Origin: Phragmitibacter flavus
GTDB taxonomy: Bacteria; Verrucomicrobiota; Verrucomicrobiia; Verrucomicrobiales; Verrucomicrobiaceae
Assembly: GCF_005780165.1 (NCBI RefSeq)
Contig: NZ_VAUV01000015.1
Coordinates: forward strand, 1-64,000
Length of the DNA: 64,000 nucleotides
Reading direction: 5' to 3'
Shown piece by piece: positions 1 through 64,000 of this stretch (the stretch's first letter is position 1; each line of letters starts with the position of its first letter). The notes beneath the pieces are model-generated. The model ran no database searches, was not told where the DNA came from, and saw only the letters and a list, made by a program, of their open reading frames with translations. The translations under genes and the position numbers were made by a program.

Positions 1-127
1 CCTGAAACCTGACGCAAGTGGGAAACCACTGTCAGCACTCAACAATCGGAGAGCCGGATGCGGGAAACCCGCCAGTCCGGTTCGGAGGGAGGGGCGGCGC
101 AAACCAATGCGCCGTCCCTACCCCTAT
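1..127 (+). mobile_element. 3' end of a group II intron (domains V and VI)
   Basis: Bases 51-83 form a hairpin with the hallmarks of group II intron domain V: it begins GAGCCGGATG, has a GAAA-containing loop and closes with CCGGTTC. Bases 84-127 form domain VI, a GC-rich stem (GGCGGCGC against GCGCCGTC) with an unpaired A at 120, seven bases before the terminal AT (126-127). That is the expected place of the branch-point adenosine, and introns of this class end in AY. The 5' part and any reverse transcriptase/maturase gene lie outside the window, so the intron class and activity cannot be judged. Bases 128-271 downstream hold only a short dyad (CCGACG...CGTCGG near 136-150) and no gene. Confidence 0.8.
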
Positions 128-271
128 GATGGAGAGCCGACGTTGCGTCGGACTACCAGTAGCCTGACACCGGCACGGACATGACCCTGCCATGGCGGCA
201 CTTTGTGGTCATCAAGGCCAGAAAAGCTGGCGAGTTTCAATTTTTATTTGCAGGCAATTCTTTTGGCTCTA

Positions 272-295
272 ATATTCAACCAAATGGTTGAATAT
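272..295. promoter_or_regulatory. Probable ArsR-family operator overlapping the start codon
   Basis: ATATTCAACC and GGTTGAATAT form a perfect 10-base inverted repeat around AAAT. The ATG of the regulator (284-286) lies inside it. Imperfect AT-rich dyads of this kind are typical ArsR/SmtB binding sites, so the regulator probably represses its own operon here. No Shine-Dalgarno sequence precedes the ATG. Confidence 0.75.
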
Positions 296-673
296 GACTC
301 AGAACTGTTGGATCGGACTTTTGCGGCGTTGGCTGATCCGACGCGCCGGCAGATTCTGGCGCAGCTGGCGAACGGGGATGAGTGCGTGACGGATCTGGCG
401 CGGTCGCATGCTCATGCGATGTCGCTGGCGGCGGTGTCGAAACATCTGGGGGTGTTGGAGAAGGCGGGGCTGGTGAAGCGCGAGCGTTTGGGGCGGGTGC
501 ATTCGCTGGCGTTGGGCGCCAAGCCGATGCAGGAGGCGCTGGGGTGGGTTGATCGTTACCGGAGATTCTGGGAGGCGAATCTCGACCAGTTTGAAGACTA
601 TTTGGAGACACTTAAAAATCAGAAAACCAACGAGAAACCAGAAACACCAGATGAACTTGATCACCAAAAATGA
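284..673 (+). CDS. ArsR-family winged-helix transcriptional regulator
   Basis: This 129-residue protein has the ArsR winged-helix core: LADPTRRQIL near residues 16-25, then a recognition-helix region SLAAVSKHLGVLEKAGLV and a wing (VKRERLGRVHSL). The metal-binding Cys pair of ArsR/SmtB sensors is absent. It therefore belongs to the non-metal ArsR group that usually precedes an AHSA1/SRPBCC gene, as it does here. The start chosen gives MVEYDSELLD, the usual beginning of this group; an upstream in-frame start at 203 would add 27 unlike residues. It overlaps the next gene by 23 bases and is probably autoregulated through the palindrome at its start. The ligand is unknown. Confidence 0.88.
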   Translation: MVEYDSELLDRTFAALADPTRRQILAQLANGDECVTDLARSHAHAMSLAAVSKHLGVLEKAGLVKRERLGRVHSLALGAKPMQEALGWVDRYRRFWEANLDQFEDYLETLKNQKTNEKPETPDELDHQK

Positions 674-1145
674 AGTGGAGAAACCGGACAACGCGACCTT
701 GATCGTGAGGCGGGTATTGAATGCATCGCCGGAGCTGGCGTTTGAAGCGTGGACTTCGGCAGAGCATGTGAAGCATTGGATGCGGCCGGAGCCGGGGATG
801 GTGATTCCTTGGGCGATGATGGATGTGCGGGTGGGTGGGAAGTTCCGTATTCAGATGCAGAATGAGGAAGGGGAGTATTTCACGGCGGTGGGCGAGTTCC
901 GGGAGGTGCAGGTGCCGGAGCGGCTGGTTTATACGTGGGATTGGGAGAAGGATGGCAGCGGGGAGGAGTTCGGTGAGGTGGAGGGCAAGACGTCATTGAT
1001 CACGGTGGAGTTTTTGCGCCGGGGGGATCGCACAGAGCTGGTGCTGATGCATACACGATTTGCCACGGTGGAATCGAGGGACAGTCACGCAGGCGGATGG
1101 AGCAGGATCGTGGAGACGTTGGCGGAGTTTTTGGAGAAGAAGTGA
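651..1145 (+). CDS. SRPBCC/AHSA1 domain protein
   Basis: This 164-residue protein matches the activator-of-Hsp90-like (AHSA1) branch of the START/SRPBCC fold. It has an early VRRVLNASPELAFEAWTS segment, then GGKFRIQM and YTWDWEKDGSG strands, and a long C-terminal helix ending in AEFLEKK. The fold forms a hydrophobic cavity, but no ligand or reaction is known for this branch. The start at 651 lies inside the end of the arsR-type gene, which indicates translational coupling. The pairing of an ArsR regulator with an SRPBCC protein is common in bacteria and suggests a small ligand- or stress-responsive operon. The function remains unassigned. Confidence 0.85.
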   Translation: MNLITKNEVEKPDNATLIVRRVLNASPELAFEAWTSAEHVKHWMRPEPGMVIPWAMMDVRVGGKFRIQMQNEEGEYFTAVGEFREVQVPERLVYTWDWEKDGSGEEFGEVEGKTSLITVEFLRRGDRTELVLMHTRFATVESRDSHAGGWSRIVETLAEFLEKK

Positions 1146-1206
1146 CGGCCTGTGAGTTGCGGAGATTTTTCAAGATAACTGAAATGAAACGAAAGGAAGA
1201 AATGAG

Positions 1207-1995
1207 ATGAGCACCAGAACCATGATTGATGAGCAGAAGCATCCTGTGGTATCGCAGGATCAATGGATCGCGGCCCGCAAGGAGCTGTTGGAAAAGGAGA
1301 AGGCATCCTCGCGGTCGATGGATGAATTGAGTGAAGCACGGCGACGGCTGCCGTGGGTGAAGGTAGAAAAGGATTATGTTTTTGATACTGCTGATGGCAA
1401 GAGGTCGCTGGCGGATCTGTTTGCGGGTCGCGAGCAGTTGGTGGTGTATCATTTTATGTTCGGACCTGAATGGCAGGAGGGGTGTCCGAGTTGTTCGTTT
1501 GTGTCGGATCACTTCGATGGAACGCTGGCGCATTTGGCGGCACGCAATGTGAGTTTGGTGGCGGTGTCGCGTGCGCCGTTGGCCAAGATTGAGGGGTTCA
1601 AGGAACGGATGGGTTGGGAGTTTCCGTGGGTGTCGTCTTTTGGCGGGGATTTTAATGGTGACTTCCGCGTGTCATTTGATGACGAGGATCGGGAGCAGGG
1701 CAGGGTGAACTACAATTACAAGCTGCAGGAGTTTCCGAGTGCAGAGGCTCCGGGGGTGAGTGTTTTTTGCAAGGATGCTGCCGGTGACGTTTACCATACT
1801 TACTCGGCGTATGGGCGTGGGGTGGAGTCTTTGATGGGCACTTATCGAATTCTTGACTTGGTGCCGAAGGGTCGGGATGAGGACGGACTAAGCTTCTCGA
1901 TGGAATGGGTTCGCTACCATGATCGGTATGATCTTGATGGGGGCGCTGCTCGTGCGAAAAGTTGTGGTTCTGGAGCAGTGGAGGCCTGCGCGTGA
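1207..1995 (+). CDS. DUF899 family thioredoxin-like protein
   Basis: This 262-residue protein has the DUF899 signature. The N-terminal helical segment is followed by a thioredoxin-like core with LADLFAGREQLVVYHFMFGP, the Cys-bearing EGCPSCSFVSDHF motif near residue 100, and SRAPLAKIEGFKERMGW. The C-terminal part contains the family's YHTYSAYGRG and the final WVRYHDRY. The CPSC pair suggests redox chemistry, but no substrate is established for DUF899. It lies 61 bases after the SRPBCC gene and its TGA overlaps the GTG of the next gene, so all four genes from 284 to 2261 are probably one operon under the ArsR-type regulator. Confidence 0.86.
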   Translation: MSTRTMIDEQKHPVVSQDQWIAARKELLEKEKASSRSMDELSEARRRLPWVKVEKDYVFDTADGKRSLADLFAGREQLVVYHFMFGPEWQEGCPSCSFVSDHFDGTLAHLAARNVSLVAVSRAPLAKIEGFKERMGWEFPWVSSFGGDFNGDFRVSFDDEDREQGRVNYNYKLQEFPSAEAPGVSVFCKDAAGDVYHTYSAYGRGVESLMGTYRILDLVPKGRDEDGLSFSMEWVRYHDRYDLDGGAARAKSCGSGAVEACA

Positions 1996-2261
1996 AAATG
2001 CGTGCGTGCTGTCAGTCGCGAATCCAGGTCCGGCGGCCTGCATCGCGACTGGGTTGGGTCGGATGGCTGGTGCCAGGTGTGGTGCTGGCGTTGGTGCCGA
2101 AGTGTCCGGCTTGTGTGGTGGGTTATGTGGCGCTGGCGACCGGGATCGGAATTTCGCTGCCGATGGCGGCTTTTTTGCGGTCAGTTTTGGTGGGGGTTTG
2201 TTTGGTGGCGTTGGGGGTTTTGTTGGCGAGAGCGATGCGGGCAAAAAGAGGGCGAGCGTGA
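1992..2261 (+). CDS. Small membrane protein with a CPxC motif
   Basis: This protein of about 89 residues starts at a GTG that overlaps the upstream TGA (GTGA); an ATG two codons later is an alternative. After a basic N-terminus it has two hydrophobic segments. The first ends in a VPKCPACVVGY motif and the second is LRSVLVGVCLVALGVLLA, and it closes with a basic tail. The Cys-Pro-x-Cys pair beside a membrane helix resembles small mercuric-transport-like and redox membrane proteins, but this is only similarity of layout. As the last gene of the ArsR-type operon it may serve the same stress response. The stop codon lies in the loop of a terminator hairpin. Confidence 0.65.
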   Translation: MKMRACCQSRIQVRRPASRLGWVGWLVPGVVLALVPKCPACVVGYVALATGIGISLPMAAFLRSVLVGVCLVALGVLLARAMRAKRGRA

Positions 2262-2270
2262 CGCTCGCCC
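2243..2270 (-). terminator. Intrinsic terminator for the leftward isomerase gene
   Basis: GGGCGAGCG (2250-2258) and CGCTCGCCC (2262-2270) are perfectly complementary around a TGA loop. Read leftward, the hairpin is followed by CTCTTTTTG, so it works as a terminator for the gene ending at 2310. The loop TGA is the stop codon of the rightward membrane protein. Confidence 0.72.
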
Positions 2271-2309
2271 ACAAAGGACCCATGAAATTACCTATGACCA
2301 GAAGTCAAG

Positions 2310-3227
2310 TTAGCCGAGGGGGGCGTTGAGCTTTTTGAGCAGGGCTTCCATCTTTTGACCGTATTTGAGGTAGCTGTCGTATTGCTCCTTGGCTTTGGCT
2401 TCGGGGGAGAGGTCGTCGGCGGCACCGGCTCCGTGGAAGACGACGGCGACGTGGGGTTCGATGCTGATGTAGCCGTCGTAACCGCTGGCGATGAGGTCGG
2501 CACAGATTTTTTCGACCTGACCGGCGCCTTCACCGGGATATTGATAATCCCCGTCTTTTTTGGTGGGATTGTAGAAGGCGTCTTTGATGTGGACGTGGGC
2601 GATGTGGGGTTTGATGGCCTGATACATTTCCCATGAGTCCTGCTGCTGGCCGGGTTTGTCGCGATCGGCAATGATGACGGGGTTGCCGGTGTCGAAGACC
2701 CATTTGAGGCCGGGAACGGCGTCGTTCATGCGCTGGACGTAGGTAGGGCTCATGCCGCCCCAGTTCATGCAGTTTTCATGGATGACGGTGAGGCCGGCGT
2801 CGTCGAAACGTTTCTTAATTTCAGCGACGCGTTTGATGCGTTCGTCGTCGAATTGGTCGGGGAGATCGTTGCCATCGGCGTCTTTGCAGACGGCGTAGCT
2901 CATGATGCGGATGAGCTGGGTGCCGAGTTTTTGCATGCGCGGAATGGCGCGGGCGATTTCAGCTTCGGTGATGGAGAAGGGGTCTTCGATTTTGTGGGCC
3001 CAGTTGCCGATGACGGAGCCGAAGCCGGCGACTTTCATGTTGGCGGCGGCGAGCATTTCGCAGGCTTTGTCGAAAATGGGTTCGGGAACTTCGTGGAGGT
3101 TGCCTTTGATGCCGTCGATTTCGATGTTGCGGGCTTCGATGCTATCCCAGCCGAGTTCCTGGTGGATTTTGATTTGCACTTCGAGAGGTGCGCCTGCTTC
3201 GTCGGAGATGCCGGTAAGTTTGATCAT
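2310..3227 (-). CDS. Sugar phosphate isomerase/epimerase-like TIM-barrel protein
   Basis: This 305-residue cytoplasmic protein belongs to the xylose-isomerase-like TIM-barrel family that includes hydroxypyruvate isomerases and inosose dehydratases/epimerases. Family features include TGISDEAGAPL at the N-terminus, ELGWDSIEAR (strand 2, Glu), IHENCMNWGG (Glu/Asn metal region), WVFDTGNP (Asp), HVHIKDA (His/Lys pair) and YISIEPHV (Glu). These give the usual Glu/Asp/His metal site. The substrate cannot be told from sequence; an isomerase or epimerase of a ketose or inositol derivative is likely. It is a single gene, convergent with the ArsR-type operon and ending before the terminator at 2243-2270. 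Confidence 0.85.
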   Translation of the reverse strand: MIKLTGISDEAGAPLEVQIKIHQELGWDSIEARNIEIDGIKGNLHEVPEPIFDKACEMLAAANMKVAGFGSVIGNWAHKIEDPFSITEAEIARAIPRMQKLGTQLIRIMSYAVCKDADGNDLPDQFDDERIKRVAEIKKRFDDAGLTVIHENCMNWGGMSPTYVQRMNDAVPGLKWVFDTGNPVIIADRDKPGQQQDSWEMYQAIKPHIAHVHIKDAFYNPTKKDGDYQYPGEGAGQVEKICADLIASGYDGYISIEPHVAVVFHGAGAADDLSPEAKAKEQYDSYLKYGQKMEALLKKLNAPLG

Positions 3228-3369
3228 GGTGGGTCGGGATAAGGAGAAGGGTGGAAAGGAGGGGAAGTGTTGGCGCTGGATGGCGACGGTGCAAGAGTTT
3301 TGAGATTTGGAGTGAAGGTTGATCGAATAAGAGCAGAACGGATGCGGAGCGGCAAACGTATGGTGTTTG

Positions 3370-4074
3370 ATGAGTGATTCGATTACTTCAAGTCCACCAC
3401 CGGCGTTTTTGTTCGATCTGGATGGGACGTTGGTGGACAGTGTTTATCAGCATGTGCTGGCGTGGCGGGAGGCGCTGGAGGAGTCGAACATTGAGCTTTC
3501 GGTGTGGCGGATTCACCGTCGGGTTGGCATGAGTGGCGGGTTGTTTTTGAATGCGTTGATGCAGGAGACGGGGATCAAGCTGGAGCGGGAGCAGGTGGAG
3601 AAATTGCAGCGCGGACATGCAGCGGCGTATCAGAGGCTGGTGTCGCAGGTGAGGCCGTTGCCGGGGGCGAAGGAGTTGTTGGCGTATTTGACGGAGATGA
3701 AGGTGCCTTGGGCGGTGGCGACGAGTGGTCGGTTGGAGACGGCGGGGCCGAATTTGAAGATTTTGGGGATCGGAGATGATGTGCCGGTGGTGACGCGCGA
3801 CATGGTTCGGCATGCGAAGCCTGATCCGGACTTGTTCCTCGCGGCGGCGGCGAAGCTGGGGGTGGACATTCAGAATTCGGTGGTGATTGGGGACAGTGTG
3901 TGGGATTTGCTGGCGGCGAGACGGGCGAAGGCGTTGGGGGTGGGTTTGCTATCGGGTGGGTATGGTCAGGATGAACTGGAGAGGGCGGGGGCGTATCGGG
4001 TATATGCGGATCCGGCGGATCTTTTGGCGCACTTGAATGAGGTGGGGGTGCGGCCGGCGATGGATGAGGAATGA
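3370..4074 (+). CDS. HAD-superfamily phosphatase (beta-phosphoglucomutase/Gph-like)
   Basis: This 234-residue protein has all HAD motifs: DLDGTLVDS (motif I, near residue 16, nucleophile Asp), VATSGR (motif II), HAKPDPDLF (motif III Lys) and GDSVWDLLAA (motif IV Asp). The helical cap between motifs I and II places it in subfamily I with Gph and beta-phosphoglucomutase relatives. It probably hydrolyses a small phosphate ester such as phosphoglycolate or a sugar phosphate; the exact substrate is not shown. ATG at 3370 is preferred over TTG at 3367. It is divergent from the isomerase-like gene and is followed 39 bases later by the DUF1549 gene. Confidence 0.87.
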   Translation: MSDSITSSPPPAFLFDLDGTLVDSVYQHVLAWREALEESNIELSVWRIHRRVGMSGGLFLNALMQETGIKLEREQVEKLQRGHAAAYQRLVSQVRPLPGAKELLAYLTEMKVPWAVATSGRLETAGPNLKILGIGDDVPVVTRDMVRHAKPDPDLFLAAAAKLGVDIQNSVVIGDSVWDLLAARRAKALGVGLLSGGYGQDELERAGAYRVYADPADLLAHLNEVGVRPAMDEE

Positions 4075-4113
4075 GATCCACTAAGGTTTTCTCAACTGGG
4101 GCGTTTGAGAGGG

Positions 4114-5727
4114 ATGCGTTGCTTCCTGATTCTATTTTTCGTCGGAAGTGGGTGGGCAGCGGAGGTGAGGGGACTTTCGCGGGAGGAGGTCGATGAGGCG
4201 GCGGCGGAGATTGACGCGGGTTTGGAGAAGGTGATGCGGATGGAGGGGGAGAGGGGGATCTTGAAGATGCCGGTTGAGGCAGCGGATGAAGATTTTTTGC
4301 GGCGATTGATGGTGGATGTGGCGGGAAGATTGCCGACGGGGTCGGAGGTGCGGGAGTTTTTGGAAGATGTCGATGCGGACAAGAGGGCGATTTGGATCGA
4401 CAAGGTGGCGGCGTTGCCGGAGGCGCATCGCTGGCGGTTTCGTCGGCTGGCGGATGCCTTGAGGGTGAAGGATGAGGTCGATGGCGTTTCTTTGCGACCG
4501 TATGTGGAGTGGTTGAAGGGTGAAGTAGTGGAGGATGTGCCTTATGACGGTTTGGTGAAGCGGTTGCTATTGGCCAAGGGGTCGATGAAGGAAGATCCGG
4601 CGGCGGGGTATTTGCTGAGTGATGCGGGGGAGGTCAGGCAGACGGTGGCGGAGTCGATGCGGGCATTGCTGGGGATGGATGTCCAGTGTGCGGCGTGTCA
4701 CGATGATCCGTTTGGCGACGCGTCACAGCGGCAGTTTTACGAGTTGGCGGGTGCGTTCAACCGGGTGGTGGAGGGGGATGGCGGAAAGAAGCTGGCGGAG
4801 GAGCCGGTGCCAACGCGGCTGCCGGAAAACTACCAGTATCGAAATGGAAGCCCGGGTGAGCTGGTGAAGATTGCGGCGCTGCCGGTTTCGCACTTTGGGG
4901 ACAAGTTGACGGGGGGCGAGTGGAAGGACGGGGTGCGTGTGGCGTTGAGCGAGTGGATGGCGGGGGAGAACAATGAGCGCTTTCAGGAGGTGGCGGTGTT
5001 TCGGGTTTGGCAGTGGATGTTTGGGCAGCCACTGAGGGTTTACAATTCGGTGCATCGAGGGATGGCGGCGGAAACGCCGGATGAGTTGGTGGGGACGATG
5101 AACCATTGTGAGACTCTGGGGAGGGGATTGCGGTCGCCGATGGACATCGATTGGGGCACAAGTGATGCGCATAAAGAATTTTGGACGCTGCTGCGAAGGC
5201 AATGGGATCGGTGTGGGCGGCGAATGGGGGAGTTTCAACGGGTGCTGGCCCATACGCGTGCTTATCAACGGGAGGTTTGGGTGCCTTCGGGTGACTCGAT
5301 CGAGCTAAATCGATTTTTGCCTGCGCCGGTGCTGCGGAGATTGCCGGCCGAGGTGGTGTGGGATGCCCTGGCGGGTTGGGCGGGGGAGAAACAGGCGTGG
5401 CTGTTGCCAGAAGTGTTGCCTCACGGGCATCCGTTGCGGATTTTGGGTCGAGGCGGCAGGGCGTGGTCGGATTCGGATGGGGGCTTGATGTCGCACGCTG
5501 TGGCGCGATTCATGATGAGTGGGGATTTGATAAAACGGGCGACCGATTCGCCGGTTTGGGGGAAAATTCGTGGGGTTGAGGATTTTTTTATAGAGATCTT
5601 GGGCCGGATGCCGACGACGGGAGAGAGCCAGATGGCCGAGGCTGTGGTGCAGGCGAATGGCGGGGATGGAATGCAGGATGTGGTGTGGGCGTTGCTGAAT
5701 ACAGGGGAGTTCTGGTTTTTGCGGTAA
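4114..5727 (+). CDS. DUF1549-type secreted protein with a CxxCH motif
   Basis: This protein of about 537 residues starts with a short signal peptide (CFLILFFVGSGWAA). A DUF1549-like half follows, with DFLRRLMVDVAGRLPTGSEV and YDGLVKRLLLA. Next come the VQCAACHDDPF motif near residue 200 and a DUF1553-like half in which VAVFRVWQWMFGQPL and YQREVW are typical. Such proteins are abundant and largely confined to Planctomycetes and Verrucomicrobia. The CAACH could attach a c-type haem. The biochemical role is unknown; a link to periplasmic polysaccharide or sulfated-glycan breakdown is often suggested from gene context. A TTG at 4105 is a less likely start. Confidence 0.78.
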   Translation: MRCFLILFFVGSGWAAEVRGLSREEVDEAAAEIDAGLEKVMRMEGERGILKMPVEAADEDFLRRLMVDVAGRLPTGSEVREFLEDVDADKRAIWIDKVAALPEAHRWRFRRLADALRVKDEVDGVSLRPYVEWLKGEVVEDVPYDGLVKRLLLAKGSMKEDPAAGYLLSDAGEVRQTVAESMRALLGMDVQCAACHDDPFGDASQRQFYELAGAFNRVVEGDGGKKLAEEPVPTRLPENYQYRNGSPGELVKIAALPVSHFGDKLTGGEWKDGVRVALSEWMAGENNERFQEVAVFRVWQWMFGQPLRVYNSVHRGMAAETPDELVGTMNHCETLGRGLRSPMDIDWGTSDAHKEFWTLLRRQWDRCGRRMGEFQRVLAHTRAYQREVWVPSGDSIELNRFLPAPVLRRLPAEVVWDALAGWAGEKQAWLLPEVLPHGHPLRILGRGGRAWSDSDGGLMSHAVARFMMSGDLIKRATDSPVWGKIRGVEDFFIEILGRMPTTGESQMAEAVVQANGGDGMQDVVWALLNTGEFWFLR

Positions 5728-5763
5728 ACGTGGGTGAGGCAAGGATGGCTGCTGCAAGGACGT

Positions 5764-6678
5764 ATGGTGGGAATGATGTCGAGAGTTTTAGTGTTGGGTT
5801 GGGTGTTTGCGGTGGTGGCCCAGTGTGCTTGGGGGGAGGTGCCTGCGATAAAAGTGTTGGAGGATGTGCCTTACAAGTCAGGGGACGGACTGACGGAATA
5901 TGAGAAGGAGCGTTGCAAGGTGGATGTGTATCTGCCGACGACGGGGACGAATTTTCCGGTGATGGTTTGGTTTCACGGAGGTGGGCTGACGGGAGGCGAC
6001 AAGACAAAGGACAACATGCCGGAGGTGGCGGGCAGCTTGGCGAAGGCGGGGGTGGCCGTGGTGGTGGCAAATTATCGGTTGAGCCCGAAGGTGAAGTTTC
6101 CCACCTATCTTGAGGATGGGGCGGCGGCGGTGAAGTGGGCGAAGGATCACCTGGGAGCGCGTGGGGCGGATGTGAACCGGATTTTTGTAGGCGGGCATTC
6201 GGCGGGGGCATACATGGCGTTGATGATTGGTCTGGATGAGCGCCATCTTGCCGGAGTGGGGCTGGGGTTGAAGGACTTGGCGGGATTGGTGCCGGTGAGC
6301 GGGCAGACGATGACCCATTTCACGGTGCGGGTGGAGCGGGGTCAGGACAAGAACCGGACGGTGGCGGATGAGGCGGCTCCGGTGCATTTCGCGGGGAAGG
6401 AGGGGCCGCCGATGTTGTTGCTGATGGGGGACAAGGACTGGCCGGCGCGTTTGGAGGAGAATGCGTATTTCGTTGCGTTGTGCCGGGTGGCTGGTCACGA
6501 GGCGGCGCATCTGCTGAAGGTGGCGGACCGGGATCACGGCAGCATTTTTAAGAAGCTGAGCGCGGCCGATGATGTGGGTGGTCGCGCAGTGTTGCGGTTT
6601 TTGAAGGCACCGTCGGAATTCAAGCTGGAGGATGAGGAGATCACCAAAAGTGGGGCTGAGGTTGATTTTTCCCGCTGA
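5764..6678 (+). CDS. Secreted alpha/beta-hydrolase (carboxylesterase-like)
   Basis: From the ATG at 5764 the protein has 304 residues with a signal peptide (VLVLGWVFAVVAQCAWG). The HGGG oxyanion-hole motif lies at residues 71-74, the nucleophile elbow GHSAG at 144-148 (Ser146), an Asp in MGDKDWPARLE and a His in ADRDHGSI. This is the layout of the hormone-sensitive-lipase/BD-FAE esterase group. It probably hydrolyses acyl or feruloyl-type esters outside the cytoplasm; the substrate is unknown. A GTG at 5734 and an ATG at 5773 are other possible starts. It lies 36 bases after the DUF1549 gene and 17 before the oxidoreductase gene, so the three may be cotranscribed. Confidence 0.83.
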   Translation: MVGMMSRVLVLGWVFAVVAQCAWGEVPAIKVLEDVPYKSGDGLTEYEKERCKVDVYLPTTGTNFPVMVWFHGGGLTGGDKTKDNMPEVAGSLAKAGVAVVVANYRLSPKVKFPTYLEDGAAAVKWAKDHLGARGADVNRIFVGGHSAGAYMALMIGLDERHLAGVGLGLKDLAGLVPVSGQTMTHFTVRVERGQDKNRTVADEAAPVHFAGKEGPPMLLLMGDKDWPARLEENAYFVALCRVAGHEAAHLLKVADRDHGSIFKKLSAADDVGGRAVLRFLKAPSEFKLEDEEITKSGAEVDFSR

Positions 6679-6695
6679 CCGACGCATGATGGGCC

Positions 6696-8297
6696 ATGAT
6701 TTTTGACGCAGCGGGTGGCATCAATGCTGAACATGATTATGACGTGGCCGTGATTGGCGGGGCTTTGTCAGGGGCGGCGACGGCGATTTTGTTGATGCGT
6801 GATAATCCGGGAATTCGCGTGCTGATCGTGGAGCGGTCGGAAAAGATGTCGCGCAAAGTAGGTGAAGCGACGGTGGAGGTGAGCGCGTTTTTCATCTGCC
6901 GGGTGCTGGGGATGACGCAGTATCTGAACGAAAATCACATCGCCAAGCAGGGGCTGCGGTTTTGGTTTGCGAATGATGAGGTGGAGTCGCTGGATCAGGC
7001 GAGCGAGATCGGTCCACGCTATCTGGCGAGACTGGCATCGTTTCAATTGGATCGTTCGACGTTTGATGAGGAGGTGCTGCGTCGCGCGGCGCAGGCGGGG
7101 GCAACGGTGATCCGTCCCGCAACGGTGCGGGAGGTGGAATTGAATGAAGGGGGGATGCAGAAGCTGGAGGTGAGGCGGGGAGATGAGACGTTTTCGGTGA
7201 AAGCCCGGTGGGTGGTCGATGCGTCGGGAATGGCGGCATTGTTGGCGCGGAAAAATGGCTGGTGGCGGGCGAATGAGGAGCATCCGACGGCTTCGGCCTG
7301 GTCGCGTTGGAAGGGTGTGAAGGACTGGGACGGACTGGAGTTGGCGAAGAAGTTTCCAGAGTGGGCCTCGGTTTCTTATGGGATCCGAGGAACGGCGACG
7401 AACCACGTGATTGGCGATGGCTGGTGGAGCTGGTGGATTCCGCTCAAGGGTGGGGATGTGAGTGTGGGGGTGGTCTTTGATCAGCGTCTGGTGAAGTGGC
7501 CGGAGGGCGGCAAGCTGGGGGATCGCATCAAGTCATTTTTGATGGAGCATCCAGTGGGGCGGGAGATGCTGGCGGATGCGGAATACGTGGAGGAGGATGT
7601 GCTCTGGAGGCGCAATTTGCCGTATTGTTCGACGACCTTTTCGGGGGACGGATTCGTTTTGGTGGGGGATGCAGCGGCGTTTTTGGATCCGTTTTATAGT
7701 CCGGGGATGGACTGGATCTCGTTTTCTGCAACGAGTGCGGCGAGGTTGATCGCCCAGCAGCGCAATGGCAAGCCGATGACGGAATTGATTGTGAAGCACA
7801 ATCGCGATTTCCGGGTGTGCTACGACCGCTGGTTCAGGTCGCTCTACAAGGACAAGTATGATTACATCGGAGAGTATGATTTGCTGAAACTGGCATTTCG
7901 GATGGATCTCGGTTTGTATTATCAGGGGGTTGTGGAGCCGCCATTTAACGAGGGGATTGAGGCATTGACGATGCCGCCGTTTTCTCCTCCGAGTGGTCGT
8001 TTGTTTGCAGCGTTGATGAGCACCTACAATGCGCGCTTTGCGAAGATTGCGCGTCGACGTCGTCGACTGGGCATGTTGGGCAAGGCCAACAAGGGGAATC
8101 GATTCTTGTTGAAGGGATACACCCTGGCGCGCAGCGACATGTGGCAGATTCTGGGATTGCTGAGGCAGTGGGCGGTGCTGGAACTGAAGGAGGGTTGGAA
8201 GAGTTGGGGCCGCGAGCCGGAGGTGGCCAGGTCTGCTGGAGCAGCCAGGGAGAAATCGGAGTTGAAACCCGAGCCGGTTTCGGTGCCGGTCGGTTGA
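6696..8297 (+). CDS. Flavin-dependent halogenase-like FAD oxidoreductase
   Basis: This 533-residue protein has an N-terminal FAD-binding GGALSGAAT (21-29). The VGEATVE segment (55-61) corresponds to the VGEAT(V/I)P motif of flavin-dependent halogenases. Lys84, in IAKQGLRF, sits where the catalytic lysine of tryptophan halogenases lies, and a W-x-W-x-I-P motif stands at 244-249. A second FAD motif, GDAAAFLDPFYSPGMD, follows. W-x-W-x-I-P separates halogenases from monooxygenases, so halogenation of an unknown substrate is plausible, but related dehydrogenases share this fold. The C-terminal 180 residues (basic helices near RRRRRLGM) are unassigned. It is the last gene of a rightward group. Confidence 0.75.
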   Translation: MIFDAAGGINAEHDYDVAVIGGALSGAATAILLMRDNPGIRVLIVERSEKMSRKVGEATVEVSAFFICRVLGMTQYLNENHIAKQGLRFWFANDEVESLDQASEIGPRYLARLASFQLDRSTFDEEVLRRAAQAGATVIRPATVREVELNEGGMQKLEVRRGDETFSVKARWVVDASGMAALLARKNGWWRANEEHPTASAWSRWKGVKDWDGLELAKKFPEWASVSYGIRGTATNHVIGDGWWSWWIPLKGGDVSVGVVFDQRLVKWPEGGKLGDRIKSFLMEHPVGREMLADAEYVEEDVLWRRNLPYCSTTFSGDGFVLVGDAAAFLDPFYSPGMDWISFSATSAARLIAQQRNGKPMTELIVKHNRDFRVCYDRWFRSLYKDKYDYIGEYDLLKLAFRMDLGLYYQGVVEPPFNEGIEALTMPPFSPPSGRLFAALMSTYNARFAKIARRRRRLGMLGKANKGNRFLLKGYTLARSDMWQILGLLRQWAVLELKEGWKSWGREPEVARSAGAAREKSELKPEPVSVPVG

Positions 8298-8300
8298 GAA

Positions 8301-8359
8301 AGTAGAAGGCTCGTCCCGAGCCTTGCATGATATTGAAAGGCCCGGGACGGACCTTCTAC
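8301..8359. repeat. REP-like double hairpin, copy 1
   Basis: AAGGCTCG-TCC-CGAGCCTT (8306-8324) is followed after 12 bases by a degenerate inverted copy, AAGGCCCG-GGA-CGGACCTT. The outer flanks AGTAGAAGG and CCTTCTAC are complementary. It lies between two convergent genes and may act as a bidirectional terminator. Related copies are at 41801-41870 and 43095-43158. Confidence 0.75.
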
Positions 8360-8368
8360 GTTGCTCTT

Positions 8369-9874
8369 CTATTTTAAAGGAAGCAGCTTGAGATCGGAGG
8401 GAGCTGGGATGGCAAGGCGTTTTTCGAGCAGGGAGCGGTGGTTGGCGATGGTTTTGGCTTGGGCGGGCTCATTGGCGAGATTGCGGGTTTCGCCAGGATC
8501 GTTTTGCATGTCGTAGAGTTCGGTGGCAACCACGGATTGATCTTTCGTGCGTCGCCATTCGACATAACGCCAGCTTTCGGTGCGGACGGCATGACCAAGC
8601 AGAGGTCCGGTGTCTTTGGTGTGCCTGGGGTAAACCTGGAAGGCGGCGTCTTTGATGGAGGTGTCGGGCTTGTCGAGCACGGTGACGAAACTGTCGCCGC
8701 GGAGATGAGTGGGTTTCGGTAGGTTGGCGAGATCGCAAAGAGTGGGATAGATGTCGACGAATTCGGTGAGCGCAGCGGATTTTTGTCCGCCTGATTTGCC
8801 GGGGGCGGCCATGATCAGGGGTGAACGGGTCGCTTGTTCATAATTGGTATGTTTGCACCAGATGCCGTGATCCCCGAGATGCCAGCCGTGGTCGCCCCAG
8901 AGGACGATGATGGTATTTTCGCTCAATCCGAGAGCATCGAGTTCATCCAAAATACGGCCGACCTGCGCGTCCATGTAGCTGGTGGCAGCATAATAACCGT
9001 GAATGAGTTTGCGCTGAAGGTCGGCGGGAAGGGGGCCGGACTTCGGAATGCCGACATAGTTGCGCAGTTCCCCACCTGACTGGGGCGCAAAAGGCGGGGC
9101 ACCATCGGGCGGTGAATCTCGATCCGCCAGAGGGAGTTTTGATGGATCGTGCATGTCCCAGTATATCTGCGGGGCATTGAAGGGGAGGTGGGGTTTGAGG
9201 AATCCGACGGCCAGAAAGAATGGCTCGTTGGACGACTTGAAGGAACGAAGTCGATCAATGGCTTTGGCGGCGATTTTGCCATCGGCATAAGCGTTGTCGG
9301 GAACGTCAGCGGCTTCAAAGGCGGGTCCATCTTTGGGGCCGCGACCCATTTGGGATTTTGGTTTAGGGGGCTGGGGCTTTTTTTTGACTGTATTTTCAGG
9401 AAGCACGTAAGCACCGCCTCGGGGTTGAAAGTGGGGAACACTCCAAGTTTGGGCATCGTCGATATTGCCGTGTCCGACGTGATAGATTTTGCCCAGTCCG
9501 TGGGACTTCCATCCGTTGTTCTTGAAATGTTGTGGGAGCGTGACGACGTCGGGAGTGCGCAGGCGGAAGTGCGTGGGGAGGTCGTAGATTTGCAGCACTT
9601 CCGGGCGCAGACCGGTCATCACGGAGTTGCGGGACGGGGAACAAACCGCCTGCATGCAGTAAGCGCGGGTGAAAACGGTGCCTCGCGCGGCGAGGCGGTC
9701 GATATGAGGAGTCTTCGCCAAGGCATCCCCGTAACATCCGAGCAGTGGCTTGAGGTCGTCCACTGCGACAAAAAGGACATTGGGCTTCAACTTCGTGGTT
9801 TCAGCCGCGGCCATTGGCTGTGTCCAAAGAGCGAAAAAGCAGAGGGCAAAGAAGGCGAGAATGAAACAATTCAT
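8369..9874 (-). CDS. Secreted type I sulfatase (iduronate-2-sulfatase-like)
   Basis: From the ATG at 9874 the protein has 501 residues with a signal peptide (CFILAFFALCFFALW). KPNVLFVAVDDLKPLLGCYG supplies the first metal-binding Asp pair. The sulfatase signature CSPSR lies at residues 78-82, where Cys78 would become formylglycine, followed by MTG. DHGWHLGDHG and KHTNYEQATR complete the active site, and a C-terminal subdomain follows. The ordering DLKPLLGCYG...TPHIDRLAARG resembles iduronate-2-sulfatases. Activity needs a formylglycine-generating enzyme, not seen in this window. Its likely target is a sulfated polysaccharide, in line with the polymer-degrading habit of the group. Confidence 0.9.
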   Translation of the reverse strand: MNCFILAFFALCFFALWTQPMAAAETTKLKPNVLFVAVDDLKPLLGCYGDALAKTPHIDRLAARGTVFTRAYCMQAVCSPSRNSVMTGLRPEVLQIYDLPTHFRLRTPDVVTLPQHFKNNGWKSHGLGKIYHVGHGNIDDAQTWSVPHFQPRGGAYVLPENTVKKKPQPPKPKSQMGRGPKDGPAFEAADVPDNAYADGKIAAKAIDRLRSFKSSNEPFFLAVGFLKPHLPFNAPQIYWDMHDPSKLPLADRDSPPDGAPPFAPQSGGELRNYVGIPKSGPLPADLQRKLIHGYYAATSYMDAQVGRILDELDALGLSENTIIVLWGDHGWHLGDHGIWCKHTNYEQATRSPLIMAAPGKSGGQKSAALTEFVDIYPTLCDLANLPKPTHLRGDSFVTVLDKPDTSIKDAAFQVYPRHTKDTGPLLGHAVRTESWRYVEWRRTKDQSVVATELYDMQNDPGETRNLANEPAQAKTIANHRSLLEKRLAIPAPSDLKLLPLK

Positions 9875-10288
9875 AAGGACCGATCGAGAAACGCGGAGGT
9901 TGGCAGGATCTCTCAACAAAGGTCATTGGCCCTCGAGGAATGTCAGGCACATGCTGGGAGTGCCTAGGGAGAGTGGGAATCCAGGGCGCCCGCTATCGCT
10001 GGCGAAGGCGCATCGACTTTTTAAAAGTCAGTCGGACAAAATACTAAACCCTTCTTAAATGCTGATCTTGGATGTGAAAAAGTTAAAAAACAAGTTGCGC
10101 ATCTCGACAGAAAAGGTAATCTCCACGCCCCACGATTCACCCTGCTTGCAGATTGAAACGTGGTTCTCAGCCCGCTAAAACGGGCTTTCTATCGGCAGCG
10201 GCACCGGATAAATGCGCGTTCACCCAAGGGTGGCGTGTCTCTCCGTCTCGCGAACCGATGCGAAACGTGAATCTTTGACATCCCACTC
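9875..10288. other. Intergenic region between sulfatase and ribosomal cluster
   Basis: These 414 bases separate two divergent genes and hold no convincing ORF. A small dyad, GACTTTT-T-AAAAGTC, lies at 10015-10029. An AT-rich run at 10021-10095 probably contains the promoter of the str operon, but no clear -35/-10 pair stands out; TTGCGC (10095-10100) and TAATCT (10117-10122) with a 16-base spacer are a weak candidate. A hairpin is listed separately at 10169-10190. Confidence 0.6.
10169..10190 (+). terminator. Terminator-like hairpin in the rpsL leader
   Basis: AGCCCG (10169-10174) and CGGGCT (10181-10186) pair around CTAAAA and are followed by TTCT. The site is about 100 bases before rpsL, so it may be an attenuator in the str operon leader or the end of an upstream small transcript. 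The stem is short and its activity is uncertain. Confidence 0.45.
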
Positions 10289-10696
10289 ATGCCCACCATC
10301 AACCAACTCGTGCGTTTTGGCCGCAAAGACAAAGCGGTTAAATCAAAGTCACCAGCGCTTGCCAACTGTCCACAACGTCGTGGCGTTTGTCTGCAAGTGA
10401 TGACCCGCACGCCGAAGAAACCCAACTCAGCGTTGCGTAAAGTGGCCAAGGTCAGATTGACCAACGGGCATGAAGTCATCGCTTATATCGGCGGTGAAGG
10501 TCACAACCTCCAGGAGCACTCCATCGTCCTCGTTCGCGGCGGCAGGGTGAAAGATTTGCCAGGTGTTCGCTACCACATTGTGCGCGGCACCCTTGACTGC
10601 CTTGGCGTTGATAAACGTCGTCGTGGACGCTCCAAATACGGTGCCAAACGTCCAAAGCCAGGTCAGGTCGCTGATACCGGCAAGAAGAAGAAATAA
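10289..10696 (+). CDS. rpsL: Small ribosomal subunit protein uS12
   Basis: This 135-residue protein is S12, which sits at the decoding centre of the 30S subunit and monitors codon-anticodon pairing. It begins [12 protein letters not shown] and carries the conserved [19 protein letters not shown] and [10 protein letters not shown] segments, with a basic C-terminus ending GKKKK. The Lys in [11 protein letters not shown] is intact, so no streptomycin-resistance substitution is seen there. It is the first gene of the str operon, 47 bases before rpsG. Third codon positions are rich in C, as in the rest of this cluster, which fits high expression. Confidence 0.98.
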
Positions 10697-10743
10697 GTAA
10701 GTCCACTCTTCGCACCCTACTTCAACTTTCAATTCACTAGGTT

Positions 10744-11217
10744 ATGTCCCGCAGAAAAAGAGTTTTCGAAAAGCCAACGGTCAAGGATTCGCGTTATGAC
10801 AGCGAGATCGTTGGTCATTTGATCAACCGCATCATGCTCGGTGGCAAGAAGTCCTTGGCTGAACGCATCGTGTATGCTGCCATCGACTCCTTGAATGAAA
10901 AGAGCGACGCTGTTGATCCTCTTGAGTTGCTTAACCGCGCCATCGAAAACGCCAAACCTCGCGTTGAAGTGAAATCCCGCCGTGTTGGTGGTGCCACCTA
11001 TCAGGTTCCTCTTGAAGTGGCTCCTGCCCGTTCCGAGTCGCTTGCCATGCGCTGGTTGGTGGGTTTTGCCCGCAAACGCAAAGGCACCCCGATGCATCGC
11101 GCTCTTGCCAACGAACTTCGTGACGCCGCTGGCAACCAGGGCAACGCCATCCGCAAGCGTGATGACGTTCACAAGATGGCTCAGGCCAACCGTGCATTTG
11201 CTCACTTCCGCTTCTAA
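10744..11217 (+). CDS. rpsG: Small ribosomal subunit protein uS7
   Basis: This 157-residue protein is S7, a primary 16S rRNA binder that organises the head of the 30S subunit near the E site. Typical features are MSRRKR at the N-terminus, KFLN-type motifs replaced here by HLINRIMLGGKKSLAERIVY, then GGATYQVPLEV and MRWLVGFARKRKGTPM, and HKMAQANRAFAHFRF at the end. In Escherichia coli S7 is also the translational repressor of this operon; no equivalent site was recognised here. It lies between rpsL and fusA with gaps of 47 and 63 bases. Confidence 0.98.
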   Translation: MSRRKRVFEKPTVKDSRYDSEIVGHLINRIMLGGKKSLAERIVYAAIDSLNEKSDAVDPLELLNRAIENAKPRVEVKSRRVGGATYQVPLEVAPARSESLAMRWLVGFARKRKGTPMHRALANELRDAAGNQGNAIRKRDDVHKMAQANRAFAHFRF

Positions 11218-11280
11218 TCAACTCGCGTTGGTTTCCCTTTTCTCCTTTCCGACTTCGCTTTCCTCACTCCGCTTTTTTCC

Positions 11281-13437
11281 ATGTCCGCCAATTTGAACTC
11301 TGCCAATCGTGAATATCCTCTTGAGCGCACGCGCAATATTGGGATTTGCGCGCACATCGATGCGGGCAAGACTACGCTCACAGAGCGTATCCTGTTTTAT
11401 ACCGGGATGATTCACCGCATTGGTGAAGTGCATGATGGCGCCGCCACCACCGACTGGATGGAGCAGGAAAAAGAGCGCGGGATCACCATCACCTCCGCTG
11501 CGGTGACCACCAAGTGGAAGCAGATCCCTGAGAAGGACATCTACAAAGGTTTCGAAGGTCAGGACATTCGCGTCAACATCATTGACACCCCTGGTCACGT
11601 GGACTTCACCGCTGAAGTTGAACGTTCCCTTCGTGTTCTTGACGGCGCCATCTTCGTGCTTTGCGGCGTTGCCGGTGTGCAGCCCCAGTCCGAGACCGTT
11701 TACCGCCAAGCTGAGAAGTATGGTGTGCCTCGTATCGCTTTCGTTAATAAGATGGACCGCACCGGTGCCGACTTTGCTCGCGTCGTTGACGATGTCCGCA
11801 AGAAGCTTGGCGCCAATGCCTGGCCTATCTTGATCCCGATCGGCGCTGAAGATAACCTCAAAGGTCAAATCGACGTCGTGAACCAAAAAGCGGTTATCTA
11901 TCACGATAACGACAAGCTTGGTTCCACCTACTCCACTCGTGACCTTGAAGGTGACGAAATCACCACCGCCAAAGAAGCTTATGACGGTCTCGTCGAAGAG
12001 CTTTGCAACGTGGACGAAGAAATCGGCATGATGTTCCTCGAGGAAATGCCAATCAGCATCCAGGACGTCAAGGCCGCCCTGCGCCGCGCGGTTATTGGTT
12101 TGAAAATCGTCCCGATGGCAGGCGGTTCCGCCTTCAAGAACAAAGGTGTCCAGTATCTCGTTGACGCCGTGGTTGATTATCTTCCTGGTCCTCTCGACAT
12201 TCCTGCTGCCCAAGGTCAGAGCGCTCTTGATGACAGCATCAAAATCGAAGCTCGTCCTGATGACAATGGTAAGTTCGTGAGCCTCGCGTTCAAACTTTGG
12301 AGTGATAAGTTCGTTGGTAAGTTGGTGTTCTTCCGCGTTTACTCCGGTTGCGTCAAAAAAGGCGACGTGGTTTACAATCCACGCACCCGCAAATCCGAGC
12401 GCGTTGGCCGATTGATTCAGATTCAAGCCAACCAGCACACCGACATCGATTGCTGTTACTCCGGTGACATCGCCGCCATGGTCGGCATCAAAAACATCAC
12501 CACCGGTGATACCCTTGCAGAAGACGATTACGATGTTCTTCTCGAGCCACCTTCCTTCCCTGAGCCAGTGATCAGCATGGCCGTTGAGCCAAAAGCCAAA
12601 GGCGACCAGGAGAAAATGGCAATGGCCCTTCAGCGCCTCTCCGATGAAGATCCAACCTTCGTGGTTCGCACCGATGAAGAAACCGGCCAGACCATCATCG
12701 CTGGGATGGGCGAGCTCCACCTTGAGATCCTTCGCGACCGTATGCTTCGCGAGTTCAAGTGCGACACCAACGCTGGCAAGCCACAAATCGCTTACCGCGA
12801 AACTCTTACCCTTCCTGCCGATGGCGAAGGCAAGCTGGTCAAGCAGTCCGGTGGTCGTGGTCAATACGGTCACGTGATCCTCAAGGCCATGCCGAACGAG
12901 CGTGGCAAAGGCATCACCATTGAGAACAAAGTCGTCGGCGGCACCATTCCAAAGGAATACATCAACGCTTGTAAGTCCGGTGTTGCTGAAGCGATGCACA
13001 ACGGCATCATCGCCGGGTATGAAGTGGTCGACATCCACGTGGACATCATCGACGGTTCCAGCCACGACGTTGACTCCAACGAAAACGCTTTCAAGATGGC
13101 TGCGATCTTCGCAGTTAAAGACGCCCTCAAAAAGGCCAAGTGCATCATGATGGAGCCAGTGATGGCCGTCGAGGTGACCATGCCGGAAGAGTATCAAGGC
13201 GACATCATGGGTGACCTTAACCGTCGCCGTGGCAAAATCACCGCCATCGACAGCCGTAACAACGTCAACATCGTGAAGGCTGAAGTGCCTCTTGCTGAGA
13301 TGTTCGGTTACAGCACCACCATCCGCACCCTTTCCAGCGGACGCGCCAACTACTCCATGCAGCCTTCCCATTTCGAACAGGTGCCGCAACAAATCGTTGA
13401 TCAAATCGTCGAGCAGCGCGGCGGCAAGAAAGCCTAA
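11281..13437 (+). CDS. fusA: Elongation factor G
   Basis: This 718-residue translational GTPase drives tRNA-mRNA translocation. The G domain shows AHIDAGKTT (G1, near residue 23), the switch region with [16 protein letters not shown] (G3) and [10 protein letters not shown] (G4). Domains II to V follow, including [12 protein letters not shown] in domain IV and the C-terminal domain V with [22 protein letters not shown]. Length and order are those of canonical EF-G. It lies between rpsG and rpsJ. The tuf gene that commonly separates fusA from rpsJ in other bacteria is absent here. Confidence 0.98.
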
Positions 13438-13474
13438 TTAGAAACCCTTTTACGACACTACGGGAGAACCTATC

Positions 13475-13783
13475 ATGCAAAGCCAACGCATCAGAATCCG
13501 CCTCCGGGCTTATGACTATCGCGTGCTCGACAAGAGCACTGCCGAGATCGTGGAAACCGCCAAGCGCACCGGCGCGAAAGTGGCTGGCCCGATCCCCTTG
13601 CCCACGAGAATCGAGAAATTCACCGTGAACCGTTCCCCGCACGTGGACAAGAAGTCCATGGACCAGTTCGAAATCCGCACCCACAAACGTCTTCTTGACA
13701 TCGTGGACCCTACTGCCCGCACCGTCGATGAGCTGAAAAAGCTCAACCTCCCTTCCGGCGTGGACATCACCATCCGCATCTAG
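13475..13783 (+). CDS. rpsJ: Small ribosomal subunit protein uS10
   Basis: This 102-residue protein is S10 (NusE), a component of the 30S head that also acts with NusB in transcription antitermination. The start [18 protein letters not shown], the loop [23 protein letters not shown] and the end [11 protein letters not shown] are all characteristic. It heads the S10 part of the cluster, 37 bases after fusA and 31 before rplC. No leader hairpin like the L4-controlled leader of enterobacteria is apparent in the short gap. Confidence 0.98.
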
Positions 13784-13814
13784 TTTTAACCCCGCACCTT
13801 TAGGAACAACCGCC

Positions 13815-14468
13815 ATGAGCATTGGATTGATAGGCAAAAAATTGGGCATGACCCAGGTTTACACCGAAGACGGGAACGCAATCGCGGTGACCGTGATTGA
13901 GGTGGCGAAGAACCAGGTGATTCAGGTTAAAACGGTCGAGAACGACGGTTACAGCGCTGTGCAGCTTGGATTCAACGACAAGAAAGAGTCCCGCGTTACC
14001 AAGCCGATGCTTGGTCACTTCAAGAAGAACAGCGCCAGCGCCAAGTATGTGCTGCGTGAGTTCCGCACTGCTGAAGGCGAAGAAATCCCGGCCACCGGCA
14101 CTGAGCTTGGTGCGGAGAAATTCGAAGTTGGCGCTTATGTCGACGTCATCGGCACCACCAAAGGTCGCGGTTTCACCGGCGCCATGAAACGCTGGAACTT
14201 CAGCGGTCAGCCTGCCTCCCACGGTCACATGATGCACCGCCGGACCGGTTCCATCGGTTGCCGTCTGACCCCAGGTCGCGTTTGGAAAAACCAGAAAATG
14301 CCAGGGCATTACGGTTCCGAGCGTGCCACCACGCAGAATTTGAAAGTCATCCAAAGCCGTCCTGAAGACGGTGTGATTCTCGTCAGTGGAGCGGTCGCTG
14401 GATTCAACGGCGCCTACGTCATTGTTCGTCACTCAGTCAAGCAGAAGAAGGCCAAGGCCGCCAAGTAA
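13815..14468 (+). CDS. rplC: Large ribosomal subunit protein uL3
   Basis: This 217-residue protein is L3, which binds 23S rRNA near the peptidyl-transferase centre and starts 50S assembly. It begins SIGLIGKKLGMTQVYTEDG and contains the signature GFTGAMKRWNF, the HGHMMHRRTGSIG extension and GHYGSERATTQNLKVI. The length is close to normal, with a basic KKAKAAK tail. The gap to rplD is 21 bases, and an AGGAAGGAA-like purine stretch before rplD can serve as its ribosome-binding site. Confidence 0.97.
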   Translation: MSIGLIGKKLGMTQVYTEDGNAIAVTVIEVAKNQVIQVKTVENDGYSAVQLGFNDKKESRVTKPMLGHFKKNSASAKYVLREFRTAEGEEIPATGTELGAEKFEVGAYVDVIGTTKGRGFTGAMKRWNFSGQPASHGHMMHRRTGSIGCRLTPGRVWKNQKMPGHYGSERATTQNLKVIQSRPEDGVILVSGAVAGFNGAYVIVRHSVKQKKAKAAK

Positions 14469-14489
14469 AGAAGGAAGGAAACAGACATC

Positions 14490-15098
14490 ATGGCCACCAC
14501 ATTCACATTAGAAGCCGCCAAAACCGCCAATCTTCGTCTCGTCGAAGAAGAAGGTAAAGGTTTGCAAGCGCTTCACGACACCATCACTGCCTACCGTGCG
14601 AACCGTCGCCAGGGCAATGCCAATACCAAATCCCGCGCCGAAGTTGCTGGATCGAATAAGAAGCTTTGGAAGCAAAAAGGCACCGGCCGCGCTCGTATGG
14701 GCTCCGCCCGTTCCCCCATCTGGAGTGGCGGTGGCGTTGTCTGGGGTCCCAAGACCCGCGACTGGTCCATCAAAACTCCAAAGAAGGTCAAGGCCCTTGC
14801 TTTCCGCACCGCTCTTACGGATCGCATCGCCAGCGCCGACGTCATCAACGTTGACAGCTTTGCCATCACCGACGGCAAAACCAAAAGCTTCATCAGCGCC
14901 GTCGCCGCCCTTAGCGATGCCAAAAAGGTTTTGATCGTCTCCGAGAAATTCGACGAAGTCACCTTCCGCAGCGCACGCAACGTTCAAAGCGTTCTGTTGA
15001 TGTCCGCCGCTGAGTTGAATGCCGAGCACCTCCTTAACTGCGACAAGATCATCCTCGTGAGCGATGCCCTTGAAACCCTTGCCCGTAGAACCGCCTGA
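14490..15098 (+). CDS. rplD: Large ribosomal subunit protein uL4
   Basis: This 202-residue protein is L4, whose extended loop lines the peptide exit tunnel. The region RQGNANTKSRAEV, KLWKQKGTGRARMG and SPIWSGGGVVWGPK is the conserved loop, and the C-terminal half has DKIILVSDALE. In enterobacteria L4 represses its own operon, but that leader is not recognised here. Its TGA is followed one base later by the ATG of rplW, so the two genes are translationally coupled. Confidence 0.97.
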   Translation: MATTFTLEAAKTANLRLVEEEGKGLQALHDTITAYRANRRQGNANTKSRAEVAGSNKKLWKQKGTGRARMGSARSPIWSGGGVVWGPKTRDWSIKTPKKVKALAFRTALTDRIASADVINVDSFAITDGKTKSFISAVAALSDAKKVLIVSEKFDEVTFRSARNVQSVLLMSAAELNAEHLLNCDKIILVSDALETLARRTA

Positions 15099-15099
15099 A

Positions 15100-15384
15100 A
15101 TGAAAGATCTTTACCAAGTCATCAAGACCATCCGTCTCAGTGAGCGTGCGACCATCCTTGGCGAGCGCAACAACGAATACGTCTTTGTCGTCGACCCTCG
15201 GGCCAACAAAATCGAGATCAAACAAGCGGTTGAAAAGCTCTTTGGCAAAACCGTTCTCGATGTCCGCACCATGAATTACGCAGGCAAGAAGAAGCGCGAA
15301 CGTCGCGCTGATTTCGGCCGCACCAATCATTGGAAGAAGGCCATCGTCAAACTCAAAGCTGGCGAGAGCATCGACCTCGTCTAA
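15100..15384 (+). CDS. rplW: Large ribosomal subunit protein uL23
   Basis: This 94-residue protein is L23, located at the exit of the peptide tunnel where it docks trigger factor and SRP. It shows KTIRLSERATIL, YVFVVDPRANKIEIKQAVEKLFG and VRTMNYAGKKKR. The ATG at 15100 is chosen because MKDLYQVIKT matches family starts; an upstream in-frame start at 15064 would lie inside rplD. It begins one base after the rplD stop and is followed 60 bases later by rplB. Confidence 0.95.
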   Translation: MKDLYQVIKTIRLSERATILGERNNEYVFVVDPRANKIEIKQAVEKLFGKTVLDVRTMNYAGKKKRERRADFGRTNHWKKAIVKLKAGESIDLV

Positions 15385-15444
15385 GCCCGCCCCGCCCGTT
15401 CACCGTCTCTCTTTTCCGTTTAACCTTTTCAAAATCTTCGCGTC

Positions 15445-16281
15445 ATGGCTCTCAAAACTTTCAAGCCCAACACGCCCTCGAATCGTTACAAGCAGCTTCC
15501 TAGCTTTGACGAGATCACCAAGGACACCCCAGAGCGCAGCCTTACGGTCGCACTCCGCAAGTCCGGTGGTCGTAACAACACGGGCCGCATCACCTGCCGT
15601 CACATCGGTGGTGGTCACAAACGTCGCTATCGTTTGATCGACTTCAAACGCGATCGCCGCGATGAAGCAGCCAACGTGGTCGGCATCGAATACGATCCAA
15701 ACCGTTCCGCCCGCATTGCTTTGATCCAGTTCAAAGACGGCGTGAAGAACTACATCATCGCTCCAGTCGGACTCAAAGTCGGCTCGAAAGTGATGGCCGG
15801 TGAAAAAGCCACCCATGAAGTCGGCAACGCCCTTCCTCTTGGCAAAATCCCTCTCGGCACGCAGATCCACAACATCGAGTTGATCCCAGGAAAAGGCGGC
15901 GTTCTCGCCCGTGCCGCCGGTCAGGCAGCGATCCTTTCCAACCGCGAAGAGAAATACGCCCTGGTGCGTCTTCCTTCCGGTGAGATCCGCAAGATTCTTG
16001 CCACCTGCTACGCAACCATCGGTCAAGTCGGCAACGTCGAGCACATGAATGTCGTCAGCGGCAAAGCCGGACGCACCCGCTGGCTTGGTGTCCGCCCAAC
16101 CGTCCGCGGTATGTGTATGAACCCGATCGATCACCCGAACGGTGGTGGTGAAGGTCGTTCCAAATCCGGTGGTGGTCGTCAGCACCTTCTCAGCCCATGG
16201 GGCCACGCCAAAGGTCAGAAGACCCGCGACAAGAAGAAGGCTTCCAACAAGCTCATCGTGCAGGGCCGCAAGAAGAAGTAA
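15445..16281 (+). CDS. rplB: Large ribosomal subunit protein uL2
   Basis: This 278-residue protein is L2, a primary 23S rRNA binder needed for subunit joining and peptidyl-transferase activity. Conserved blocks are [11 protein letters not shown] at the N-terminus, [29 protein letters not shown], the region around [20 protein letters not shown] and the end [15 protein letters not shown]. The conserved His of [16 protein letters not shown] is present. Length is typical. It sits between rplW and rpsS. Confidence 0.98.
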
Positions 16282-16333
16282 TTTTTTGAAACTGCCTGAA
16301 TCGTAACGCCACTCGTTAAACTCATTTCCCACC

Positions 16334-16612
16334 ATGTCCCGCTCACTTAAAAAAGGCCCCTTTGTTAATCAGAAGCTGCTCTACAAAATTGACCAGCTCA
16401 ATGAAACCAAGGCGAAGCGCCCGATCAAAACCTGGGCTCGTGCCTCCATGATCACCCCTGATTTTGTCGGTCACACCTTCCTCGTTCACAACGGGAAAGA
16501 CTTCCTCAGTGTTTACGTGACGGAAAACATGGTTGGCCACCGCCTCGGTGAATTTTCACCGACCCGCGTTTTCAAAACTCACGGCAACCACACCGCCAAA
16601 GTCTCCAAGTAA
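16334..16612 (+). CDS. rpsS: Small ribosomal subunit protein uS19
   Basis: This 92-residue protein is S19, part of the 30S head that forms a complex with S13. The sequence [10 protein letters not shown], the [20 protein letters not shown] region and [19 protein letters not shown] are diagnostic. Normally rplV follows directly; here a 262-codon gene for an exported protein stands between them, 42 bases downstream. Confidence 0.97.
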
Positions 16613-16654
16613 GTAACTAAGTCGTCTTCTTTCTCTACTATCTTTAACATCGTC

Positions 16655-17440
16655 ATGATCCGTTCCATCCATCGTCTTACCCAGCTTGCCGCGCCTCTCG
16701 CGCTGGTCTGCCTGGTGCATGCGACGGTGCTTGGACAGAGCAATCCGGCGATCGAGTTGATGGAAGCGAAGACCGCCTTGGAATACTCCAATGCCCGCAT
16801 CGCGGAATTGGAAGAGTCCGTGGCGAAATACAAATCCCAAGCCACCGCTTACAGCGACAGCCTGGCTGCCGCCAACAATGAGTTGGAGCAGACCCGCGAA
16901 GCGCATGACAAACTTCGCGTGCAGATGGAAGGATTGGGCGTCGCCGCCATCGATCCCTCCGGAGTGGAATTGCAGCAGACCTTGCTCACCGCATTGAGCG
17001 ACCTGCGCATCCTCGAACAACAGAAGCGCAATCTCGCCGATGCCCTTCTTGGTTTGTCCGAATCCGCCCTCACTCATGCCAATGCGCAAGGTGATCCAGC
17101 GGCCCGCCAGTCACTCGAACAACGTCTCGCCGATGCAGAGAAAGCTCTCGTCAGTCTGCGCGGCAGCGCCGAGGAAAACTCCTCGGGCAATCTTCAAAAC
17201 GCCAGCATCGTCAGCTTGAAAGACGAGCTCGGCATCGCCGTCCTCAACGTCGGCAGCAAACATGGGGTTCATCCAGGGATGCCCTTCGCCATTTATCGTC
17301 AGGACAAGCCTGTCGCACGTGCTCTTGTTGTGGATGTCCGCAGCGGGGTGAGTGGAGCCATTGTCCAGGAACTCGTCAACCCTAACGACCGCGTCAAAGT
17401 TGGCGATGTCGGCAAGGTGGAGGCGGAATTTAAAGGTTAA
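16655..17440 (+). CDS. Exported coiled-coil protein inserted in the S10 operon
   Basis: This 261-residue protein is not a ribosomal protein. It starts with a signal peptide (about residues 1-27, hydrophobic LAAPLALVCLVHATVLG). A long helical region, probably coiled coil (about 33-100), has heptad-like Leu/Ala and many Glu/Lys, and a second helical stretch runs to about 165. The last 80 residues look like a compact beta domain: DELGIAVLNVGSKHGVHPGM, FAIYRQDKPVARALVVDV, then VKVGDVGKVE. That pattern resembles C-terminal modules of envelope and flagellar-accessory proteins. It lies 42 bases after rpsS and 14 before rplV, shares their C-ending codon use, and is probably cotranscribed. The function is unknown. 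Confidence 0.85.
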   Translation: MIRSIHRLTQLAAPLALVCLVHATVLGQSNPAIELMEAKTALEYSNARIAELEESVAKYKSQATAYSDSLAAANNELEQTREAHDKLRVQMEGLGVAAIDPSGVELQQTLLTALSDLRILEQQKRNLADALLGLSESALTHANAQGDPAARQSLEQRLADAEKALVSLRGSAEENSSGNLQNASIVSLKDELGIAVLNVGSKHGVHPGMPFAIYRQDKPVARALVVDVRSGVSGAIVQELVNPNDRVKVGDVGKVEAEFKG

Positions 17441-17454
17441 TCAAAAGAAACGTC

Positions 17455-17895
17455 ATGGAAGTTAGATCCATCTATAAATACGCACGCATGTCGGACCAAA
17501 AAGTCCGCGAAGTCACCCGTGCTGTCACCGGCATGCCAGTCTCGCAAGCTATCAACGTCCTGGCCTTCACTCCGAAGAAAGCCGCGAAGTTGGTTGGCAA
17601 GACCCTTCAGGCAGCCATCGCCAACGCCGAGAACAATCACGAACTCGACGCCGACGAACTCTTCATCAAAAGCGCCACCTCCTCCAAAGGCGGAATGCAA
17701 AAGCGCATCATGCCACGTGCCCGCGGTTCAGCCGGAGCCATCAAAAAGCGCATGAGCCACATCACCGTCGTGCTTGCCCAGCGCGAAGCCGACGAAACGA
17801 AAAAGGCGCCAGTCGCCAAAAAGGAGAAGGCCAAGAAAGCCGCCGCTCCTGCACCAGCTCCCGAACCAGCACCAGCTTCCGCCACTCAGGAATAA
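17455..17895 (+). CDS. rplV: Large ribosomal subunit protein uL22 with Ala/Pro/Lys tail
   Basis: This 146-residue protein is L22, whose beta hairpin reaches the peptide tunnel. The core shows YARMSDQKVREVTRAVTGM, KKAAKLVGKTLQAAIANAENNH and the hairpin loop with KRIMPRARGSAGAIKKRMSHITVVL. The core ends near residue 112. About 34 more residues rich in Lys, Ala and Pro follow, which most L22 proteins lack. Similar low-complexity tails occur on S3 and L29 in this cluster. It follows the exported coiled-coil gene by 14 bases. Confidence 0.96.
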   Translation: MEVRSIYKYARMSDQKVREVTRAVTGMPVSQAINVLAFTPKKAAKLVGKTLQAAIANAENNHELDADELFIKSATSSKGGMQKRIMPRARGSAGAIKKRMSHITVVLAQREADETKKAPVAKKEKAKKAAAPAPAPEPAPASATQE

Positions 17896-17928
17896 CCCCG
17901 GCACTGCTAATCTACGACTCACAACATC

Positions 17929-18732
17929 ATGGGCCAGAAAGTCAATCCAATCGGTTTCCGTCTCGCAGTCAGTAAAGACTGGCGTTCCAAATGGTATGCA
18001 CCGGACAAAGAGTTCGCTGATTTCCTTCACAGCGACCTTGCCATCCGCGAGTATCTCAAAAAGAAACTCTCCAGCGCATCCGTCGCCAAGATCGTCATCG
18101 AGCGTGCGTGGAACCTTGTTCGCGTCACCCTTCACACCGCCCGTCCGGGTTTGGTGATCGGCCGTAAAGGTCAGGAAATCGAAGTCATGAGCGGCGAGAT
18201 CTCCAAGATGTGCAACAACAAGCAGGTCAAGATCGACATCATCGAGATCAAACAACCTGAGCTTGATGCCCAGTTGGTCGCCGAGGCCGTCGCCACCCAG
18301 CTTGAGCGCCGTATTTCTTTCCGCCGAGCCATGAAACGCTCTGTGCAGACCGCCATGGACCTCGGAGCCGACGGCATCCGTATCCGCTGCGCCGGTCGTC
18401 TTGGTGGTGCTGACATCGCCCGTGCCGAATGGTATCGCCAGGGCAAAGTGCCTCTTCAAACCCTTCGTATCCCCATCGACTACGGCTTTGCCGAAGCGAA
18501 CACTGTTTATGGCATCATCGGCATCAAATGCTGGTTGAACAAAAAAGCTGACCTTGACGCAACCGCCGTCAACCCCAACCAAGATCGCCGCAACCAGCGT
18601 CGTGATCGCGGACCACGCCCAGGCGGTGGTGGTGGTGACTATCGTGGTCCAGGCCCAGGACAACAGCGCCCACCTCAATACTCGCCTGCTCAAGCGCCGG
18701 CACCCGCTCCCGAAGCTGCTCCTGCCGAGTAA
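17929..18732 (+). CDS. rpsC: Small ribosomal subunit protein uS3 with Gly/Pro-rich tail
   Basis: This 267-residue protein is S3, at the mRNA entry site of the 30S subunit. It begins GQKVNPIGFRLAVSKDW and has the KH-domain GXXG-type segment RPGLVIGRKGQEIEVM and the C-terminal block GRLGGADIARAEWYRQG. The core ends near residue 218. A tail of about 49 residues, first Arg-rich, then Gly-rich, then Pro/Ala-rich, extends it well beyond the roughly 233 residues of the E. coli protein. The tail is predicted to be disordered. Confidence 0.97.
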   Translation: MGQKVNPIGFRLAVSKDWRSKWYAPDKEFADFLHSDLAIREYLKKKLSSASVAKIVIERAWNLVRVTLHTARPGLVIGRKGQEIEVMSGEISKMCNNKQVKIDIIEIKQPELDAQLVAEAVATQLERRISFRRAMKRSVQTAMDLGADGIRIRCAGRLGGADIARAEWYRQGKVPLQTLRIPIDYGFAEANTVYGIIGIKCWLNKKADLDATAVNPNQDRRNQRRDRGPRPGGGGGDYRGPGPGQQRPPQYSPAQAPAPAPEAAPAE

Positions 18733-18779
18733 CTTCCAATCAACCCAACCTCGAACGACTTTTTTAGGAGAATCTAGAC

Positions 18780-19202
18780 ATGGCAATGTTACCAAGCAGA
18801 GTTAAGCATCGCAAGACCCACCGCGGAAGCCGCGCTGGCAACGCGACCACCGGCAACAAAATCAGCTACGGCGAGTTCGGTTTGCAGACTCTCGATCGCG
18901 GTTGGATCAAAAATACGCAGATCGAAGCCTGCCGTATTGCCATCACCCGTCACCTCAAGCGTAAGGGCAACGTTTACATCCGTATCTTCCCTCACAAGCC
19001 AGTTACCGCACGTCCTCCTGAAACCAGGATGGGTAAAGGTAAAGGGGCTCCAGAATTCTGGGTGGCCGTGGTTTATCCAGGCACTATGCTTTTTGAAGTG
19101 GCCGGCGTGAGCGAAGCACTCGCACGTGACGCCTGCCGTCTGGCCGCCAACAAACTGGGTCTTCGCACCCGTTTTGTCACCCGTCAGAGTCTGACCAAAT
19201 AA
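18780..19202 (+). CDS. rplP: Large ribosomal subunit protein uL16
   Basis: This 140-residue protein is L16, which helps position A-site tRNA in the 50S subunit. It begins [14 protein letters not shown] and contains [22 protein letters not shown] and [20 protein letters not shown], the conserved loop near the peptidyl-transferase centre. A TTTTTTAGGAGAA sequence just before the start gives a clear ribosome-binding site. It lies 47 bases after rpsC. Confidence 0.97.
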
Positions 19203-19250
19203 CACCCGAACAACGATCCCGATCACCCACGCCGCACGCAAGGAGCCGAC

Positions 19251-19580
19251 ATGAAAATTGAGCAATTAAGAGAGCAGACCAACGAAGAGTTGATCCGCCG
19301 CACCAACGAGTTGAAGCATGACATGCTCAACATGCGTATCCAGCAGGCCAGCGGCCAGTTGGAGAACCCATCCCGCATCAAAATCTTGCGCCGTGAAGTT
19401 GCCCGGGTCGAAACGATCCTCAGCGAGCGCCGTTTGAACCTCACCGTCGGCAAAAAAGCTTCCGCGAAGTCTGCTCCTGCAGCCGCCGCCCCAGCCAAGA
19501 AGGCCGCCAAAAAAGCTCCAGCTAAAAAAGCGGCGAAGAAAGCCGCCAAGAAGGCCACGAGCACTGCCGCTGCTGAGTAG
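19251..19580 (+). CDS. rpmC: Large ribosomal subunit protein uL29 with histone-like Lys/Ala tail
   Basis: This protein is 109 residues long, while L29 is usually about 60 to 70. Residues 1-66 are a normal L29 helical hairpin (LREQTNEELIRRTNELK, then NPSRIKILRREVARVETIL). Residues 68-109 are a Lys/Ala tail with repeated KKAAKK and PAKKAAKK units, resembling the tails of bacterial histone H1-like and HU proteins. L29 sits at the tunnel exit, so the tail could extend over the ribosome surface or bind rRNA. That is inference; the tail could also vary freely. Confidence 0.94.
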   Translation: MKIEQLREQTNEELIRRTNELKHDMLNMRIQQASGQLENPSRIKILRREVARVETILSERRLNLTVGKKASAKSAPAAAAPAKKAAKKAPAKKAAKKAAKKATSTAAAE

Positions 19581-19614
19581 TCGTAGTAACCCACCAATTT
19601 AAGGATCTGACCCT

Positions 19615-19920
19615 ATGAGCGAGAACGCCACCATCGAAAACGAAACCCAAGCCGCTGCTCCTGCCGCAGTGGAGAAAGCCGCCGTCCGCAAGACGCGTGT
19701 TGGCTCCGTGGTTTCCGACAAAATGACCAAAACCATCGTGGTTGAAGTTGAACGCCGGGTGCCACACCCCCAGTTCAAAAAGATCGTCCGCCGCACCTCG
19801 AAGTTCTACGCTCACGACGAAGAAGGCAAAGCCAAGCTGGGTGACAAAGTTCGCATCGAAGAGATCCGCCCCATGAGCAAGCTCAAGCGCTGGAAACTCG
19901 TCGAAGTGCTCGCCCACTAA
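19615..19920 (+). CDS. rpsQ: Small ribosomal subunit protein uS17 with N-terminal extension
   Basis: This 101-residue protein is S17, a 16S rRNA binder in the body of the 30S subunit. The core from about residue 26 has [38 protein letters not shown] and [17 protein letters not shown]. About 24 Ala/Glu-rich residues precede it. This extension is acidic, in contrast to the basic tails of L22 and L29. A TTAAGGATCTGA stretch before the ATG can act as ribosome-binding site. Confidence 0.96.
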
Positions 19921-19993
19921 GACAGGACCAGGCTCAGATTTACATTCACTTTCAAGTTACCAAACCAACCGTTTCAAAGAGGAGGACACGCAT

Positions 19994-20362
19994 ATGTTGC
20001 AGATGGAATCAGAAATCCCGATTGCCGACAACACCGGAGCCCGTATGGCCGAGATGATTGGCGTCATTGGCAAGAAAAACAAACGCACCGCTGGTGTGGG
20101 TGACATCATCACCGCCCACGTTCGTGAGTCCACCCCGACCGCCGCCGTCAAAAAAGGTGAAGTCGTTCGCGCCGTTGTGGTGCGCACCGCCGCCCCGATT
20201 CGCCGCGCTGATGGTTCAATCCTCCGTTTCGATAAGAACGCCATCGTGATTATCGACAAAGACAACAACCCACGTGGCAGCCGTATTTTCGGACCTGTGG
20301 CTCGCGAACTGCGCGACCGCAACTTCATGAAAATCGTCTCCCTCGCTCCAGAGGTGCTCTGA
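19994..20362 (+). CDS. rplN: Large ribosomal subunit protein uL14
   Basis: This 122-residue protein is L14, at the subunit interface of the 50S particle next to L19. It starts [18 protein letters not shown] and has the signature [31 protein letters not shown] and [16 protein letters not shown] at the end. AGAGGAGGA ten bases before the ATG is the strongest Shine-Dalgarno sequence in the cluster. The gene is followed by a 148-base gap with repeats before rplX. Confidence 0.98.
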
Positions 20363-20375
20363 GCCGCAGGCTCAG

Positions 20376-20504
20376 AAGTTGAGAGTTCATCGTTGAGAGC
20401 TGAGGGCATGAAATAGAATCAAATACCTTTTCACTCCAGTTCCAACTCCTCCCCAATCTCTTTTTTAATCAGACTCTCAACTCTCAACTTTTTACTCTCA
20501 ACTT
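20376..20504. repeat. GTTGAGAG-type repeats forming competing stems before rplX
   Basis: AAGTTGAGAGTT (20376-20387) and GTTGAGAG (20392-20399) are complementary to copies on the other side of the gap: CTCTCAAC (20474-20481), AACTCTCAACTT (20479-20490) and ACTCTCAACTT (20494-20504). The first and third of these partly overlap or compete, so alternative hairpins are possible in the rplN-rplX spacer. This may affect translation or stability of the downstream half of the operon. Confidence 0.6.
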
Positions 20505-20510
20505 AATTCC

Positions 20511-20774
20511 ATGAGCCACATCAAGACCCACGTTCGCAAAGGCGATCTCGTCGAAGTCATCACCGGAACCCACAAAGGCGCTCGCGGCGCGGTGCTCCAG
20601 GTGATCAAGAAAAACCCGCCCAACGGCCTGCGTGTGCTCGTGGAAGGTGTCAACCTGATCAAGAAGTCGGTTCGCCCTACCCAAGAGCGTCCACAAGGCG
20701 GTTTCCAAGAAAAAGAAGCCCCTCTTCACATTTCTAATGTGAAATTAGTTGAAAAGAAAACGAAAGAAGGCTAA
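20511..20774 (+). CDS. rplX: Large ribosomal subunit protein uL24
   Basis: This 87-residue protein is L24, an early assembly protein at the base of the 50S subunit. It carries the KOW motif [22 protein letters not shown] near residues 8-29, followed by [34 protein letters not shown]. The length is a little short but within the family range. The upstream gap contains the GTTGAGAG repeats, and the gap to rplE (70 bases) contains a hairpin. Confidence 0.96.
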
Positions 20775-20781
20775 TTGAACG

Positions 20782-20818
20782 CCCCCCTGATTCGCGACCC
20801 AATGACGGGTTGCGGGGT
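20782..20818 (+). promoter_or_regulatory. Hairpin between rplX and rplE
   Basis: CGCGACCC (20793-20800) pairs with GGGTTGCG (20807-20814, one G-U) around AATGAC, and flanking C and G runs can lengthen the stem. In E. coli, S8 represses the spc operon by binding near the rplX-rplE junction. The position here is equivalent, but the S8 site sequence was not recognised, so this role is only a possibility. Confidence 0.45.
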
Positions 20819-20844
20819 GAGCCACCAAAGAGGGTCCCAGCAAA

Positions 20845-21432
20845 ATGCAACCAGAACTACAGCAGCTTTACAAAGAGAAACTGATCGCCAGCCTGCAACA
20901 GCAGCTTGGTCTCAAGAACATTCATCAAGTTCCAAAACTTGAGAAAATCGTCATCAACTGTTCCGTCGGTAAAGAAGCTGATCGCAAGCAGGCCGTAGAA
21001 GACGCCGTTAAAGATGTCAGTCTCATCACCGGCCAGAAGCCGATCATCACCATCAGCAAGAAGGCGATCGCCAACTTCAAGCTGCGCGCTGGTGAGCCTA
21101 TCGGTGTCAAAGTGACCCTTCGTGGCCGCCGCATGTATGACTTCATGATGCGCCTGGTTAAAACCGCCATCCCACGTATTCGTGACTTCCGTGGCATCAC
21201 CCCTCGTGCTTTTGACGGTCGTGGCAACTACACCCTCGGCATCACCGAGCAGTCCATCTTCCCTGAGATCGAGCTCGACAAAATCAAACGTTCCCTTGGT
21301 TTCGACGTCACCTTCGTGACCAGCGCCACCAACGACGATCACGCTCGTGAACTGCTTCGCTCCATGGGCATGCCATTCCGCAGCACCAAGTCCGGTCAGC
21401 AAGACAAGCTTGCGACTGCTGAGACCAACTAA
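20845..21432 (+). CDS. rplE: Large ribosomal subunit protein uL5
   Basis: This 195-residue protein is L5, which binds 5S rRNA and contacts P-site tRNA. It shows HQVPKLEKIVINCSVG, the TGQKPIITISKKAIANFKLR block, GVKVTLRGRRMYDFMMRL, IPRIRDFRGI and the end LLRSMGMPFR. About 15 extra residues follow the usual C-terminus. The next gene is rpsH; rpsN, which usually lies between them, is missing, since only 41 bases separate the two genes. Confidence 0.97.
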   Translation: MQPELQQLYKEKLIASLQQQLGLKNIHQVPKLEKIVINCSVGKEADRKQAVEDAVKDVSLITGQKPIITISKKAIANFKLRAGEPIGVKVTLRGRRMYDFMMRLVKTAIPRIRDFRGITPRAFDGRGNYTLGITEQSIFPEIELDKIKRSLGFDVTFVTSATNDDHARELLRSMGMPFRSTKSGQQDKLATAETN

Positions 21433-21473
21433 GAACCTTCCGCAATTTTTCGTCCTGTAACTGAATCCGTCCC

Positions 21474-21872
21474 ATGAGTGTAGTCACCGATCCCATTTCC
21501 GACTTCCTGACACGCATCAAAAATGCGTCCCGTGCTGCCAAGGAGGAGTTGTCTGCTCCTTTCAGCGCGATCAAGGCTGAAGTCGCCCGCATCCTTCAGG
21601 AAGAAGGCTACATCTGGAACTACGAGGTTGAAGCCAACGACGGCAAACCTCAGATCAAGGTGCGCCTCAAGTATCAAGGCAAACGCGCTGTCATCACCGA
21701 TGTCAAACGCGTCAGCAAGCCAGGTTTGCGCAAATACGTTGGTGTGGATGAAATCCCACGCGTGCTTGGCGGTCTCGGCATCTCCATCGTTTCCACGCCG
21801 AAGGGCGTGATGACCGGCGCCAAAGCGCGCAAAGCAAACGTCGGCGGCGAGCTTCTCGCTTACGTCTGGTAA
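21474..21872 (+). CDS. rpsH: Small ribosomal subunit protein uS8
   Basis: This 132-residue protein is S8, a primary 16S rRNA binder. It starts with TDPISDFLTRIKNASRA, has KRVSKPGLRKYVGVDEIPRVLGGLGISIVSTPKGVMT in pieces typical of the family, and ends ELLAYVW. In many bacteria S8 also represses the spc operon. It lies 41 bases after rplE and 18 before rplF. Confidence 0.97.
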   Translation: MSVVTDPISDFLTRIKNASRAAKEELSAPFSAIKAEVARILQEEGYIWNYEVEANDGKPQIKVRLKYQGKRAVITDVKRVSKPGLRKYVGVDEIPRVLGGLGISIVSTPKGVMTGAKARKANVGGELLAYVW

Positions 21873-21890
21873 CACCTGAGGAATCACACC

Positions 21891-22430
21891 ATGTCACGAG
21901 TAGGTAAACAACCCATCGCAGTGCCCGCTAAAGTCAGCGTCAAAGTTGACGAGGCACGCAAAGTCTCCGTTGAGGGCCCCAAAGGCAAGCTCAGCTACGT
22001 GATGCCGGAAGGCATCTCGCTTAAGCAGGAAGACTCCACCCTGAACATCGAGCGTTCTTCTGAAGATCGCAAAGTGCGCGCCCTTCATGGCACCGCCGCC
22101 CGTTTGATCAGCAACATGGTCACTGGCGTCAGCACCGGCTTCACCAGGAACCTTGAAATCCAGGGCGTTGGTTTCCGTGCCGCTGTCAAAGGCGACAAGC
22201 TTGACCTCAGCCTCGGTTATTCCCATCCTTTGCTTCACCCGATTCCTGCGGAGTTGAAGGTGACCGTTACTGACAACACCAAGATCAGTGTTGAAGGTGT
22301 CGACAAACAGTTGGTTGGCCAGTTTGCCGCTGACGTTCGTTCCTATTATCCACCAGAGCCTTACAAGGGCAAAGGTGTGCGCTATGCTGGTGAGCAAGTT
22401 CGCCGCAAAGAAGGCAAAAGCGTGAAGTAA
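21891..22430 (+). CDS. rplF: Large ribosomal subunit protein uL6
   Basis: This 179-residue protein is L6, near the factor-binding site of the 50S subunit. It has SRVGKQPIAVPAKVSVKV at the N-terminus, VSTGFTRNLEIQGVGFRA in the middle, and the C-terminal signature PEPYKGKGVRYAGEQVRRKEGK. It starts 18 bases after the rpsH stop, with a CCTGAGGAA ribosome-binding site. Confidence 0.97.
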   Translation: MSRVGKQPIAVPAKVSVKVDEARKVSVEGPKGKLSYVMPEGISLKQEDSTLNIERSSEDRKVRALHGTAARLISNMVTGVSTGFTRNLEIQGVGFRAAVKGDKLDLSLGYSHPLLHPIPAELKVTVTDNTKISVEGVDKQLVGQFAADVRSYYPPEPYKGKGVRYAGEQVRRKEGKSVK

Positions 22431-22461
22431 CCCCAGTAATCTGCCTTTCAGGAGTAATATC

Positions 22462-22818
22462 ATGGCCACCATTGACCGTAAAACGACACGCCGTCGCGTG
22501 CATCATCGCATCCGCAAGACCCTTCGTGGCTCCGCCGCCCGTCCCCGTCTTGCCGTTCATTTCTCCAACACGAAAGTGTATGCCCAGATCATCAATGATG
22601 ACGAGAGCCGCACCATCGTTGCTGCATCGACCGCCGAGAAATCCCTCGCTGGCGTTCACGCCAACATCGCCAACGCCGTCAAGGTGGGTGAAGCGATTGC
22701 CGAGCGCGCCCTTGCCGCCAACATCACCAACGTCGTGTTTGATCGCGGCGGTTTCTTCTACACCGGCAAAGTCAAAGCACTTGCCGACGCCGCCCGCGCC
22801 AAGGGTCTTCAGTTTTAA
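22462..22818 (+). CDS. rplR: Large ribosomal subunit protein uL18
   Basis: This 118-residue protein is L18, which binds 5S rRNA with L5. It has [45 protein letters not shown] and the end [26 protein letters not shown], all typical. An AGGAG sequence precedes the start. It is 31 bases after rplF and 17 before rpsE. Confidence 0.97.
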
Positions 22819-22835
22819 TATCAATCATTACCGTC

Positions 22836-23363
22836 ATGGCTTACAACAACAGGAGACAAGACAACGCCAATCCGGCAGAAGATAATGGCATGACCGAAAA
22901 GGTCGTGTTCATCAACCGCTGCGCCAAGGTCGTCAAAGGTGGACGTCGTTTCAGCTTCAGCGCGCTCGTCGTCGCTGGTGACCAAAAAGGCAAAGTGGGC
23001 TTCGGATTTGGCAAGGCCAACGAAGTTTCCGACGCCATCAAGAAAGCCAGCGAATCTTCCCGCAAGGATCTGGTTACCGTCAACCTCCTGAACGCCACCA
23101 TTCCTCACGAAGTGACCGGCGAACATGGTGGTGGACGCGTCCTCCTCAAGCCCGCCAGCCCGGGCACCGGCATCATCGCTGGTGGTGGAGTTCGTGCCGT
23201 TTGTGAAGCAGCAGGCGTCAAAGACGTTCTCGCCAAATCCCTCGGCTCCAGCAACCACGCCAACGTCGTCAAGGCCACCCTTGCCGCCCTCACCTCCCTT
23301 CGCCTCCCTGATGAGATCTTCACCATGCGCGGCAAGAAACTGGCTGAGAAAAAGGCCCTCTAA
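22836..23363 (+). CDS. rpsE: Small ribosomal subunit protein uS5
   Basis: This 175-residue protein is S5, located at the mRNA entry tunnel and involved in decoding fidelity. The signature [24 protein letters not shown] and [20 protein letters not shown] are present, as are [20 protein letters not shown] and the C-terminal [17 protein letters not shown]. The next gene is rplO, 39 bases on. rpmD, which lies between them in many bacteria, is absent, as in chlamydiae and several other groups. Confidence 0.97.
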
Positions 23364-23402
23364 TCCAAGTTAAAATCAACCTTCTGCTCCCGTTCCGAAC
23401 TC

Positions 23403-23855
23403 ATGAGCCTTCGTCTTCATAATCTCAAAACCGCCAAGGGCTCCAAGCATCGTCGCAAACGCGTCGGTTGCGGCGAAAGCTCCGGCCATGGTAAAACCTC
23501 CGGTCGTGGTCACAAAGGCCAGAAAGCCCGTTCCGGCAGCGCCATCCGTCCAGGCTTTGAAGGTGGCCAGATGCCCTTGCATCGTCGTCTTCCCAAAAAG
23601 GGTTTCAACAACACCCAGTTCCAAGACACCATCGCTACGGTCAATGTGCGTGACCTCATCCGTTTTGAAGACGGTGCCACGGTCAACGAGCAGACTTTGC
23701 GCGAGTGCGGTCTGGTTCGTGGCGAAATCGACGCCATCAAACTTCTTGGCAATGGCGACCTCACGCTCAAACTCAACATTGAAGTTGATAAGATCAGCGC
23801 GAGCGCCAAGGAAAAAGTCGAGAAAGCCGGCGGAACGGTGACGCTAAAAGCGTGA
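23403..23855 (+). CDS. rplO: Large ribosomal subunit protein uL15
   Basis: This 150-residue protein is L15, a late assembly protein of the 50S subunit. It has SLRLHNLKTAKGSKHRRKRVG, then GHGKTSGRGHKGQKARSG, GFEGGQMPLHRRLPKKGF and a C-terminal domain ending EKVEKAGGTVTLKA. Length is typical. A hairpin separates it from secY. Confidence 0.97.
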   Translation: MSLRLHNLKTAKGSKHRRKRVGCGESSGHGKTSGRGHKGQKARSGSAIRPGFEGGQMPLHRRLPKKGFNNTQFQDTIATVNVRDLIRFEDGATVNEQTLRECGLVRGEIDAIKLLGNGDLTLKLNIEVDKISASAKEKVEKAGGTVTLKA

Positions 23856-23888
23856 TAGTCCTCCGTTGTTGCTTTTAATGTTCTTTCC

Positions 23889-23917
23889 AAGCGGCTCAGA
23901 CTTGTCCTGAGTCGCTT
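23889..23917 (+). terminator. Hairpin between rplO and secY
   Basis: AAGCGGCTCAG (23889-23899) pairs with CTGAGTCGCTT (23907-23917), 11 pairs with one G-U, around a 7-base loop. The T content after it is weak (GCTGTTTATAT). It may be a partial terminator or processing site that lowers secY expression relative to ribosomal protein genes. Confidence 0.6.
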
Positions 23918-23941
23918 GCTGTTTATATACCGCTTCCCATC

Positions 23942-25441
23942 ATGATTTCCGCCTTCGTCAACATCTTCAAAATCCCTGAACTGCGTCAGCGTATCTTTTT
24001 CACCCTGGCCATGGTGGTCATCGTGCGGATTGGCTACGCCATTACCCTTCCGGGTGTGAACCCCGATGTGCTTCAAGCATGGATCGATTCCCGGGCGGAT
24101 GGTTCTGAAGATCCTTTTGAAGCAGCAACCGCTCTTCTCAACATCTTCACCGGTGGTGGTTTGCAGAACTGTGCGATCTTCGCCTTGGGCATCATGCCTT
24201 ACATCAGCGCCAGCATCATGATGCAGCTGTTGACGGCGGTGGTTCCAAGCATCAGCAAACTTTCGCGTGAAGACGGTGGACGTCAGAAGATCAACCAATG
24301 GACCCGTTTTGTGACGGTGGCCTTGTGTCTTCTGCAAGGTTACCTGCTGGCACGTTCTCTGGAGAATCCAGGACAGAACATCTTCCTTCCTGGTCTTGAG
24401 GAGATCATCAAAACCCACGGCCCGCTGGTGCCCGGTTTTGGTTTGGGATTCATGATCAGTGCGGTGCTGACGATGACCGCAGGCAGCATGTTCATCATGT
24501 GGCTGGGTGAGCAAATCACCGAACGCGGGATTGGTAACGGGATTTCGTTGATGATCTGTATCAACATCGTGGCTGAACTGCCCGGTGCTTTGGTGCAGGT
24601 GTGGAAAGTCTATATCGGCAAACCCGGTGCCGGTGCAATGGAAGCGCTGACCCTTCTCGGGTTGTTGCTTCTCATGATTGCCGTCATCGCTGCGATCATC
24701 TCCCTGACCCAGGCACAACGCCGCATCGCCATTCAATACGCCAAGCGCATTGTGGGTCGCAAAATGTATGGTGGCCAGACCCAATACATGCCGTTGAAGG
24801 TGAACTATGCCGGCGTCATGCCGATCATTTTCGCCCAAGCGATCCTGATGTTCCCTGCGCAGATTATCGGTTTCATGTTCCCACAGCATCAACAAGTGCA
24901 GCAGTGGGCGCAGTGGCTGACCTCAGGTCCTCCTTATGTGATCATTTCGGCCGCATTGATCTTCTTCTTTAGTTATTTTTGGGTGGCCACCATGTTCCAA
25001 CCCAACCAAATCGCTGAAGACTTGAAAAAGAGCGGTGGTTACATTCCTGGCAAGCAGCCTGGTAAAGCCACGGCGCAATTCCTCGACTTCACCATGAGCC
25101 GCCTCACTTTTGCTGGCGCGAGCTTCCTGACTTTGATTTATGTCTTCCCGATTCTGTTGCAGAAACAACTGAACCTCAACTTCACCGTTTCTCAGTTCTT
25201 CGGCGGCACCAGCATTCTCATCTTGGTGGGCGTGGTGCTCGACATGATGCGCCAGGTGGAAACCCATTTGTTGCAACGTCACTACGACGGTTTCCTCCGC
25301 AAGGGCAAGATTCGTGGTCGTTTTGATCGTCCGCAATCGGGTTCACATGCTGCGAATCCCAAATTGGTGGTGACCTTGTGGACGGTGATTGCCATCATTG
25401 CCCTGATCGGTGTCTCCTTTGCCATCTTCCACGGCCAATAA
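23942..25441 (+). CDS. secY: Protein translocase subunit SecY
   Basis: This 499-residue inner-membrane protein forms the SecYEG channel for protein export and membrane insertion. About ten transmembrane segments are visible. Typical motifs are RQRIFFTLAMVVIVRIGYAI at the start, FALGIMPYISASIMMQLL, GERGIGNGISL-like TERGIGNGISLMICINI, the cytosolic loop AQRRIAIQYAKR and PNQIAEDLKKSGGYIPGK near the C-terminal half. It is longer than the roughly 440 residues of E. coli SecY, mainly through loops in the first half and near GQNIFLPGLEE. It stands after rplO and before map, the usual end of the spc cluster. Confidence 0.96.
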   Translation: MISAFVNIFKIPELRQRIFFTLAMVVIVRIGYAITLPGVNPDVLQAWIDSRADGSEDPFEAATALLNIFTGGGLQNCAIFALGIMPYISASIMMQLLTAVVPSISKLSREDGGRQKINQWTRFVTVALCLLQGYLLARSLENPGQNIFLPGLEEIIKTHGPLVPGFGLGFMISAVLTMTAGSMFIMWLGEQITERGIGNGISLMICINIVAELPGALVQVWKVYIGKPGAGAMEALTLLGLLLLMIAVIAAIISLTQAQRRIAIQYAKRIVGRKMYGGQTQYMPLKVNYAGVMPIIFAQAILMFPAQIIGFMFPQHQQVQQWAQWLTSGPPYVIISAALIFFFSYFWVATMFQPNQIAEDLKKSGGYIPGKQPGKATAQFLDFTMSRLTFAGASFLTLIYVFPILLQKQLNLNFTVSQFFGGTSILILVGVVLDMMRQVETHLLQRHYDGFLRKGKIRGRFDRPQSGSHAANPKLVVTLWTVIAIIALIGVSFAIFHGQ

Positions 25442-25470
25442 GTTAAGCAAGACCAAGACATTAGATTGAA

Positions 25471-26298
25471 ATGGCTTTTGCTTTTGACCGGATACCAACC
25501 CGCCACGGCCCTGCTCTTGATGGGTTGCGCCGTGCGGCAGGTCTTGCAAGAGACATTCTGCTGAAAGCCGCTGCCATGGTGCAGCCGGGGATTACCACCG
25601 GAGAGGTGGACCGGTTTGTCGCGGCTGAGATCAAGGCGAATGGGGCTACGAGTGCTTTCCTGAACTATCGCAGTGGCAAGTCTCGTCCGTTTCCCGGACA
25701 TATCTGCATCGGCATCAATGAAGAGGTCGTGCATGGCATCGGCAGCAAGCGGGTCATCCAGGCGGGAGATATCGTCAAACTCGATGTGGGCATCTACAAG
25801 GATGGCTGGGTGGGGGACAATGCGCTTACCGTTCCAGTTGCGCCGATTGATCCTGATGTGCAACGGTTGCTTGCTGCGACAGAAGATGCATTGGAGATCG
25901 CAGTCGACTGGGCACGCGACGGCATGATGCTCGGTGACCTTTGTCATTCTGTGGAAAACTACGTGCGTCGTTTTGATCTGACCGTCGTGCGTGAGTTTGT
26001 CGGACATGGGGTGGGGCGCAAACTCCACGAGGAGCCGCAGGTCCCGAATTACGGAGTTAAAGGTGCAAAACCCCGGTTGCGCGAGGGGATGACTTTGGCG
26101 ATTGAGCCGATGATCAATCTTGGCACCGAAGCGACGGAGATTCTCAGCGATGGTTGGACCGTGGTAACCATGGATCGCAAAGCAAGTGCGCACTATGAAC
26201 ACATGGTCCTGATCACCAAAGGCGAGCCGGAAGTGCTGACCGCACGTCCGCGCATGAATGCGCCATTGACCCAGCCGCTGGATCGCAGCGTGGCCTGA
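25471..26298 (+). CDS. map: Type I methionine aminopeptidase
   Basis: This 275-residue enzyme removes the N-terminal Met from new proteins. The dinuclear metal ligands are visible: KLDVGIYKDG and GDNALTV (two Asp), GHGVGRKLHEEP (His), AIEPMI (Glu) and HYEHMVLIT (Glu). The GINEEVVHGI segment is also conserved. It starts 29 bases after secY and ends the cluster. The infA-rpsM-rpsK-rpoA-rplQ genes that often follow map are not here. Confidence 0.95.
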   Translation: MAFAFDRIPTRHGPALDGLRRAAGLARDILLKAAAMVQPGITTGEVDRFVAAEIKANGATSAFLNYRSGKSRPFPGHICIGINEEVVHGIGSKRVIQAGDIVKLDVGIYKDGWVGDNALTVPVAPIDPDVQRLLAATEDALEIAVDWARDGMMLGDLCHSVENYVRRFDLTVVREFVGHGVGRKLHEEPQVPNYGVKGAKPRLREGMTLAIEPMINLGTEATEILSDGWTVVTMDRKASAHYEHMVLITKGEPEVLTARPRMNAPLTQPLDRSVA

Positions 26299-26443
26299 CG
26301 GTTCTTGTTAGGGCCTTTTTGCAGGGCTCTCGTCCGACCAGGTCTTGGAGGTCAAAATGAACGGCAACTTCTGGAAAAATTTGTCGACAATTGTTGGGGG
26401 TTTATGTCTTGCCAATGGTTCATGATCAATGGTTTAGTAGGGA

Positions 26444-27544
26444 ATGATTATCGGCGTTCCAAAAGAGATGAAGGCGCAGGAGAACCGGGTCGGACTGCTT
26501 CCGAGCGCAGCCTGGCAGTTGATCAATCGGGGACATGAGGTGGTGGTGGAGGCGGGAGCCGGAGAGGGTTCGGGCTTTCCGGATTCCGAATACGCGGATG
26601 CCGGGGCACAAATTGTGGTGACCCATCAGGAGGTGTTTGGGCGGGCGGACATGATTGTGAAGGTGAAGGAGCCGCTGCCGAAGGAGATTCCCTTGTTAAA
26701 GCCAGGACAAATTTTGTTCACCTATTTGCATCTGGCGGCCAGCGAAGAATTGACGCGGTCGTTGATGGCGTCAGGTGCAACCTGTCTGGCTTACGAAACG
26801 GTGGAGGTGAACCGGAGGCTTCCGTTGCTGGAGCCGATGAGTGAAATTGCGGGACGAATGAGCGTGTTGATGGGCGGGGCGCTGCTGCAAAAGCACATGG
26901 GGGGATGCGGAGTATTGCTGGGTGGAGTGCCGGGGGTGTTGCCGGGCAAGGTGGTGGTGATTGGTGGGGGAACGGCCGGGGTGAATGCAGCGCGGATGGC
27001 GACCGGGTTGGGCGCGGATGTGACGATTTTGGATGTCGATGTGGAACGGATGAGGTTTCTTGACATCACCTTGCATACGGCCCACACCTTGTATTCAAAC
27101 CGGCAGCACATTTTGGAGATGCTGCCGGAGGTGGATTTGCTGATTGGCGCGGTGCTGTTGCCGGGTGCGAAGGCACCGAAGTTGATTGATCGCGAGATGA
27201 TGCAGGTGATGAAGCCCGGGAGTGTGTTTGTGGACATCGCGATTGATCAAGGAGGATGTGCGGAGACTTCACGGCCAACGACGCATCAGGAGCCTACATA
27301 TGTTGAGGAGGAGGTGATTCATTATTGCGTGGCGAACATGCCCGCAGCGTTTTCGAGGACGGCGACCCAGGCGCTGACGAATGTAACTCAGCGCTATGTG
27401 GAGTTGATTGCGGATCACGGGGTGCCTGGGGCGTTTGAAAGTGATCCGAACCTGCGCGGGGGTTTAAATTTGTTTGATGGAAAAGTGTGTCACGCGGCGG
27501 TGGCGGAGGCGCATGGGTTGCCGTTGATGGAGCTGGATGGTTGA
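26444..27544 (+). CDS. ald: Alanine dehydrogenase
   Basis: This 366-residue NAD-dependent enzyme interconverts L-alanine and pyruvate plus ammonia. It begins MIIGVPKEMKAQENRVGLLP and has VKVKEPLPKE with the pyruvate-binding Lys. YLHLAA carries the catalytic His, and the Rossmann motif VVIGGGTAGVNAARMA lies near residue 172. VDIAIDQGGCAETSRPTTH and VANMPAAFSRTAT follow. Length and order are those of typical Ald. It may support nitrogen assimilation or cell-wall alanine supply. The 145-base gap after map holds no obvious promoter. Confidence 0.95.
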   Translation: MIIGVPKEMKAQENRVGLLPSAAWQLINRGHEVVVEAGAGEGSGFPDSEYADAGAQIVVTHQEVFGRADMIVKVKEPLPKEIPLLKPGQILFTYLHLAASEELTRSLMASGATCLAYETVEVNRRLPLLEPMSEIAGRMSVLMGGALLQKHMGGCGVLLGGVPGVLPGKVVVIGGGTAGVNAARMATGLGADVTILDVDVERMRFLDITLHTAHTLYSNRQHILEMLPEVDLLIGAVLLPGAKAPKLIDREMMQVMKPGSVFVDIAIDQGGCAETSRPTTHQEPTYVEEEVIHYCVANMPAAFSRTATQALTNVTQRYVELIADHGVPGAFESDPNLRGGLNLFDGKVCHAAVAEAHGLPLMELDG

Positions 27545-27614
27545 ATCGAATCCGAGCTTGATGGGGGCACGGGACTGGCGCATAGCTAGCGTTCCGAGGA
27601 GGAGATGATTTTTG

Positions 27615-29759
27615 ATGTCAGCGCCAGCCCCCACCACACATGATGCGCGTGAAGCGCTGCGCAAGCATTTTGGCTTTCGCGAGTTTTTGGATGGTCAGGA
27701 GGCGGTGATGGGGGCGGTTTTGGGGGGACAGGATGTGATGGTGATCATGCCGACGGGTGGCGGGAAGTCGTTGTGTTATCAGCTTCCGGCGATGGTGATG
27801 GATGGGGTGACGCTGGTGGTGAGTCCGTTGATTGCGTTGATGAAAGATCAGGTGGATGCGCTGGTGAACAAGGGGATTGCGGCGACGTTGATCAACAGCA
27901 GTTTGTCGCTGTCGGAGCAGAAGGATCGGGTGCGGGGGATGCGCGAGGGCGAGTATAAGCTGGTGTATGTGGCACCGGAGAGGTTTGGGAGCGGGATGTT
28001 TTTGGATGCCTTGCGGTCGGTGGAGATTGCGTTGTTTGCGGTGGATGAGGCGCACTGTCTTTCGCAGTGGGGGCATGATTTCCGACCGGACTACATGCGG
28101 TTGGGGGAGGTGTTGGAGAAGATTGGTCGGCCACAGGTTTTGGCTTTGACGGCAACAGCGACGCCGGAGGTGCGGGGGGATATTTTGAAGACGCTGCGGC
28201 TGCGTGATCCGTTCACGAGTGTGCGCGGGTTTTCGCGACCGAATCTAAGCTTAAATATTACTCATACCGAAAAGGCCAAGGTGAAGTATGAGAAGCTGAA
28301 GGCGATCATTGCGCACTGGAAGACGGGGATTGTTTACTGTTCGACGAGGAAGAAGGTCGAGGAGGTGTCGGAGCTACTGGACGAGTGGCGGATTCGTGCG
28401 GTGGCGTATCATGGGGGGATGGATGATCGGGAACGGGAGAGGGCGCAGAACCGGTTTTTGCAGCGCGATGTGGGGGTGGCGGTGGCGACCAATGCGTTTG
28501 GGATGGGCATTGACCGCTCGGATGTGCGGTTTGTGGTGCATTACGATATTCCCGGGAGCATTGAGGCCTATTATCAGGAGGCGGGTCGCGCGGGAAGGGA
28601 TGGGGAACCGTCGCATTGTGAGTTGTTTTTTAATTACGCGGATACCAAGACGCAGGATTTTTTCATTGAGGGGAGCAACCCCACCTTTGAGATGATTCGC
28701 GATGTGTATCAGACGTTGTTGAACGGGGCGGATGCGGCGAATGAGGTGCAGGCGAGCATTGATGATTTGGCGGCGCGCGCAGGGGTGAAGAACGGGATGG
28801 CGGTGGGGAGTGCGTTGAGCATGCTGGGTCGCGGGGGGTGGATTGAGCGCTTTGATATTCCGGGGAAACGGATTCGGGGAACGCGTTTGTTGAGACCGGA
28901 CAAGCTGGCGCGGGATCTGGATTTGGATCGGAAGGCGATTGCAGAGAAGGATCGGCGGGACCGGTCGAAGCTGAAGGCGATGGTGGAAATGTGTTATGCG
29001 GAGAAGTGTCGGCAGCAGAACATTCTTGAGTATTTTGGCGAGCCCGGGGCGCATCATTGCGGGAGCTGTGATGTGTGTCGTAGGGGCGGGAAGACGGCAA
29101 GTGCGCGGATGGGAACGAGTGCGGAGGTGGAGATGTTGAGGAAGGCGCTGAGCGGGGTCGCGCGGATGTGTCAGAAGGCGGATGATGGAACTTGGGTGCC
29201 GCGATTTGGCAAGGGTCGGATCATCGCGATGTTGTCAGGCAGCCGGTCAAAAGATGTGGTGGACGCGGGCTTGGATCAGCTGACGACGTATGGGCTGCTG
29301 AAGCACCTGGGGAGTGCGGCTTTGCAGGAGTTGTTCAAGGGGATGGAACAGTTGCGGCTGGTGGAGACAGTGACGGAGGGGGATTATCCATTGATGCGGA
29401 TCACGGACGCGGGGGTTGAGGTGATGCGGAAGGGGGGGAGTGTGCGGATGTTGTGGCCGGATTTGCACAAACCGGTGGAGATGCTGAAGGCGGGTGCGGG
29501 TGAAGAAGGGGAAGCTTTGACCGCGAAGGAGCTGGGATTTGATGAGGTGCTGTTCGAGAAGTTGAAGAAGAAGCGACTGGAGATTTCGCAGCGCGAGAGT
29601 GTGCCGGCGTATGTGATTTTTCCGAACAAGACGCTGGAGTTTTTTACGCGCTTGAAGCCGGAGACGCTGGAGGAGGGAATGAAGATCCGCGGGGTGGGTG
29701 AGGCGAAGGCGGGGAAGTATCTGGCGGAGTTTTTGGAGGTGATTAAGGGGAATGGGTGA
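27615..29759 (+). CDS. recQ: ATP-dependent DNA helicase RecQ
   Basis: This 714-residue 3'-5' helicase acts in recombinational repair. The helicase core has [14 protein letters not shown] (motif I, near residue 45), [19 protein letters not shown] (motif II and the aromatic loop), [16 protein letters not shown] and [10 protein letters not shown] (motif VI). The RQC domain has the four-Cys zinc site (CYAEKC...CGSCDVC). A C-terminal HRDC domain is seen in [16 protein letters not shown] to [16 protein letters not shown] at 27612 is less likely than the ATG at 27615. It is convergent with the vapBC pair. Confidence 0.95.
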
Positions 29760-29778
29760 GGTTAGTTTTTTTTAGCCA

Positions 29779-29821
29779 CGAAGGATCACAAAGAACACAG
29801 GAATAGACTTGGGTTTTTCGG
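29779..29821. repeat. Shared 21-bp intergenic element, copy 1
   Basis: CGAAGGATCACAAAGAACAC plus A (29779-29799) and GGTTTTTCGG (29812-29821) recur at 56777-56797 and 56808-56817. Copy 1 lies between recQ and vapC, next to a toxin-antitoxin pair, as does copy 2. Related CACGAAGGA/CACAAAG intergenic repeats are common in many bacterial genomes. Confidence 0.7.
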
Positions 29822-29827
29822 TTCGGG

Positions 29828-30217
29828 CTAGGAGGGGATGGGGAGGAGGTTAAGACCGAAGGGGGTGAAGCGTCGGAAATCGGTGATGTTGCGCGTGGCG
29901 AGGGGGAGGTTGAGGGAAATGGCGGTGGCGGCGATCATGCAATCGGCGTGGGAACCGCGACGACGACCGCTGCGGTGGAAAAGACGGGAGGCTTCTTCGG
30001 CTTGTTGCCAAGTGAAGTCTTCGATGCGGCGTTCGAGGATGGCAAAGACGGCGTCTTTTTGGGCTTTGCTGTGGGGGCCGTTGCAAAACTCGGACCAGGC
30101 AATGGAGGAGGTGCCAAGCTGTTTGTTTTCGCTAAGCCACTGACGGATGAGCGCGATATGGGGAGAACCAGTGGTGACCAAGTCGATCAGCAGGTTGGTA
30201 TCGAGATGGATGAGCAT
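29828..30217 (-). CDS. VapC-type PIN-domain toxin
   Basis: This 129-residue protein is a PIN-domain ribonuclease. It has the first acidic residue in HLDTNLLIDL (Asp6), a Glu in AWSEFCNG, and the C-terminal pair in SHADCMIAATAISLNLPLATRN. VapC toxins cleave initiator tRNA or rRNA in the cytoplasm when free of antitoxin. The ATG at 30217 is chosen, as it gives MLIHLDTNLL; a GTG at 30247 would overlap the antitoxin gene. It lies 17 bases after the antitoxin gene. The adjoining rtc RNA-repair genes make a tRNA-cleaving toxin interesting here, but no link is shown. Confidence 0.87.
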   Translation of the reverse strand: MLIHLDTNLLIDLVTTGSPHIALIRQWLSENKQLGTSSIAWSEFCNGPHSKAQKDAVFAILERRIEDFTWQQAEEASRLFHRSGRRRGSHADCMIAATAISLNLPLATRNITDFRRFTPFGLNLLPIPS

Positions 30218-30234
30218 GGCAGGCACGATCAGGG

Positions 30235-30522
30235 TCAGGCTTCCCACCAGTAGCGTTTGGCTCGGCGCTCGGCCTGGACTACTTCGCGGAATTCAGCGGC
30301 TTCGTTGAGAGTGAGGCCGCCGCCGTTTTGGAGCCAGTCGAGAGCTTCGAGGGGGGCGGGTTGGAGAGACTCGCGGTCGGCGGCTTCCTTCGCTTTGCGA
30401 ACGGAGCGGCGGATGACTTCGGCTTTGGAGGTGCCCCAGCGCTTGGCGAGATCGGTGAGGGCGTCGAGGGTTCCGCGATCAAGAGCCATGCTGGTTCGGG
30501 TGAGATCGCTGTGGTAACTCAT
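30235..30522 (-). CDS. Ribbon-helix-helix antitoxin for the PIN toxin
   Basis: This 95-residue protein has an N-terminal DNA-binding region (TSMALDRGTLDALTDLAKRWGTSKAEVIRRSV) that looks like a ribbon-helix-helix/Arc fold. Its C-terminal part (WLQNGGGLTLNEAAEFREVV, rich in Glu and Arg) should bind and neutralise VapC. The start at 30522 is supported by the palindrome that covers it. It is 17 bases upstream of vapC and probably represses the pair together with the toxin. Assignment as VapB rests on position and layout. Confidence 0.78.
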   Translation of the reverse strand: MSYHSDLTRTSMALDRGTLDALTDLAKRWGTSKAEVIRRSVRKAKEAADRESLQPAPLEALDWLQNGGGLTLNEAAEFREVVQAERRAKRYWWEA

Positions 30523-30543
30523 GTGGTAATTGTGGACCACATG
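30520..30543. promoter_or_regulatory. Operator of the vapBC-type pair
   Basis: CATGTGGT (30520-30527) and ACCACATG (30536-30543) form a perfect inverted repeat with an 8-base spacer. The leftward start codon of the antitoxin is the CAT at 30520-30522, so binding would block both promoter and start. Confidence 0.72.
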
Positions 30544-30624
30544 AGGGCAGCGGTCAAGTTTTGGTTGAAATGGCGGATGAGAACGGACAGGATGTCCGTC
30601 GAACATACCGGCTGAAAGCCCGTG

Positions 30625-31713
30625 TTACTCGTGACGCTCGCGGCGGTCGAGGTGCTTTTTGTGGCGGATGTGGTAGTCGCGTTTGGTGATGCGCTCGATG
30701 GTCATCTGGCGCTTTTTGCGTTGGCGGCGCAGGGCTTCGATTTCTTCGTCGAGTTTGAGGAAACTTTCGTGGCGGGCGGGGTCGAGTTGCTTTTGTTCGA
30801 CGGCGTCACGGATGGCGCAACCGGCGTCTTTGCCGTGTTTGCAGTTGTCGAAGCGACAGTTGAGGGTGAGGGCGGAGATGTCGGCGAAGCGTTCGCGCAG
30901 GGTGCGTTCGTCGGTCCACATCTGCACTTCGCGAATGCCGGGGTTGTCGACGATGATACCGCCTTTGTCGAGGATGAGGAGTTCGCGGGCGGTGGTGGTG
31001 TGGCGGCCTTTGCCGGTGACTTCGTTGACTTCGTCAGTCCATTGCCAGTCGTCGCCGAGGACGAGGTTGATCATGGCGGATTTGCCGACGCCGCTGGAGC
31101 CGATGAAGGCGACGGTCTGGCCTTTTTTGAAGTAGGGTTTGAGGGCGCGGACTCCTTTGCGTTTTTCGACGCTGGTGACGAACACTTCGGCGTCTTTGTG
31201 GAGGGCTCGGATGGCTTCGGCAGCTTCCTGGTTTTGCTTTTCGGGATAAAGGTCGGACTTGTTGACGACAACGACAGGTTTGGCTCCGCTGCGGGCGATG
31301 ATGGTGAAGTAGCGCTCCATGCGGCGCAGGTTGAAGTCGGGTCCCGCATCGGTGACGACGATAACGGTGGTGACATTGGCGGCGATGACCTGTTCTTCGG
31401 CGCTGTGGCCGGCGGCTTTGCGGGAGAAGCAGGTCTGTCGGGCAAGGCGGGCGCGGATAACGTTTTCTTCGCCGAGGTCGAGGGCGACCCAGTCACCGAC
31501 AGCGGGGAGGTCGGCATCGCATTCGGCGTCGTGGTAGACTTTGCCGCTCATGATGACCTCGCGTTCGTCGATCTTCTTTTTGGCGTCGATGAGCAGGGCG
31601 CCGTAGGTGATTTTGTTGTCGCGGATGAGGCGCGCGGGTTTCCAGCCGTTTTGATAATACGGGGTGAATTCCTTTTCAAAGATGTCGTTCCATCCGAGGT
31701 CGGCCAAAGTCAT
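30625..31713 (-). CDS. rsgA: Ribosome small-subunit GTPase RsgA
   Basis: This 362-residue GTPase helps the last steps of 30S maturation. It has the N-terminal OB-like part (RVIMSGKVYHD region), then a circularly permuted GTPase domain in which VVVVNKSDL (G4) precedes AFIGSSGVGKSAMINL (G1) and DNPGIREVQMW (G3). A zinc motif (CRFDNCKHGKDAGC) follows and the C-terminus is basic. It lies 47 bases after rtcA on the same strand and could be the last gene of the rtc operon. That would link ribosome maturation to RNA repair, but a separate promoter cannot be excluded. Confidence 0.92.
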   Translation of the reverse strand: MTLADLGWNDIFEKEFTPYYQNGWKPARLIRDNKITYGALLIDAKKKIDEREVIMSGKVYHDAECDADLPAVGDWVALDLGEENVIRARLARQTCFSRKAAGHSAEEQVIAANVTTVIVVTDAGPDFNLRRMERYFTIIARSGAKPVVVVNKSDLYPEKQNQEAAEAIRALHKDAEVFVTSVEKRKGVRALKPYFKKGQTVAFIGSSGVGKSAMINLVLGDDWQWTDEVNEVTGKGRHTTTARELLILDKGGIIVDNPGIREVQMWTDERTLRERFADISALTLNCRFDNCKHGKDAGCAIRDAVEQKQLDPARHESFLKLDEEIEALRRQRKKRQMTIERITKRDYHIRHKKHLDRRERHE

Positions 31714-31760
31714 GCGGGGGGATGATACGGTGGTTTTGAGGAAAACCAACCAAGTTTGGC

Positions 31761-32786
31761 TTATGGGGCCTTACTGACTTTGATGAGGTGGTTGCCGGGG
31801 GCGATTTCGGCGGCGGTGAACTGGACGGGGAGGAATTGGGGGATGAGGGTCATGTGGGTTTGGGTGTGTTTGCTGAGGGTGAAGGTGGTGAAGGAGCCTT
31901 TACCAGCGAGCGAGAGGGGCAGGAGGAGTTGATCGGCGAGGTGGTAACCGACGGCGGCATTGGTGCCGAGAAAGTTGCGGAGGCCTTTGGCGGCGGAGAT
32001 GCCGACGGCTTCGGCGCGCCGACCCATCTGCGCGACGGAGGAGGAGATTTCGGTGATGTGTTCGAATTGGGCGGCGAGGAGCAGGATGCTGCCGGGGCCG
32101 CTGCTTTGGGGTTGGTCGGTGATGGTGAACTGGTCGGCCGACCAGTTAAGGATTGCGGCGGCGGAAGTTAGTTCGCGTTCGGCAATGGAGCGGTGTAAGT
32201 GGGCATGTAAGATGGCGCCATAGGTGGTGATAAGTTCACCCCGGTCAAGTAAGTGGAGAGGTTTCCACTTTTTGAGGGGGTTGATGTTAGCGGTGATGAT
32301 ACCGCCTCCGGCTTGCATGAAACCGGGTTTTTCTAGATGAACGGTGGCTTTGGCACCCATGCGTTTCAGAAGGGGGAGATAACATTGGTCGATGAACTCA
32401 AACGGTGGGGCCATGGGGTTATGGGTGCCACCTTCGATGCGCAGGGCGCTTGGGGCATTCGCGTGGAGGAGCGCGGGCAGCAGGGTTTGCAGCACGAGCG
32501 TGGTGCTGCCGCCGGTGCCAATGCTGAAGTGGTAATCGCCGGACTGGAGGGTGGATGGGGTGAAGGTGAGTTCGGTGGAGCCGAGGGTGGCTCCTTCGAC
32601 TTGGGCGTTGCTGATTTGTTGGGCGGCATTGACGCAGGTGAGGTGCTGGCGCATCAGACCGGGTTTGGGTCGGGAGCCCCGGATGCGGGTGATGCGAAAG
32701 GGTTGGCCAGTGATGAGGGACAGCGTGAGCGAGGAGCGTAGGAGCTGGCCGCCGCCGCTGGAGCCGTCGATGAGGATCTGTGTCAT
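31761..32786 (-). CDS. rtcA: RNA 3'-terminal phosphate cyclase RtcA
   Basis: This 341-residue enzyme turns RNA 3'-phosphates into 2',3'-cyclic phosphates using ATP. It has IDGSSGGGQLLRSSLTLSLI at the N-terminus, IRGSRPKPGLMRQHLTCV, GTGGSTTLVLQTLLPAL and GGTHNPMAPPFEF. Near the C-terminus, SKHTQTHM contains the His that would carry the AMP adduct. The length is typical. It follows rtcB by 16 bases in the operon driven by the sigma-54 promoter near 36045. Confidence 0.94.
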   Translation of the reverse strand: MTQILIDGSSGGGQLLRSSLTLSLITGQPFRITRIRGSRPKPGLMRQHLTCVNAAQQISNAQVEGATLGSTELTFTPSTLQSGDYHFSIGTGGSTTLVLQTLLPALLHANAPSALRIEGGTHNPMAPPFEFIDQCYLPLLKRMGAKATVHLEKPGFMQAGGGIITANINPLKKWKPLHLLDRGELITTYGAILHAHLHRSIAERELTSAAAILNWSADQFTITDQPQSSGPGSILLLAAQFEHITEISSSVAQMGRRAEAVGISAAKGLRNFLGTNAAVGYHLADQLLLPLSLAGKGSFTTFTLSKHTQTHMTLIPQFLPVQFTAAEIAPGNHLIKVSKAP

Positions 32787-32802
32787 GAAGTTATTGATTG
32801 AG

Positions 32803-34299
32803 TTAATCGTCGGCTTCGCTGGAGTCTTTGATGACGAAGCGGGCTTTTAAGGTGGCGACCGTTTTGGCGAGGCCGGCGGATTCCACGCTGTTGAGGACTT
32901 CTTTGAAGTCTTTGTAGGCGGCGGGGGCTTCGTCTTTGGGATACTGGCGGCAGTTGGTGAGGATGTCGTAAGTGGTGAAGTCGTCGTCGACGGTTTTTTG
33001 ATCGAGGGCGCGGATGGCAGCTTTGCGGCCGAGGGCACGTCCGGCTCCGTGGTTGACGCTGTAACAGGTTTTTTCGGCACCGGGTTGGGCGACCATGACG
33101 ACCGATCCATCGCGTGGGTTTCCAGGGAGGAGGATCGGGTGACCGGTGTTGGCATAGATGGTGTTGGCCAGGGCATGGTGTCCGGCGGGGAAGGCGCGGG
33201 TGGCGCCTTTGCGATGGACCCAGGAAAGCTGGTTGTTTACCACTTCCTGACGGGCGATGTTATGGCTGATGAAATACACCAGTTGACCTTTCACGCCTGG
33301 CAGGACTTCCTGGAAGGCTTCGAGGACGAGGGCATTGATGAGGAGGTGGTTCACGGTGGCGAAGTTGGCACCCATGGCCATGTCATCAAGGTAGTCGTTG
33401 GCTTGAGGAGTTCCAAGAGGGGCATAGACGAGGTGTTTGTCGTTGGCAGGGAAGGGGGTGGACCATTTGGAGAAATGTTCTTCGAGGATTTTGAACTGGC
33501 GTTGCGCGAGGATGTTGCCGAATCCGCGCGATCCGCAGTGACTGAGGAAAGCGATGTGTCCGTCTTTGAGGCCGAAGGTATCGGCGGCCTGGCGCATGGT
33601 GGGGTCGTCGTGCAATTGCACGGCTTCGCACTCGCCGAAGTGGTTGCCTCCGCCGTAGGAGCCGAGCTGGCGCATTTTGGATTCGAAGTTGGGCATGCCG
33701 TTGAAGCGACGGATGTTTTCGAGGCGATCTACGAGGGTGGAGACGTTGCCATCGTGACCGAAGTGGAAGGCGTCTTCGCAGCGTTGAGCCCATTCGGGCG
33801 GAATGCCGAGGGCGTTGCAGACGTCGGCGGTTGCGCCTTGGGTGCAAACCTGGACACCGAGGTCAGCGGAGACGGCGCGCGATTTTTTGGCTTCGCGCTG
33901 ACCGCGACCGGCACCGGTTGGGGTGCGTTCGACGATGGCTTCGATGAGGGCGCGGCGGACGCGTTTGTCGATGAGATCATCGTTGGGGATGTCGAGCTGG
34001 AGGAGGCTCATGGAGCATTTGATGTCGACTCCAACCGGGCCGGGATAGATGTGGGTTGGCGAGGCCATCACGCAGCCAATCGGAGCTCCGTAACCGACAT
34101 GGGCGTCGGGGTTGAGGACGACGTCGGTCACGCCGGGGGCGGAGCGGGAGTTGAGCGCCTGCTGGAGGGTTTGCTGGTCGAAGGTCTGGCGGATGGCGTC
34201 GTTACCGATCACGGTGATCGGTTTGCCTTTGTTGTCGACGGCAGGAAGAAAGGCTTCGGCTTCGGCGGTGGGGTGAAGTTGGAGTTGGAGCGTGTTCAT
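32803..34299 (-). CDS. rtcB: RNA ligase RtcB
   Basis: This 498-residue ligase joins RNA 2',3'-cyclic phosphate (or 3'-phosphate) ends to 5'-OH ends using GTP and Mn2+. Motifs present are PDAHVGYGAPIGCVM, GVDIKCSM (metal-binding Asp and Cys), GSYGGGNHFGECE, SHCGSRGFGN, SHNIARQE, HRKGATRAFPAG, PGNPRDGSVVM and NHGAGRALGR. The last carries the guanylated His. The start overlaps the stop of the upstream gene by four bases, so the two are coupled. It probably repairs cleaved tRNA or rRNA; toxins of the VapC or MazF type, both present in the window, would make such damage. Confidence 0.95.
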   Translation of the reverse strand: MNTLQLQLHPTAEAEAFLPAVDNKGKPITVIGNDAIRQTFDQQTLQQALNSRSAPGVTDVVLNPDAHVGYGAPIGCVMASPTHIYPGPVGVDIKCSMSLLQLDIPNDDLIDKRVRRALIEAIVERTPTGAGRGQREAKKSRAVSADLGVQVCTQGATADVCNALGIPPEWAQRCEDAFHFGHDGNVSTLVDRLENIRRFNGMPNFESKMRQLGSYGGGNHFGECEAVQLHDDPTMRQAADTFGLKDGHIAFLSHCGSRGFGNILAQRQFKILEEHFSKWSTPFPANDKHLVYAPLGTPQANDYLDDMAMGANFATVNHLLINALVLEAFQEVLPGVKGQLVYFISHNIARQEVVNNQLSWVHRKGATRAFPAGHHALANTIYANTGHPILLPGNPRDGSVVMVAQPGAEKTCYSVNHGAGRALGRKAAIRALDQKTVDDDFTTYDILTNCRQYPKDEAPAAYKDFKEVLNSVESAGLAKTVATLKARFVIKDSSEADD

Positions 34300-34994
34300 T
34301 GTGATTGGATTTGATGGGTTTTCAGAAGGGTGACAAGACGGTTTTCGGCTTGGATGATTTGAGTGGAGGTGAGGTTGAACTTTCGGTTGGGTGATCCTTT
34401 GCCGTTCCAGGCGATGTCACGCCAGATGGCGAGGACACCGGGTCCGTAGGAGATGCCGGACAGACGGGCGATGAGGCTCCAGCCATAAGTCAACAAGCTG
34501 ACATCTTGTTGGGTATGGCGCGAGTTGGCGATGACGATGAGACTGCCGGGATTGATGGAGAGGCCTTGTTCGCGGCAGAGGAGTTCGAGTCTTCTGAGGC
34601 GAAGTTTGGCGGCGTGGCTTTTGTCCTGACGACCCACCGTTTTGAGAACCAGATGGGAGGCGTTGGTGATGCGGGAGCAGAATGAACAACGGCAGCTTCC
34701 TGTGGTGTTTGACTGGCTTCCTGGTTTCAGGCGAACTTCAAACGAGGTGTCTAGGTAAGTGCTGAAGAAGTTGGCAAAGTCGTCGAGTGAGGTTTCGTCG
34801 GGACGGCAGTGTTGAGGAAGGTTTTGGCGATGGGTTTGGATCCAGTCGCGGGCGGCGCGAGGCGCGTGGCTGTAGTGCTGGGCGCGTTGAGCGTGGATGA
34901 AGCCGCGGTTGACGGCCTGACCCAGCCAGCAAAGCAAGTCGTAACTTTGCTGCTGGATTTCAATGGCGTGCTGGAGTTGTTGGTGATCGAGCAT
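34296..34994 (-). CDS. Unrecognised rtc-operon protein with a CxCxxC cluster
   Basis: This 232-residue protein is not assigned to a known family. It has a helical N-terminal part, a middle CRCSFC cluster (Cys101, Cys103, Cys106; Cys63 may assist) that could bind zinc, and a basic helix (HAAKLRLRRLELL). A following LIVIANSRHTQQDVSLLTYGWSLIARLSGISYGPGVLAIW segment holds a beta strand and Trp-rich helix, described here only in outline. It has no signal peptide. It lies 12 bases after the slipin gene and overlaps rtcB by four bases, so it is expressed with the repair enzymes. An RNA-binding or adaptor role is a reasonable guess, not more. Confidence 0.85.
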   Translation of the reverse strand: MLDHQQLQHAIEIQQQSYDLLCWLGQAVNRGFIHAQRAQHYSHAPRAARDWIQTHRQNLPQHCRPDETSLDDFANFFSTYLDTSFEVRLKPGSQSNTTGSCRCSFCSRITNASHLVLKTVGRQDKSHAAKLRLRRLELLCREQGLSINPGSLIVIANSRHTQQDVSLLTYGWSLIARLSGISYGPGVLAIWRDIAWNGKGSPNRKFNLTSTQIIQAENRLVTLLKTHQIQSQ

Positions 34995-35006
34995 TGGCGG
35001 GGAGAT

Positions 35007-35732
35007 TCAGGTTTTCACTTTGTCGAAGCCGGAGAGCATGCCGATGTTTGGGGTGAGGTGGATGTTGGCGAGGCTGTTGGAGGAGAGGGCTTGCAGGGTT
35101 TCGAGATAGCGGAGCTGGAGGAGTTCAGGGTTGTCGCGGATGAGGCGGGCGGCGTTGGCGAGGGTGCGGAGGGTGGCGGTTTCGCTGCGGGCTTTTTCAA
35201 GGGCGGCCTGGCTTTCCTGGCGTTGCTGAAGGGCGGACATGAAGCTTTTTTTGAGGCTGGCAGGAAGCATGATGTCGCGGATTTCGGCTTGAAGGATCTG
35301 GATGCCGAAACGCTGGGTGCGGTCGGCGAGATTTTTCTGAAGCTGGGTGGCGTGATCGGCTTTCGCGGCAAGGAAGGCCTCGGCGGTGTTTTCGGACACG
35401 ATCTCGCGAAGGGCGAACTGGGCTTCAGAGTAGAAAGCGGCGTAGGCATTGTCGGCGGAGCGATGGGTGGTGAGAGGATCGATGACGCGATAGGCCACCA
35501 CAGAGCTGACTTTGAGCGTAACCTGATCGGCGCTGAGAAGTTCCTGACCTTGAAGGATAAGGCGTTGTTCGCGTTGATCGAAAACAGTGAGCGTGTAGCC
35601 GCTGCGGAAGAAGCGATGTTCGCCGGGGGCGAGTGGTTGTTGAAAACGGCCATGACGAAAGAGCAGGGCGCTTTGATGGTCCTGAACGATGTAGCGAATG
35701 CCGCGATGAATGGTCTGGAAGGAGATTTGCAT
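35007..35732 (-). CDS. SPFH/Band-7 (slipin-like) protein of the rtc operon
   Basis: This 241-residue protein has an SPFH domain: RGIRYIVQDHQSALLFRHGRF, GEHRFFRSGYTLTVFD, LTLKVSSVVAYRVIDPLT-like strands, then a long helix (SQAALEKARSETATLRTLANAARLI). It ends in a conserved SPFH-type LRYLETLQALSS segment. It lacks the usual N-terminal membrane hairpin of slipins, so it may be cytosolic or only peripherally bound. Slipin-like genes are known neighbours of rtcB/rtcA in several bacteria, but their role in RNA repair is unresolved. It is the first gene after the structured leader. Confidence 0.87.
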   Translation of the reverse strand: MQISFQTIHRGIRYIVQDHQSALLFRHGRFQQPLAPGEHRFFRSGYTLTVFDQREQRLILQGQELLSADQVTLKVSSVVAYRVIDPLTTHRSADNAYAAFYSEAQFALREIVSENTAEAFLAAKADHATQLQKNLADRTQRFGIQILQAEIRDIMLPASLKKSFMSALQQRQESQAALEKARSETATLRTLANAARLIRDNPELLQLRYLETLQALSSNSLANIHLTPNIGMLSGFDKVKT

Positions 35733-35768
35733 AAGGTTGGTGTTGAGAGAGTTGAGAGTTGAAATGCT

Positions 35769-35941
35769 GCAGCGAGGCCTGGCACCACCTGGTGCTCAAC
35801 TGCGGAAGACGGCTCTGTCGGGACTTCCGACATGGCGTTGAGCCGTCTTGCAAAGCGATTTGGCTGGCCTGTTCGCACTGGCCGAAGCCAGTGCGAACGA
35901 CGGCGGCACCAGAGCGCTCGCTGCCGGGGAGTCGAACCCCG
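35769..35941 (-). ncRNA. Structured leader RNA with a tRNA T-arm mimic, upstream of the rtc operon
   Basis: Read leftward, CGGGG-TTCGACT-CCCCG (35941-35925) is an ideal T-arm with the invariant TTCGA loop. The next 8 bases, GCAGCGAG (35924-35917), pair perfectly with CTCGCTGC (35776-35769), and CTGGTGC (35912-35906) pairs with GCACCAG (35795-35789). They enclose a 12-bp hairpin, GTTCGCACTGGC-TTCG-GCCAGTGCGAAC (35898-35871), with a very stable UUCG loop. They also enclose a bulged hairpin (35849-35806) whose arms AAGACGGCTC/GAGCCGTCTT and TGTCGG/CCGACA are perfect. No full cloverleaf can be drawn. Bacterial Y RNAs with tRNA-like modules occur in some rtc operons, so this may be a related or independent RNA, or a leader bound by the repair system. 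Confidence 0.65.
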
Positions 35942-36036
35942 TATTTCATTACCGTATGTAGTCGCTTGATCCGATGAATGTCCGGCTGGCTGATGGCCTT
36001 GAGGGCATGTGACTGATCTGTTGACGATTAGGGATA

Positions 36037-36054
36037 TTGCCAGAGCCGTGCCAA
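36037..36054 (-). promoter_or_regulatory. Sigma-54 promoter of the rtc operon
   Basis: Read leftward the sequence is TTGGCACGGCTCTGGCAA. It has TGGCAC at -24, GC at -12 and the exact GG-N10-GC spacing of sigma-54 promoters. It lies beside rtcR, whose product is a sigma-54 activator, and points toward slipin-rtcB-rtcA. The start of transcription should be near 36026. Confidence 0.85.
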
Positions 36055-36091
36055 CTCGATTTTGACGGCTCTTGCAGAGGCGCATAAGCAC

Positions 36092-36120
36092 TTGACAATG
36101 AATTGTTTACGTGAATTAAA
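36092..36120 (+). promoter_or_regulatory. Putative sigma-70 promoter of rtcR
   Basis: TTGACA (36092-36097) is a perfect -35 box. After 17 bases comes ATTAAA (36115-36120), a weaker -10 box, in an AT-rich stretch about 75 bases before the rtcR start. This would give constant low RtcR synthesis. Confidence 0.55.
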
Positions 36121-36195
36121 ATATTTTTTCGCTGCGTTTTGGCTTGTTAGGAATTGGGATATTGATTATCTTGTGAGATAAGAAATTATCCTGAA

Positions 36196-37821
36196 ATGAG
36201 TCATTCGCGGAAAACTGTCGTATTTGGAGTTGTGGGATCGGTTCTGGACCGGCACGCGGGACCTGAGAGGTGGTCGAAGTGGAGGCCGACGGTGGGGTTA
36301 TGTCAGCATGAGGATTTATTGGTTGGCCGATTGGAGCTGTTTTGTGATGGTCGTTCGCGAGAGGTGGCCGAGATGGTAAAGGCGGATGTGGAGCAGGTGT
36401 CGCCGGAGACGGAGGTGCGGCTGATTGACATGCCGTTCAGGGATGCCTGGGATTTTCAGGAAGTTTATGAGAAGCTTTTTGATTGGGCGAAGGGCTATGC
36501 GTTTGATGTCGACCATGAGGATTATCTGGTTCACCTGACGACGGGGACGCATGTGACGCAGATCTGTTGGTTCTTGCTGAACGAGGCGAGGTTTGTGCCG
36601 GGTCGATTGCTACAGACTTCGCCTCCGCCTATGAAGATGGGGAGGGGGAGTTCGACAGCAGGGAGGTATGAGGTGATCGACCTCGATTTGTCACGCTATG
36701 AGCGGTTGGCGACGCGTTTTGCTAGGGAGCAGGAGGAGGCGGTGGATTTTTTGAAGAGCGGGATTCAGACGAAGAACGCGGGGTTCAATGCGCTGATGGA
36801 GCAGATTGAGCGGGTGGGTTTACGCTCGTCGCAGCCGATGTTATTGACGGGTCCGACAGGAGCAGGGAAGTCGATGCTCGCTGGGAGGATTTTTGAGTTG
36901 AGGAAGCAGAGGGCGGGCCTGGTTGGCAGATTTGTGGAGGTGAACTGTGCGACGTTGCGGGGCGATCAGGCGATGTCGGCGTTGTTTGGGCATCGGCGCG
37001 GGGCGTTTACAGGGGCGCAATCGGATCGGGCAGGACTGTTAAAGGAAGCGGACAAGGGGCTTTTGTTTTTAGATGAGATCGGGGAGTTGGGTTTGGATGA
37101 GCAGGCGATGTTGTTGCGGGCGCTGGAGGACAAAACCTTTTTGCCGCTGGGGTCGGACCGGATGGTGGGGAGTGATTTTCAGTTCATTGCGGGAACGAAC
37201 AAGGATTTGAGGGCGGAGGTGGCGGGCGGGAGGTTCCGGGAGGATTTGCTGGCGAGGATCAATGTGTGGACGTTTGCACTGCCGGGGCTTGCGGAGCGCC
37301 GGGAGGACATTGAGGGGAATGTGGGTTTTGAGTTGGAAAGATTTGCGCGGGTGGAACGGCGGCAGGTGCGGTTCAACAAGGAGGCGTTGGAGATGTTTTT
37401 GCGGTTTGCGCATGGGCCGCAGGCGCTTTGGACGTCGAATTTTCGGGATTTGAATGCGGCGGTGATGCGCATGGCGACGCTGGCTCCGAGGGGTAGGATC
37501 ACGACCGATTGTGTGGAAGCGGAAATGGGGAGGTTGCGTGAAGGATGGCGTCGACCCGGAAGTGAGGGGAGTTCTTTTTTGGTGGAACGAGCGTTAGGGA
37601 GCGAAGGAGCGGAGAAGGTGGATGAGTTTGATCGGGTGCAGTTGGAGCATGTGCTGCGGGTGTGTGGGGAGTCGGTGTCGCTGAGTGTGGCGGGAAGAAA
37701 GTTGTTTGCGGTCTCGCGGGAAACGAAGGCAAAAGCGAATGATGCGGATCGGCTGAAGAAATATTTGGCGAGGTTTGGACTGGATTGGGGAAAAGTGAAG
37801 AGTGAATGGATTGAGGCGTAA
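36196..37821 (+). CDS. rtcR: Sigma-54-dependent activator RtcR
   Basis: This 541-residue protein controls the RNA-repair operon. Residues 1-180 match the RtcR-specific CARF-type sensor domain (VVFGVVGSVLDRH, HLTTGTHVTQICWFLLNEARF), which in known RtcR proteins senses RNA ends or fragments. The AAA+ domain has GPTGAGKS (219-226), GAFTGA (269-274, the sigma-54 contact loop) and LLFLDE (289-294). The C-terminal region has a helical segment (QLEHVLRVCGESVSLSVAGRKLF) that should bind DNA. It is divergent from the rtc genes and faces the sigma-54 promoter. Length and order are typical for RtcR. Confidence 0.95.
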   Translation: MSHSRKTVVFGVVGSVLDRHAGPERWSKWRPTVGLCQHEDLLVGRLELFCDGRSREVAEMVKADVEQVSPETEVRLIDMPFRDAWDFQEVYEKLFDWAKGYAFDVDHEDYLVHLTTGTHVTQICWFLLNEARFVPGRLLQTSPPPMKMGRGSSTAGRYEVIDLDLSRYERLATRFAREQEEAVDFLKSGIQTKNAGFNALMEQIERVGLRSSQPMLLTGPTGAGKSMLAGRIFELRKQRAGLVGRFVEVNCATLRGDQAMSALFGHRRGAFTGAQSDRAGLLKEADKGLLFLDEIGELGLDEQAMLLRALEDKTFLPLGSDRMVGSDFQFIAGTNKDLRAEVAGGRFREDLLARINVWTFALPGLAERREDIEGNVGFELERFARVERRQVRFNKEALEMFLRFAHGPQALWTSNFRDLNAAVMRMATLAPRGRITTDCVEAEMGRLREGWRRPGSEGSSFLVERALGSEGAEKVDEFDRVQLEHVLRVCGESVSLSVAGRKLFAVSRETKAKANDADRLKKYLARFGLDWGKVKSEWIEA

Positions 37822-37861
37822 AAAAACCTGCATCCTCGGGCCGCGTGGGCTGGGATGCAGG
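37821..37861 (-). terminator. Terminator between rtcR and the LysR-family gene
   Basis: CCTGCATCC (37827-37835) pairs with GGATGCAGG (37853-37861) around a 17-base loop that can pair further. Six A bases just before the left arm become a U tract when read leftward, so it ends the LysR-type gene transcript. It may also stop rtcR transcription in part. Confidence 0.75.
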
Positions 37862-37891
37862 TGAATGGATTTTTCGCTTTTTGCCCGCTGA

Positions 37892-38788
37892 TTACTCGAA
37901 CGACAGGACTTCTTTGTTCAGAAGGGTGTTCATGAACTCGCGCATGGCCGAGGTGGTGACTTGACCCTGCTTGCGCAGCACCGCGAGGGGGCGCTTGAAC
38001 GCATAGTCTTCGAGGTGGATGGCGACAAGCTTGCCTTCAGCGATCTCCATTTCCGCAGTGCGGAGGGGAATGATGGAGATGACGTTGTCGACTTCAACGG
38101 CGCGTTTGACGGTTTCGAGGTTATCGAACTCGTGCTGGTTGGCGAGGCTGATGTTGTGCTGCCTGAAGACACGGCTGATGGATTTCCCGGTGGGGGTGTC
38201 AGCCTCGTAGGAGACGAAATTTTGATCCTGCAAGTCGGAGATAAAAACCTTCTTTTTGAGGGCGAGCGGGTGGTTGGGCGAACAGATCAGCACCATTTCG
38301 TCTTCGTCAAAAACATCGGCGATGACGCCTTTGCTGCGGGAAGGGAAGGAGACAAGACCGAGATCGGCGCGACCTTGCTGCACGTCTTCATAAACGGTAT
38401 GGGAGCGACGGTATTGAACTTGAACGTCGACGTTGCTATGAGTTTCGCGGAACGAACGCAGGATGTCTGGAAGTCCGTGAAGGCCGATGCTGTAGGCGGT
38501 GCTGATGCGCAGTGGGCCGGAAACGACGTTTTTCAATTGATGAAGGCGGGGTCCAATTTGTTCGTAGGAATCAAGAATGGAGCGGGCGGCACGATCAAAG
38601 AGCTGTCCTTCGGGGGTGATGGAGAATTTTCTTCGTCCACGTTCGAAAAACACCACGCCGAACTTATCTTCGAGCGATCGGATTTGCTGGCTGACGGCAC
38701 TCTGGGTGATTTTGTTCCTCAGGGCTGACTGGCTGAAGCTCTTTGTTTCGACCAAGTCACAGAATATTTTTAATGTAAGCAGCTGCAT
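37892..38788 (-). CDS. LysR-family transcriptional regulator
   Basis: This 298-residue regulator has an N-terminal helix-turn-helix (LKIFCDLVETKSFSQSALRNKITQSAVSQQIRSLE) and the usual linker helix. Its effector-binding domain is periplasmic-binding-protein-like (GPLRISTAYSIGLHGLPDIL, ADLGLVSFP, DEMVLICSPNHPLA). The ATG at 38788 gives the standard start MQLLTLKIFCDLVE. It is divergent from yggS with an 88-base gap, so it may act there. The ligand is unknown. Compared with other LysR proteins its effector domain is of the CysB-like length class, but no closer assignment is possible. Confidence 0.9.
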   Translation of the reverse strand: MQLLTLKIFCDLVETKSFSQSALRNKITQSAVSQQIRSLEDKFGVVFFERGRRKFSITPEGQLFDRAARSILDSYEQIGPRLHQLKNVVSGPLRISTAYSIGLHGLPDILRSFRETHSNVDVQVQYRRSHTVYEDVQQGRADLGLVSFPSRSKGVIADVFDEDEMVLICSPNHPLALKKKVFISDLQDQNFVSYEADTPTGKSISRVFRQHNISLANQHEFDNLETVKRAVEVDNVISIIPLRTAEMEIAEGKLVAIHLEDYAFKRPLAVLRKQGQVTTSAMREFMNTLLNKEVLSFE

Positions 38789-38876
38789 GGGGATTTTTGG
38801 GGGTGCGGGGATTCAAGCAACAACGTTCTCCCGATACGTCGATTGCATGCTATCGTTGATCGCAACGAATTAACAC

Positions 38877-39557
38877 ATGTATATCCACGAAAATTTAAAA
38901 GAAGTCCAGCTTAAAATTGCTGAAGCTGCAATGAAATCTCATCGCCTTGGGGAGGAGGTCGAGCTTTTGGTGGTGAGCAAGACTTTTGATGCGGATCGGG
39001 TGCGAGAAGTGGTGGAGGCGGGGCAGCGCTTGTTTGGGGAGAATCGGGTGCAGGAGATGCTGGCAAAGGTGCCGTTGTTGCCGGATTCGCTGAGGTGGCA
39101 TTTGATCGGTCATTTGCAGTCCAACAAGGTGCGCAAGGTGCTGCCGGTGGTGGAGGCGTTGCACGGGATTGACAGCGTGGCGATTGCACGGGATGTGCAG
39201 CGGATCGCGGGGGAGTTGGGCTTGTTTCCGAAGGTGTATTTGGAGGTGAATGTGGCGGGGGAGGCGAGCAAGTTCGGGTTCACGCCGGAAGGGGTGGAGG
39301 CGGAGCTGGAGGAGTTGCTTGAGCTGGACCGGATTGAGCTGGTGGGGCTGATGTGTGTGCCGCCGGTGGGAAGGGAGGCGGAGGACAGCCGACGTTATTT
39401 TGTGAAGCTGCGCGAGTTGCGCGACCGGCTGGAGCTGAGGGGCGGGGTGAAGCTGCCGGGGTTGAGCATGGGGATGAGTGGGGATTATGCGGTTGCCGTG
39501 GAGGAAGGGGCGACGGTGGTAAGGGTTGGCAGTGCGATTTTTGGGAGGAGGGGGTAG
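38877..39557 (+). CDS. YggS-family pyridoxal phosphate homeostasis protein
   Basis: This 226-residue protein is an alanine-racemase-like TIM barrel that binds pyridoxal 5'-phosphate without known enzyme activity. It keeps free PLP and amino-acid levels balanced in the cytoplasm. The PLP Lys lies in LLVVSKTF (near residue 34). Other conserved segments are FGENRVQEMLAK, WHLIGHLQSNKVRKV, EVNVAGEASKFGF and LSMGMSGDYAVAVEEGATVVRVGSAIFG. It follows a divergent LysR-family gene. Confidence 0.94.
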   Translation: MYIHENLKEVQLKIAEAAMKSHRLGEEVELLVVSKTFDADRVREVVEAGQRLFGENRVQEMLAKVPLLPDSLRWHLIGHLQSNKVRKVLPVVEALHGIDSVAIARDVQRIAGELGLFPKVYLEVNVAGEASKFGFTPEGVEAELEELLELDRIELVGLMCVPPVGREAEDSRRYFVKLRELRDRLELRGGVKLPGLSMGMSGDYAVAVEEGATVVRVGSAIFGRRG

Positions 39558-39572
39558 AAGGGAGATTTTAAT

Positions 39573-39730
39573 CGTCCTCGTTCTCCTACTCGTCCTCGAC
39601 ACCCGCGCACTGCCAGCAAACTGCGGAGACAAATGAAACGGCGGTTGTTACCACCACTCAGAAATTTTCACCCGTGCATGCAAACCTCCGCTGAGAGTCG
39701 AGGACGAGTAGGAGTAGGAGAACGAGGACG
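39573..39730. repeat. Long inverted repeat after yggS
   Basis: The 28-base arm 39573-39600 (CGTCCTCG...CCTCGAC) is repeated in inverted form at 39697-39730. The second copy carries one extra TAGGAG unit. About 96 bases separate the arms. The motif is built of GAG/GAC/TAG triplets, and the repeat lies between convergent genes. The following 39731-39829 is purine-rich, with no ORF judged real. Confidence 0.7.
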
Positions 39731-39829
39731 AGGTGGCGCGAAGACGTTTTCTTTTGGGTGGTGGCGCGGGTGTTTGAGAGGTTTTTTGTGGGGAGGAAGA
39801 GGAGGAGTAGGAGGAAGAGGAGGATTTTT

Positions 39830-40804
39830 TTACTGATTAAGACCCCAGCGCATGAGAGAAGCACCATCATCCCAAATGAAGGAGGTCTTGGTGCCGAGCT
39901 GGACGAGGATGACATCGCGTCCACCACGGCTGGCGGTGGAAATGAGGCAACGACCGGCGGCATTGGTATAGCCGGTTTTCATGCCGTTGCACTCGGGCAT
40001 GCGGGTGAGGAGGTCGTTGGTGTTCTTGAGGGTGACGACGCGACCACTGTTGAATCGGAAGGTGTAGCTGCGGCGGCGGATGGCGTCACGAATGATGGGA
40101 TTTCGATAAGCAACGGCGGCGACGCGGGCCATGTCGCGGGCGGTGGAGTATTGTCCGGAGGCGGTTAGTCCATGGGCGTTGGCAAAGGAGGAACTGGTGG
40201 CACCGAGGGCGCGGGCGCGGGCGGTCATTTTCTGGGCGAAGGCATAGGTGCTTCCGGCGTTGTCGCGGGCGAGGGTGTTGGAGAGGTCGTTGCAGCTGCG
40301 GACCAGAAAAGCGATGAGCATCTGGCGACGGGTGTAACTTTCACCTGCTCGAACGCCCATTTTGGAGGGTTCGACGGCGCAGTCGCTGGCGGCGACGCGG
40401 ACGGGTTTGTCGAGGTTGCCGGCTTCGGCGACGATCAGGGCGGTGAGGATTTTTTGGGTGCTGGCGGGGCCGCGGATGGCGTCGGCATTGCGGGCGGCGA
40501 GGACTTTTCCGTTGTTGGCATCAACGAGGATGTAGGACGCCGCGCGAATGGGCGGGGCATCCGTGGCGTAGTTGGACGGGCCGGTGAAGGGTCGGTAGGG
40601 ATTGGGGGTGAAAGGCGGGGCGGCGGGGGATTGGGCAGGGGGCTGAGGGGCGTAGGGGGAGGCGGGTTGGAAAAGGCCGCCGGGCTGTTGAAGATAGGAG
40701 GTGTTGCCGTAGGGAGAGGATCGCTGGGGTTTGGTCTGGGCGCACTGGGTGGTGAGCAGGGTGAGCAGGGCAAGCGGGAAAAATTTCAGCACGATGCGTT
40801 TCAT
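39830..40804 (-). CDS. D-alanyl-D-alanine carboxypeptidase (S11 family)
   Basis: From the ATG at 40804 the protein has 324 residues. A signal sequence (KFFPLALLTLLTTQCA) may be of lipoprotein type, although the Gln before Cys21 is unusual. About 60 Pro/Tyr-rich linker residues follow. The S11 peptidase motifs are complete: STQK (115-118, nucleophile Ser115), SCN (170-172) and KTG (276-278). The enzyme trims the terminal D-Ala from peptidoglycan stem peptides. It is divergent from the parvulin gene 116 bases away. The usual C-terminal membrane-anchoring domain of DacA is missing, so anchoring would be at the N-terminus. Confidence 0.92.
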   Translation of the reverse strand: MKRIVLKFFPLALLTLLTTQCAQTKPQRSSPYGNTSYLQQPGGLFQPASPYAPQPPAQSPAAPPFTPNPYRPFTGPSNYATDAPPIRAASYILVDANNGKVLAARNADAIRGPASTQKILTALIVAEAGNLDKPVRVAASDCAVEPSKMGVRAGESYTRRQMLIAFLVRSCNDLSNTLARDNAGSTYAFAQKMTARARALGATSSSFANAHGLTASGQYSTARDMARVAAVAYRNPIIRDAIRRRSYTFRFNSGRVVTLKNTNDLLTRMPECNGMKTGYTNAAGRCLISTASRGGRDVILVQLGTKTSFIWDDGASLMRWGLNQ

Positions 40805-40920
40805 GGATGAGGAAAGTGATGGGAGTGAAGCGGGATTGCGATAGCGAGCACCGGGTGGGACGTTGCGCAAATGTTGATTTTCTTTTTGCGCTGGATGACG
40901 AGGCCGGACACACTGGTGAG

Positions 40921-41802
40921 ATGGCGCTCATCATCAACGGGGAATCGATCGACGACGAAATCATTGAGGAGGAATTTCGTCACATCAAGGGGCAGTATGA
41001 GCGGGCGCTGCAGGTGGCTTGCTGTGAGCGCGACCCGGAGTTTCGGTCGATGGCGAAGGACAATTTGAGTTCACGTTCGTTGCTACAGCAGGAGGCGCGC
41101 CGACGTTTTGCGGAAGTGGCGGATGAGGAAGTGAGTGAACGGTTGGGCAAGTTGATCGAGCAGGCGGGCGGGGAGGATGCGTTTTATGCGAACATCGGGC
41201 TGCCTTTCAAGGATGAGGCGCTGGTGCGCGACAATGTAGCGAACGGGGTGCGGATGGACAAGATGCTGCAAGCGGTTTATGAGCCGGAGCCGGAGTTTTC
41301 GGAGGAGGAGATGCGCGAATATTACGCGGCCAACGTGAAACTGTTTTTGTCGGAAGAGGAGCTGCGGGTGCTGCATGTTTCGGTGAACCTGAGTGGTGCT
41401 CAAAATCGCGCGGAGGTCTATGATCGGATGCGTGAGATTCGTCAGCAAGCGCTGGCGGGTGAGGATTTTGAGTCGTTGGGGAGGGAACACAATTCGAACC
41501 GGGATCAGTCGCCGGATCTGGGATGGTTCAAGCGCGGGGAGTTCATGGAGGAGTTTGAGGCGATCGCGTTCTCGATGAAGGAAGGGGAGATCAGTCCGGT
41601 GTTTACCACGCAGTTAGGCTTTCACCTTTGCAAGGTGGCGGAGCGGAAGGCGGCGTTGCCGAAGCCGTTTGATGAAGTGCAGGAAGTGGTGAAGGTGCGG
41701 ATGCTGGAGGAGTATCGGGATGCGCGGTTCAATGAGTTTGTGGAGGAGTTGAAGAAGGCGGCGGTGATTGAGGATACGGAGCCGGAGGGGGAGGAGGTTT
41801 AA
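40921..41802 (+). CDS. Parvulin-type peptidyl-prolyl isomerase
   Basis: This protein of about 293 residues has a SurA/PpiD-like N-terminal helical region (NGESIDDEIIEEEFRHIK and a Leu/Arg-rich helix set) and a parvulin domain. In the latter, EELRVLHVSVNL, GEDFESLGREHNSNRDQSPDLGWFKRGEF, FSMKEGEISPVFTTQLGFHLCKV are the conserved blocks, quoted in part. No signal peptide is visible from the chosen ATG at 40921. An in-frame start at 40807 would add 38 residues without a signal either. It may be a cytoplasmic or trigger-factor-like folding helper. Start choice is the main doubt. Confidence 0.82.
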   Translation: MALIINGESIDDEIIEEEFRHIKGQYERALQVACCERDPEFRSMAKDNLSSRSLLQQEARRRFAEVADEEVSERLGKLIEQAGGEDAFYANIGLPFKDEALVRDNVANGVRMDKMLQAVYEPEPEFSEEEMREYYAANVKLFLSEEELRVLHVSVNLSGAQNRAEVYDRMREIRQQALAGEDFESLGREHNSNRDQSPDLGWFKRGEFMEEFEAIAFSMKEGEISPVFTTQLGFHLCKVAERKAALPKPFDEVQEVVKVRMLEEYRDARFNEFVEELKKAAVIEDTEPEGEEV

Positions 41803-41870
41803 AGTCGAAGGCTCGGCTCGAGCCTAGACCCTGGGGATGGAATGAAAGGCTCGGGACGAGCCTTCTACTT
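41801..41870. repeat. REP-like double hairpin, copy 2
   Basis: AAGGCTCG-GCT-CGAGCCTA (near 41808-41826) and AAGGCTCG-GGA-CGAGCCTT (41846-41864), with the CTACTT flank, form two hairpins in inverted order, as in copy 1. It fills the gap between convergent genes and overlaps the stop region of the sialidase-like gene. Confidence 0.78.
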
Positions 41871-43067
41871 TGTTTTGATGGCCGTGCGCCAGATGGTGGG
41901 CTGGTGGGGCGGGGTTTCGGTCCAGAAATGATTGAGGGTTTTGCCGAGGGGGATGGTCAGGGGATGGGAGGCGTTTGTGCCTGGGGTGCTGAGAATTTGA
42001 GGGCGGCTCCAGGTTTTGCCCTGGTCGTCGGAGGTGAAGGTTTGGATGGAGGGGCCTTGTTCGGTTTGATAAGTGGTGGAGAGTTGGAGAAGGCCGGTCT
42101 CAGTGATGGCGATGGTGGGGTGGGTGGAGGTGACGTCGGCGATTTTTTGAGTGGTGGACCAAGTTTTGCCGGCGTCGGTGGATTGGAGGTGGTAGGTGCC
42201 GGGGTTGGGGGCGGCACCGGTCCAGACGGTGGCGTGCCAGTGGTTGCCGCTGATGGCGAGGGAGCCGCCGACGTGGGGGCAGCCTTCAAAGTTCCAGTCG
42301 AACTTTCCGAGGGGTTGGGAGGGTTCCCAGGTTTTGCCACTGTCGCGGGAGATGATGAGGGCCATGTCGCGTGGGTTCTTGTCGCGATACATGACGGCGA
42401 GGGTGTTGTCGGGTCCGGCGATGATGGTGTTCCAGCAGCACTCGCAGGTTTCGGGATCAAGGGTTTGGTTGGGGGACCAAGTTTTGCCATTGTCGGTGGA
42501 TTTGCTGTAGCGTAGGCCGCGTTGGTCTTTGCGATTGTCGAGCCAGACGAGGTGGAAGTGGCCGTTGCTGTCGGCGGTGATATCAATAAAACCTTCGCCG
42601 TCGGTGTTGTGATTGTCGGAGGGATTGGGTCCGGGTTGCCAGGTTTTGCCTTTGTCGGTGGAGATGGCGGTGGTCATGGGGCCGCTGCCGAAGAGTCCGG
42701 TGCCGGGGGTCATCCACACGGCGATGAGAGCGGTGTTGGAGGCGGCGATTTGGGGGTCCATGCCGCGATGGGCACCTTGCGGATGCGACTGGGTGGGATT
42801 GATGTGGACGGGAGGGGACCAGGTTTCGCCCTGGTCGGTGGAGCCTAGATAAAGGAGTTTTGGATTGGGGGAATGGGCGTCGAATTCGGCGGTGAGGAGG
42901 TGGAGGTTTTGGCCTTGAGTGGCGACGTCGATGGCGTGGGTGCCGCGGAGGGCGGGGGCTTCGCCATGACCATGACCACGATCCTTTTTGGGCGGGCTTG
43001 CTTGAAGGGAAGCCAAGCTGCAGCCGATGGCAAAGACTGCGGAGATCGAAATGGAACGGATGATCAT
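41865..43067 (-). CDS. Secreted BNR-repeat sialidase-like protein
   Basis: This 400-residue protein has a signal peptide (SISAVFAIGCSLASLQA) and six Asp-box repeats of the S-x-D-x-G-x-T-W type (STDQGETW, STDKGKTW, STDNGKTW, SRDSGKTW, STDAGKTW, SDDQGKTW). These predict a six-bladed beta propeller of the sialidase superfamily. The arginine triad and Tyr/Glu pair of true sialidases were not traced, so the hydrolase activity is open. It may bind or cleave a glycan. It lies between two REP-like double hairpins. Confidence 0.83.
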   Translation of the reverse strand: MIIRSISISAVFAIGCSLASLQASPPKKDRGHGHGEAPALRGTHAIDVATQGQNLHLLTAEFDAHSPNPKLLYLGSTDQGETWSPPVHINPTQSHPQGAHRGMDPQIAASNTALIAVWMTPGTGLFGSGPMTTAISTDKGKTWQPGPNPSDNHNTDGEGFIDITADSNGHFHLVWLDNRKDQRGLRYSKSTDNGKTWSPNQTLDPETCECCWNTIIAGPDNTLAVMYRDKNPRDMALIISRDSGKTWEPSQPLGKFDWNFEGCPHVGGSLAISGNHWHATVWTGAAPNPGTYHLQSTDAGKTWSTTQKIADVTSTHPTIAITETGLLQLSTTYQTEQGPSIQTFTSDDQGKTWSRPQILSTPGTNASHPLTIPLGKTLNHFWTETPPHQPTIWRTAIKTK

Positions 43068-43094
43068 GGTGGAAAGGCGTTGGGAAAAGAAAGG

Positions 43095-43158
43095 AAAGTA
43101 GAAGGGCCGTCTCGGCCCTTGCTTTGGGGGGCAAGGCTCGGGACGAGCCTTCTACTTT
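43095..43158. repeat. REP-like double hairpin, copy 3
   Basis: AAGGGCCG-TCT-CGGCCCTT (43102-43120) and AAGGCTCG-GGA-CGAGCCTT (43133-43151) are flanked by AAAGTAG and CTACTTT. Relative to copies 1 and 2, the first stem changes on both arms together, keeping its pairing. It lies between the TonB receptor stop and the sialidase-like start. Confidence 0.8.
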
Positions 43159-43164
43159 CTTAGT

Positions 43165-45327
43165 TTAGAATTTGTATTCGAGGCCGACGAACCAGGAACG
43201 ACCGTCGCCGGGGAGGAAGACGGCACTGCCGGGATTGGCGCGGCTGACGACGCTGGTGGTGGCGGCGTAGGTTTCGTCGGTCAGGTTGCGGCCTTCAACA
43301 AAGAAGGACACACCTTTTTTGGTGCGGTAGCCAATTTTGAAACCGAGGAGGGCGTAGGCATCGGATTTGAGGGTGTTGGCGGAGTCGACGAAGTAGTCAT
43401 CGAAGGTCCACTCGAGGTTGGGGCCGGCGTAGAATCCGCAGGGATGGGTGTAGAGAAGTTCGACGCGGTAGTAGTGTTCGGGAATGCCGGGGAGGCGGTT
43501 GTCGCCGAATTCTTGATCGCCGTCATAACTGAATCGGCTCCACAGGTAGTTTTGACGGAGGACGATTTTGTCTTTTTCGACGGGCTCTTGAACGGCGGTG
43601 ACGGCTTTGGCGTTTTTGCTGCTGGCCACTGGGGCTGGGGCGACGCTGCCGTGGTTGAAGAGGCCTTCGAAGAGCGTGACATCCAGGCCGAATTCGACGC
43701 CCTGATGGATGGTGTCGCCGGCGTTGATGGTTTGGGTGAGGCCGGGGGCGACGGTGAGTTCGAGGAGTTCGTCCTGAAGCCAGGCGTAGTAATAGGCGAT
43801 GTCCCAAGAGACACGGCCGTTTTTGGTCTGGCCACGGGTGCCGAATTCGACGGAGGTGGCGGTTTGGGCTTCGAGTTCGACGAGGCCGGCTCCTCCTGTG
43901 GCGGAGGCGCTCAGTTCACCGAAGCTGGGGGGTTCGAAGCTGCGGCTGACGTTGGTGTAGATTTGGGCTTGTTCGGTGACGTCAAACAAGACGCCGAGTT
44001 TGGGGCTGAATCCCCACCAATCCTGGGTGTCGGAGTTGTCGGGATTGGTGAGGCTGGGGGCGACGAGATCCTTGTTTTCGCGACGGGCGTAGCTGACCTG
44101 GGAACCAAGGGAGAGAGCGACGCGGTCGGTGAGGTAATGAACATTTTCGAGGTAGAGATCGAGGTTGAAGGATTCCTGCTCGTTGTTGGAGAAGCGGAAA
44201 CCTCGTTCGCCGAGGACGTTGTTGAAACGCTGGTCTTCGGTGTAGCCGTAGGTGGGGCTGAGGCCGATGGTGAAGCGGTTCTCGCGGTCGAGGAAGTCGG
44301 CGTTATTGACGTAGTTGATGTCGAGGCCGAGGTCGTGAGATTTTTGGTCGATGATGAACAGGATGGGGTGGTCGAGTTCTTTGTAGGAGTAGAAGGTGGA
44401 GAAGGTGAGCAGGGCTTCGTCGCCGAGGTTGATGGTGGTTTTGTTGGCGATGCGGAAGAGTTCGAAGTCGCGTTTCCAGTTGCTGTCGACGCGGTCGAAG
44501 ATTTTTACGAACGCGTTGCGGGCGGCCTGGCGGGGATTGGCATAAAGCTGGGCTTTGGTGAGTTCGCCGGGCAGTTCGGAGTCGGTGTGGACATAGGTGA
44601 GGTAGAAGCGGCTTTCGACGTCTTCGTTGAACTTGAAACCGAAGTTGCTGAAGAAGCGCTGGGTGCTTTGCTCGGAGTGGTCGCGGAAGCCGTCGCTAGA
44701 ACCGTGGGTGAAGGAGGCGTAGTAGTCGAAGGCTCCTTCAACCCCGGCGGCGGCGAGCTGGCCACGGAAGGTGTCGAAGCTGCCGTATTCGAATCGGGCC
44801 TGGAACGGCGCGGCGGTGTATCCGGTGGGAGCGACGAAATTGATGGCGCCGCCGAGGGTGGTGCCGCCGTAACGCAGGGCATTGGCTCCGCGGTAGACTT
44901 CGATGTATTGGGCGGTGAGGGGATCGACGGCTTGCATGTCGAATCCGCCGTCGGCGAGGTTGAGCGGGACGCCGTCCTGGAGGAGTTTCAGGCCGCGACC
45001 GTGGAAGGTGCGCTGGATGCCGGAGCCGCGGATGGAGATGCGGGCTTCGTCGGCACCGAAGCGGGGTTGGACGAAGACGCCGGGGGCGAAGTCGAGAGCG
45101 TCTTTCAGGTTGGTGGAGCGTCCGGTTTTGTAGGTTTCGGCATCGACGACGCCGACGGCACCGGTGGTGAGTTTTTGGTCTTCGCGGACGGCCTCAACCG
45201 TGGGGACGGTGAGGGAGGGGGAGTCGGCGGTGACGGTGACGGTGGGGAGGGTTTCGGGGGCCGGTTGGGCGCTGATTTGACTGCTGGCCAGGCTGGCGAG
45301 GAGCAGGGTAATGATGAATGGTTTCAT
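43165..45327 (-). CDS. TonB-dependent outer-membrane receptor (FecA-like)
   Basis: This 720-residue protein has a signal peptide (FIITLLLASLASSQISA) and a TonB-box-like start (LPTVTVTA). The plug domain shows DALDFAPGVFVQPRFGADEARISIRGSG and YRGANALRYGGTTLGGAINF, and the barrel ends in the typical aromatic FVGLEYKF. It imports a ligand across the outer membrane with TonB-ExbBD. The plug is like FecA and other siderophore receptors, but the ligand is unknown. The small Cys-containing membrane protein encoded upstream at 45478 may belong to the same unit. Confidence 0.93.
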   Translation of the reverse strand: MKPFIITLLLASLASSQISAQPAPETLPTVTVTADSPSLTVPTVEAVREDQKLTTGAVGVVDAETYKTGRSTNLKDALDFAPGVFVQPRFGADEARISIRGSGIQRTFHGRGLKLLQDGVPLNLADGGFDMQAVDPLTAQYIEVYRGANALRYGGTTLGGAINFVAPTGYTAAPFQARFEYGSFDTFRGQLAAAGVEGAFDYYASFTHGSSDGFRDHSEQSTQRFFSNFGFKFNEDVESRFYLTYVHTDSELPGELTKAQLYANPRQAARNAFVKIFDRVDSNWKRDFELFRIANKTTINLGDEALLTFSTFYSYKELDHPILFIIDQKSHDLGLDINYVNNADFLDRENRFTIGLSPTYGYTEDQRFNNVLGERGFRFSNNEQESFNLDLYLENVHYLTDRVALSLGSQVSYARRENKDLVAPSLTNPDNSDTQDWWGFSPKLGVLFDVTEQAQIYTNVSRSFEPPSFGELSASATGGAGLVELEAQTATSVEFGTRGQTKNGRVSWDIAYYYAWLQDELLELTVAPGLTQTINAGDTIHQGVEFGLDVTLFEGLFNHGSVAPAPVASSKNAKAVTAVQEPVEKDKIVLRQNYLWSRFSYDGDQEFGDNRLPGIPEHYYRVELLYTHPCGFYAGPNLEWTFDDYFVDSANTLKSDAYALLGFKIGYRTKKGVSFFVEGRNLTDETYAATTSVVSRANPGSAVFLPGDGRSWFVGLEYKF

Positions 45328-45399
45328 GGAGAAAAAAGTGGAAAAATATGAAAAGGTGTTGGGTGGCCGGTTGACGAAGGGGCCGGGTGATTGGGACGA

Positions 45400-45436
45400 A
45401 TCTGTCGGATCAGGTGGATCGGACGGATCTTTTTTT
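45400..45436 (+). terminator. Rightward terminator-like hairpin before the TonB receptor gene
   Basis: ATCTGTCGGATC (45400-45411) pairs with GATCGGACGGAT (45417-45428) at 11 of 12 positions, counting one G-U. It is followed by CTTTTTTTG. It points rightward although the genes on both sides read leftward, so it could end an antisense transcript. Confidence 0.5.
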
Positions 45437-45477
45437 GATGGAGGGGGAAAGGCCGTTTGGGGCGTTTTCCGGGGGAC

Positions 45478-45900
45478 TCAGGCGAGAGTATCTCGCGGCG
45501 GGGGCGTGGGGGGCTGGCCGTTGCCTTGGCCGTGCAAGGTGGGCAGGGTCCACTGATTTTTCGTCAGGGAAAATTCATCCTGGAATGGTGCGGGGATTTT
45601 GGTTTCGTCGGCTTCGACGAGGAGCAGTTTGGCGAGACTGGTGGGGGATTCTGGAGCAGATTGTTTGGGTTTATCAGGGGTGTTTTCGTGCTCGCGGGTT
45701 TGTTGGATGGCGGTGCACATCTGGCAGGGATGGGCTCCGTCGAAGGTGGTGGTGACGGCTTCGGCGACGCCCATGACGGGGGCGCGGGTGACGATCATCT
45801 GGCTCCAGGCGGCCACTTGCAGGACCGCCAAGTCGCCGCCGACGAGGCGCAGAAGCGCGACGATGAGGAGGAAGGTGGCGATGGGTGAGCGGTTGGGCAC
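45478..45900 (-). CDS. Small membrane protein with a CxxC motif, upstream of TonB receptor
   Basis: This protein of about 140 residues has one N-terminal hydrophobic segment (ATFLLIVALLRLVGGDLAVL), a following amphipathic part, and HPCQMC near residue 58. The last 80 residues are polar and Pro-rich. The CxxC could bind metal or haem. It resembles the protein encoded at 60500-60904 in its LVGG-containing first 50 residues, and both lie just upstream of TonB receptor genes. A role in metal handling with the receptor is a guess. It lies 45 bases after mrpG and 150 before the receptor. Confidence 0.65.
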   Translation of the reverse strand: MPNRSPIATFLLIVALLRLVGGDLAVLQVAAWSQMIVTRAPVMGVAEAVTTTFDGAHPCQMCTAIQQTREHENTPDKPKQSAPESPTSLAKLLLVEADETKIPAPFQDEFSLTKNQWTLPTLHGQGNGQPPTPPPRDTLA

Positions 45901-45945
45901 GGGGAGGTTGGAAGGCTGCGGAGGGCGACTTTGACGGAGAATGGA

Positions 45946-46296
45946 TCAGCTGTCGAGTTTTTGATGATCGGCGGAGTATTTGCCTTTGAGTTCGTCTTTG
46001 ATGGTCTTGGCGTCGAGGGGGACTTTATGGAGGTAGGCGGCGCGGCCGATGAGGTGGGCGGCGACGGGGACGGTGAGGTAGATGAAGAAGATGGAGAGGA
46101 CGGATTTGACGATGACGCCGAGGGTGGGGTGGAGGACAATGACGGCGAGCAGGAGCAGTCCGAGGGCGAAGGAACTGGCCTTGGAGGCGGCGTGCATGCG
46201 GGTATAAACATCCGGCAGGCGGATGATGCCGAGTGCGGCGACGAGGGCGAAGAGGGCGCCGAGGAGGGCGATGATGGAGGCGATGATTTCAATCAT
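45946..46296 (-). CDS. mrpG: Na+/H+ antiporter subunit G
   Basis: This 116-residue protein has three membrane segments and the MrpG features GALFALVAALGIIRLPDVYTRMHAASKASSFALGLLLL. It is the last gene of a full seven-gene Mrp operon. Its ATG at 46296 lies inside the end of mrpF, with eight bases overlap. The Mrp complex exchanges cytoplasmic Na+ for external protons and helps at high pH or salt. The C-terminal tail (KTIKDELKGKYSADHQKLDS) is somewhat longer than usual. Confidence 0.92.
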   Translation of the reverse strand: MIEIIASIIALLGALFALVAALGIIRLPDVYTRMHAASKASSFALGLLLLAVIVLHPTLGVIVKSVLSIFFIYLTVPVAAHLIGRAAYLHKVPLDAKTIKDELKGKYSADHQKLDS

Positions 46297-46564
46297 GGTC
46301 CTGCAGGCGTTTTTCGAGGTATTTGGCGAAGGCGGTGGTGCCGAAAAAGAGGAAGACGGACATGACGAGAACGGCGTCGAGATACACGATGTGGCCACCG
46401 AGGAAAATGCTGGCGACGATGGTGGCGGTGAAGACGGTGCCAAGCAGGTCGAGCGCGACGACGCGGTCGGAAAGGGTGGGGCCGCGGATGAGGCGGATGA
46501 GGGTGAGCCCCAGCGAGCCGAAGAGCAGGGCAAAGATGGCGTAGGTGACGTAGATGGGGAGCAT
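46289..46564 (-). CDS. mrpF: Na+/H+ antiporter subunit F
   Basis: This 91-residue protein has three membrane segments with the MrpF core LTLIRLIRGPTLSDRVVALDLLGTVF. It is coupled to mrpG by an eight-base overlap and follows mrpE by 41 bases. In the complex it lies near subunit A and G. Confidence 0.93.
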   Translation of the reverse strand: MLPIYVTYAIFALLFGSLGLTLIRLIRGPTLSDRVVALDLLGTVFTATIVASIFLGGHIVYLDAVLVMSVFLFFGTTAFAKYLEKRLQDHD

Positions 46565-46605
46565 GGTGGCGACCGGTGGGCGTTGGGCAGTGACGGACGG
46601 GTGGC

Positions 46606-46941
46606 TTAGCTGAGCAGGGTGATGACGCGTCGTTCGAACTGTTCTTTCAGGGTGGTGCGCAGACCGTCGAGATCGTCGACATCAATGACGTGGATGTAGA
46701 GGGTTTTTTTGTCGGTGGAGACGTCGACGCTGAGCGTGCCGGGGGTCATGGAGATGAGGTTGGCAAGGAGGAGGATCTGGGCGTCGGTGGTGCAGCTGAG
46801 GGGCAGGGCGAACATGGCGGGGCGGATGTTCATGCCAGGGGTGAGCACCAGTTTGGCAACGGTGTAGTTGGCGAGCAGCAGTTCTTTGAGATAGAACAGG
46901 CTGTAGCCGAGAAGGAGGGGAATTTTGAGCAGCAGTTTCAT
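46606..46941 (-). CDS. mrpE: Na+/H+ antiporter subunit E
   Basis: This 111-residue protein has an N-terminal pair of hydrophobic segments (LLLKIPLLLGYSLFYLKELL) and the MrpE segment NIRPAMFALPLSCTTDAQILLLANLISMTPGTLSVDV. It ends in a cytoplasmic beta domain (TLYIHVIDVDDLDGLR). It overlaps the end of mrpD by four bases (ATGA), so translation is coupled. Confidence 0.93.
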   Translation of the reverse strand: MKLLLKIPLLLGYSLFYLKELLLANYTVAKLVLTPGMNIRPAMFALPLSCTTDAQILLLANLISMTPGTLSVDVSTDKKTLYIHVIDVDDLDGLRTTLKEQFERRVITLLS

Positions 46942-48461
46942 GGGGCTGGTGCTGGTGGGGTTACCGGTGGCTGGCTGCCGAGAACGGCCTGGATGTAGGC
47001 ATCCGGCGAGGCAAGTTGTTCACCGGCCTGACGGGCAATGCCGAGGAGCCATTCGGGGTTGAATCCGATAAACAGGGTGACGCCGGCCATCATGGCGATG
47101 GGGAGGAGCATGAGCCAGGGGATGGGTTTGCTGGTTTCGTATTCGCGACCGCGCGGATCGGGTTTCCAAAACGCTTCGGCCCAGATTTTGGTCATGGAAT
47201 AGAGGGTGAGAACGCCGACGATGAGGGCGACACCGATGAGGAGGTATTCTTCGAGTCGGGCGGCTTCGCTGACGAGGGTGAACTTGGCGAAGAAGCCGGA
47301 CAAGGGGGGGATGCCGCCGAGGGACATGGCGGGGATGAGGAAGAGGAAGGCGAGCCAGGGATGGGTGCGGTAGAGACCACCGATTTTTTTGAGTTCGGCG
47401 CTGCCTCGTGCGTGGGTGATGGCTCCGCTGATGAGGAAGAGGTTGGTTTTGACGATGATGTGGTGAATGATGTAGAAGACGGAGGCGGAGAGCGCGGAGG
47501 CGGTCATGAGGCCGAGGCCGAGGGTCATGTAACCGATCTGGCTGATGATGTGGAAGGAGAGGATTTTGCGCACTTCGAACTGCGCGGCGGCGCCGAGGAC
47601 GCCGGTGATCATGGTCATGACGGAGATGAAAATGATGAGCCCGCTGGTGAAGGCAGTGTCTCCGACGAACATGAGGGTGAAGACCCGGATGAGGGAGTAG
47701 ACGCCGACTTTGGTGAGGAGTCCAGCGAAGATGGCGGAGACGGTGACGGGCGGGGTGTGGTAGGAGGCGGGGAGCCAGGCGAAGACGGGGAAGACGCCTG
47801 CTTTGACGCCGAAGGAGACGAGCAGCAGCATGGCAGAGGTCATGGCCAGGGGGGAGCTGTGGTTGCCGCTGAGTTTGACGGCGATGTCGGCCATGTTGAG
47901 GGTGCCGACCTCGGCGTAGAGGATGCCGAGGGCGGTGAGGAAGATGCCGGAAGAGAGGAAGTTGAGGACGAGGTATTTGACGGAGCCTTCGAGCTGGGCG
48001 CGTTCGCCGCCGAGGGCGAGGAGGACGAAGGAGGCCATCAGCATGACCTCGAACCAGACGAAAAGATTGAAGAGGTCGCCGGTGAGGAAAGCCCCGCAGA
48101 CGCCCATGAGAAGCACATGGTAGAGGGGGTAGAAGCCGAATTTTTCGCGCGGTCGGTCGATCTCGGCGAGGCCGAAGAGGGCAACGGCAAATCCCATGAA
48201 ACCGGTGACGGCGACCATGCTGGCGCTGAGAACGTCGGCAACGAAGGTGATGCCGAAGGGGGCCTCCCAGTTGCTCATGTTGACGGCGAGGATGCCGTTT
48301 TTGAGGACATGCTGGAGGAGCAGGATGGAGATGACGAATTGGGCTGCGGCGGAGACGGTGCTGAGGATGCGTTGCAGAGGCAGGGAGCCACGGCAGAAGA
48401 TCAGCACGATGGCGGTGAGCAGCGGGAGGAGGATGGGGAGTATGATCAGCCAGTTCATCAT
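46938..48461 (-). CDS. mrpD: Na+/H+ antiporter subunit D
   Basis: This 507-residue protein is a proton-translocating subunit related to complex I NuoM/NuoN. About 14 membrane segments are seen. The conserved LVLNFLSSGIFLTALGILYAEVGTLN, the Lys in FGVKAGVFPVFAWLPASYHTPPVTVSAIFAGLLTKVG and FHIISQIGYMTLGLGLMTAS are typical. A Pro/Ala tail ends it. It overlaps mrpC and mrpE by four bases each. Confidence 0.95.
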   Translation of the reverse strand: MMNWLIILPILLPLLTAIVLIFCRGSLPLQRILSTVSAAAQFVISILLLQHVLKNGILAVNMSNWEAPFGITFVADVLSASMVAVTGFMGFAVALFGLAEIDRPREKFGFYPLYHVLLMGVCGAFLTGDLFNLFVWFEVMLMASFVLLALGGERAQLEGSVKYLVLNFLSSGIFLTALGILYAEVGTLNMADIAVKLSGNHSSPLAMTSAMLLLVSFGVKAGVFPVFAWLPASYHTPPVTVSAIFAGLLTKVGVYSLIRVFTLMFVGDTAFTSGLIIFISVMTMITGVLGAAAQFEVRKILSFHIISQIGYMTLGLGLMTASALSASVFYIIHHIIVKTNLFLISGAITHARGSAELKKIGGLYRTHPWLAFLFLIPAMSLGGIPPLSGFFAKFTLVSEAARLEEYLLIGVALIVGVLTLYSMTKIWAEAFWKPDPRGREYETSKPIPWLMLLPIAMMAGVTLFIGFNPEWLLGIARQAGEQLASPDAYIQAVLGSQPPVTPPAPAP

Positions 48462-48805
48462 TGATCGCTCCCTCTCATGTTGTCGAGGTCATCCGTTTTC
48501 AGGGTTTGGTGGGCGCGGTGCATGAGCGCGAGTGAGAAGGCCAGGATGCCGAAGCCGATGACGATGGCGGTGAGGATGAGGGCCTGGGGCAGCGGGTCGG
48601 CATAGGGGGCGGTGAGCTGGTCGGCATTGCCGGGAATGACGGGTGCTGCGCTACGGGTCAGGCCGGAGGAGGTGAAGATGAGCAGGTTGACGCCTTGTCC
48701 AAAAAGCATGATGCCGAGGATGAGCTTCACGAGGCTGCGCCTGAGCATCAGGTAGAAGGACATGGCGTAGATGCCGCCGATGACGATGGCGAGGATGGTC
48801 TCCAT
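48458..48805 (-). CDS. mrpC: Na+/H+ antiporter subunit C
   Basis: This 115-residue protein is the NuoK-like subunit, with three membrane segments. LVKLILGIMLFGQGVNLLIF and DPLPQALILTAIVIGFGILAF are the conserved parts, and the Pro-rich loop with DQLTAPYADPLPQ is typical. It lies six bases after mrpB and overlaps mrpD by four bases. Confidence 0.94.
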   Translation of the reverse strand: METILAIVIGGIYAMSFYLMLRRSLVKLILGIMLFGQGVNLLIFTSSGLTRSAAPVIPGNADQLTAPYADPLPQALILTAIVIGFGILAFSLALMHRAHQTLKTDDLDNMRGSDQ

Positions 48806-48811
48806 GTGGGA

Positions 48812-49276
48812 TTAGTTTTTTCGGTCCTTGGGTTGGATGGGAGTTTCTTCGTCGTCGCCAAGGGCAAAGATGATGGCAATGGCGATGCCGCACACGAGGA
48901 AGTAGACGCCAACGTCGAAAAGCACGGGGGTGCCGAGTTTCATTTTGCCGATGACGAGGGTGGGGATGGCGATGTCTGACCAGAGGCCGGTGAGAAAGGG
49001 GTAGCCGGCGACCAGGGCGATAATGCCGGACGAGGCGGCGCAGAGGAGGCCGAGGGCGATGAGGAAGTGGGGGGAGACGCGCATTTTTTTACGGGCGCTG
49101 GGCATCCCGTGGGCGAGAGCCCAGAGAACGATGGAGGCTCCGGCGATGAGTCCGCCGACAAAACCGCCGCCGGGTTCGTTGTGACCACGCAACATGACGA
49201 AGACGGAGAAAAGCAACTGGAGGGGAAGGAGCAGGCGCACGGCAGTGCGCAGCAGAAGAGAGTCCATGGATACCAT
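48812..49276 (-). CDS. mrpB: Na+/H+ antiporter subunit B
   Basis: This 154-residue protein has four membrane segments and the MrpB signature [35 protein letters not shown] second conserved part, [30 protein letters not shown], follows. Its ATG shares one base with the mrpA stop (TAATG), which indicates translational coupling. Confidence 0.94.
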
Positions 49277-51612
49277 TACTTGGTTTCCTCCTTGGTGGAT
49301 TGAGTTTCAGGTTCGGGCTCGGGCTCGGGTTTGGGGCGCAGTTTGATGAGGGCGTAGACGCCGAGGGCGGCGATGCCGAGCACGGTGATTTCGCCCAAGG
49401 TGTCGAGGGCGCGGAAATCGACGAGGATGACGTTGACGATGTTGCGACCCTGGGCGTTGAGGCTGTTTTCGACGTAGTAGGGGGAGATGGACTGGACGCT
49501 GTCGGTGCCGAGGGCTTTCATGACCATGACGGCGATGGCGACACCGGCGGCGCTGCACAAGATGGCGTCGCGGATGCGGGTTTTGCGGTCGGTGTATTCT
49601 TTGAAGCGGGGCAGGTGGTAGATGACGAGGATGAAAAGGATGAGGCTGAGGGTCTCGACCATGAACTGGGTGATGGCGAGGTCGGGCGCACCGTAGAGGG
49701 CGAAGATGAGGGCGACGCTCCATCCAACAACGCCGAGGCCGGCGACGGCGCTGAGACGGCCGCGGGTGGTGACGGCGTAGAGTCCGGCGGCAAGGATAAT
49801 GACGCCGATGAGGACTTCGTAAAAGCGCACGTCAGCGAGGTTGGCCCAACCGGCGTGGATTTCAGAACGGCTGAGTCCGAGGACGATGGCGAGGGTGGTG
49901 ACGGCGAGAACCATCATCACGTAGTAGCGCAGGTAACCATGCTGCTGGATGCGGGTCTGGATGCCAGCGAAGGTGACCATGGAGTTGAGGGATTTGGCAT
50001 ACCATTGCTCGGGTCCGAAGGCGGCGAGGGGGCGCATGAGACCTCCGAGTTCGCGCAGGGAGTTGCGGGAGAAGTAGAGGGCGACGCCGATGACGAGGGT
50101 GGCGGCGCTCAGGCCGAGCATGACGTTGAAGCCGTGCCAGAGGGAAAGTTTGGTAGGAAGGGTCTGGCCGGCGATGGCGCTGGCGGCGGGGCCGACACTG
50201 TATTGGGCGGCAAGGAAGGGCAGCAGGCCGAGGAGCAGGCCAAGGGTGGCGAGCACGATGGGGCCAAGCCACAGGGAGGGGGGGGCTTCGTGGGCGTGTT
50301 TGGGAGTTTCGCCGGCTTTGCCAAGGAAGGGACGGACGGCGACGATGAGGCCGACGGCGACGACCAGGGCGTTGCCGAAGACGCTGACGATGACGAGGAG
50401 TCCGGAATGTTGGGGGGCGTGGAGGGCGGCTTCGTAGAGGAGTTCCTTGCCGATGAAACCGAGGGCGGGGATGAAGCCGCACATGGAGAGGGCGGCGAGT
50501 CCGGCGGCGAGGGCGGTGATGGGCATGGCTTTGGCGAGGCCACCAAGCTGGCGCACGTCGCGGGTGCCGGTTTCGTGATCGATGGTGCCGGCGACCATGA
50601 AGAGGGAGCCCTTGTAGAGGGAGTGGACAATCAGGAACAGGGCGGCGGCCTGGATGGCGAGCGGGGTGCCGATGCCAAGCAGCATGACGAGGGTGCCGAG
50701 GGCGCTGACGGTGGTGTAGGCGAGGAGTTTTTTGAGGTCGGTCTGGGCAACGGCGAGGGCGGCTCCGGTGAGCATGGTGGCGGCACCGAAGGTGGTGAGA
50801 AGGCCGTGCCAGAGGGGGGAGCCGCCGAGAATGGGTTGGAGTCGGGCAAGCAGGAAGACACCTGCGGTGACCATGGTGGCGGAGTGGAGGTAGGCGCTGA
50901 CGGGGGTGGGGGCGGCCATGGCCCCGGGGAGCCAGAAGTGGAAGGGGACCTGGGCGGATTTGGTGAAGGCTCCGAGAATGACGAGCAGCAGGGCACCGGT
51001 GTAGAGGGGGGATTCACGCACGATGTCGGCGTTGTTGAGCAGTTCGGACAGCGAGTAGGTCTGGCCGGCGATGCCGATGAGGATGAGGCCGAGCATGAGG
51101 GCCTGGCCGCCGAAGAAGGTGACGAGCAGGGCTTTGAGGGCGGAGGCGCGGGATTCTTCGCTTTCGTGGTTGAAGCCGATCAGCAGGTAGGAGGAGAGGC
51201 TGGTGAGTTCCCAGAAGATGAACAGGGACAGCAGGTTGTCGGAGGTGACGAGGCCGAGCATGGCTCCCATGAAGAAGCTGAGGAAGCAGAAGAAGCGGCC
51301 GAGCTGGGGGTGACCGTGGAGGTAGCCGCCAGCGTAGATGAAGATGAGGGCACCGATGCCACTGATGAGCAGGCCAAAGAGGAGACTGAGGCCGTCGAGG
51401 CGGAAGGCCAGGTGGATGCCGAGGGAAGGAATCCAGTTGATGGTTTGAGTGATGACTTCACCGCTGCTGATCTTGCCGAAGTGACTGGCGTAAAAGGCGG
51501 CGATGGCGGCGGGGACCAATGCAAAGATCCAACCAGAGAGACCACGGGTGAGGCGGTGGAGGGTTGGGGCCAGGATGGCGAGGATGAAGGCTGAAAAGAC
51601 CGCTAGCAGCAT
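49276..51612 (-). CDS. mrpA: Na+/H+ antiporter subunit A
   Basis: From the ATG at 51612 the protein has 778 residues and about 20 membrane segments. The N-terminal two thirds are NuoL-like: [54 protein letters not shown] and [23 protein letters not shown] carry the proton-path Glu, Lys and His residues. The C-terminal part ([23 protein letters not shown]) is the MrpA-specific extension related to MbhD/E. A longer start at 51678 adds a basic non-family segment. It is the first gene of the operon. The 152-base gap before the RND gene shows no clear promoter. Confidence 0.95.
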
Positions 51613-51764
51613 GAAGGAAAGGTTTTCGAAGTGCCTGGTGACGGTGAACGTCTTGCATGGTCGTGCAGGGCAGTTCAACGAAAATCGGTGAAAATCGTCA
51701 ATTTAGTCCAGCCTGCGTGAGATGGTGTGGTCGAAGCTGCAGATATTGTGTTTTGAGGGGGATT

Positions 51765-54700
51765 TTATGCGGCGGCGACGCTGGGATTTTTTGCGGGTCG
51801 TAGTTTGTCGCCAATCTTCATCCAACTGATGAGCAAGGCGGGAAGAAAGGTGAGCGTGATGAGAGAAGTGAAGGCGAGTCCGAAGAGGATGATGGCTCCG
51901 ACGCCGCGGTAGAGTTCGGTGCCGGCGCCGGGGAGGAAGACGGGTGGGGCGAGGCCGATCAGCGTGGTGCAGGTGGTCATCATGATGGGCCGGAGCCGGG
52001 ACTGGAGGGCGTCTTTGACGGAGTCGATGACGGACATGCCATCGATGCGGTGGTTGTGCATGGCGCGGTCGACGATGAGGATGGGATTGTTGACGGCGGT
52101 TCCGAGGAGGATGAGGAAGCCGAGCATGGTGATCATGTCGAAGGGCTGGCGAATTTCAGGGAGGCCGATCGAGGGCATGAGGGCACCGACGAAGTTGAGG
52201 AGCCAGAGGCCGGCGATGCCGCCGCTGATGCCGAGGGGGACGGTGATGAGGATGATGAGGGGGTCGCCCCAGTGGCGGTAAATGATGACGAGCTGGAGGT
52301 AGCAGAGCGCGACAGCGACCCAGAGGTTCGTGCCGAGTGAATCGCGGGTGGCGTCGAGCTGGTCGGCGGCACCGGAGAGGTCGACGGTGACGCCGGGAGG
52401 GAGGGCGTTGGTTTCGCGGAGGTGTTGAACAACGTTTTGGCGGACCTGGTCGACGGCGGTTTCGAGGGGGGTGGTGCGCGGGGGGATGATGTAGAGGGTG
52501 ATGGTGCGGCGTCCGTCGACGCGGCGGATGTTGGCGGAGTCGACGGTTTCGGTGATGGTGGCGAGGGCGCTGAGGGGGAAGTTGCCGCGAGGGGTGAAGA
52601 TGGTGAGGTCGGGGAGTTTGGAGAGGTCTTGCTGGTTGATGGCCTGGCTGTAGAGGAAGATGTCGATTTTGTCGTCCTGGATGAAGAACTCGTCGACAAA
52701 AGCGCCGTCGGATTGGGCGGCGATGGCATAGCCGAGTTCTTCGGCGCTGATGTCGAGTTCGGCGAGGCGTTCCCAGTTGGGTTGGATCTGCAGGAGGGGC
52801 TGGCCGAGGGTGAGGGAGTTGGGTTCGGAGTTGATTTGGGGGTTCTCGAGGACTTCTCCGGCGAGTCGGAAGGTGGTGTTTGCGGCGTCGTAGATGGCGG
52901 GGAGTTCGGGCCCGGAGATGTCGAGGTTGACGGCGCGGGTGCCGCCGTCGTTGCTGGAGATGATGGAGCCGCGCGAGGAGAAGGCGCGCATGCCGGGGTA
53001 TTGGCGGAAGAGCTGGTTGACCTTTTCGATGTAGGCGTCGATGTGGCCGGGGTCTTTGGTTTCGGCGATGATGCGCAGGGACTGGGGTTGGGCGATGATG
53101 GTGACGCGGGAGAGGGCGGGGATTTGGGTTTTGCCGTTGTCGAAGTCGGCGGGGTCGTCCTTCATCAGCGGGAGCAGCTGGTCCTGGACCTGGAGGGCGA
53201 TTTTTTCCATCTCCGGGAGGTTGTAGCCCGGAGGAGCGATCATGCTGGAAAACGCTTTGGCTTCTTCGCCTTCGGGGAGGTATTCGGCGGGTGGGGTGAG
53301 GAAGTAGACGGCGGAGCTGGTGAGCAGAAGGGTGATGAGGATGGTGGCGTAGCGGCGGGGTTTGGTGCTGAGCAGCCAGTAGAGCGGGGTGAGGAGGAAC
53401 TGGCGGCGTTTGGGCAGGGTGGTGGTCTGCTTGTTGAGGGTGCGCTCGGGGAGGTTGGCACAGGCAACGGGGACAAGCGTGACCGCGACCAGCATGGAGA
53501 TGAGGATGGAGAAGGAAATGGCGATGCCGATGTCGGAAAAGAGCTGGCCGGCTTCTTCCTGGACGAAGAGGAGGGGGAGGAAGACAAGGACGGTGGTCAT
53601 GGTGCCGGAAAGGACGGCGGCCCAGACGTTTTGGGTGCCGTGGAGGGCGGCCTGGAAGCGGGTTTTGCCTTTTTGACGTTCCTGCTGGATGCTTTCGAGG
53701 ACGACGATGGTGTTGTCGATAGTCATGCCGATGGCGAAGGCGATGCCGGCGAGGGAGATGACGTTGATGGTGCGGCCCATGACAAGGAGGCCAATGAAGC
53801 TGGCAACGACGCAGACGGGCATGCCGCACATGCCGATAAGGGTGGCGGAGGCGGAGCGCAGGAAAAGGAACATGACGGCGGTGGCGAGGCCGGCGCCGAT
53901 GAGGAGGTTTTTCCAGACGTTTTGGACAGAGTCCTCGACGTATTTGACGTCCTCGTTGCTGAGCAGCATCTGAAGGCCGGCGGGGTTGAGGATGTCACGG
54001 TTGATTTGTTCGACGACAGGAAGGATCGCGTATTTGATGGTGATGACATTGGATCCGGGCTGTCGGTAAAGCGAGAGGCGGAGGTTGGAGTCGCCATCGG
54101 CGTAGGAGCGGGAGCGGATTTCGAAGTGGTCGAGTTTGATGGTGGCGACGTCGCGGAGGCGGGTGATGGCGTCGCCGCTGCGGCTGAGGATGAGGTTGTT
54201 GAGTTCTTCGATGTTGTCGAAGCGGCCGATGGTGCGGATGAGGTAGCGGCGTTTGCCCTGGTCGATGTCACCGGCAGAGAGGTCGATGTTGCGGGCGCGG
54301 ATGGCGTCGCGGAGCTGGGTGAGTGAGAGGCCGCGTTCGGCGAGGCGAGGGGTGTCGACAAGGATTTGGATCTGGCGTTCGGCGCCGCCACCGATGGAGA
54401 CCTGGGAGATGCCGGGGACGCGCTCCATGGCGGTGCGGATGTTGTCATCGACGAAATCGAGCATGAGGTCGATGTCGAGGTTCATGGGGTTGCCGGGAAG
54501 GGGGACGACCCGGAAGCTCATGAAGGCGTTTTCGGAGAAGGAGTTGGTGTAGAGGACGGGCTCGTCAACGTTTTCGGGGTAGGAGGGGACCTGGCTGAGG
54601 GCGTTGTTGACGCGGAGGAGGGCTTCGTTGACGTCGATGCCGAAGGGGAATTCGAGTTCGATGCTGGCATTGCCGGTGGAGGCCGACGAGGTCATGCGCT

Positions 54701-54926
54701 TGAGGTTGGGGATGCTGCGCAGGTAGTCCTCCTGTTCGATGATGATTTCTTTTTCGACGTCCTGTGGCGTGGCACCGGCCCATTGGGTTTCAATGGAGAT
54801 GGTGCGCGCGTCGAGGTCGGGGATCATCTGCACGGGCACGCGGGTGGCGGCGATGATGCCGAGCAGCATGACCATCAGCATGACGACGGTGACGAGGGTG
54901 CCGCGGTTAAGGAGGGAGGACAGCAT
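51765..54926 (-). CDS. RND-family efflux permease
   Basis: This 1053-residue inner-membrane pump has the 12-segment RND layout with two large periplasmic loops. It begins SLLNRGTLVTVVMLMVMLLG and has RVPVQMIPDLDARTISI, QWAGATPQDVEKEI and, in segment 4, AIGMTIDNTIVVLESI. There the Asp-Asp pair of AcrB is Asp-Asn, as in many RND pumps. It probably exports hydrophobic compounds or drugs; the substrate range cannot be read. It is encoded 45 bases after its adaptor. No outer-membrane factor gene is near. Confidence 0.93.
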   Translation of the reverse strand: MLSSLLNRGTLVTVVMLMVMLLGIIAATRVPVQMIPDLDARTISIETQWAGATPQDVEKEIIIEQEDYLRSIPNLKRMTSSASTGNASIELEFPFGIDVNEALLRVNNALSQVPSYPENVDEPVLYTNSFSENAFMSFRVVPLPGNPMNLDIDLMLDFVDDNIRTAMERVPGISQVSIGGGAERQIQILVDTPRLAERGLSLTQLRDAIRARNIDLSAGDIDQGKRRYLIRTIGRFDNIEELNNLILSRSGDAITRLRDVATIKLDHFEIRSRSYADGDSNLRLSLYRQPGSNVITIKYAILPVVEQINRDILNPAGLQMLLSNEDVKYVEDSVQNVWKNLLIGAGLATAVMFLFLRSASATLIGMCGMPVCVVASFIGLLVMGRTINVISLAGIAFAIGMTIDNTIVVLESIQQERQKGKTRFQAALHGTQNVWAAVLSGTMTTVLVFLPLLFVQEEAGQLFSDIGIAISFSILISMLVAVTLVPVACANLPERTLNKQTTTLPKRRQFLLTPLYWLLSTKPRRYATILITLLLTSSAVYFLTPPAEYLPEGEEAKAFSSMIAPPGYNLPEMEKIALQVQDQLLPLMKDDPADFDNGKTQIPALSRVTIIAQPQSLRIIAETKDPGHIDAYIEKVNQLFRQYPGMRAFSSRGSIISSNDGGTRAVNLDISGPELPAIYDAANTTFRLAGEVLENPQINSEPNSLTLGQPLLQIQPNWERLAELDISAEELGYAIAAQSDGAFVDEFFIQDDKIDIFLYSQAINQQDLSKLPDLTIFTPRGNFPLSALATITETVDSANIRRVDGRRTITLYIIPPRTTPLETAVDQVRQNVVQHLRETNALPPGVTVDLSGAADQLDATRDSLGTNLWVAVALCYLQLVIIYRHWGDPLIILITVPLGISGGIAGLWLLNFVGALMPSIGLPEIRQPFDMITMLGFLILLGTAVNNPILIVDRAMHNHRIDGMSVIDSVKDALQSRLRPIMMTTCTTLIGLAPPVFLPGAGTELYRGVGAIILFGLAFTSLITLTFLPALLISWMKIGDKLRPAKNPSVAAA

Positions 54927-54971
54927 GAAAGGCTAAGGGATAAAGGATAAAGGCTAAAAAAATGCGATTGA

Positions 54972-56051
54972 TCAGGGAGCTGGGAGGATGGTGACGGGCT
55001 GGTCTTCGCGGAGGGATTCGTTGCCTTGGAGGATGATGGTGGTGCCGGGTTCGAGGCCTTCGAGGATGGTGATGGTGTCGTTGAGGGCCTGGCCGGTTTT
55101 GACGAGCTGTGAGCGGACGGTGGCGATGGGGCCGTCGGAGTTTTGAACGATCCAGACTTTGGAGGTGCCGTTGGGGAAACGGACGATGGCGTCGCGGGGA
55201 ATTTGCAGGGCTTGGTCTTTGCTGCGGAAGCTGAGGGTGGCGCGGGCGGACATGCCGGGGGCGGCAAGTTTTTCGGGGTCGGTGAGGTCGAGGCGGACGA
55301 GGAAGGTGCGGGAGACGGGGTCTTTGGCGGGAACGCGGGTGGCGACTTTGGCTTTGAGCGGGGTGTCGGCGTAGGCGTCGAGGTGGACGGTGACGGCAGT
55401 GTTGTCGTTCAGCTGGGCGTAGATTTCTTGGGGAGCCTGGAGGTCGAGGTGGAGGTGGGTGGTTTCGACGAGTTCGAGGACGGGGGTGCCGGTTTGCACC
55501 CATTCGCCTTCTTCGCTGAGTTTCTGGCGGATGACACCGTCGAAGGGGGCGATGAGTTGATGACGGGCAAGTTGCTCTTTTTGTTCGCGGAGCTGGACCT
55601 GGGCGCGGGCGAGGTTGGCGGTTTGGATGCGGACGGCGGTTTCGCGGGTTTGGGCTTCGGATTTGGAGAAGCCACCGACTTTGGCGAGTTCGCGGACTTC
55701 ATCGAGCAGGCGTTGGGCTTCGGTGAGTTCGGTTTGGGCTTGCTGGGTTTCGACGGTGACGCGTTCAAGTGCGAGGCTGGCGAGGGCGGGGTCGAGTTCC
55801 ATGAGGACGTCGCCGGTTTTGACGGTTGAGCCGGCATCGACGGGGAGTTTGAGGATGAGGCCGCTGGCGCGCGAGGAAAGGCTTGCCTGGCGTTTGGGGA
55901 CGATGGTGCCCGTAAGGTCGAGGGTGGTGACGACGTGATCGACGACGGCTTGGGCGGTGGTGACGGGCTTGGGGGCGTCCTGATTTTGGGCGTTGATGGC
56001 TGCAACGGGCAGGGCCAGCCAGGCCAGGAGGGAAAGAAGACGTCGAGGCAT
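54972..56051 (-). CDS. RND efflux periplasmic adaptor (membrane fusion protein)
   Basis: This protein of about 359 residues has a signal peptide (LLSLLAWLALPVAAINA) and the adaptor domain order. A barrel-like TIVPKRQASLSSRASGLI and VDAGSTVKTGDVLMELDP lipoyl part come first, then a long alpha hairpin (residues about 90-160). The second lipoyl half has HQLIAPFDGVIRQKLSEEGEWV, followed by a beta barrel and the C-terminal domain. It links the RND pump to an outer-membrane channel. ATG at 56051 is preferred to the GTG at 56063. It is the first gene of the two-gene unit. Confidence 0.93.
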   Translation of the reverse strand: MPRRLLSLLAWLALPVAAINAQNQDAPKPVTTAQAVVDHVVTTLDLTGTIVPKRQASLSSRASGLILKLPVDAGSTVKTGDVLMELDPALASLALERVTVETQQAQTELTEAQRLLDEVRELAKVGGFSKSEAQTRETAVRIQTANLARAQVQLREQKEQLARHQLIAPFDGVIRQKLSEEGEWVQTGTPVLELVETTHLHLDLQAPQEIYAQLNDNTAVTVHLDAYADTPLKAKVATRVPAKDPVSRTFLVRLDLTDPEKLAAPGMSARATLSFRSKDQALQIPRDAIVRFPNGTSKVWIVQNSDGPIATVRSQLVKTGQALNDTITILEGLEPGTTIILQGNESLREDQPVTILPAP

Positions 56052-56137
56052 GATGCCTGACACTATGGGGAGGATGGCGGGGGTGGCAACGTTGGGATGG
56101 AGTTGTGCAGGTTTGATGCAGCAGTTCGTGAGATGAC

Positions 56138-56458
56138 CTATTGGATTTCAAACATTTTGGCGAGAGCCGCGCGAATATTGGTCATTTCTGCTGCGGTGAG
56201 CTTCCCGATGGGGCCTTGCAATTCGTGGTTTTGTATGGCCTGAATGCCCTGAACGTTTGCGTAGGATGTTTCTCTGAGAAATGTTTTTTTCGTGAGGGCT
56301 ATTTCATACCAACTGTTTCGATAGGCGGTGGTTATCGGGATACAAATGGTGAGGGCGCGCGGGGCATCTTCGTCGCTCATCGAGACGACGGCCATCATAC
56401 GCATTTTTCCTGAGTAGCCGAGGTCAACGCGATAGACTTGACCCGGTTCAGTCTTCAT
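56138..56458 (-). CDS. MazF/PemK-like toxin
   Basis: This 106-residue protein resembles MazF/PemK endoribonucleases: an N-terminal GQVYRVDLGYSGKMRMMAVVS strand pair, then RALTICIPITTAY and a central TSYANVQGIQAIQNHELQGPIGKL segment. The usual Arg and Ser/Thr active residues are only partly clear, and the central loop differs from E. coli MazF. The toxin would cut mRNA at short sites. It overlaps the upstream antitoxin gene by 11 bases. The pair stands between the RND adaptor and the cobW gene. Confidence 0.8.
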   Translation of the reverse strand: MKTEPGQVYRVDLGYSGKMRMMAVVSMSDEDAPRALTICIPITTAYRNSWYEIALTKKTFLRETSYANVQGIQAIQNHELQGPIGKLTAAEMTNIRAALAKMFEIQ

Positions 56459-56690
56459 AGCAGTCGTCCAAGGCAGACTGTCGTTGTTTAGGCGAGAGCA
56501 GAAGGTCGGTGTTGTCTTCCTTCAGTGGTAACACGACTGAAAATGGCAATCCACGACGGAGTCGAACTTGGGTTAGAAACAGTCGAATGGCTTCGGAGCT
56601 GGAAATGCCGAGAGCATCAAAGACAGCGTCGGTATCGGACTTTAGGGATTGTGGGATTCTGGCCCGGACGGTTGCTTCTCTCGTAGCCAT
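56448..56690 (-). CDS. RelB/DinJ-type antitoxin
   Basis: This 80-residue protein has the RelB/DinJ ribbon-helix-helix start: TVRARIPQSLKSDTDAVFDALGISSSEAIRLFLTQV, then RRGLPFSVVLP. The C-terminus (KQRQSALDDCYED) is acidic and should cover the toxin. DinJ-type antitoxins usually pair with YafQ/RelE toxins; here the partner looks like MazF, a mixed pairing. The ATG at 56690 is chosen. It overlaps the toxin gene and a perfect palindrome lies just upstream. Confidence 0.82.
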   Translation of the reverse strand: MATREATVRARIPQSLKSDTDAVFDALGISSSEAIRLFLTQVRLRRGLPFSVVLPLKEDNTDLLLSPKQRQSALDDCYED

Positions 56691-56693
56691 GTC

Positions 56694-56721
56694 CAATTGT
56701 AGCTAAATGTGGCTACAATTG
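56694..56721. promoter_or_regulatory. Operator of the RelB-like/MazF-like pair
   Basis: CAATTGTAGC (56694-56703) and GCTACAATTG (56712-56721) are a perfect 10-base inverted repeat with an 8-base spacer, four bases upstream of the antitoxin start. Ribbon-helix-helix antitoxins bind such sites. The vapBC-type operator at 30520-30543 has the same spacer length. Confidence 0.78.
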
Positions 56722-56776
56722 CAAGGCTTTTGGAAATTCGAAATTTTTAAGATTGAAAGGTGTGGGATTTTTGCCG

Positions 56777-56817
56777 CGAAGGATCACAAAGAACACAAAC
56801 AAGGTGAGGTTTTTCGG
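56777..56817. repeat. Shared 21-bp intergenic element, copy 2
   Basis: The 21 bases CGAAGGATCACAAAGAACAC plus A (56777-56797) and GGTTTTTCGG (56808-56817) match copy 1 at 29779-29821. It lies between the toxin-antitoxin pair and the cobW stop. Confidence 0.7.
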
Positions 56818-56819
56818 GA

Positions 56820-58025
56820 TCAATGTGAATGGCCCATTTGCCATTTTGGGAAGGGATCGGGGAATTTTTGCCAGGCGTTGGGGCCTTTGGAAAATTCTTT
56901 GTCGGTGAGGAGACAGGTGTCGAGTTTGGCGATGAGGTCGGGTTGGTTCATTTCTTTGCCGATGATGACGATTTCCTGTCGGCGGTCGCCGTAAGGGGTT
57001 TGCCAGCTGGCTTGGATTTCGTCGCGTTCGGCGGGGGATTGGGGCCAGTCGGATTTGGGGATGGCGGCCCAGAAGTGACCGATGGCGTTGGTGGTGCGCA
57101 GGACGCCGGCTTGGGAAATGAAGCCGGCGAGGTCAGGGCGGGTGGCGAGCCAGAAGAGGCCTTTGGCGCGGATGACGCCTTGCCAGTGGGAGTGGCAGAA
57201 GTCGGAGAAACGTTGCGGGTGGAAGGGGCGGCGGGCGCGGTAAACGAAGTGGGTGATGCCGTATTCTTCGGTTTCGGGAGTGTGGTGCTGGAGACTATCG
57301 AGCCAGCCGGTGGATTGTTCGGCCTGGGCGAGCTGGTAGAGGTTGGTGCCGAGGATGTGGTTGAGGGGGATGGCGCTTTGGGTGGTGTGGTGGATGGTGG
57401 CGGCGGGGTTGAGGGCGCTGATGGTGGCGCGGATTTCCTGGAGTTCGGCGGGGGTGACGGTGTCGGTTTTGTTGATGAGGATGACGTTGGCGAATTCGAT
57501 CTGGTCGACGAGCAGGTCGACAATGGTGCGGGTGTCTTCTTCACCGAGGGCTTGCTGGCGTTGCTTGAGGGTCTGGGTGGTGCGGAAGTCGGTGAGGAAG
57601 TTTTTGGCGTCGACGACGGTGACCATGGTGTCGATGTTGGCGACGTCGCTGAGGGATCGACCGTTTTCGTCTTTGAAGGTGAAGGTTTCCGCGACGGGCA
57701 TGGGCTCGGAGACGCCGGTGGATTCGATGACGAGGTGGTCGAAGCGGCCTTCGCGGGCGAGTTTGTTGATCTCGATGAGGAGGTCTTCGCGCAGGGTGCA
57801 GCAGATGCAGCCGTTGGACATTTCGACCATTTTTTCCTCGGCTCGGGCGAAAGCGGCGTCGCCGTTTTTGACGAGAGCGGCGTCGATGTTGACCTCGCTC
57901 ATGTCGTTGACGATGACAGCGACGCGTTTGCCTTCGCGGTTACGCAGGATGTGGTTGAGGAGGGTGGTTTTACCGGCGCCGAGGAAGCCGGAGAGGACGG
58001 TGACGGGGAGGGTGGCTGAGTGCAT
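56820..58025 (-). CDS. CobW/COG0523-type GTPase metallochaperone
   Basis: This 401-residue protein has a Walker [10 protein letters not shown] (13-21), the family hallmark CxCC motif (Cys73, Cys75, Cys76 in NGCICC), [10 protein letters not shown], and ILINKTDTV as the guanine-specific NKxD. The C-terminal CobW domain has [12 protein letters not shown]. Such proteins deliver metal, often zinc under zinc shortage, to target enzymes. The start at 58025 is well defined. It lies 133 bases after the TonB receptor gene on the same strand, with nested palindromes between. A zinc-uptake unit under a Zur-like repressor is plausible. Confidence 0.92.
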
Positions 58026-58058
58026 TAACGCAAGTATATTGCGTGAATGGGTAATGCA
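58021..58058. promoter_or_regulatory. Nested palindromes at the cobW-type gene start
   Basis: ACGCAA-GTATA-TTGCGT (58028-58044) is a perfect inverted repeat. It is framed by TGCATTA (58021-58027) and TAATGCA (58052-58058), also perfect complements; the first of these covers the start codon. It may be an operator for a metal-responsive repressor, but no known Zur box is matched closely. Confidence 0.55.
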
Positions 58059-58158
58059 ACTGATTTGCGCTATTGTTTGGCGAGTATAAAAGCCGGTGAG
58101 GGTGAGGAGGATGGAGCAGGGCGCCCAGAATGAGGGCGGATGTCTCTCCTGGGCGGGA

Positions 58159-60282
58159 TCAGAAGCGGTAGGTGAGGCGGACGCGGAAGGTGCGGGGTTC
58201 GCTGGGGTGGAGATGGATGTCGTCGTAGCCGGCGGTGGGTTCGCCGGGGAGGCGGCTGGTATAAAAATATTCGATGTCGTTGTCTTTGCGGTCGAAGAGG
58301 TTGAGGCATTCCAAGGCGGCTTCCCACTTGGTTTGGCGGTAGCCGATGCCGGCGTTGAAGAGGATGCTGGTTTTGCCTTTGATGCTGTTGTCTTCGATGA
58401 GGGGTCGGCTGTCGAAGGCGCGGGCGCGGAGGGTGGCGAAGGGGCCGGTGTCAGCTCCTTGGGCACCGAGGGTGATGCCGCCGCTGAACATGAGGGGGAC
58501 ACTGCTGGGGATGTAGTCGTCGTTGCCGGAGTCGGTGAAACGGGCATGAGTGAGGGCGAGTTCGGCGTCGAGGGTGAGCCATTTGGCGGGACGCCAGTAG
58601 TTGGCGAATTCGAGGCCGAAACGACGGGAGCCGGGGCCGGGTTCGTTGGCGCCGGCGTCGCCGATGTAGACGAGTTCGCTGTCGCTTTCGATCCAGAAGA
58701 GGGAGAGGGTGCTGGTGAGGGTGGGGATGGCCTGGTTGCGGATGCCGAGTTCGGCGCTTTGGGTGCGGACGAGGGGATCGACAGGCGGAACGGGGTCGCC
58801 GGAGTTGGGGTCGATGGTGGTGTTGACGCCGCGGGCGTCGTTGCTGTGGAAGCCGAGGCCGTAGTTGAGGTAGAGTTCGGTTTCGTTCCAGGGGCCGAAG
58901 ATGAGGCTGATTTTGGGGCTAAGGATGGCGTCGAGATCGTCGCCTTCGTTGGCGGTGAGGTTGCTCTGGCGGGTGTCGAAGTAGAAGAGGTCGCCGCGCA
59001 GGCCGAGGTTGGTGCGGAACCAATCCTGCCAGTGGATGGTGGTTTCGGCGAAGAGTCCGAGGCTGGCTTCGTAGACGGCATCTTCGCGGATGGTTTGGAA
59101 ACGCTGGCGGTTTTGGGTGCGGTAGAGGCCGATGTCGCCGATGAGGTCGTGGCGGGTTTGGAGGCCGAGGGTGTAGTCGGTTTTTTTGCCAAACAGGTTT
59201 TGGTTCTCCCAAGTGCGGGCGACGTTGCCGCCGAGGATCCAGCGGTTTTCTTTTTGCTGAAACTGGTCACCGCGTTCGGGGTAGTCGAGGAAGTAGGTGA
59301 AGTTGGAGTAGAGGTCGAGGTCGTAGTAGATGGCGTAGAGATTGCCTTTGGTGGTGACATCGCCGTCGCGGGTTTGGAAGGTGAGGTTGAGGCTGTAGCG
59401 TGAGGACTCTCCGCCGGTGGTGGGGTCGACGTGGCCGAGTCGGTCGATGCGTCCGTCGTTGATGGCGCGTTGGGGGATTTGGTCGCTGGAGGTCCAGTCG
59501 GCCTGGTAGCCCATGAAGGTGGCGGTGAAGAAGTTGTCGTCGTCGCCGCGGAAGTAGCGGAGCAGTCCGTTCCAGCGTTCGAAGTCTTCGGGGAGGGTCC
59601 AGGGTCCGTCGTAGGTGTTGTATTCGAGGGCGTAGGTGAGGGATTGCTGGATCTTTGGCATGAGATCGGTGGTGGGATTTTTGGGATCGAAGGGCGGGGC
59701 GATGGTGGGATTGAGGTCCACCGTGCCGGCGATGAGGGCGCGGTAGTAGTTGTTTTCGCCGGCTTCAATGGTGACGAAGTTGTTGGGGAGTTGATTGAAA
59801 AGAAGGAAGTCGGCGCTGCCGGCGGTGGAGAGATCGCCTTGGGCGGCGGTGAAGGTGCCTTTGGTGAAGTTGACGCCGCTGAGGAGTTCGGGAATGAGGG
59901 GGTTGAGGTCGGTGTAGCCCTGGCCGTGGGCGTGGGTGCGGAGGTTGAGGGGCATGCCTTCGAGGGAGGTGGCAAAGTCGGCGCCGTGGTCGAGGTTGAA
60001 GCCGCGCAGGAAGTATTGGTTGGCTTTGCCGCCGCCGGCGTGTTGGGTGATGATGACGCCGGGAATGGTTTCGAGGATTTCGCCGCGGCGTAGGACGGGA
60101 CGGGCGAGGAGGTCTTCGGAGCTGGCATAGCCGGTGGAGGCGGCGGTGGTTTGGCCGAGGAGGTCTTCGGCTTTGCCGGTGACGGTGATGGTTTGGAGTT
60201 CCTCGGTTTGCTGGGCGAGGGTGTGGGTGGAGATTGTTATGGCGGTGAAGAGAATGGCGAGAGGTGAATGGAAGCGTTTCAT
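58159..60282 (-). CDS. TonB-dependent outer-membrane receptor
   Basis: This 707-residue protein has a signal peptide ([17 protein letters not shown]), a TonB-box-like LQTITVTG and a plug domain ([47 protein letters not shown]). The barrel ends in the typical [41 protein letters not shown] is characteristic of a distinct receptor group with His-rich plug residues, quoted here in parts. Together with the CobW GTPase next to it, metal uptake such as zinc is likely. The start at 60282 is fixed by the signal peptide. Confidence 0.92.
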
Positions 60283-60499
60283 GGGATGGAATGGAGAGCG
60301 GTGGAACGGGGCTTGGGACTGGTGACCGACATGACGCCGGTGGACCGATTGGATGTGGTTGTCTGACGCGGCGGAGGTTGTTCGAATGAAGATGGATGAC
60401 AGATGCTGATTCGGCGATCCGTGAAACGTCGACATGTTTTTAGGTCGACCAAGGGCGCAGCGGAGGTGAGCGGTCATTCGTTGGGAATGACGGGAAAGC

Positions 60500-60904
60500 T
60501 TAGACGCTTCGAGGGGGTGGGCTTGGCGGCGCGATGGACCAGGTGGGGCCGGGAGGGGCCTTCGGTTCGGAGATGTGGTCCTGAATGGGGAGGTGATGGA
60601 CAGGCAATTTCACTGGCGACCACGCGATGGCGAAAATTTTCTTTTCTTGGATGTCCAGGGATGGGAGAAAGGGGTCTTGGGGGGTGGGCAGCGATGTGGT
60701 GGCGGTCGAGTGATATTGCGTCATCGCATCAGCGACGCTTTGCCAGGTGGTTTGATCGCCGAGGGTGCTGATGACGGCGGCGGTGATGGTGCCTTGTTGC
60801 TGGACTTCTGTGCTTACGAGCTTGCCCATGGTCATGACAGCGACCAATACCAATGGCCCGCCCACGAGCTGGAAGAGGGCGAGGAGGTAGAGGTGGCGGG
60901 TCAT
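60500..60904 (-). CDS. Small membrane protein upstream of the second TonB receptor
   Basis: This 134-residue protein has one hydrophobic N-terminal segment (YLLALFQLVGGPLVLVAVM) and a polar region with no Cys pair. Its first 50 residues resemble the small protein at 45478-45900 (shared LVGG, then Gly 26 residues after the Leu). The C-terminal third is Pro-rich and of low complexity. It stands 217 bases upstream of a TonB receptor gene, like its relative. The function is unknown and the C-terminal part could be poorly conserved. Reality of the gene is moderately supported. Confidence 0.55.
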   Translation of the reverse strand: MTRHLYLLALFQLVGGPLVLVAVMTMGKLVSTEVQQQGTITAAVISTLGDQTTWQSVADAMTQYHSTATTSLPTPQDPFLPSLDIQEKKIFAIAWSPVKLPVHHLPIQDHISEPKAPPGPTWSIAPPSPPPRSV

Positions 60905-60980
60905 GAGAGAGTCTGGAAGTCTGGCAGACGGGGAACGGTTGTCATCAGTCTTTATGCCAACTTTTCAAGTGGCCACGGAT

Positions 60981-62312
60981 TCAAAGTTTTGGAGGGGCTT
61001 TTTCGAGCATGTATTGGGCAATTTTGCGAAGGTTGTCGTCGCCGAGGTGGGCGAAGGGGGGCATGGGCGGGAGGTTGGGGCGCTTTTTGCCGGGGGCGCG
61101 TGCCCAGGTGACGATGCCTTCGGGGTTGTTGGCGTAGAGTTGGGCGATTTCGGCGAGGGAGGGTCCGACGAGCTGGGTGGCGGGGGCGTGGCAGGCAGCG
61201 CAGGAAGTGAAGAGTTGTTCGCCGGTTTGCGGGGCGGTGACCTCGGTGCCTTCGGGGTGGTTTTTGCGGAATTCGGCGAGGGCGGTTTGGTAGGCATGGG
61301 TGCGCTGTTTGATCTCGGATTGATGGCTGGCAAGGGCGGCTTCGCGATAGAGGTGGCGTCCGCTGCCCATGCCGAGGACGACGAAGCTGAAGAGGATGCA
61401 GATGATGAGGTAGCGGTTGCCAACGAGGTGGTCGGGGGCTTTGGTTTCGCGAAGGATCAGCCAGAGGACGAGGGCACCGAGGGAGGCTCCGGAGAAGATG
61501 ACGACGTAGAGCTGGGTGGTGACGCCGATGGAGGGGAGGGTGAAGAGGAGGATGGGGCCGATGAGGAACTGCATCATGGTGGGCACGGCGGCGGTGCGGT
61601 AGAAGAGGCGTTTGAGGTCGGCTTTGCTGTGGTCGGGGAGGTGCGTGATGTTGTAGGTTTTGCGTCCGAACCAGCCGACCATGAAGAGGGAGGCGATGGC
61701 GATGGAGGCGAGGAGGAAGTGGAGGTAGCGCGGCAGGACGTTGCCGATTTTGAGGCTGGAGAAAAAGCCCTGCACTTTTTCCCATTCGCTGGGGAAGAGC
61801 ATGAGGTTGATGTTGGCAAGGAAGATGAGGGGGATGAAGAGGAAGTGGAGGGCCATGAGGAGGCCGATGGCGAGGTGGAGGGTTTTCCATGCGCCGGTGT
61901 TCCAGCGGTGCCAGGTGTATTTGTGGAGATAGGCGAGGAGGAAGGCGCTGATGACGGTGGGGACGATGAGCAGCCAGGCGTGGCCGGTGAGGGAGTTGGC
62001 AGCATACCACTGCATGGTGTAGACGAGGTTGATGCACAACAGCGGGCCGATCCCCATGACGACGGCGAGGCTTTTGTTTACGGTGACGGTTTTGGTGATT
62101 TCGTAGGCGAGGCTGTCCCATTTTTTCTGGCGCAGGCCGAGCCATTCAAGGAAGACGGCGATGAAGCTGCCGCCCACCATGAGGTTGACGAAGAAGATAT
62201 GGATGAGGAAGAAGAGGACTAGCAGGACCTTGAGGACACCTTCAGGAATGGGAAGAGGCAGGGCGAGGTCGCGCGGGACGGGGGTGTTGGCGATGAAGTA
62301 AGGCAGGTTCAT
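60981..62312 (-). CDS. CydA-like membrane protein with C-terminal haem-c domain
   Basis: This 443-residue protein has about nine membrane segments. The VLFFLIHIFFVNLMVGGSFIAVFLEW start, with a His and GGS, resembles the first helices of cytochrome bd-superfamily subunit I proteins. A cytochrome c domain follows with CAACH at 371-375 and the Met-bearing PMPPFAHLGDDNL as probable sixth ligand. The usual quinol loop of CydA is not seen. It may be part of a c-type-haem bd-family oxidase or another quinol/cytochrome c complex. It lies 19 bases after the cytochrome c gene. Confidence 0.75.
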   Translation of the reverse strand: MNLPYFIANTPVPRDLALPLPIPEGVLKVLLVLFFLIHIFFVNLMVGGSFIAVFLEWLGLRQKKWDSLAYEITKTVTVNKSLAVVMGIGPLLCINLVYTMQWYAANSLTGHAWLLIVPTVISAFLLAYLHKYTWHRWNTGAWKTLHLAIGLLMALHFLFIPLIFLANINLMLFPSEWEKVQGFFSSLKIGNVLPRYLHFLLASIAIASLFMVGWFGRKTYNITHLPDHSKADLKRLFYRTAAVPTMMQFLIGPILLFTLPSIGVTTQLYVVIFSGASLGALVLWLILRETKAPDHLVGNRYLIICILFSFVVLGMGSGRHLYREAALASHQSEIKQRTHAYQTALAEFRKNHPEGTEVTAPQTGEQLFTSCAACHAPATQLVGPSLAEIAQLYANNPEGIVTWARAPGKKRPNLPPMPPFAHLGDDNLRKIAQYMLEKAPPKL

Positions 62313-62331
62313 GGAGGGAAAGGAAGGGAGA

Positions 62332-62835
62332 TCAATTGGCGGTGACGTTGGCGGGCGCGGGCGGGAGTTGTTCGAGTTCCTGAAGGGTCCAGGGGGCGGT
62401 GCGGTTGGCTTCTTTTTCGCGGATGATTTTGACGGATGTGGGGTCGACGGGGGAAGCGCCGGAGCCCCATTCGTGGCGGAGGTGGGTGAGGACGGCGGCG
62501 ATTTCTTCGTCGTTGAGGGTGGGGGCGTGACCGGGCATCATGCCGTTATAGGGGGTGCCGTTGACTTGAATGGGGCCGGTGAGTCCGTGGAGGATGACGC
62601 GGACGAGGCGCTCCGGGTTGGGGGCGGAGATCCAGTCGGAGTCTTTGAGGGGCGGGAAGGCTCCGGGGATGCCGAGTCCGGTGGGTTGGTGACAGGCGAA
62701 GCATAACTGGTTGTAAACGGTTTTTCCGGCAGCGAGGACAGCGGGATCGGGTGGCGGGGTTGTTGTGGCACTGCTTTGGAGGAGGGGTTCGTCGGGCGCA
62801 GGGTTTGGCGGTTGGGGGAGGCGGATGCCGGCGGT
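62332..62835 (-). CDS. c-type cytochrome domain directly behind an in-frame stop
   Basis: This frame is open for 167 residues after the TAA at 62836-62838 that ends the upstream gene, in the same frame. It starts with a Pro/Thr-rich linker, then AAGKTVYNQLCFACHQPTG, with CFACH at 62703-62689. PPLKDSDWI, RVILHGLTGPIQVNG and NGMMPGH, with the Met ligand, follow. No ATG, GTG or TTG codon lies before the haem motif; the first ATG is at 62541, behind it. Either the TAA is read through, or translation starts at a rare codon, or the stop broke a once single di-haem protein. It is a typical 'PPLxxSDW' cytochrome c domain. Confidence 0.7.
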   Translation of the reverse strand, partial: TAGIRLPQPPNPAPDEPLLQSSATTTPPPDPAVLAAGKTVYNQLCFACHQPTGLGIPGAFPPLKDSDWISAPNPERLVRVILHGLTGPIQVNGTPYNGMMPGHAPTLNDEEIAAVLTHLRHEWGSGASPVDPTSVKIIREKEANRTAPWTLQELEQLPPAPANVTAN

Positions 62836-64000
62836 TTAGGCACCTTGGAGGGGCTGGCGGGTTTGGCGCAGGTCCTGGAGGTAGGCGACGAGGGCTTCGG
62901 CTTCGCTGCGGTTGCCGGGGAAGGGGGGCATGAAGGTGCGGGTTTGGTGCATGTTGGCCATGAAGGCGGTCATGGCGCCGTCGTCCCAGGGTTTGTCGTG
63001 GCCATACATGGTGGCGAATTTTTCGAGGACGCCGTTCATGCCGGTGGTGCTGTGGCAGCGGGAACAGGCGATCATGAAGACGTCCTGACCGGCCTGGATT
63101 TGGTTTTCGGGGGTGGCTTCGCGATGGGCGACGTAGGTGGCGTGTTTGAGGATGCCTTCGCTTTGCAGGAAGGCGAGTTCGTCTTTGAGGACGCCGTTGG
63201 AATACATGTATTCGCCGATGACCCAGGGTTTGCGCATGAACTCGCGGGCGCGTTCGAAGTGGCCGAGCAGCCAGATGCCCATGAAGCTGGGGATGAGGAG
63301 GGCCCAGCGGGGGATGAGGTTGGCGAAGGAGAGTCCACCGACGGCGATGAGGAGGAAGGAGACGAGGGTCCAGCCAAGCAGGACGGAGAATTTGTCATAC
63401 CAGCCCATGAACTCCTGGGAGAGCAGGGCGACGGAGCTGTTGGCCTTCATGACATCGGGGACGTTTTGCCAATACCAGAGGCCGAAGAGCAGGGTGAGGA
63501 GCATGCCGATGAGGGTGAAGTGGGAGAGGCGGTAGACGAGCCAGGAGCGGACGGCGGGCTGCTTTTTGGTGAAGTAGAAGGAGCAGAACCAGACGAAGAC
63601 GGCGCCGGTCATGAGGGCAAAAAAAGTGCGGAAGCCGAGCTGCGGGAGATAGAGCGGGTTGACCATGGCGTCGATGAAGGCGCGGGTCTGGCTCCATTCA
63701 CCGGGTTTCATCATGAAGCCGAGCACGGCGACGATGAGGGCCATGGTGAACCAGGACATGATGCTGAGGGCGAGTCCGATTTTTATGTGTTTTTTCTTTT
63801 GGGCGTCGGTTTTGGCACTTTTCCAACTGAGGAACCACCACATGATGAGGCTGACTTCGGTGATGAAGACGAGCCATTCGGCGAACCAGCCCCAGAAGAA
63901 CACGCGCAGCAGGCTGCCGATGGCGAAGGGGGCGAAGACGGAGGTGGAAACCCAGATGCCGACGCCGGTGAGGGCACCGACGGTGGTGGTGACGATGAAG
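62836..64000 (-). CDS. CydA-like membrane protein with haem-c domain (5' end outside window)
   Basis: The frame continues past the window edge; 388 codons are visible. The membrane part has VGALTGVGIWVSTSVFAPFAIGSLLRVFFWGWFAEWLVFITEVSLIMWWF, quoted as the conserved bd-superfamily core in pieces, where TGVGIW and the EW...E pair are typical of subunit I-like proteins. About eight membrane segments are visible. The C-terminal cytochrome c domain has CSRCH at 63066-63052. The protein ends QTRQPLQGA before TAA. A second cytochrome c domain lies in the same frame directly after the stop. It is probably the main subunit of a respiratory complex. Confidence 0.8.
   Translation of the reverse strand, partial: FIVTTTVGALTGVGIWVSTSVFAPFAIGSLLRVFFWGWFAEWLVFITEVSLIMWWFLSWKSAKTDAQKKKHIKIGLALSIMSWFTMALIVAVLGFMMKPGEWSQTRAFIDAMVNPLYLPQLGFRTFFALMTGAVFVWFCSFYFTKKQPAVRSWLVYRLSHFTLIGMLLTLLFGLWYWQNVPDVMKANSSVALLSQEFMGWYDKFSVLLGWTLVSFLLIAVGGLSFANLIPRWALLIPSFMGIWLLGHFERAREFMRKPWVIGEYMYSNGVLKDELAFLQSEGILKHATYVAHREATPENQIQAGQDVFMIACSRCHSTTGMNGVLEKFATMYGHDKPWDDGAMTAFMANMHQTRTFMPPFPGNRSEAEALVAYLQDLRQTRQPLQGA

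Follow-up and report, generated by a model that had tools for sequence, protein, structure and literature searches.

Few bacterial gene orders are as stable as that of the S10 cluster, and ribosomal protein operons also house non-ribosomal genes such as adk, map and infA. Among exported proteins with a C-terminal barrel, FlgT is organized as N and M domains followed by the barrel. The window, i.e., the whole 64,000-nucleotide stretch of Phragmitibacter flavus DNA that was analyzed, contains a gene between rpsS and rplV whose product is predicted to be exported and to carry long helices ahead of a six-strand barrel.

The open reading frame (ORF) spans positions 16655..17440 of the plus strand, begins with an ATG and encodes 261 amino acids. 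It starts 42 nt past the stop of rpsS (S19; 16334..16612, plus strand) and ends 14 nt ahead of rplV (L22; 17455..17895, plus strand), as the original prediction had placed it. The ORF is a real coding gene, because dN/dS values of 0.046–0.158 in 22 of 22 close pairs reveal purifying selection; the ribosomal neighbours are mostly under stronger constraint in such pairs. Inspection by eye upstream of seven genes showed no clear Shine-Dalgarno site for the ORF, and none for rpsS either. Codon use had been said to match that of the ribosomal genes and, on this argument, the protein had been expected to be abundant. When 22 ribosomal and EF-G genes (0.66–0.807) served as the training set, the ORF obtained 0.656; all 22 exceed this value, and it is reached by 15 of 27 background ORFs, some of them possibly shadow frames. 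Codon use is thus uninformative in the window, and was rejected as a sign of high expression.

The gene is found at the expected place in 55 of 57 sampled genomes of the order. Some match was obtained in 56 of the 57 genomes searched, and S10 loci with the ORF in 55; the ORF lies between rpsS and rplV in 54 of these loci, and in the remaining one (L038) the contig begins just before the ORF, with rplV next. The two exceptions are G006 (75% complete), in which no ribosomal gene was found next to the best match (L061), and G016 (87% complete), which gave no match. Identity of the best matches ranges from 57% down to 28%, G006 excepted. The rplV match begins a median of 839 nt past the rpsS stop (range 758–980; 54 loci); four neighbouring S10 junctions have medians of 33–48.5 nt, with a largest single value of 365 nt at rplW–rplB. 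The spacing between the ORF and rplV is 3–43 nt in 52 of 55 loci. Absence from close relatives together with foreign composition had been named as grounds for discarding the original prediction, and neither was found: the gene is in place in 55 of the 57 relatives, and its GC content is 58.4% versus 58.1% for the window.

Nine further loci (L056–L064), representing weaker matches in eight genomes of the order, lie away from the rpsS–rplV junction. Searched with the family profile, the window genome itself yielded the junction gene (E 3.8e-85), weak relatives at three other places (E 1.7e-6 to 3.6e-4) and another three matches above E 0.01. That genome also encodes two adjacent, apparently membrane-anchored helix-plus-barrel proteins with the look of distant paralogues (G000:C6:114269-114832 and 115499-116116; L184). 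Similar adjacent pairs occur in two g12 genomes (L183, 1378-2154 and 2202-3017; L185, 1619-2401 and 2437-3210).

In the class, a profile of 35 order members found a match somewhere in 179 of 236 genomes, S19 being found in 227. Sixty rpsS–rplV junctions outside the order were read, drawn from 46 of the family codes f7–f60 and chosen mostly where the place of S19 was listed. An exported ORF is present at 29 of the 60: 22 encode 215–292 amino acids, one 180 (L116), and six are short forms of 112–125 amino acids (L074, L075, L076, L082, L110 and L118), recognized by eye, that comprise little beyond the signal peptide and the barrel. With the short forms left out, the order-only profile gave a junction match in G192, G125 and G214 and matched G238 and G063 with the place unlisted; the assignment of L110 rests on inspection by eye and on a profile that includes L110. 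The exported ORF is absent from the other 31 junctions, where the gap between rpsS and the rplV match measures 1–43 nt in 25 cases and 85–552 nt in six (L080, L081, L083, L085, L086 and L099, the last with an unrelated-looking frame of 127 codons). In the 0.9-Mb genomes G072 and G080 (L085, L086) the ORF is gone and gaps of 148 and 313 nt remain; the 2.5-Mb genome G144 (L087), of the same genus code, keeps the ORF. Three f12 genomes, G062, G069 and G107 (L072, L071 and L073), combine an ORF-less junction with weak family matches elsewhere in the genome, which may correspond to a relocated orthologue or to a paralogue.

The wider survey covered the phylum Verrucomicrobiota. A class-wide profile matched 213 of 288 genomes; of these 288, 194 belong to other classes of the phylum, judged by genome numbering and the match list, and among the 194 about 131 have a match and 63 have none. 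Three samples from outside the class, all hand-picked, were read. In a sample led by S19 (30 genomes, 27 preselected by family match), the ORF is located between rpsS and rplV in 12, the two genes are joined without it in six, and the stretch past rpsS has no rplV in 12. In a sample led by L22 (30 genomes, 28 preselected by family match), a family ORF lies 12–101 nt ahead of the rplV match in 19, and rpsS is absent within the approximately 1.5 kb examined in all 19; six genomes have neither the ORF nor rpsS, and five have rpsS and rplV joined with no ORF. In a control led by L22, consisting of 30 genomes that lack a family match, L22 was found in 29: the ORF precedes rplV in one (L227, missed by the class-wide profile), rpsS and rplV are joined without it in 22, and both the ORF and rpsS are absent in six. 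Weighted roughly by the sizes of the two groups, the L22-led sample and the control suggest that the gene precedes rplV in about half of the genomes sampled outside the class.

Of 13 best profile matches retrieved from genomes outside the class, 11 are located directly ahead of rplV without rpsS, and two (G395 and G379) are not next to rplV. The S10 operon is broken upstream of the ORF in many genomes outside the class, and the ORF stays with rplV. Loci at which rpsS was not found upstream of rplV are L168–L174, L176, L178, L179, L181, L189–L193, L195, L197–L202, L204–L206, L209, L210, L212, L217 and L227. Longer upstream stretches at L168 and L171–L174 contain other, non-S10 frames. The gene is widespread but patchy in Verrucomicrobiota, occurring in many members and not in all. 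The rpsS–rplV junction, held by the original prediction to be almost invariant in bacteria, is therefore not invariant within Verrucomicrobiota, the phylum examined; the description of the gene as lineage-specific is too narrow for a gene that occurs, if patchily, within the class as well as beyond it.

A first tree of 140 genomes (92 with and 48 without the gene), based on up to five ribosomal proteins, requires 13 presence changes. After addition of the control genomes (166; 93 with and 73 without), 15 changes are required versus a mean of 54.2 in 100 shuffles, of which the lowest value is 45; these trees are quick, unrooted searches with no bootstrap or outgroup, and such counts cannot separate gain from loss. 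The midpoint root separates groups of 81 and 85 genomes, of which 50 and 43, respectively, have the gene, and the joined or split state of rpsS and rplV changes three times on the 166-genome tree. Three clades uniformly lack the gene: one of 21 genomes within the class, and two of 12 and 11 genomes elsewhere in the phylum. Barrel distances correlate with ribosomal distances (Mantel r 0.58; 69 genomes, 2343 pairs), the maximum of 999 permutations being 0.20. The simplest reading is an old gene repeatedly lost from one fixed place, loss being favoured over several gains. Recent acquisition is unsupported given the distribution, the selection, the GC content and the distance correlation.

The N-terminus of the protein is a predicted signal peptide (residues 1–27; 16655..16735, plus strand), with a helix at residues 5–25 in the model, a hydrophobic peak and a putative cleavage site, assigned by eye, near VLG|Q. 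The hydropathy scan found the N-terminal signal sequence expected of Sec-exported proteins, with a peak of at least 1.6, in 92 of 103 family proteins, the 11 members below this value including rows with uncertain starts; 19 cytoplasmic controls (18 ribosomal proteins and EF-G) reach at most 1.37. These results are in agreement with the signal peptide seen originally. Loose patterns sorted the 103 members into eight with lipobox-like signals, 94 with signals of the signal peptidase I type and one with neither. Lipobox-like signals in L162 and L164 suggest that the protein may be lipid-anchored in some lineages; the lipobox of L164 is visible by eye and was overlooked by the pattern.

The AlphaFold2 model of the window protein (mean pLDDT 88.9, pTM 0.46; 58-row alignment) displays helices at residues 5–25, 31–93, 101–143 and 148–176. 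The last three form a long helical region (residues 31–176; 16745..17182, plus strand) with a turn at the conserved LG of residues 94–95, and across the family this part ranges from almost nothing in the forms of 112–125 amino acids to about 150 residues. The model supports the long coiled coil proposed earlier in so far as it predicts long helices. The C-terminal beta domain foreseen from the sequence, for which structure prediction of residues 180–261 had been proposed, is modeled as a six-strand beta-barrel of FlgT-C/MreC-like type (residues 180–258; 17192..17428, plus strand), with the beta domain of the model at residues 183–255. Near-invariant residues of the barrel are G200, G204, G208, R215, R229, G250 and D251. 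A model of the short form L118 (pLDDT 82.2) contains the same six strands and is missing the helical region.

Foldseek ranked two FlgT-type entries at the top for both the long and the short model, and the best hits of the long model also include MreC. The barrel superimposes in VIA-align to 8z5n, an 'LPHT ring' chain that we take to be FlgT, with Z 11.6 and a root mean square deviation of 1.8 over 75 residues, and to 3w1e with Z 10.9 and a deviation of 2.3 over 77 residues; F1/V1-ATPase barrels are nearly tied at Z 10.1–10.5. Among the matches listed, the best 50 consist of the two FlgT-type entries and F1/V1-ATPase barrels. The predicted fold is accordingly a common six-strand barrel, and the match is no proof of kinship because the ATPase barrels score so closely. 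The export signal, together with a barrel whose first fold match is the periplasmic FlgT, agrees with the earlier prediction of an envelope protein.

By sequence, the window protein alone had no hit at E 0.001 against Pfam, NCBIfam and PDB sequences, and reached no Pfam or NCBIfam cut-off. The family profile matched TsaP (E 8.4e-4) and MreC (E 0.0093) among 43 PDB hits up to E 1, which are largely chance matches to coiled-coil proteins. FlgT_C (PF16538) scores 15.2 bits (E 0.03) with the window protein, short of the gathering cut-off of 27 bits, and is matched at E 0.01 or better by seven of 58 family members, the best at 5.9e-4. The MreC profile (PF04085) is absent from the Pfam matches of the window protein listed to E 10, and matches one of the 58 members (E 0.0018). 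The window genome (E 1.9e-32) is among the 207 class genomes, out of 236, that encode a separate MreC, and identity with MreC is thereby rejected. For 20 g12 genomes no MreC is listed; every one of these gave a strong family match, and for six the junction itself was read. Of 36 genomes compared for secretins, 18 lack the ORF and 18 have it; secretins occur in 16 of the former and 17 of the latter, which lends no support to a dependence on them.

The reading that we consider best, at a probability of roughly 0.4, is that of a periplasmic adaptor supplied along with ribosome synthesis. It would be an old Verrucomicrobiota protein, inherited mainly vertically, that exits the cytoplasm, most likely via Sec, and acts in the periplasm. 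Because the barrel is constant and the helical part variable, the six-strand FlgT-C/MreC-type barrel may be the working module that docks on an envelope partner, and the helices may form a spacer of about 0–150 residues that sets reach or oligomerizes. The gene, lying ahead of rplV, would most likely be co-transcribed with the ribosomal operon; supply would then follow ribosome synthesis up and down, dosing the adaptor in proportion to growth, a coupling to which the operon position points and which the original prediction had proposed as a tie to growth rate. The adaptor reading is favoured by the conserved place, the purifying selection, the few presence changes and the distance correlation, as well as by the hydrophobic N-terminal segment and the same barrel in long and short forms, with FlgT as the first match. 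It is weakened by the codon use, which gives no sign of high expression, and by the fold hits and the near-tie of FlgT with the F1-ATPase barrels, which fail to fix a function. The gene is also dispensable over evolution, given the undisturbed ORF-less junctions (31 of 60 in the class) and the clades of 21, 12 and 11 genomes, and those junctions, together with the 22 of 29 joined without the gene in the set chosen for lacking a family match, fit a frozen accident, in which an ordinary periplasmic protein landed before rplV and enjoys steady transcription with no functional link to ribosome synthesis. The matches away from rplV in G395 and G379 (two of the 13 fetched) count against the adaptor and, if true orthologues, for the accident. 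Among genomes in which rpsS was not found upstream of rplV, the gene nevertheless stands before rplV in 19 of the 25 from the preselected set and in one of the seven from the set without family matches; with this, the accident is a tenable but doubtful account. That the gene is an envelope component hard-wired to ribosome production, a phylum-old device in which co-transcription with rplV doses the adaptor and the linkage outlasts the rpsS–rplV split, appears to us rather unlikely.

Other explanations assign the protein a different job or place. Membership of the MreC, FlgT or TsaP family, with the corresponding role in rod elongation or in a flagellar or secretin ring, could account for the fold matches and for the profile hits to TsaP, MreC and, in seven of 58 members, FlgT_C, but is improbable given the score below the FlgT_C cut-off, the separate MreC genes, the strong family matches in the g12 genomes without MreC, and secretins that are found in most ORF-less genomes and missing from one ORF-bearing genome. 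SecM controls secA, and a similar secretion monitor, in which translation and export of the nascent chain control rplV translation, would suit an exported product encoded a short distance ahead of rplV in the order and placed first before rplV where rpsS has left. Conservation nevertheless spans a folded domain of more than 70 residues under protein-level selection, and the last residues vary in sequence and length, unlike an arrest motif, which makes such a monitor very improbable. The ribosomal neighbours might also suit a protein that, despite its hydrophobic N-terminus, is retained in the cytoplasm or associates with the ribosome, an idea hardly credible in view of the signal-like N-terminus of 92 of 103 members, some of them lipobox-like, and of the periplasmic FlgT as first fold match.

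The place of the gene before rplV suggests that provision of an envelope component may be coupled to the making of ribosomes. That an exported protein is kept in the S10 cluster across distant branches of the phylum, and beside rplV in genomes that no longer have rpsS there, hints at possible selection for a link between making ribosomes and building the envelope. The gene offers a concrete handle on how envelope synthesis is matched to growth, and Verrucomicrobium spinosum, which can be cultured and whose essential genes were surveyed by transposon mutagenesis (PMC12283558), is a suitable species. The gene also represents a family for which no Pfam or NCBIfam cut-off was reached in these searches. 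No description of it was found in titles and abstract starts of the literature on the gene, the phylum and FlgT, and the available parts of PMC12283558, PMC3444138 and PMC2474590 make no mention of it. The one PVC-wide protein described in PMC3444138 has about 53 to over 80 residues and differs from the junction protein by this size.

Compared with described systems, the protein shares with the C-terminal domain of FlgT (PF16538; Vibrio flagellar H ring, PDB code 3w1e; also the presumed FlgT chain of 8z5n) a six-strand barrel in an exported periplasmic protein. Unlike FlgT, it has a helical region ahead of the barrel, residues 31–176 preceding it in place of the FlgT domain order, and a ribosomal operon context. 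With MreC (PF04085, COG1792) it shares the order of parts, i.e., a hydrophobic N-terminus, long helices and a barrel, besides Foldseek and weak profile matches. TsaP, the secretin-associated protein of type IV pili (PDB code 3jc8), combines LysM with a FlgT-like domain; the family profile matches it over 41 barrel positions, and LysM does not appear among the Pfam matches of the window protein listed to E 10. The genomic setting is analogous to that of secY, likewise a non-ribosomal housekeeping gene in the S10-spc cluster and located downstream in the window. Unlike passengers of the secY type, the gene encodes a predicted exported protein and lies in the S10 part, a comparison that applies within Verrucomicrobiota.
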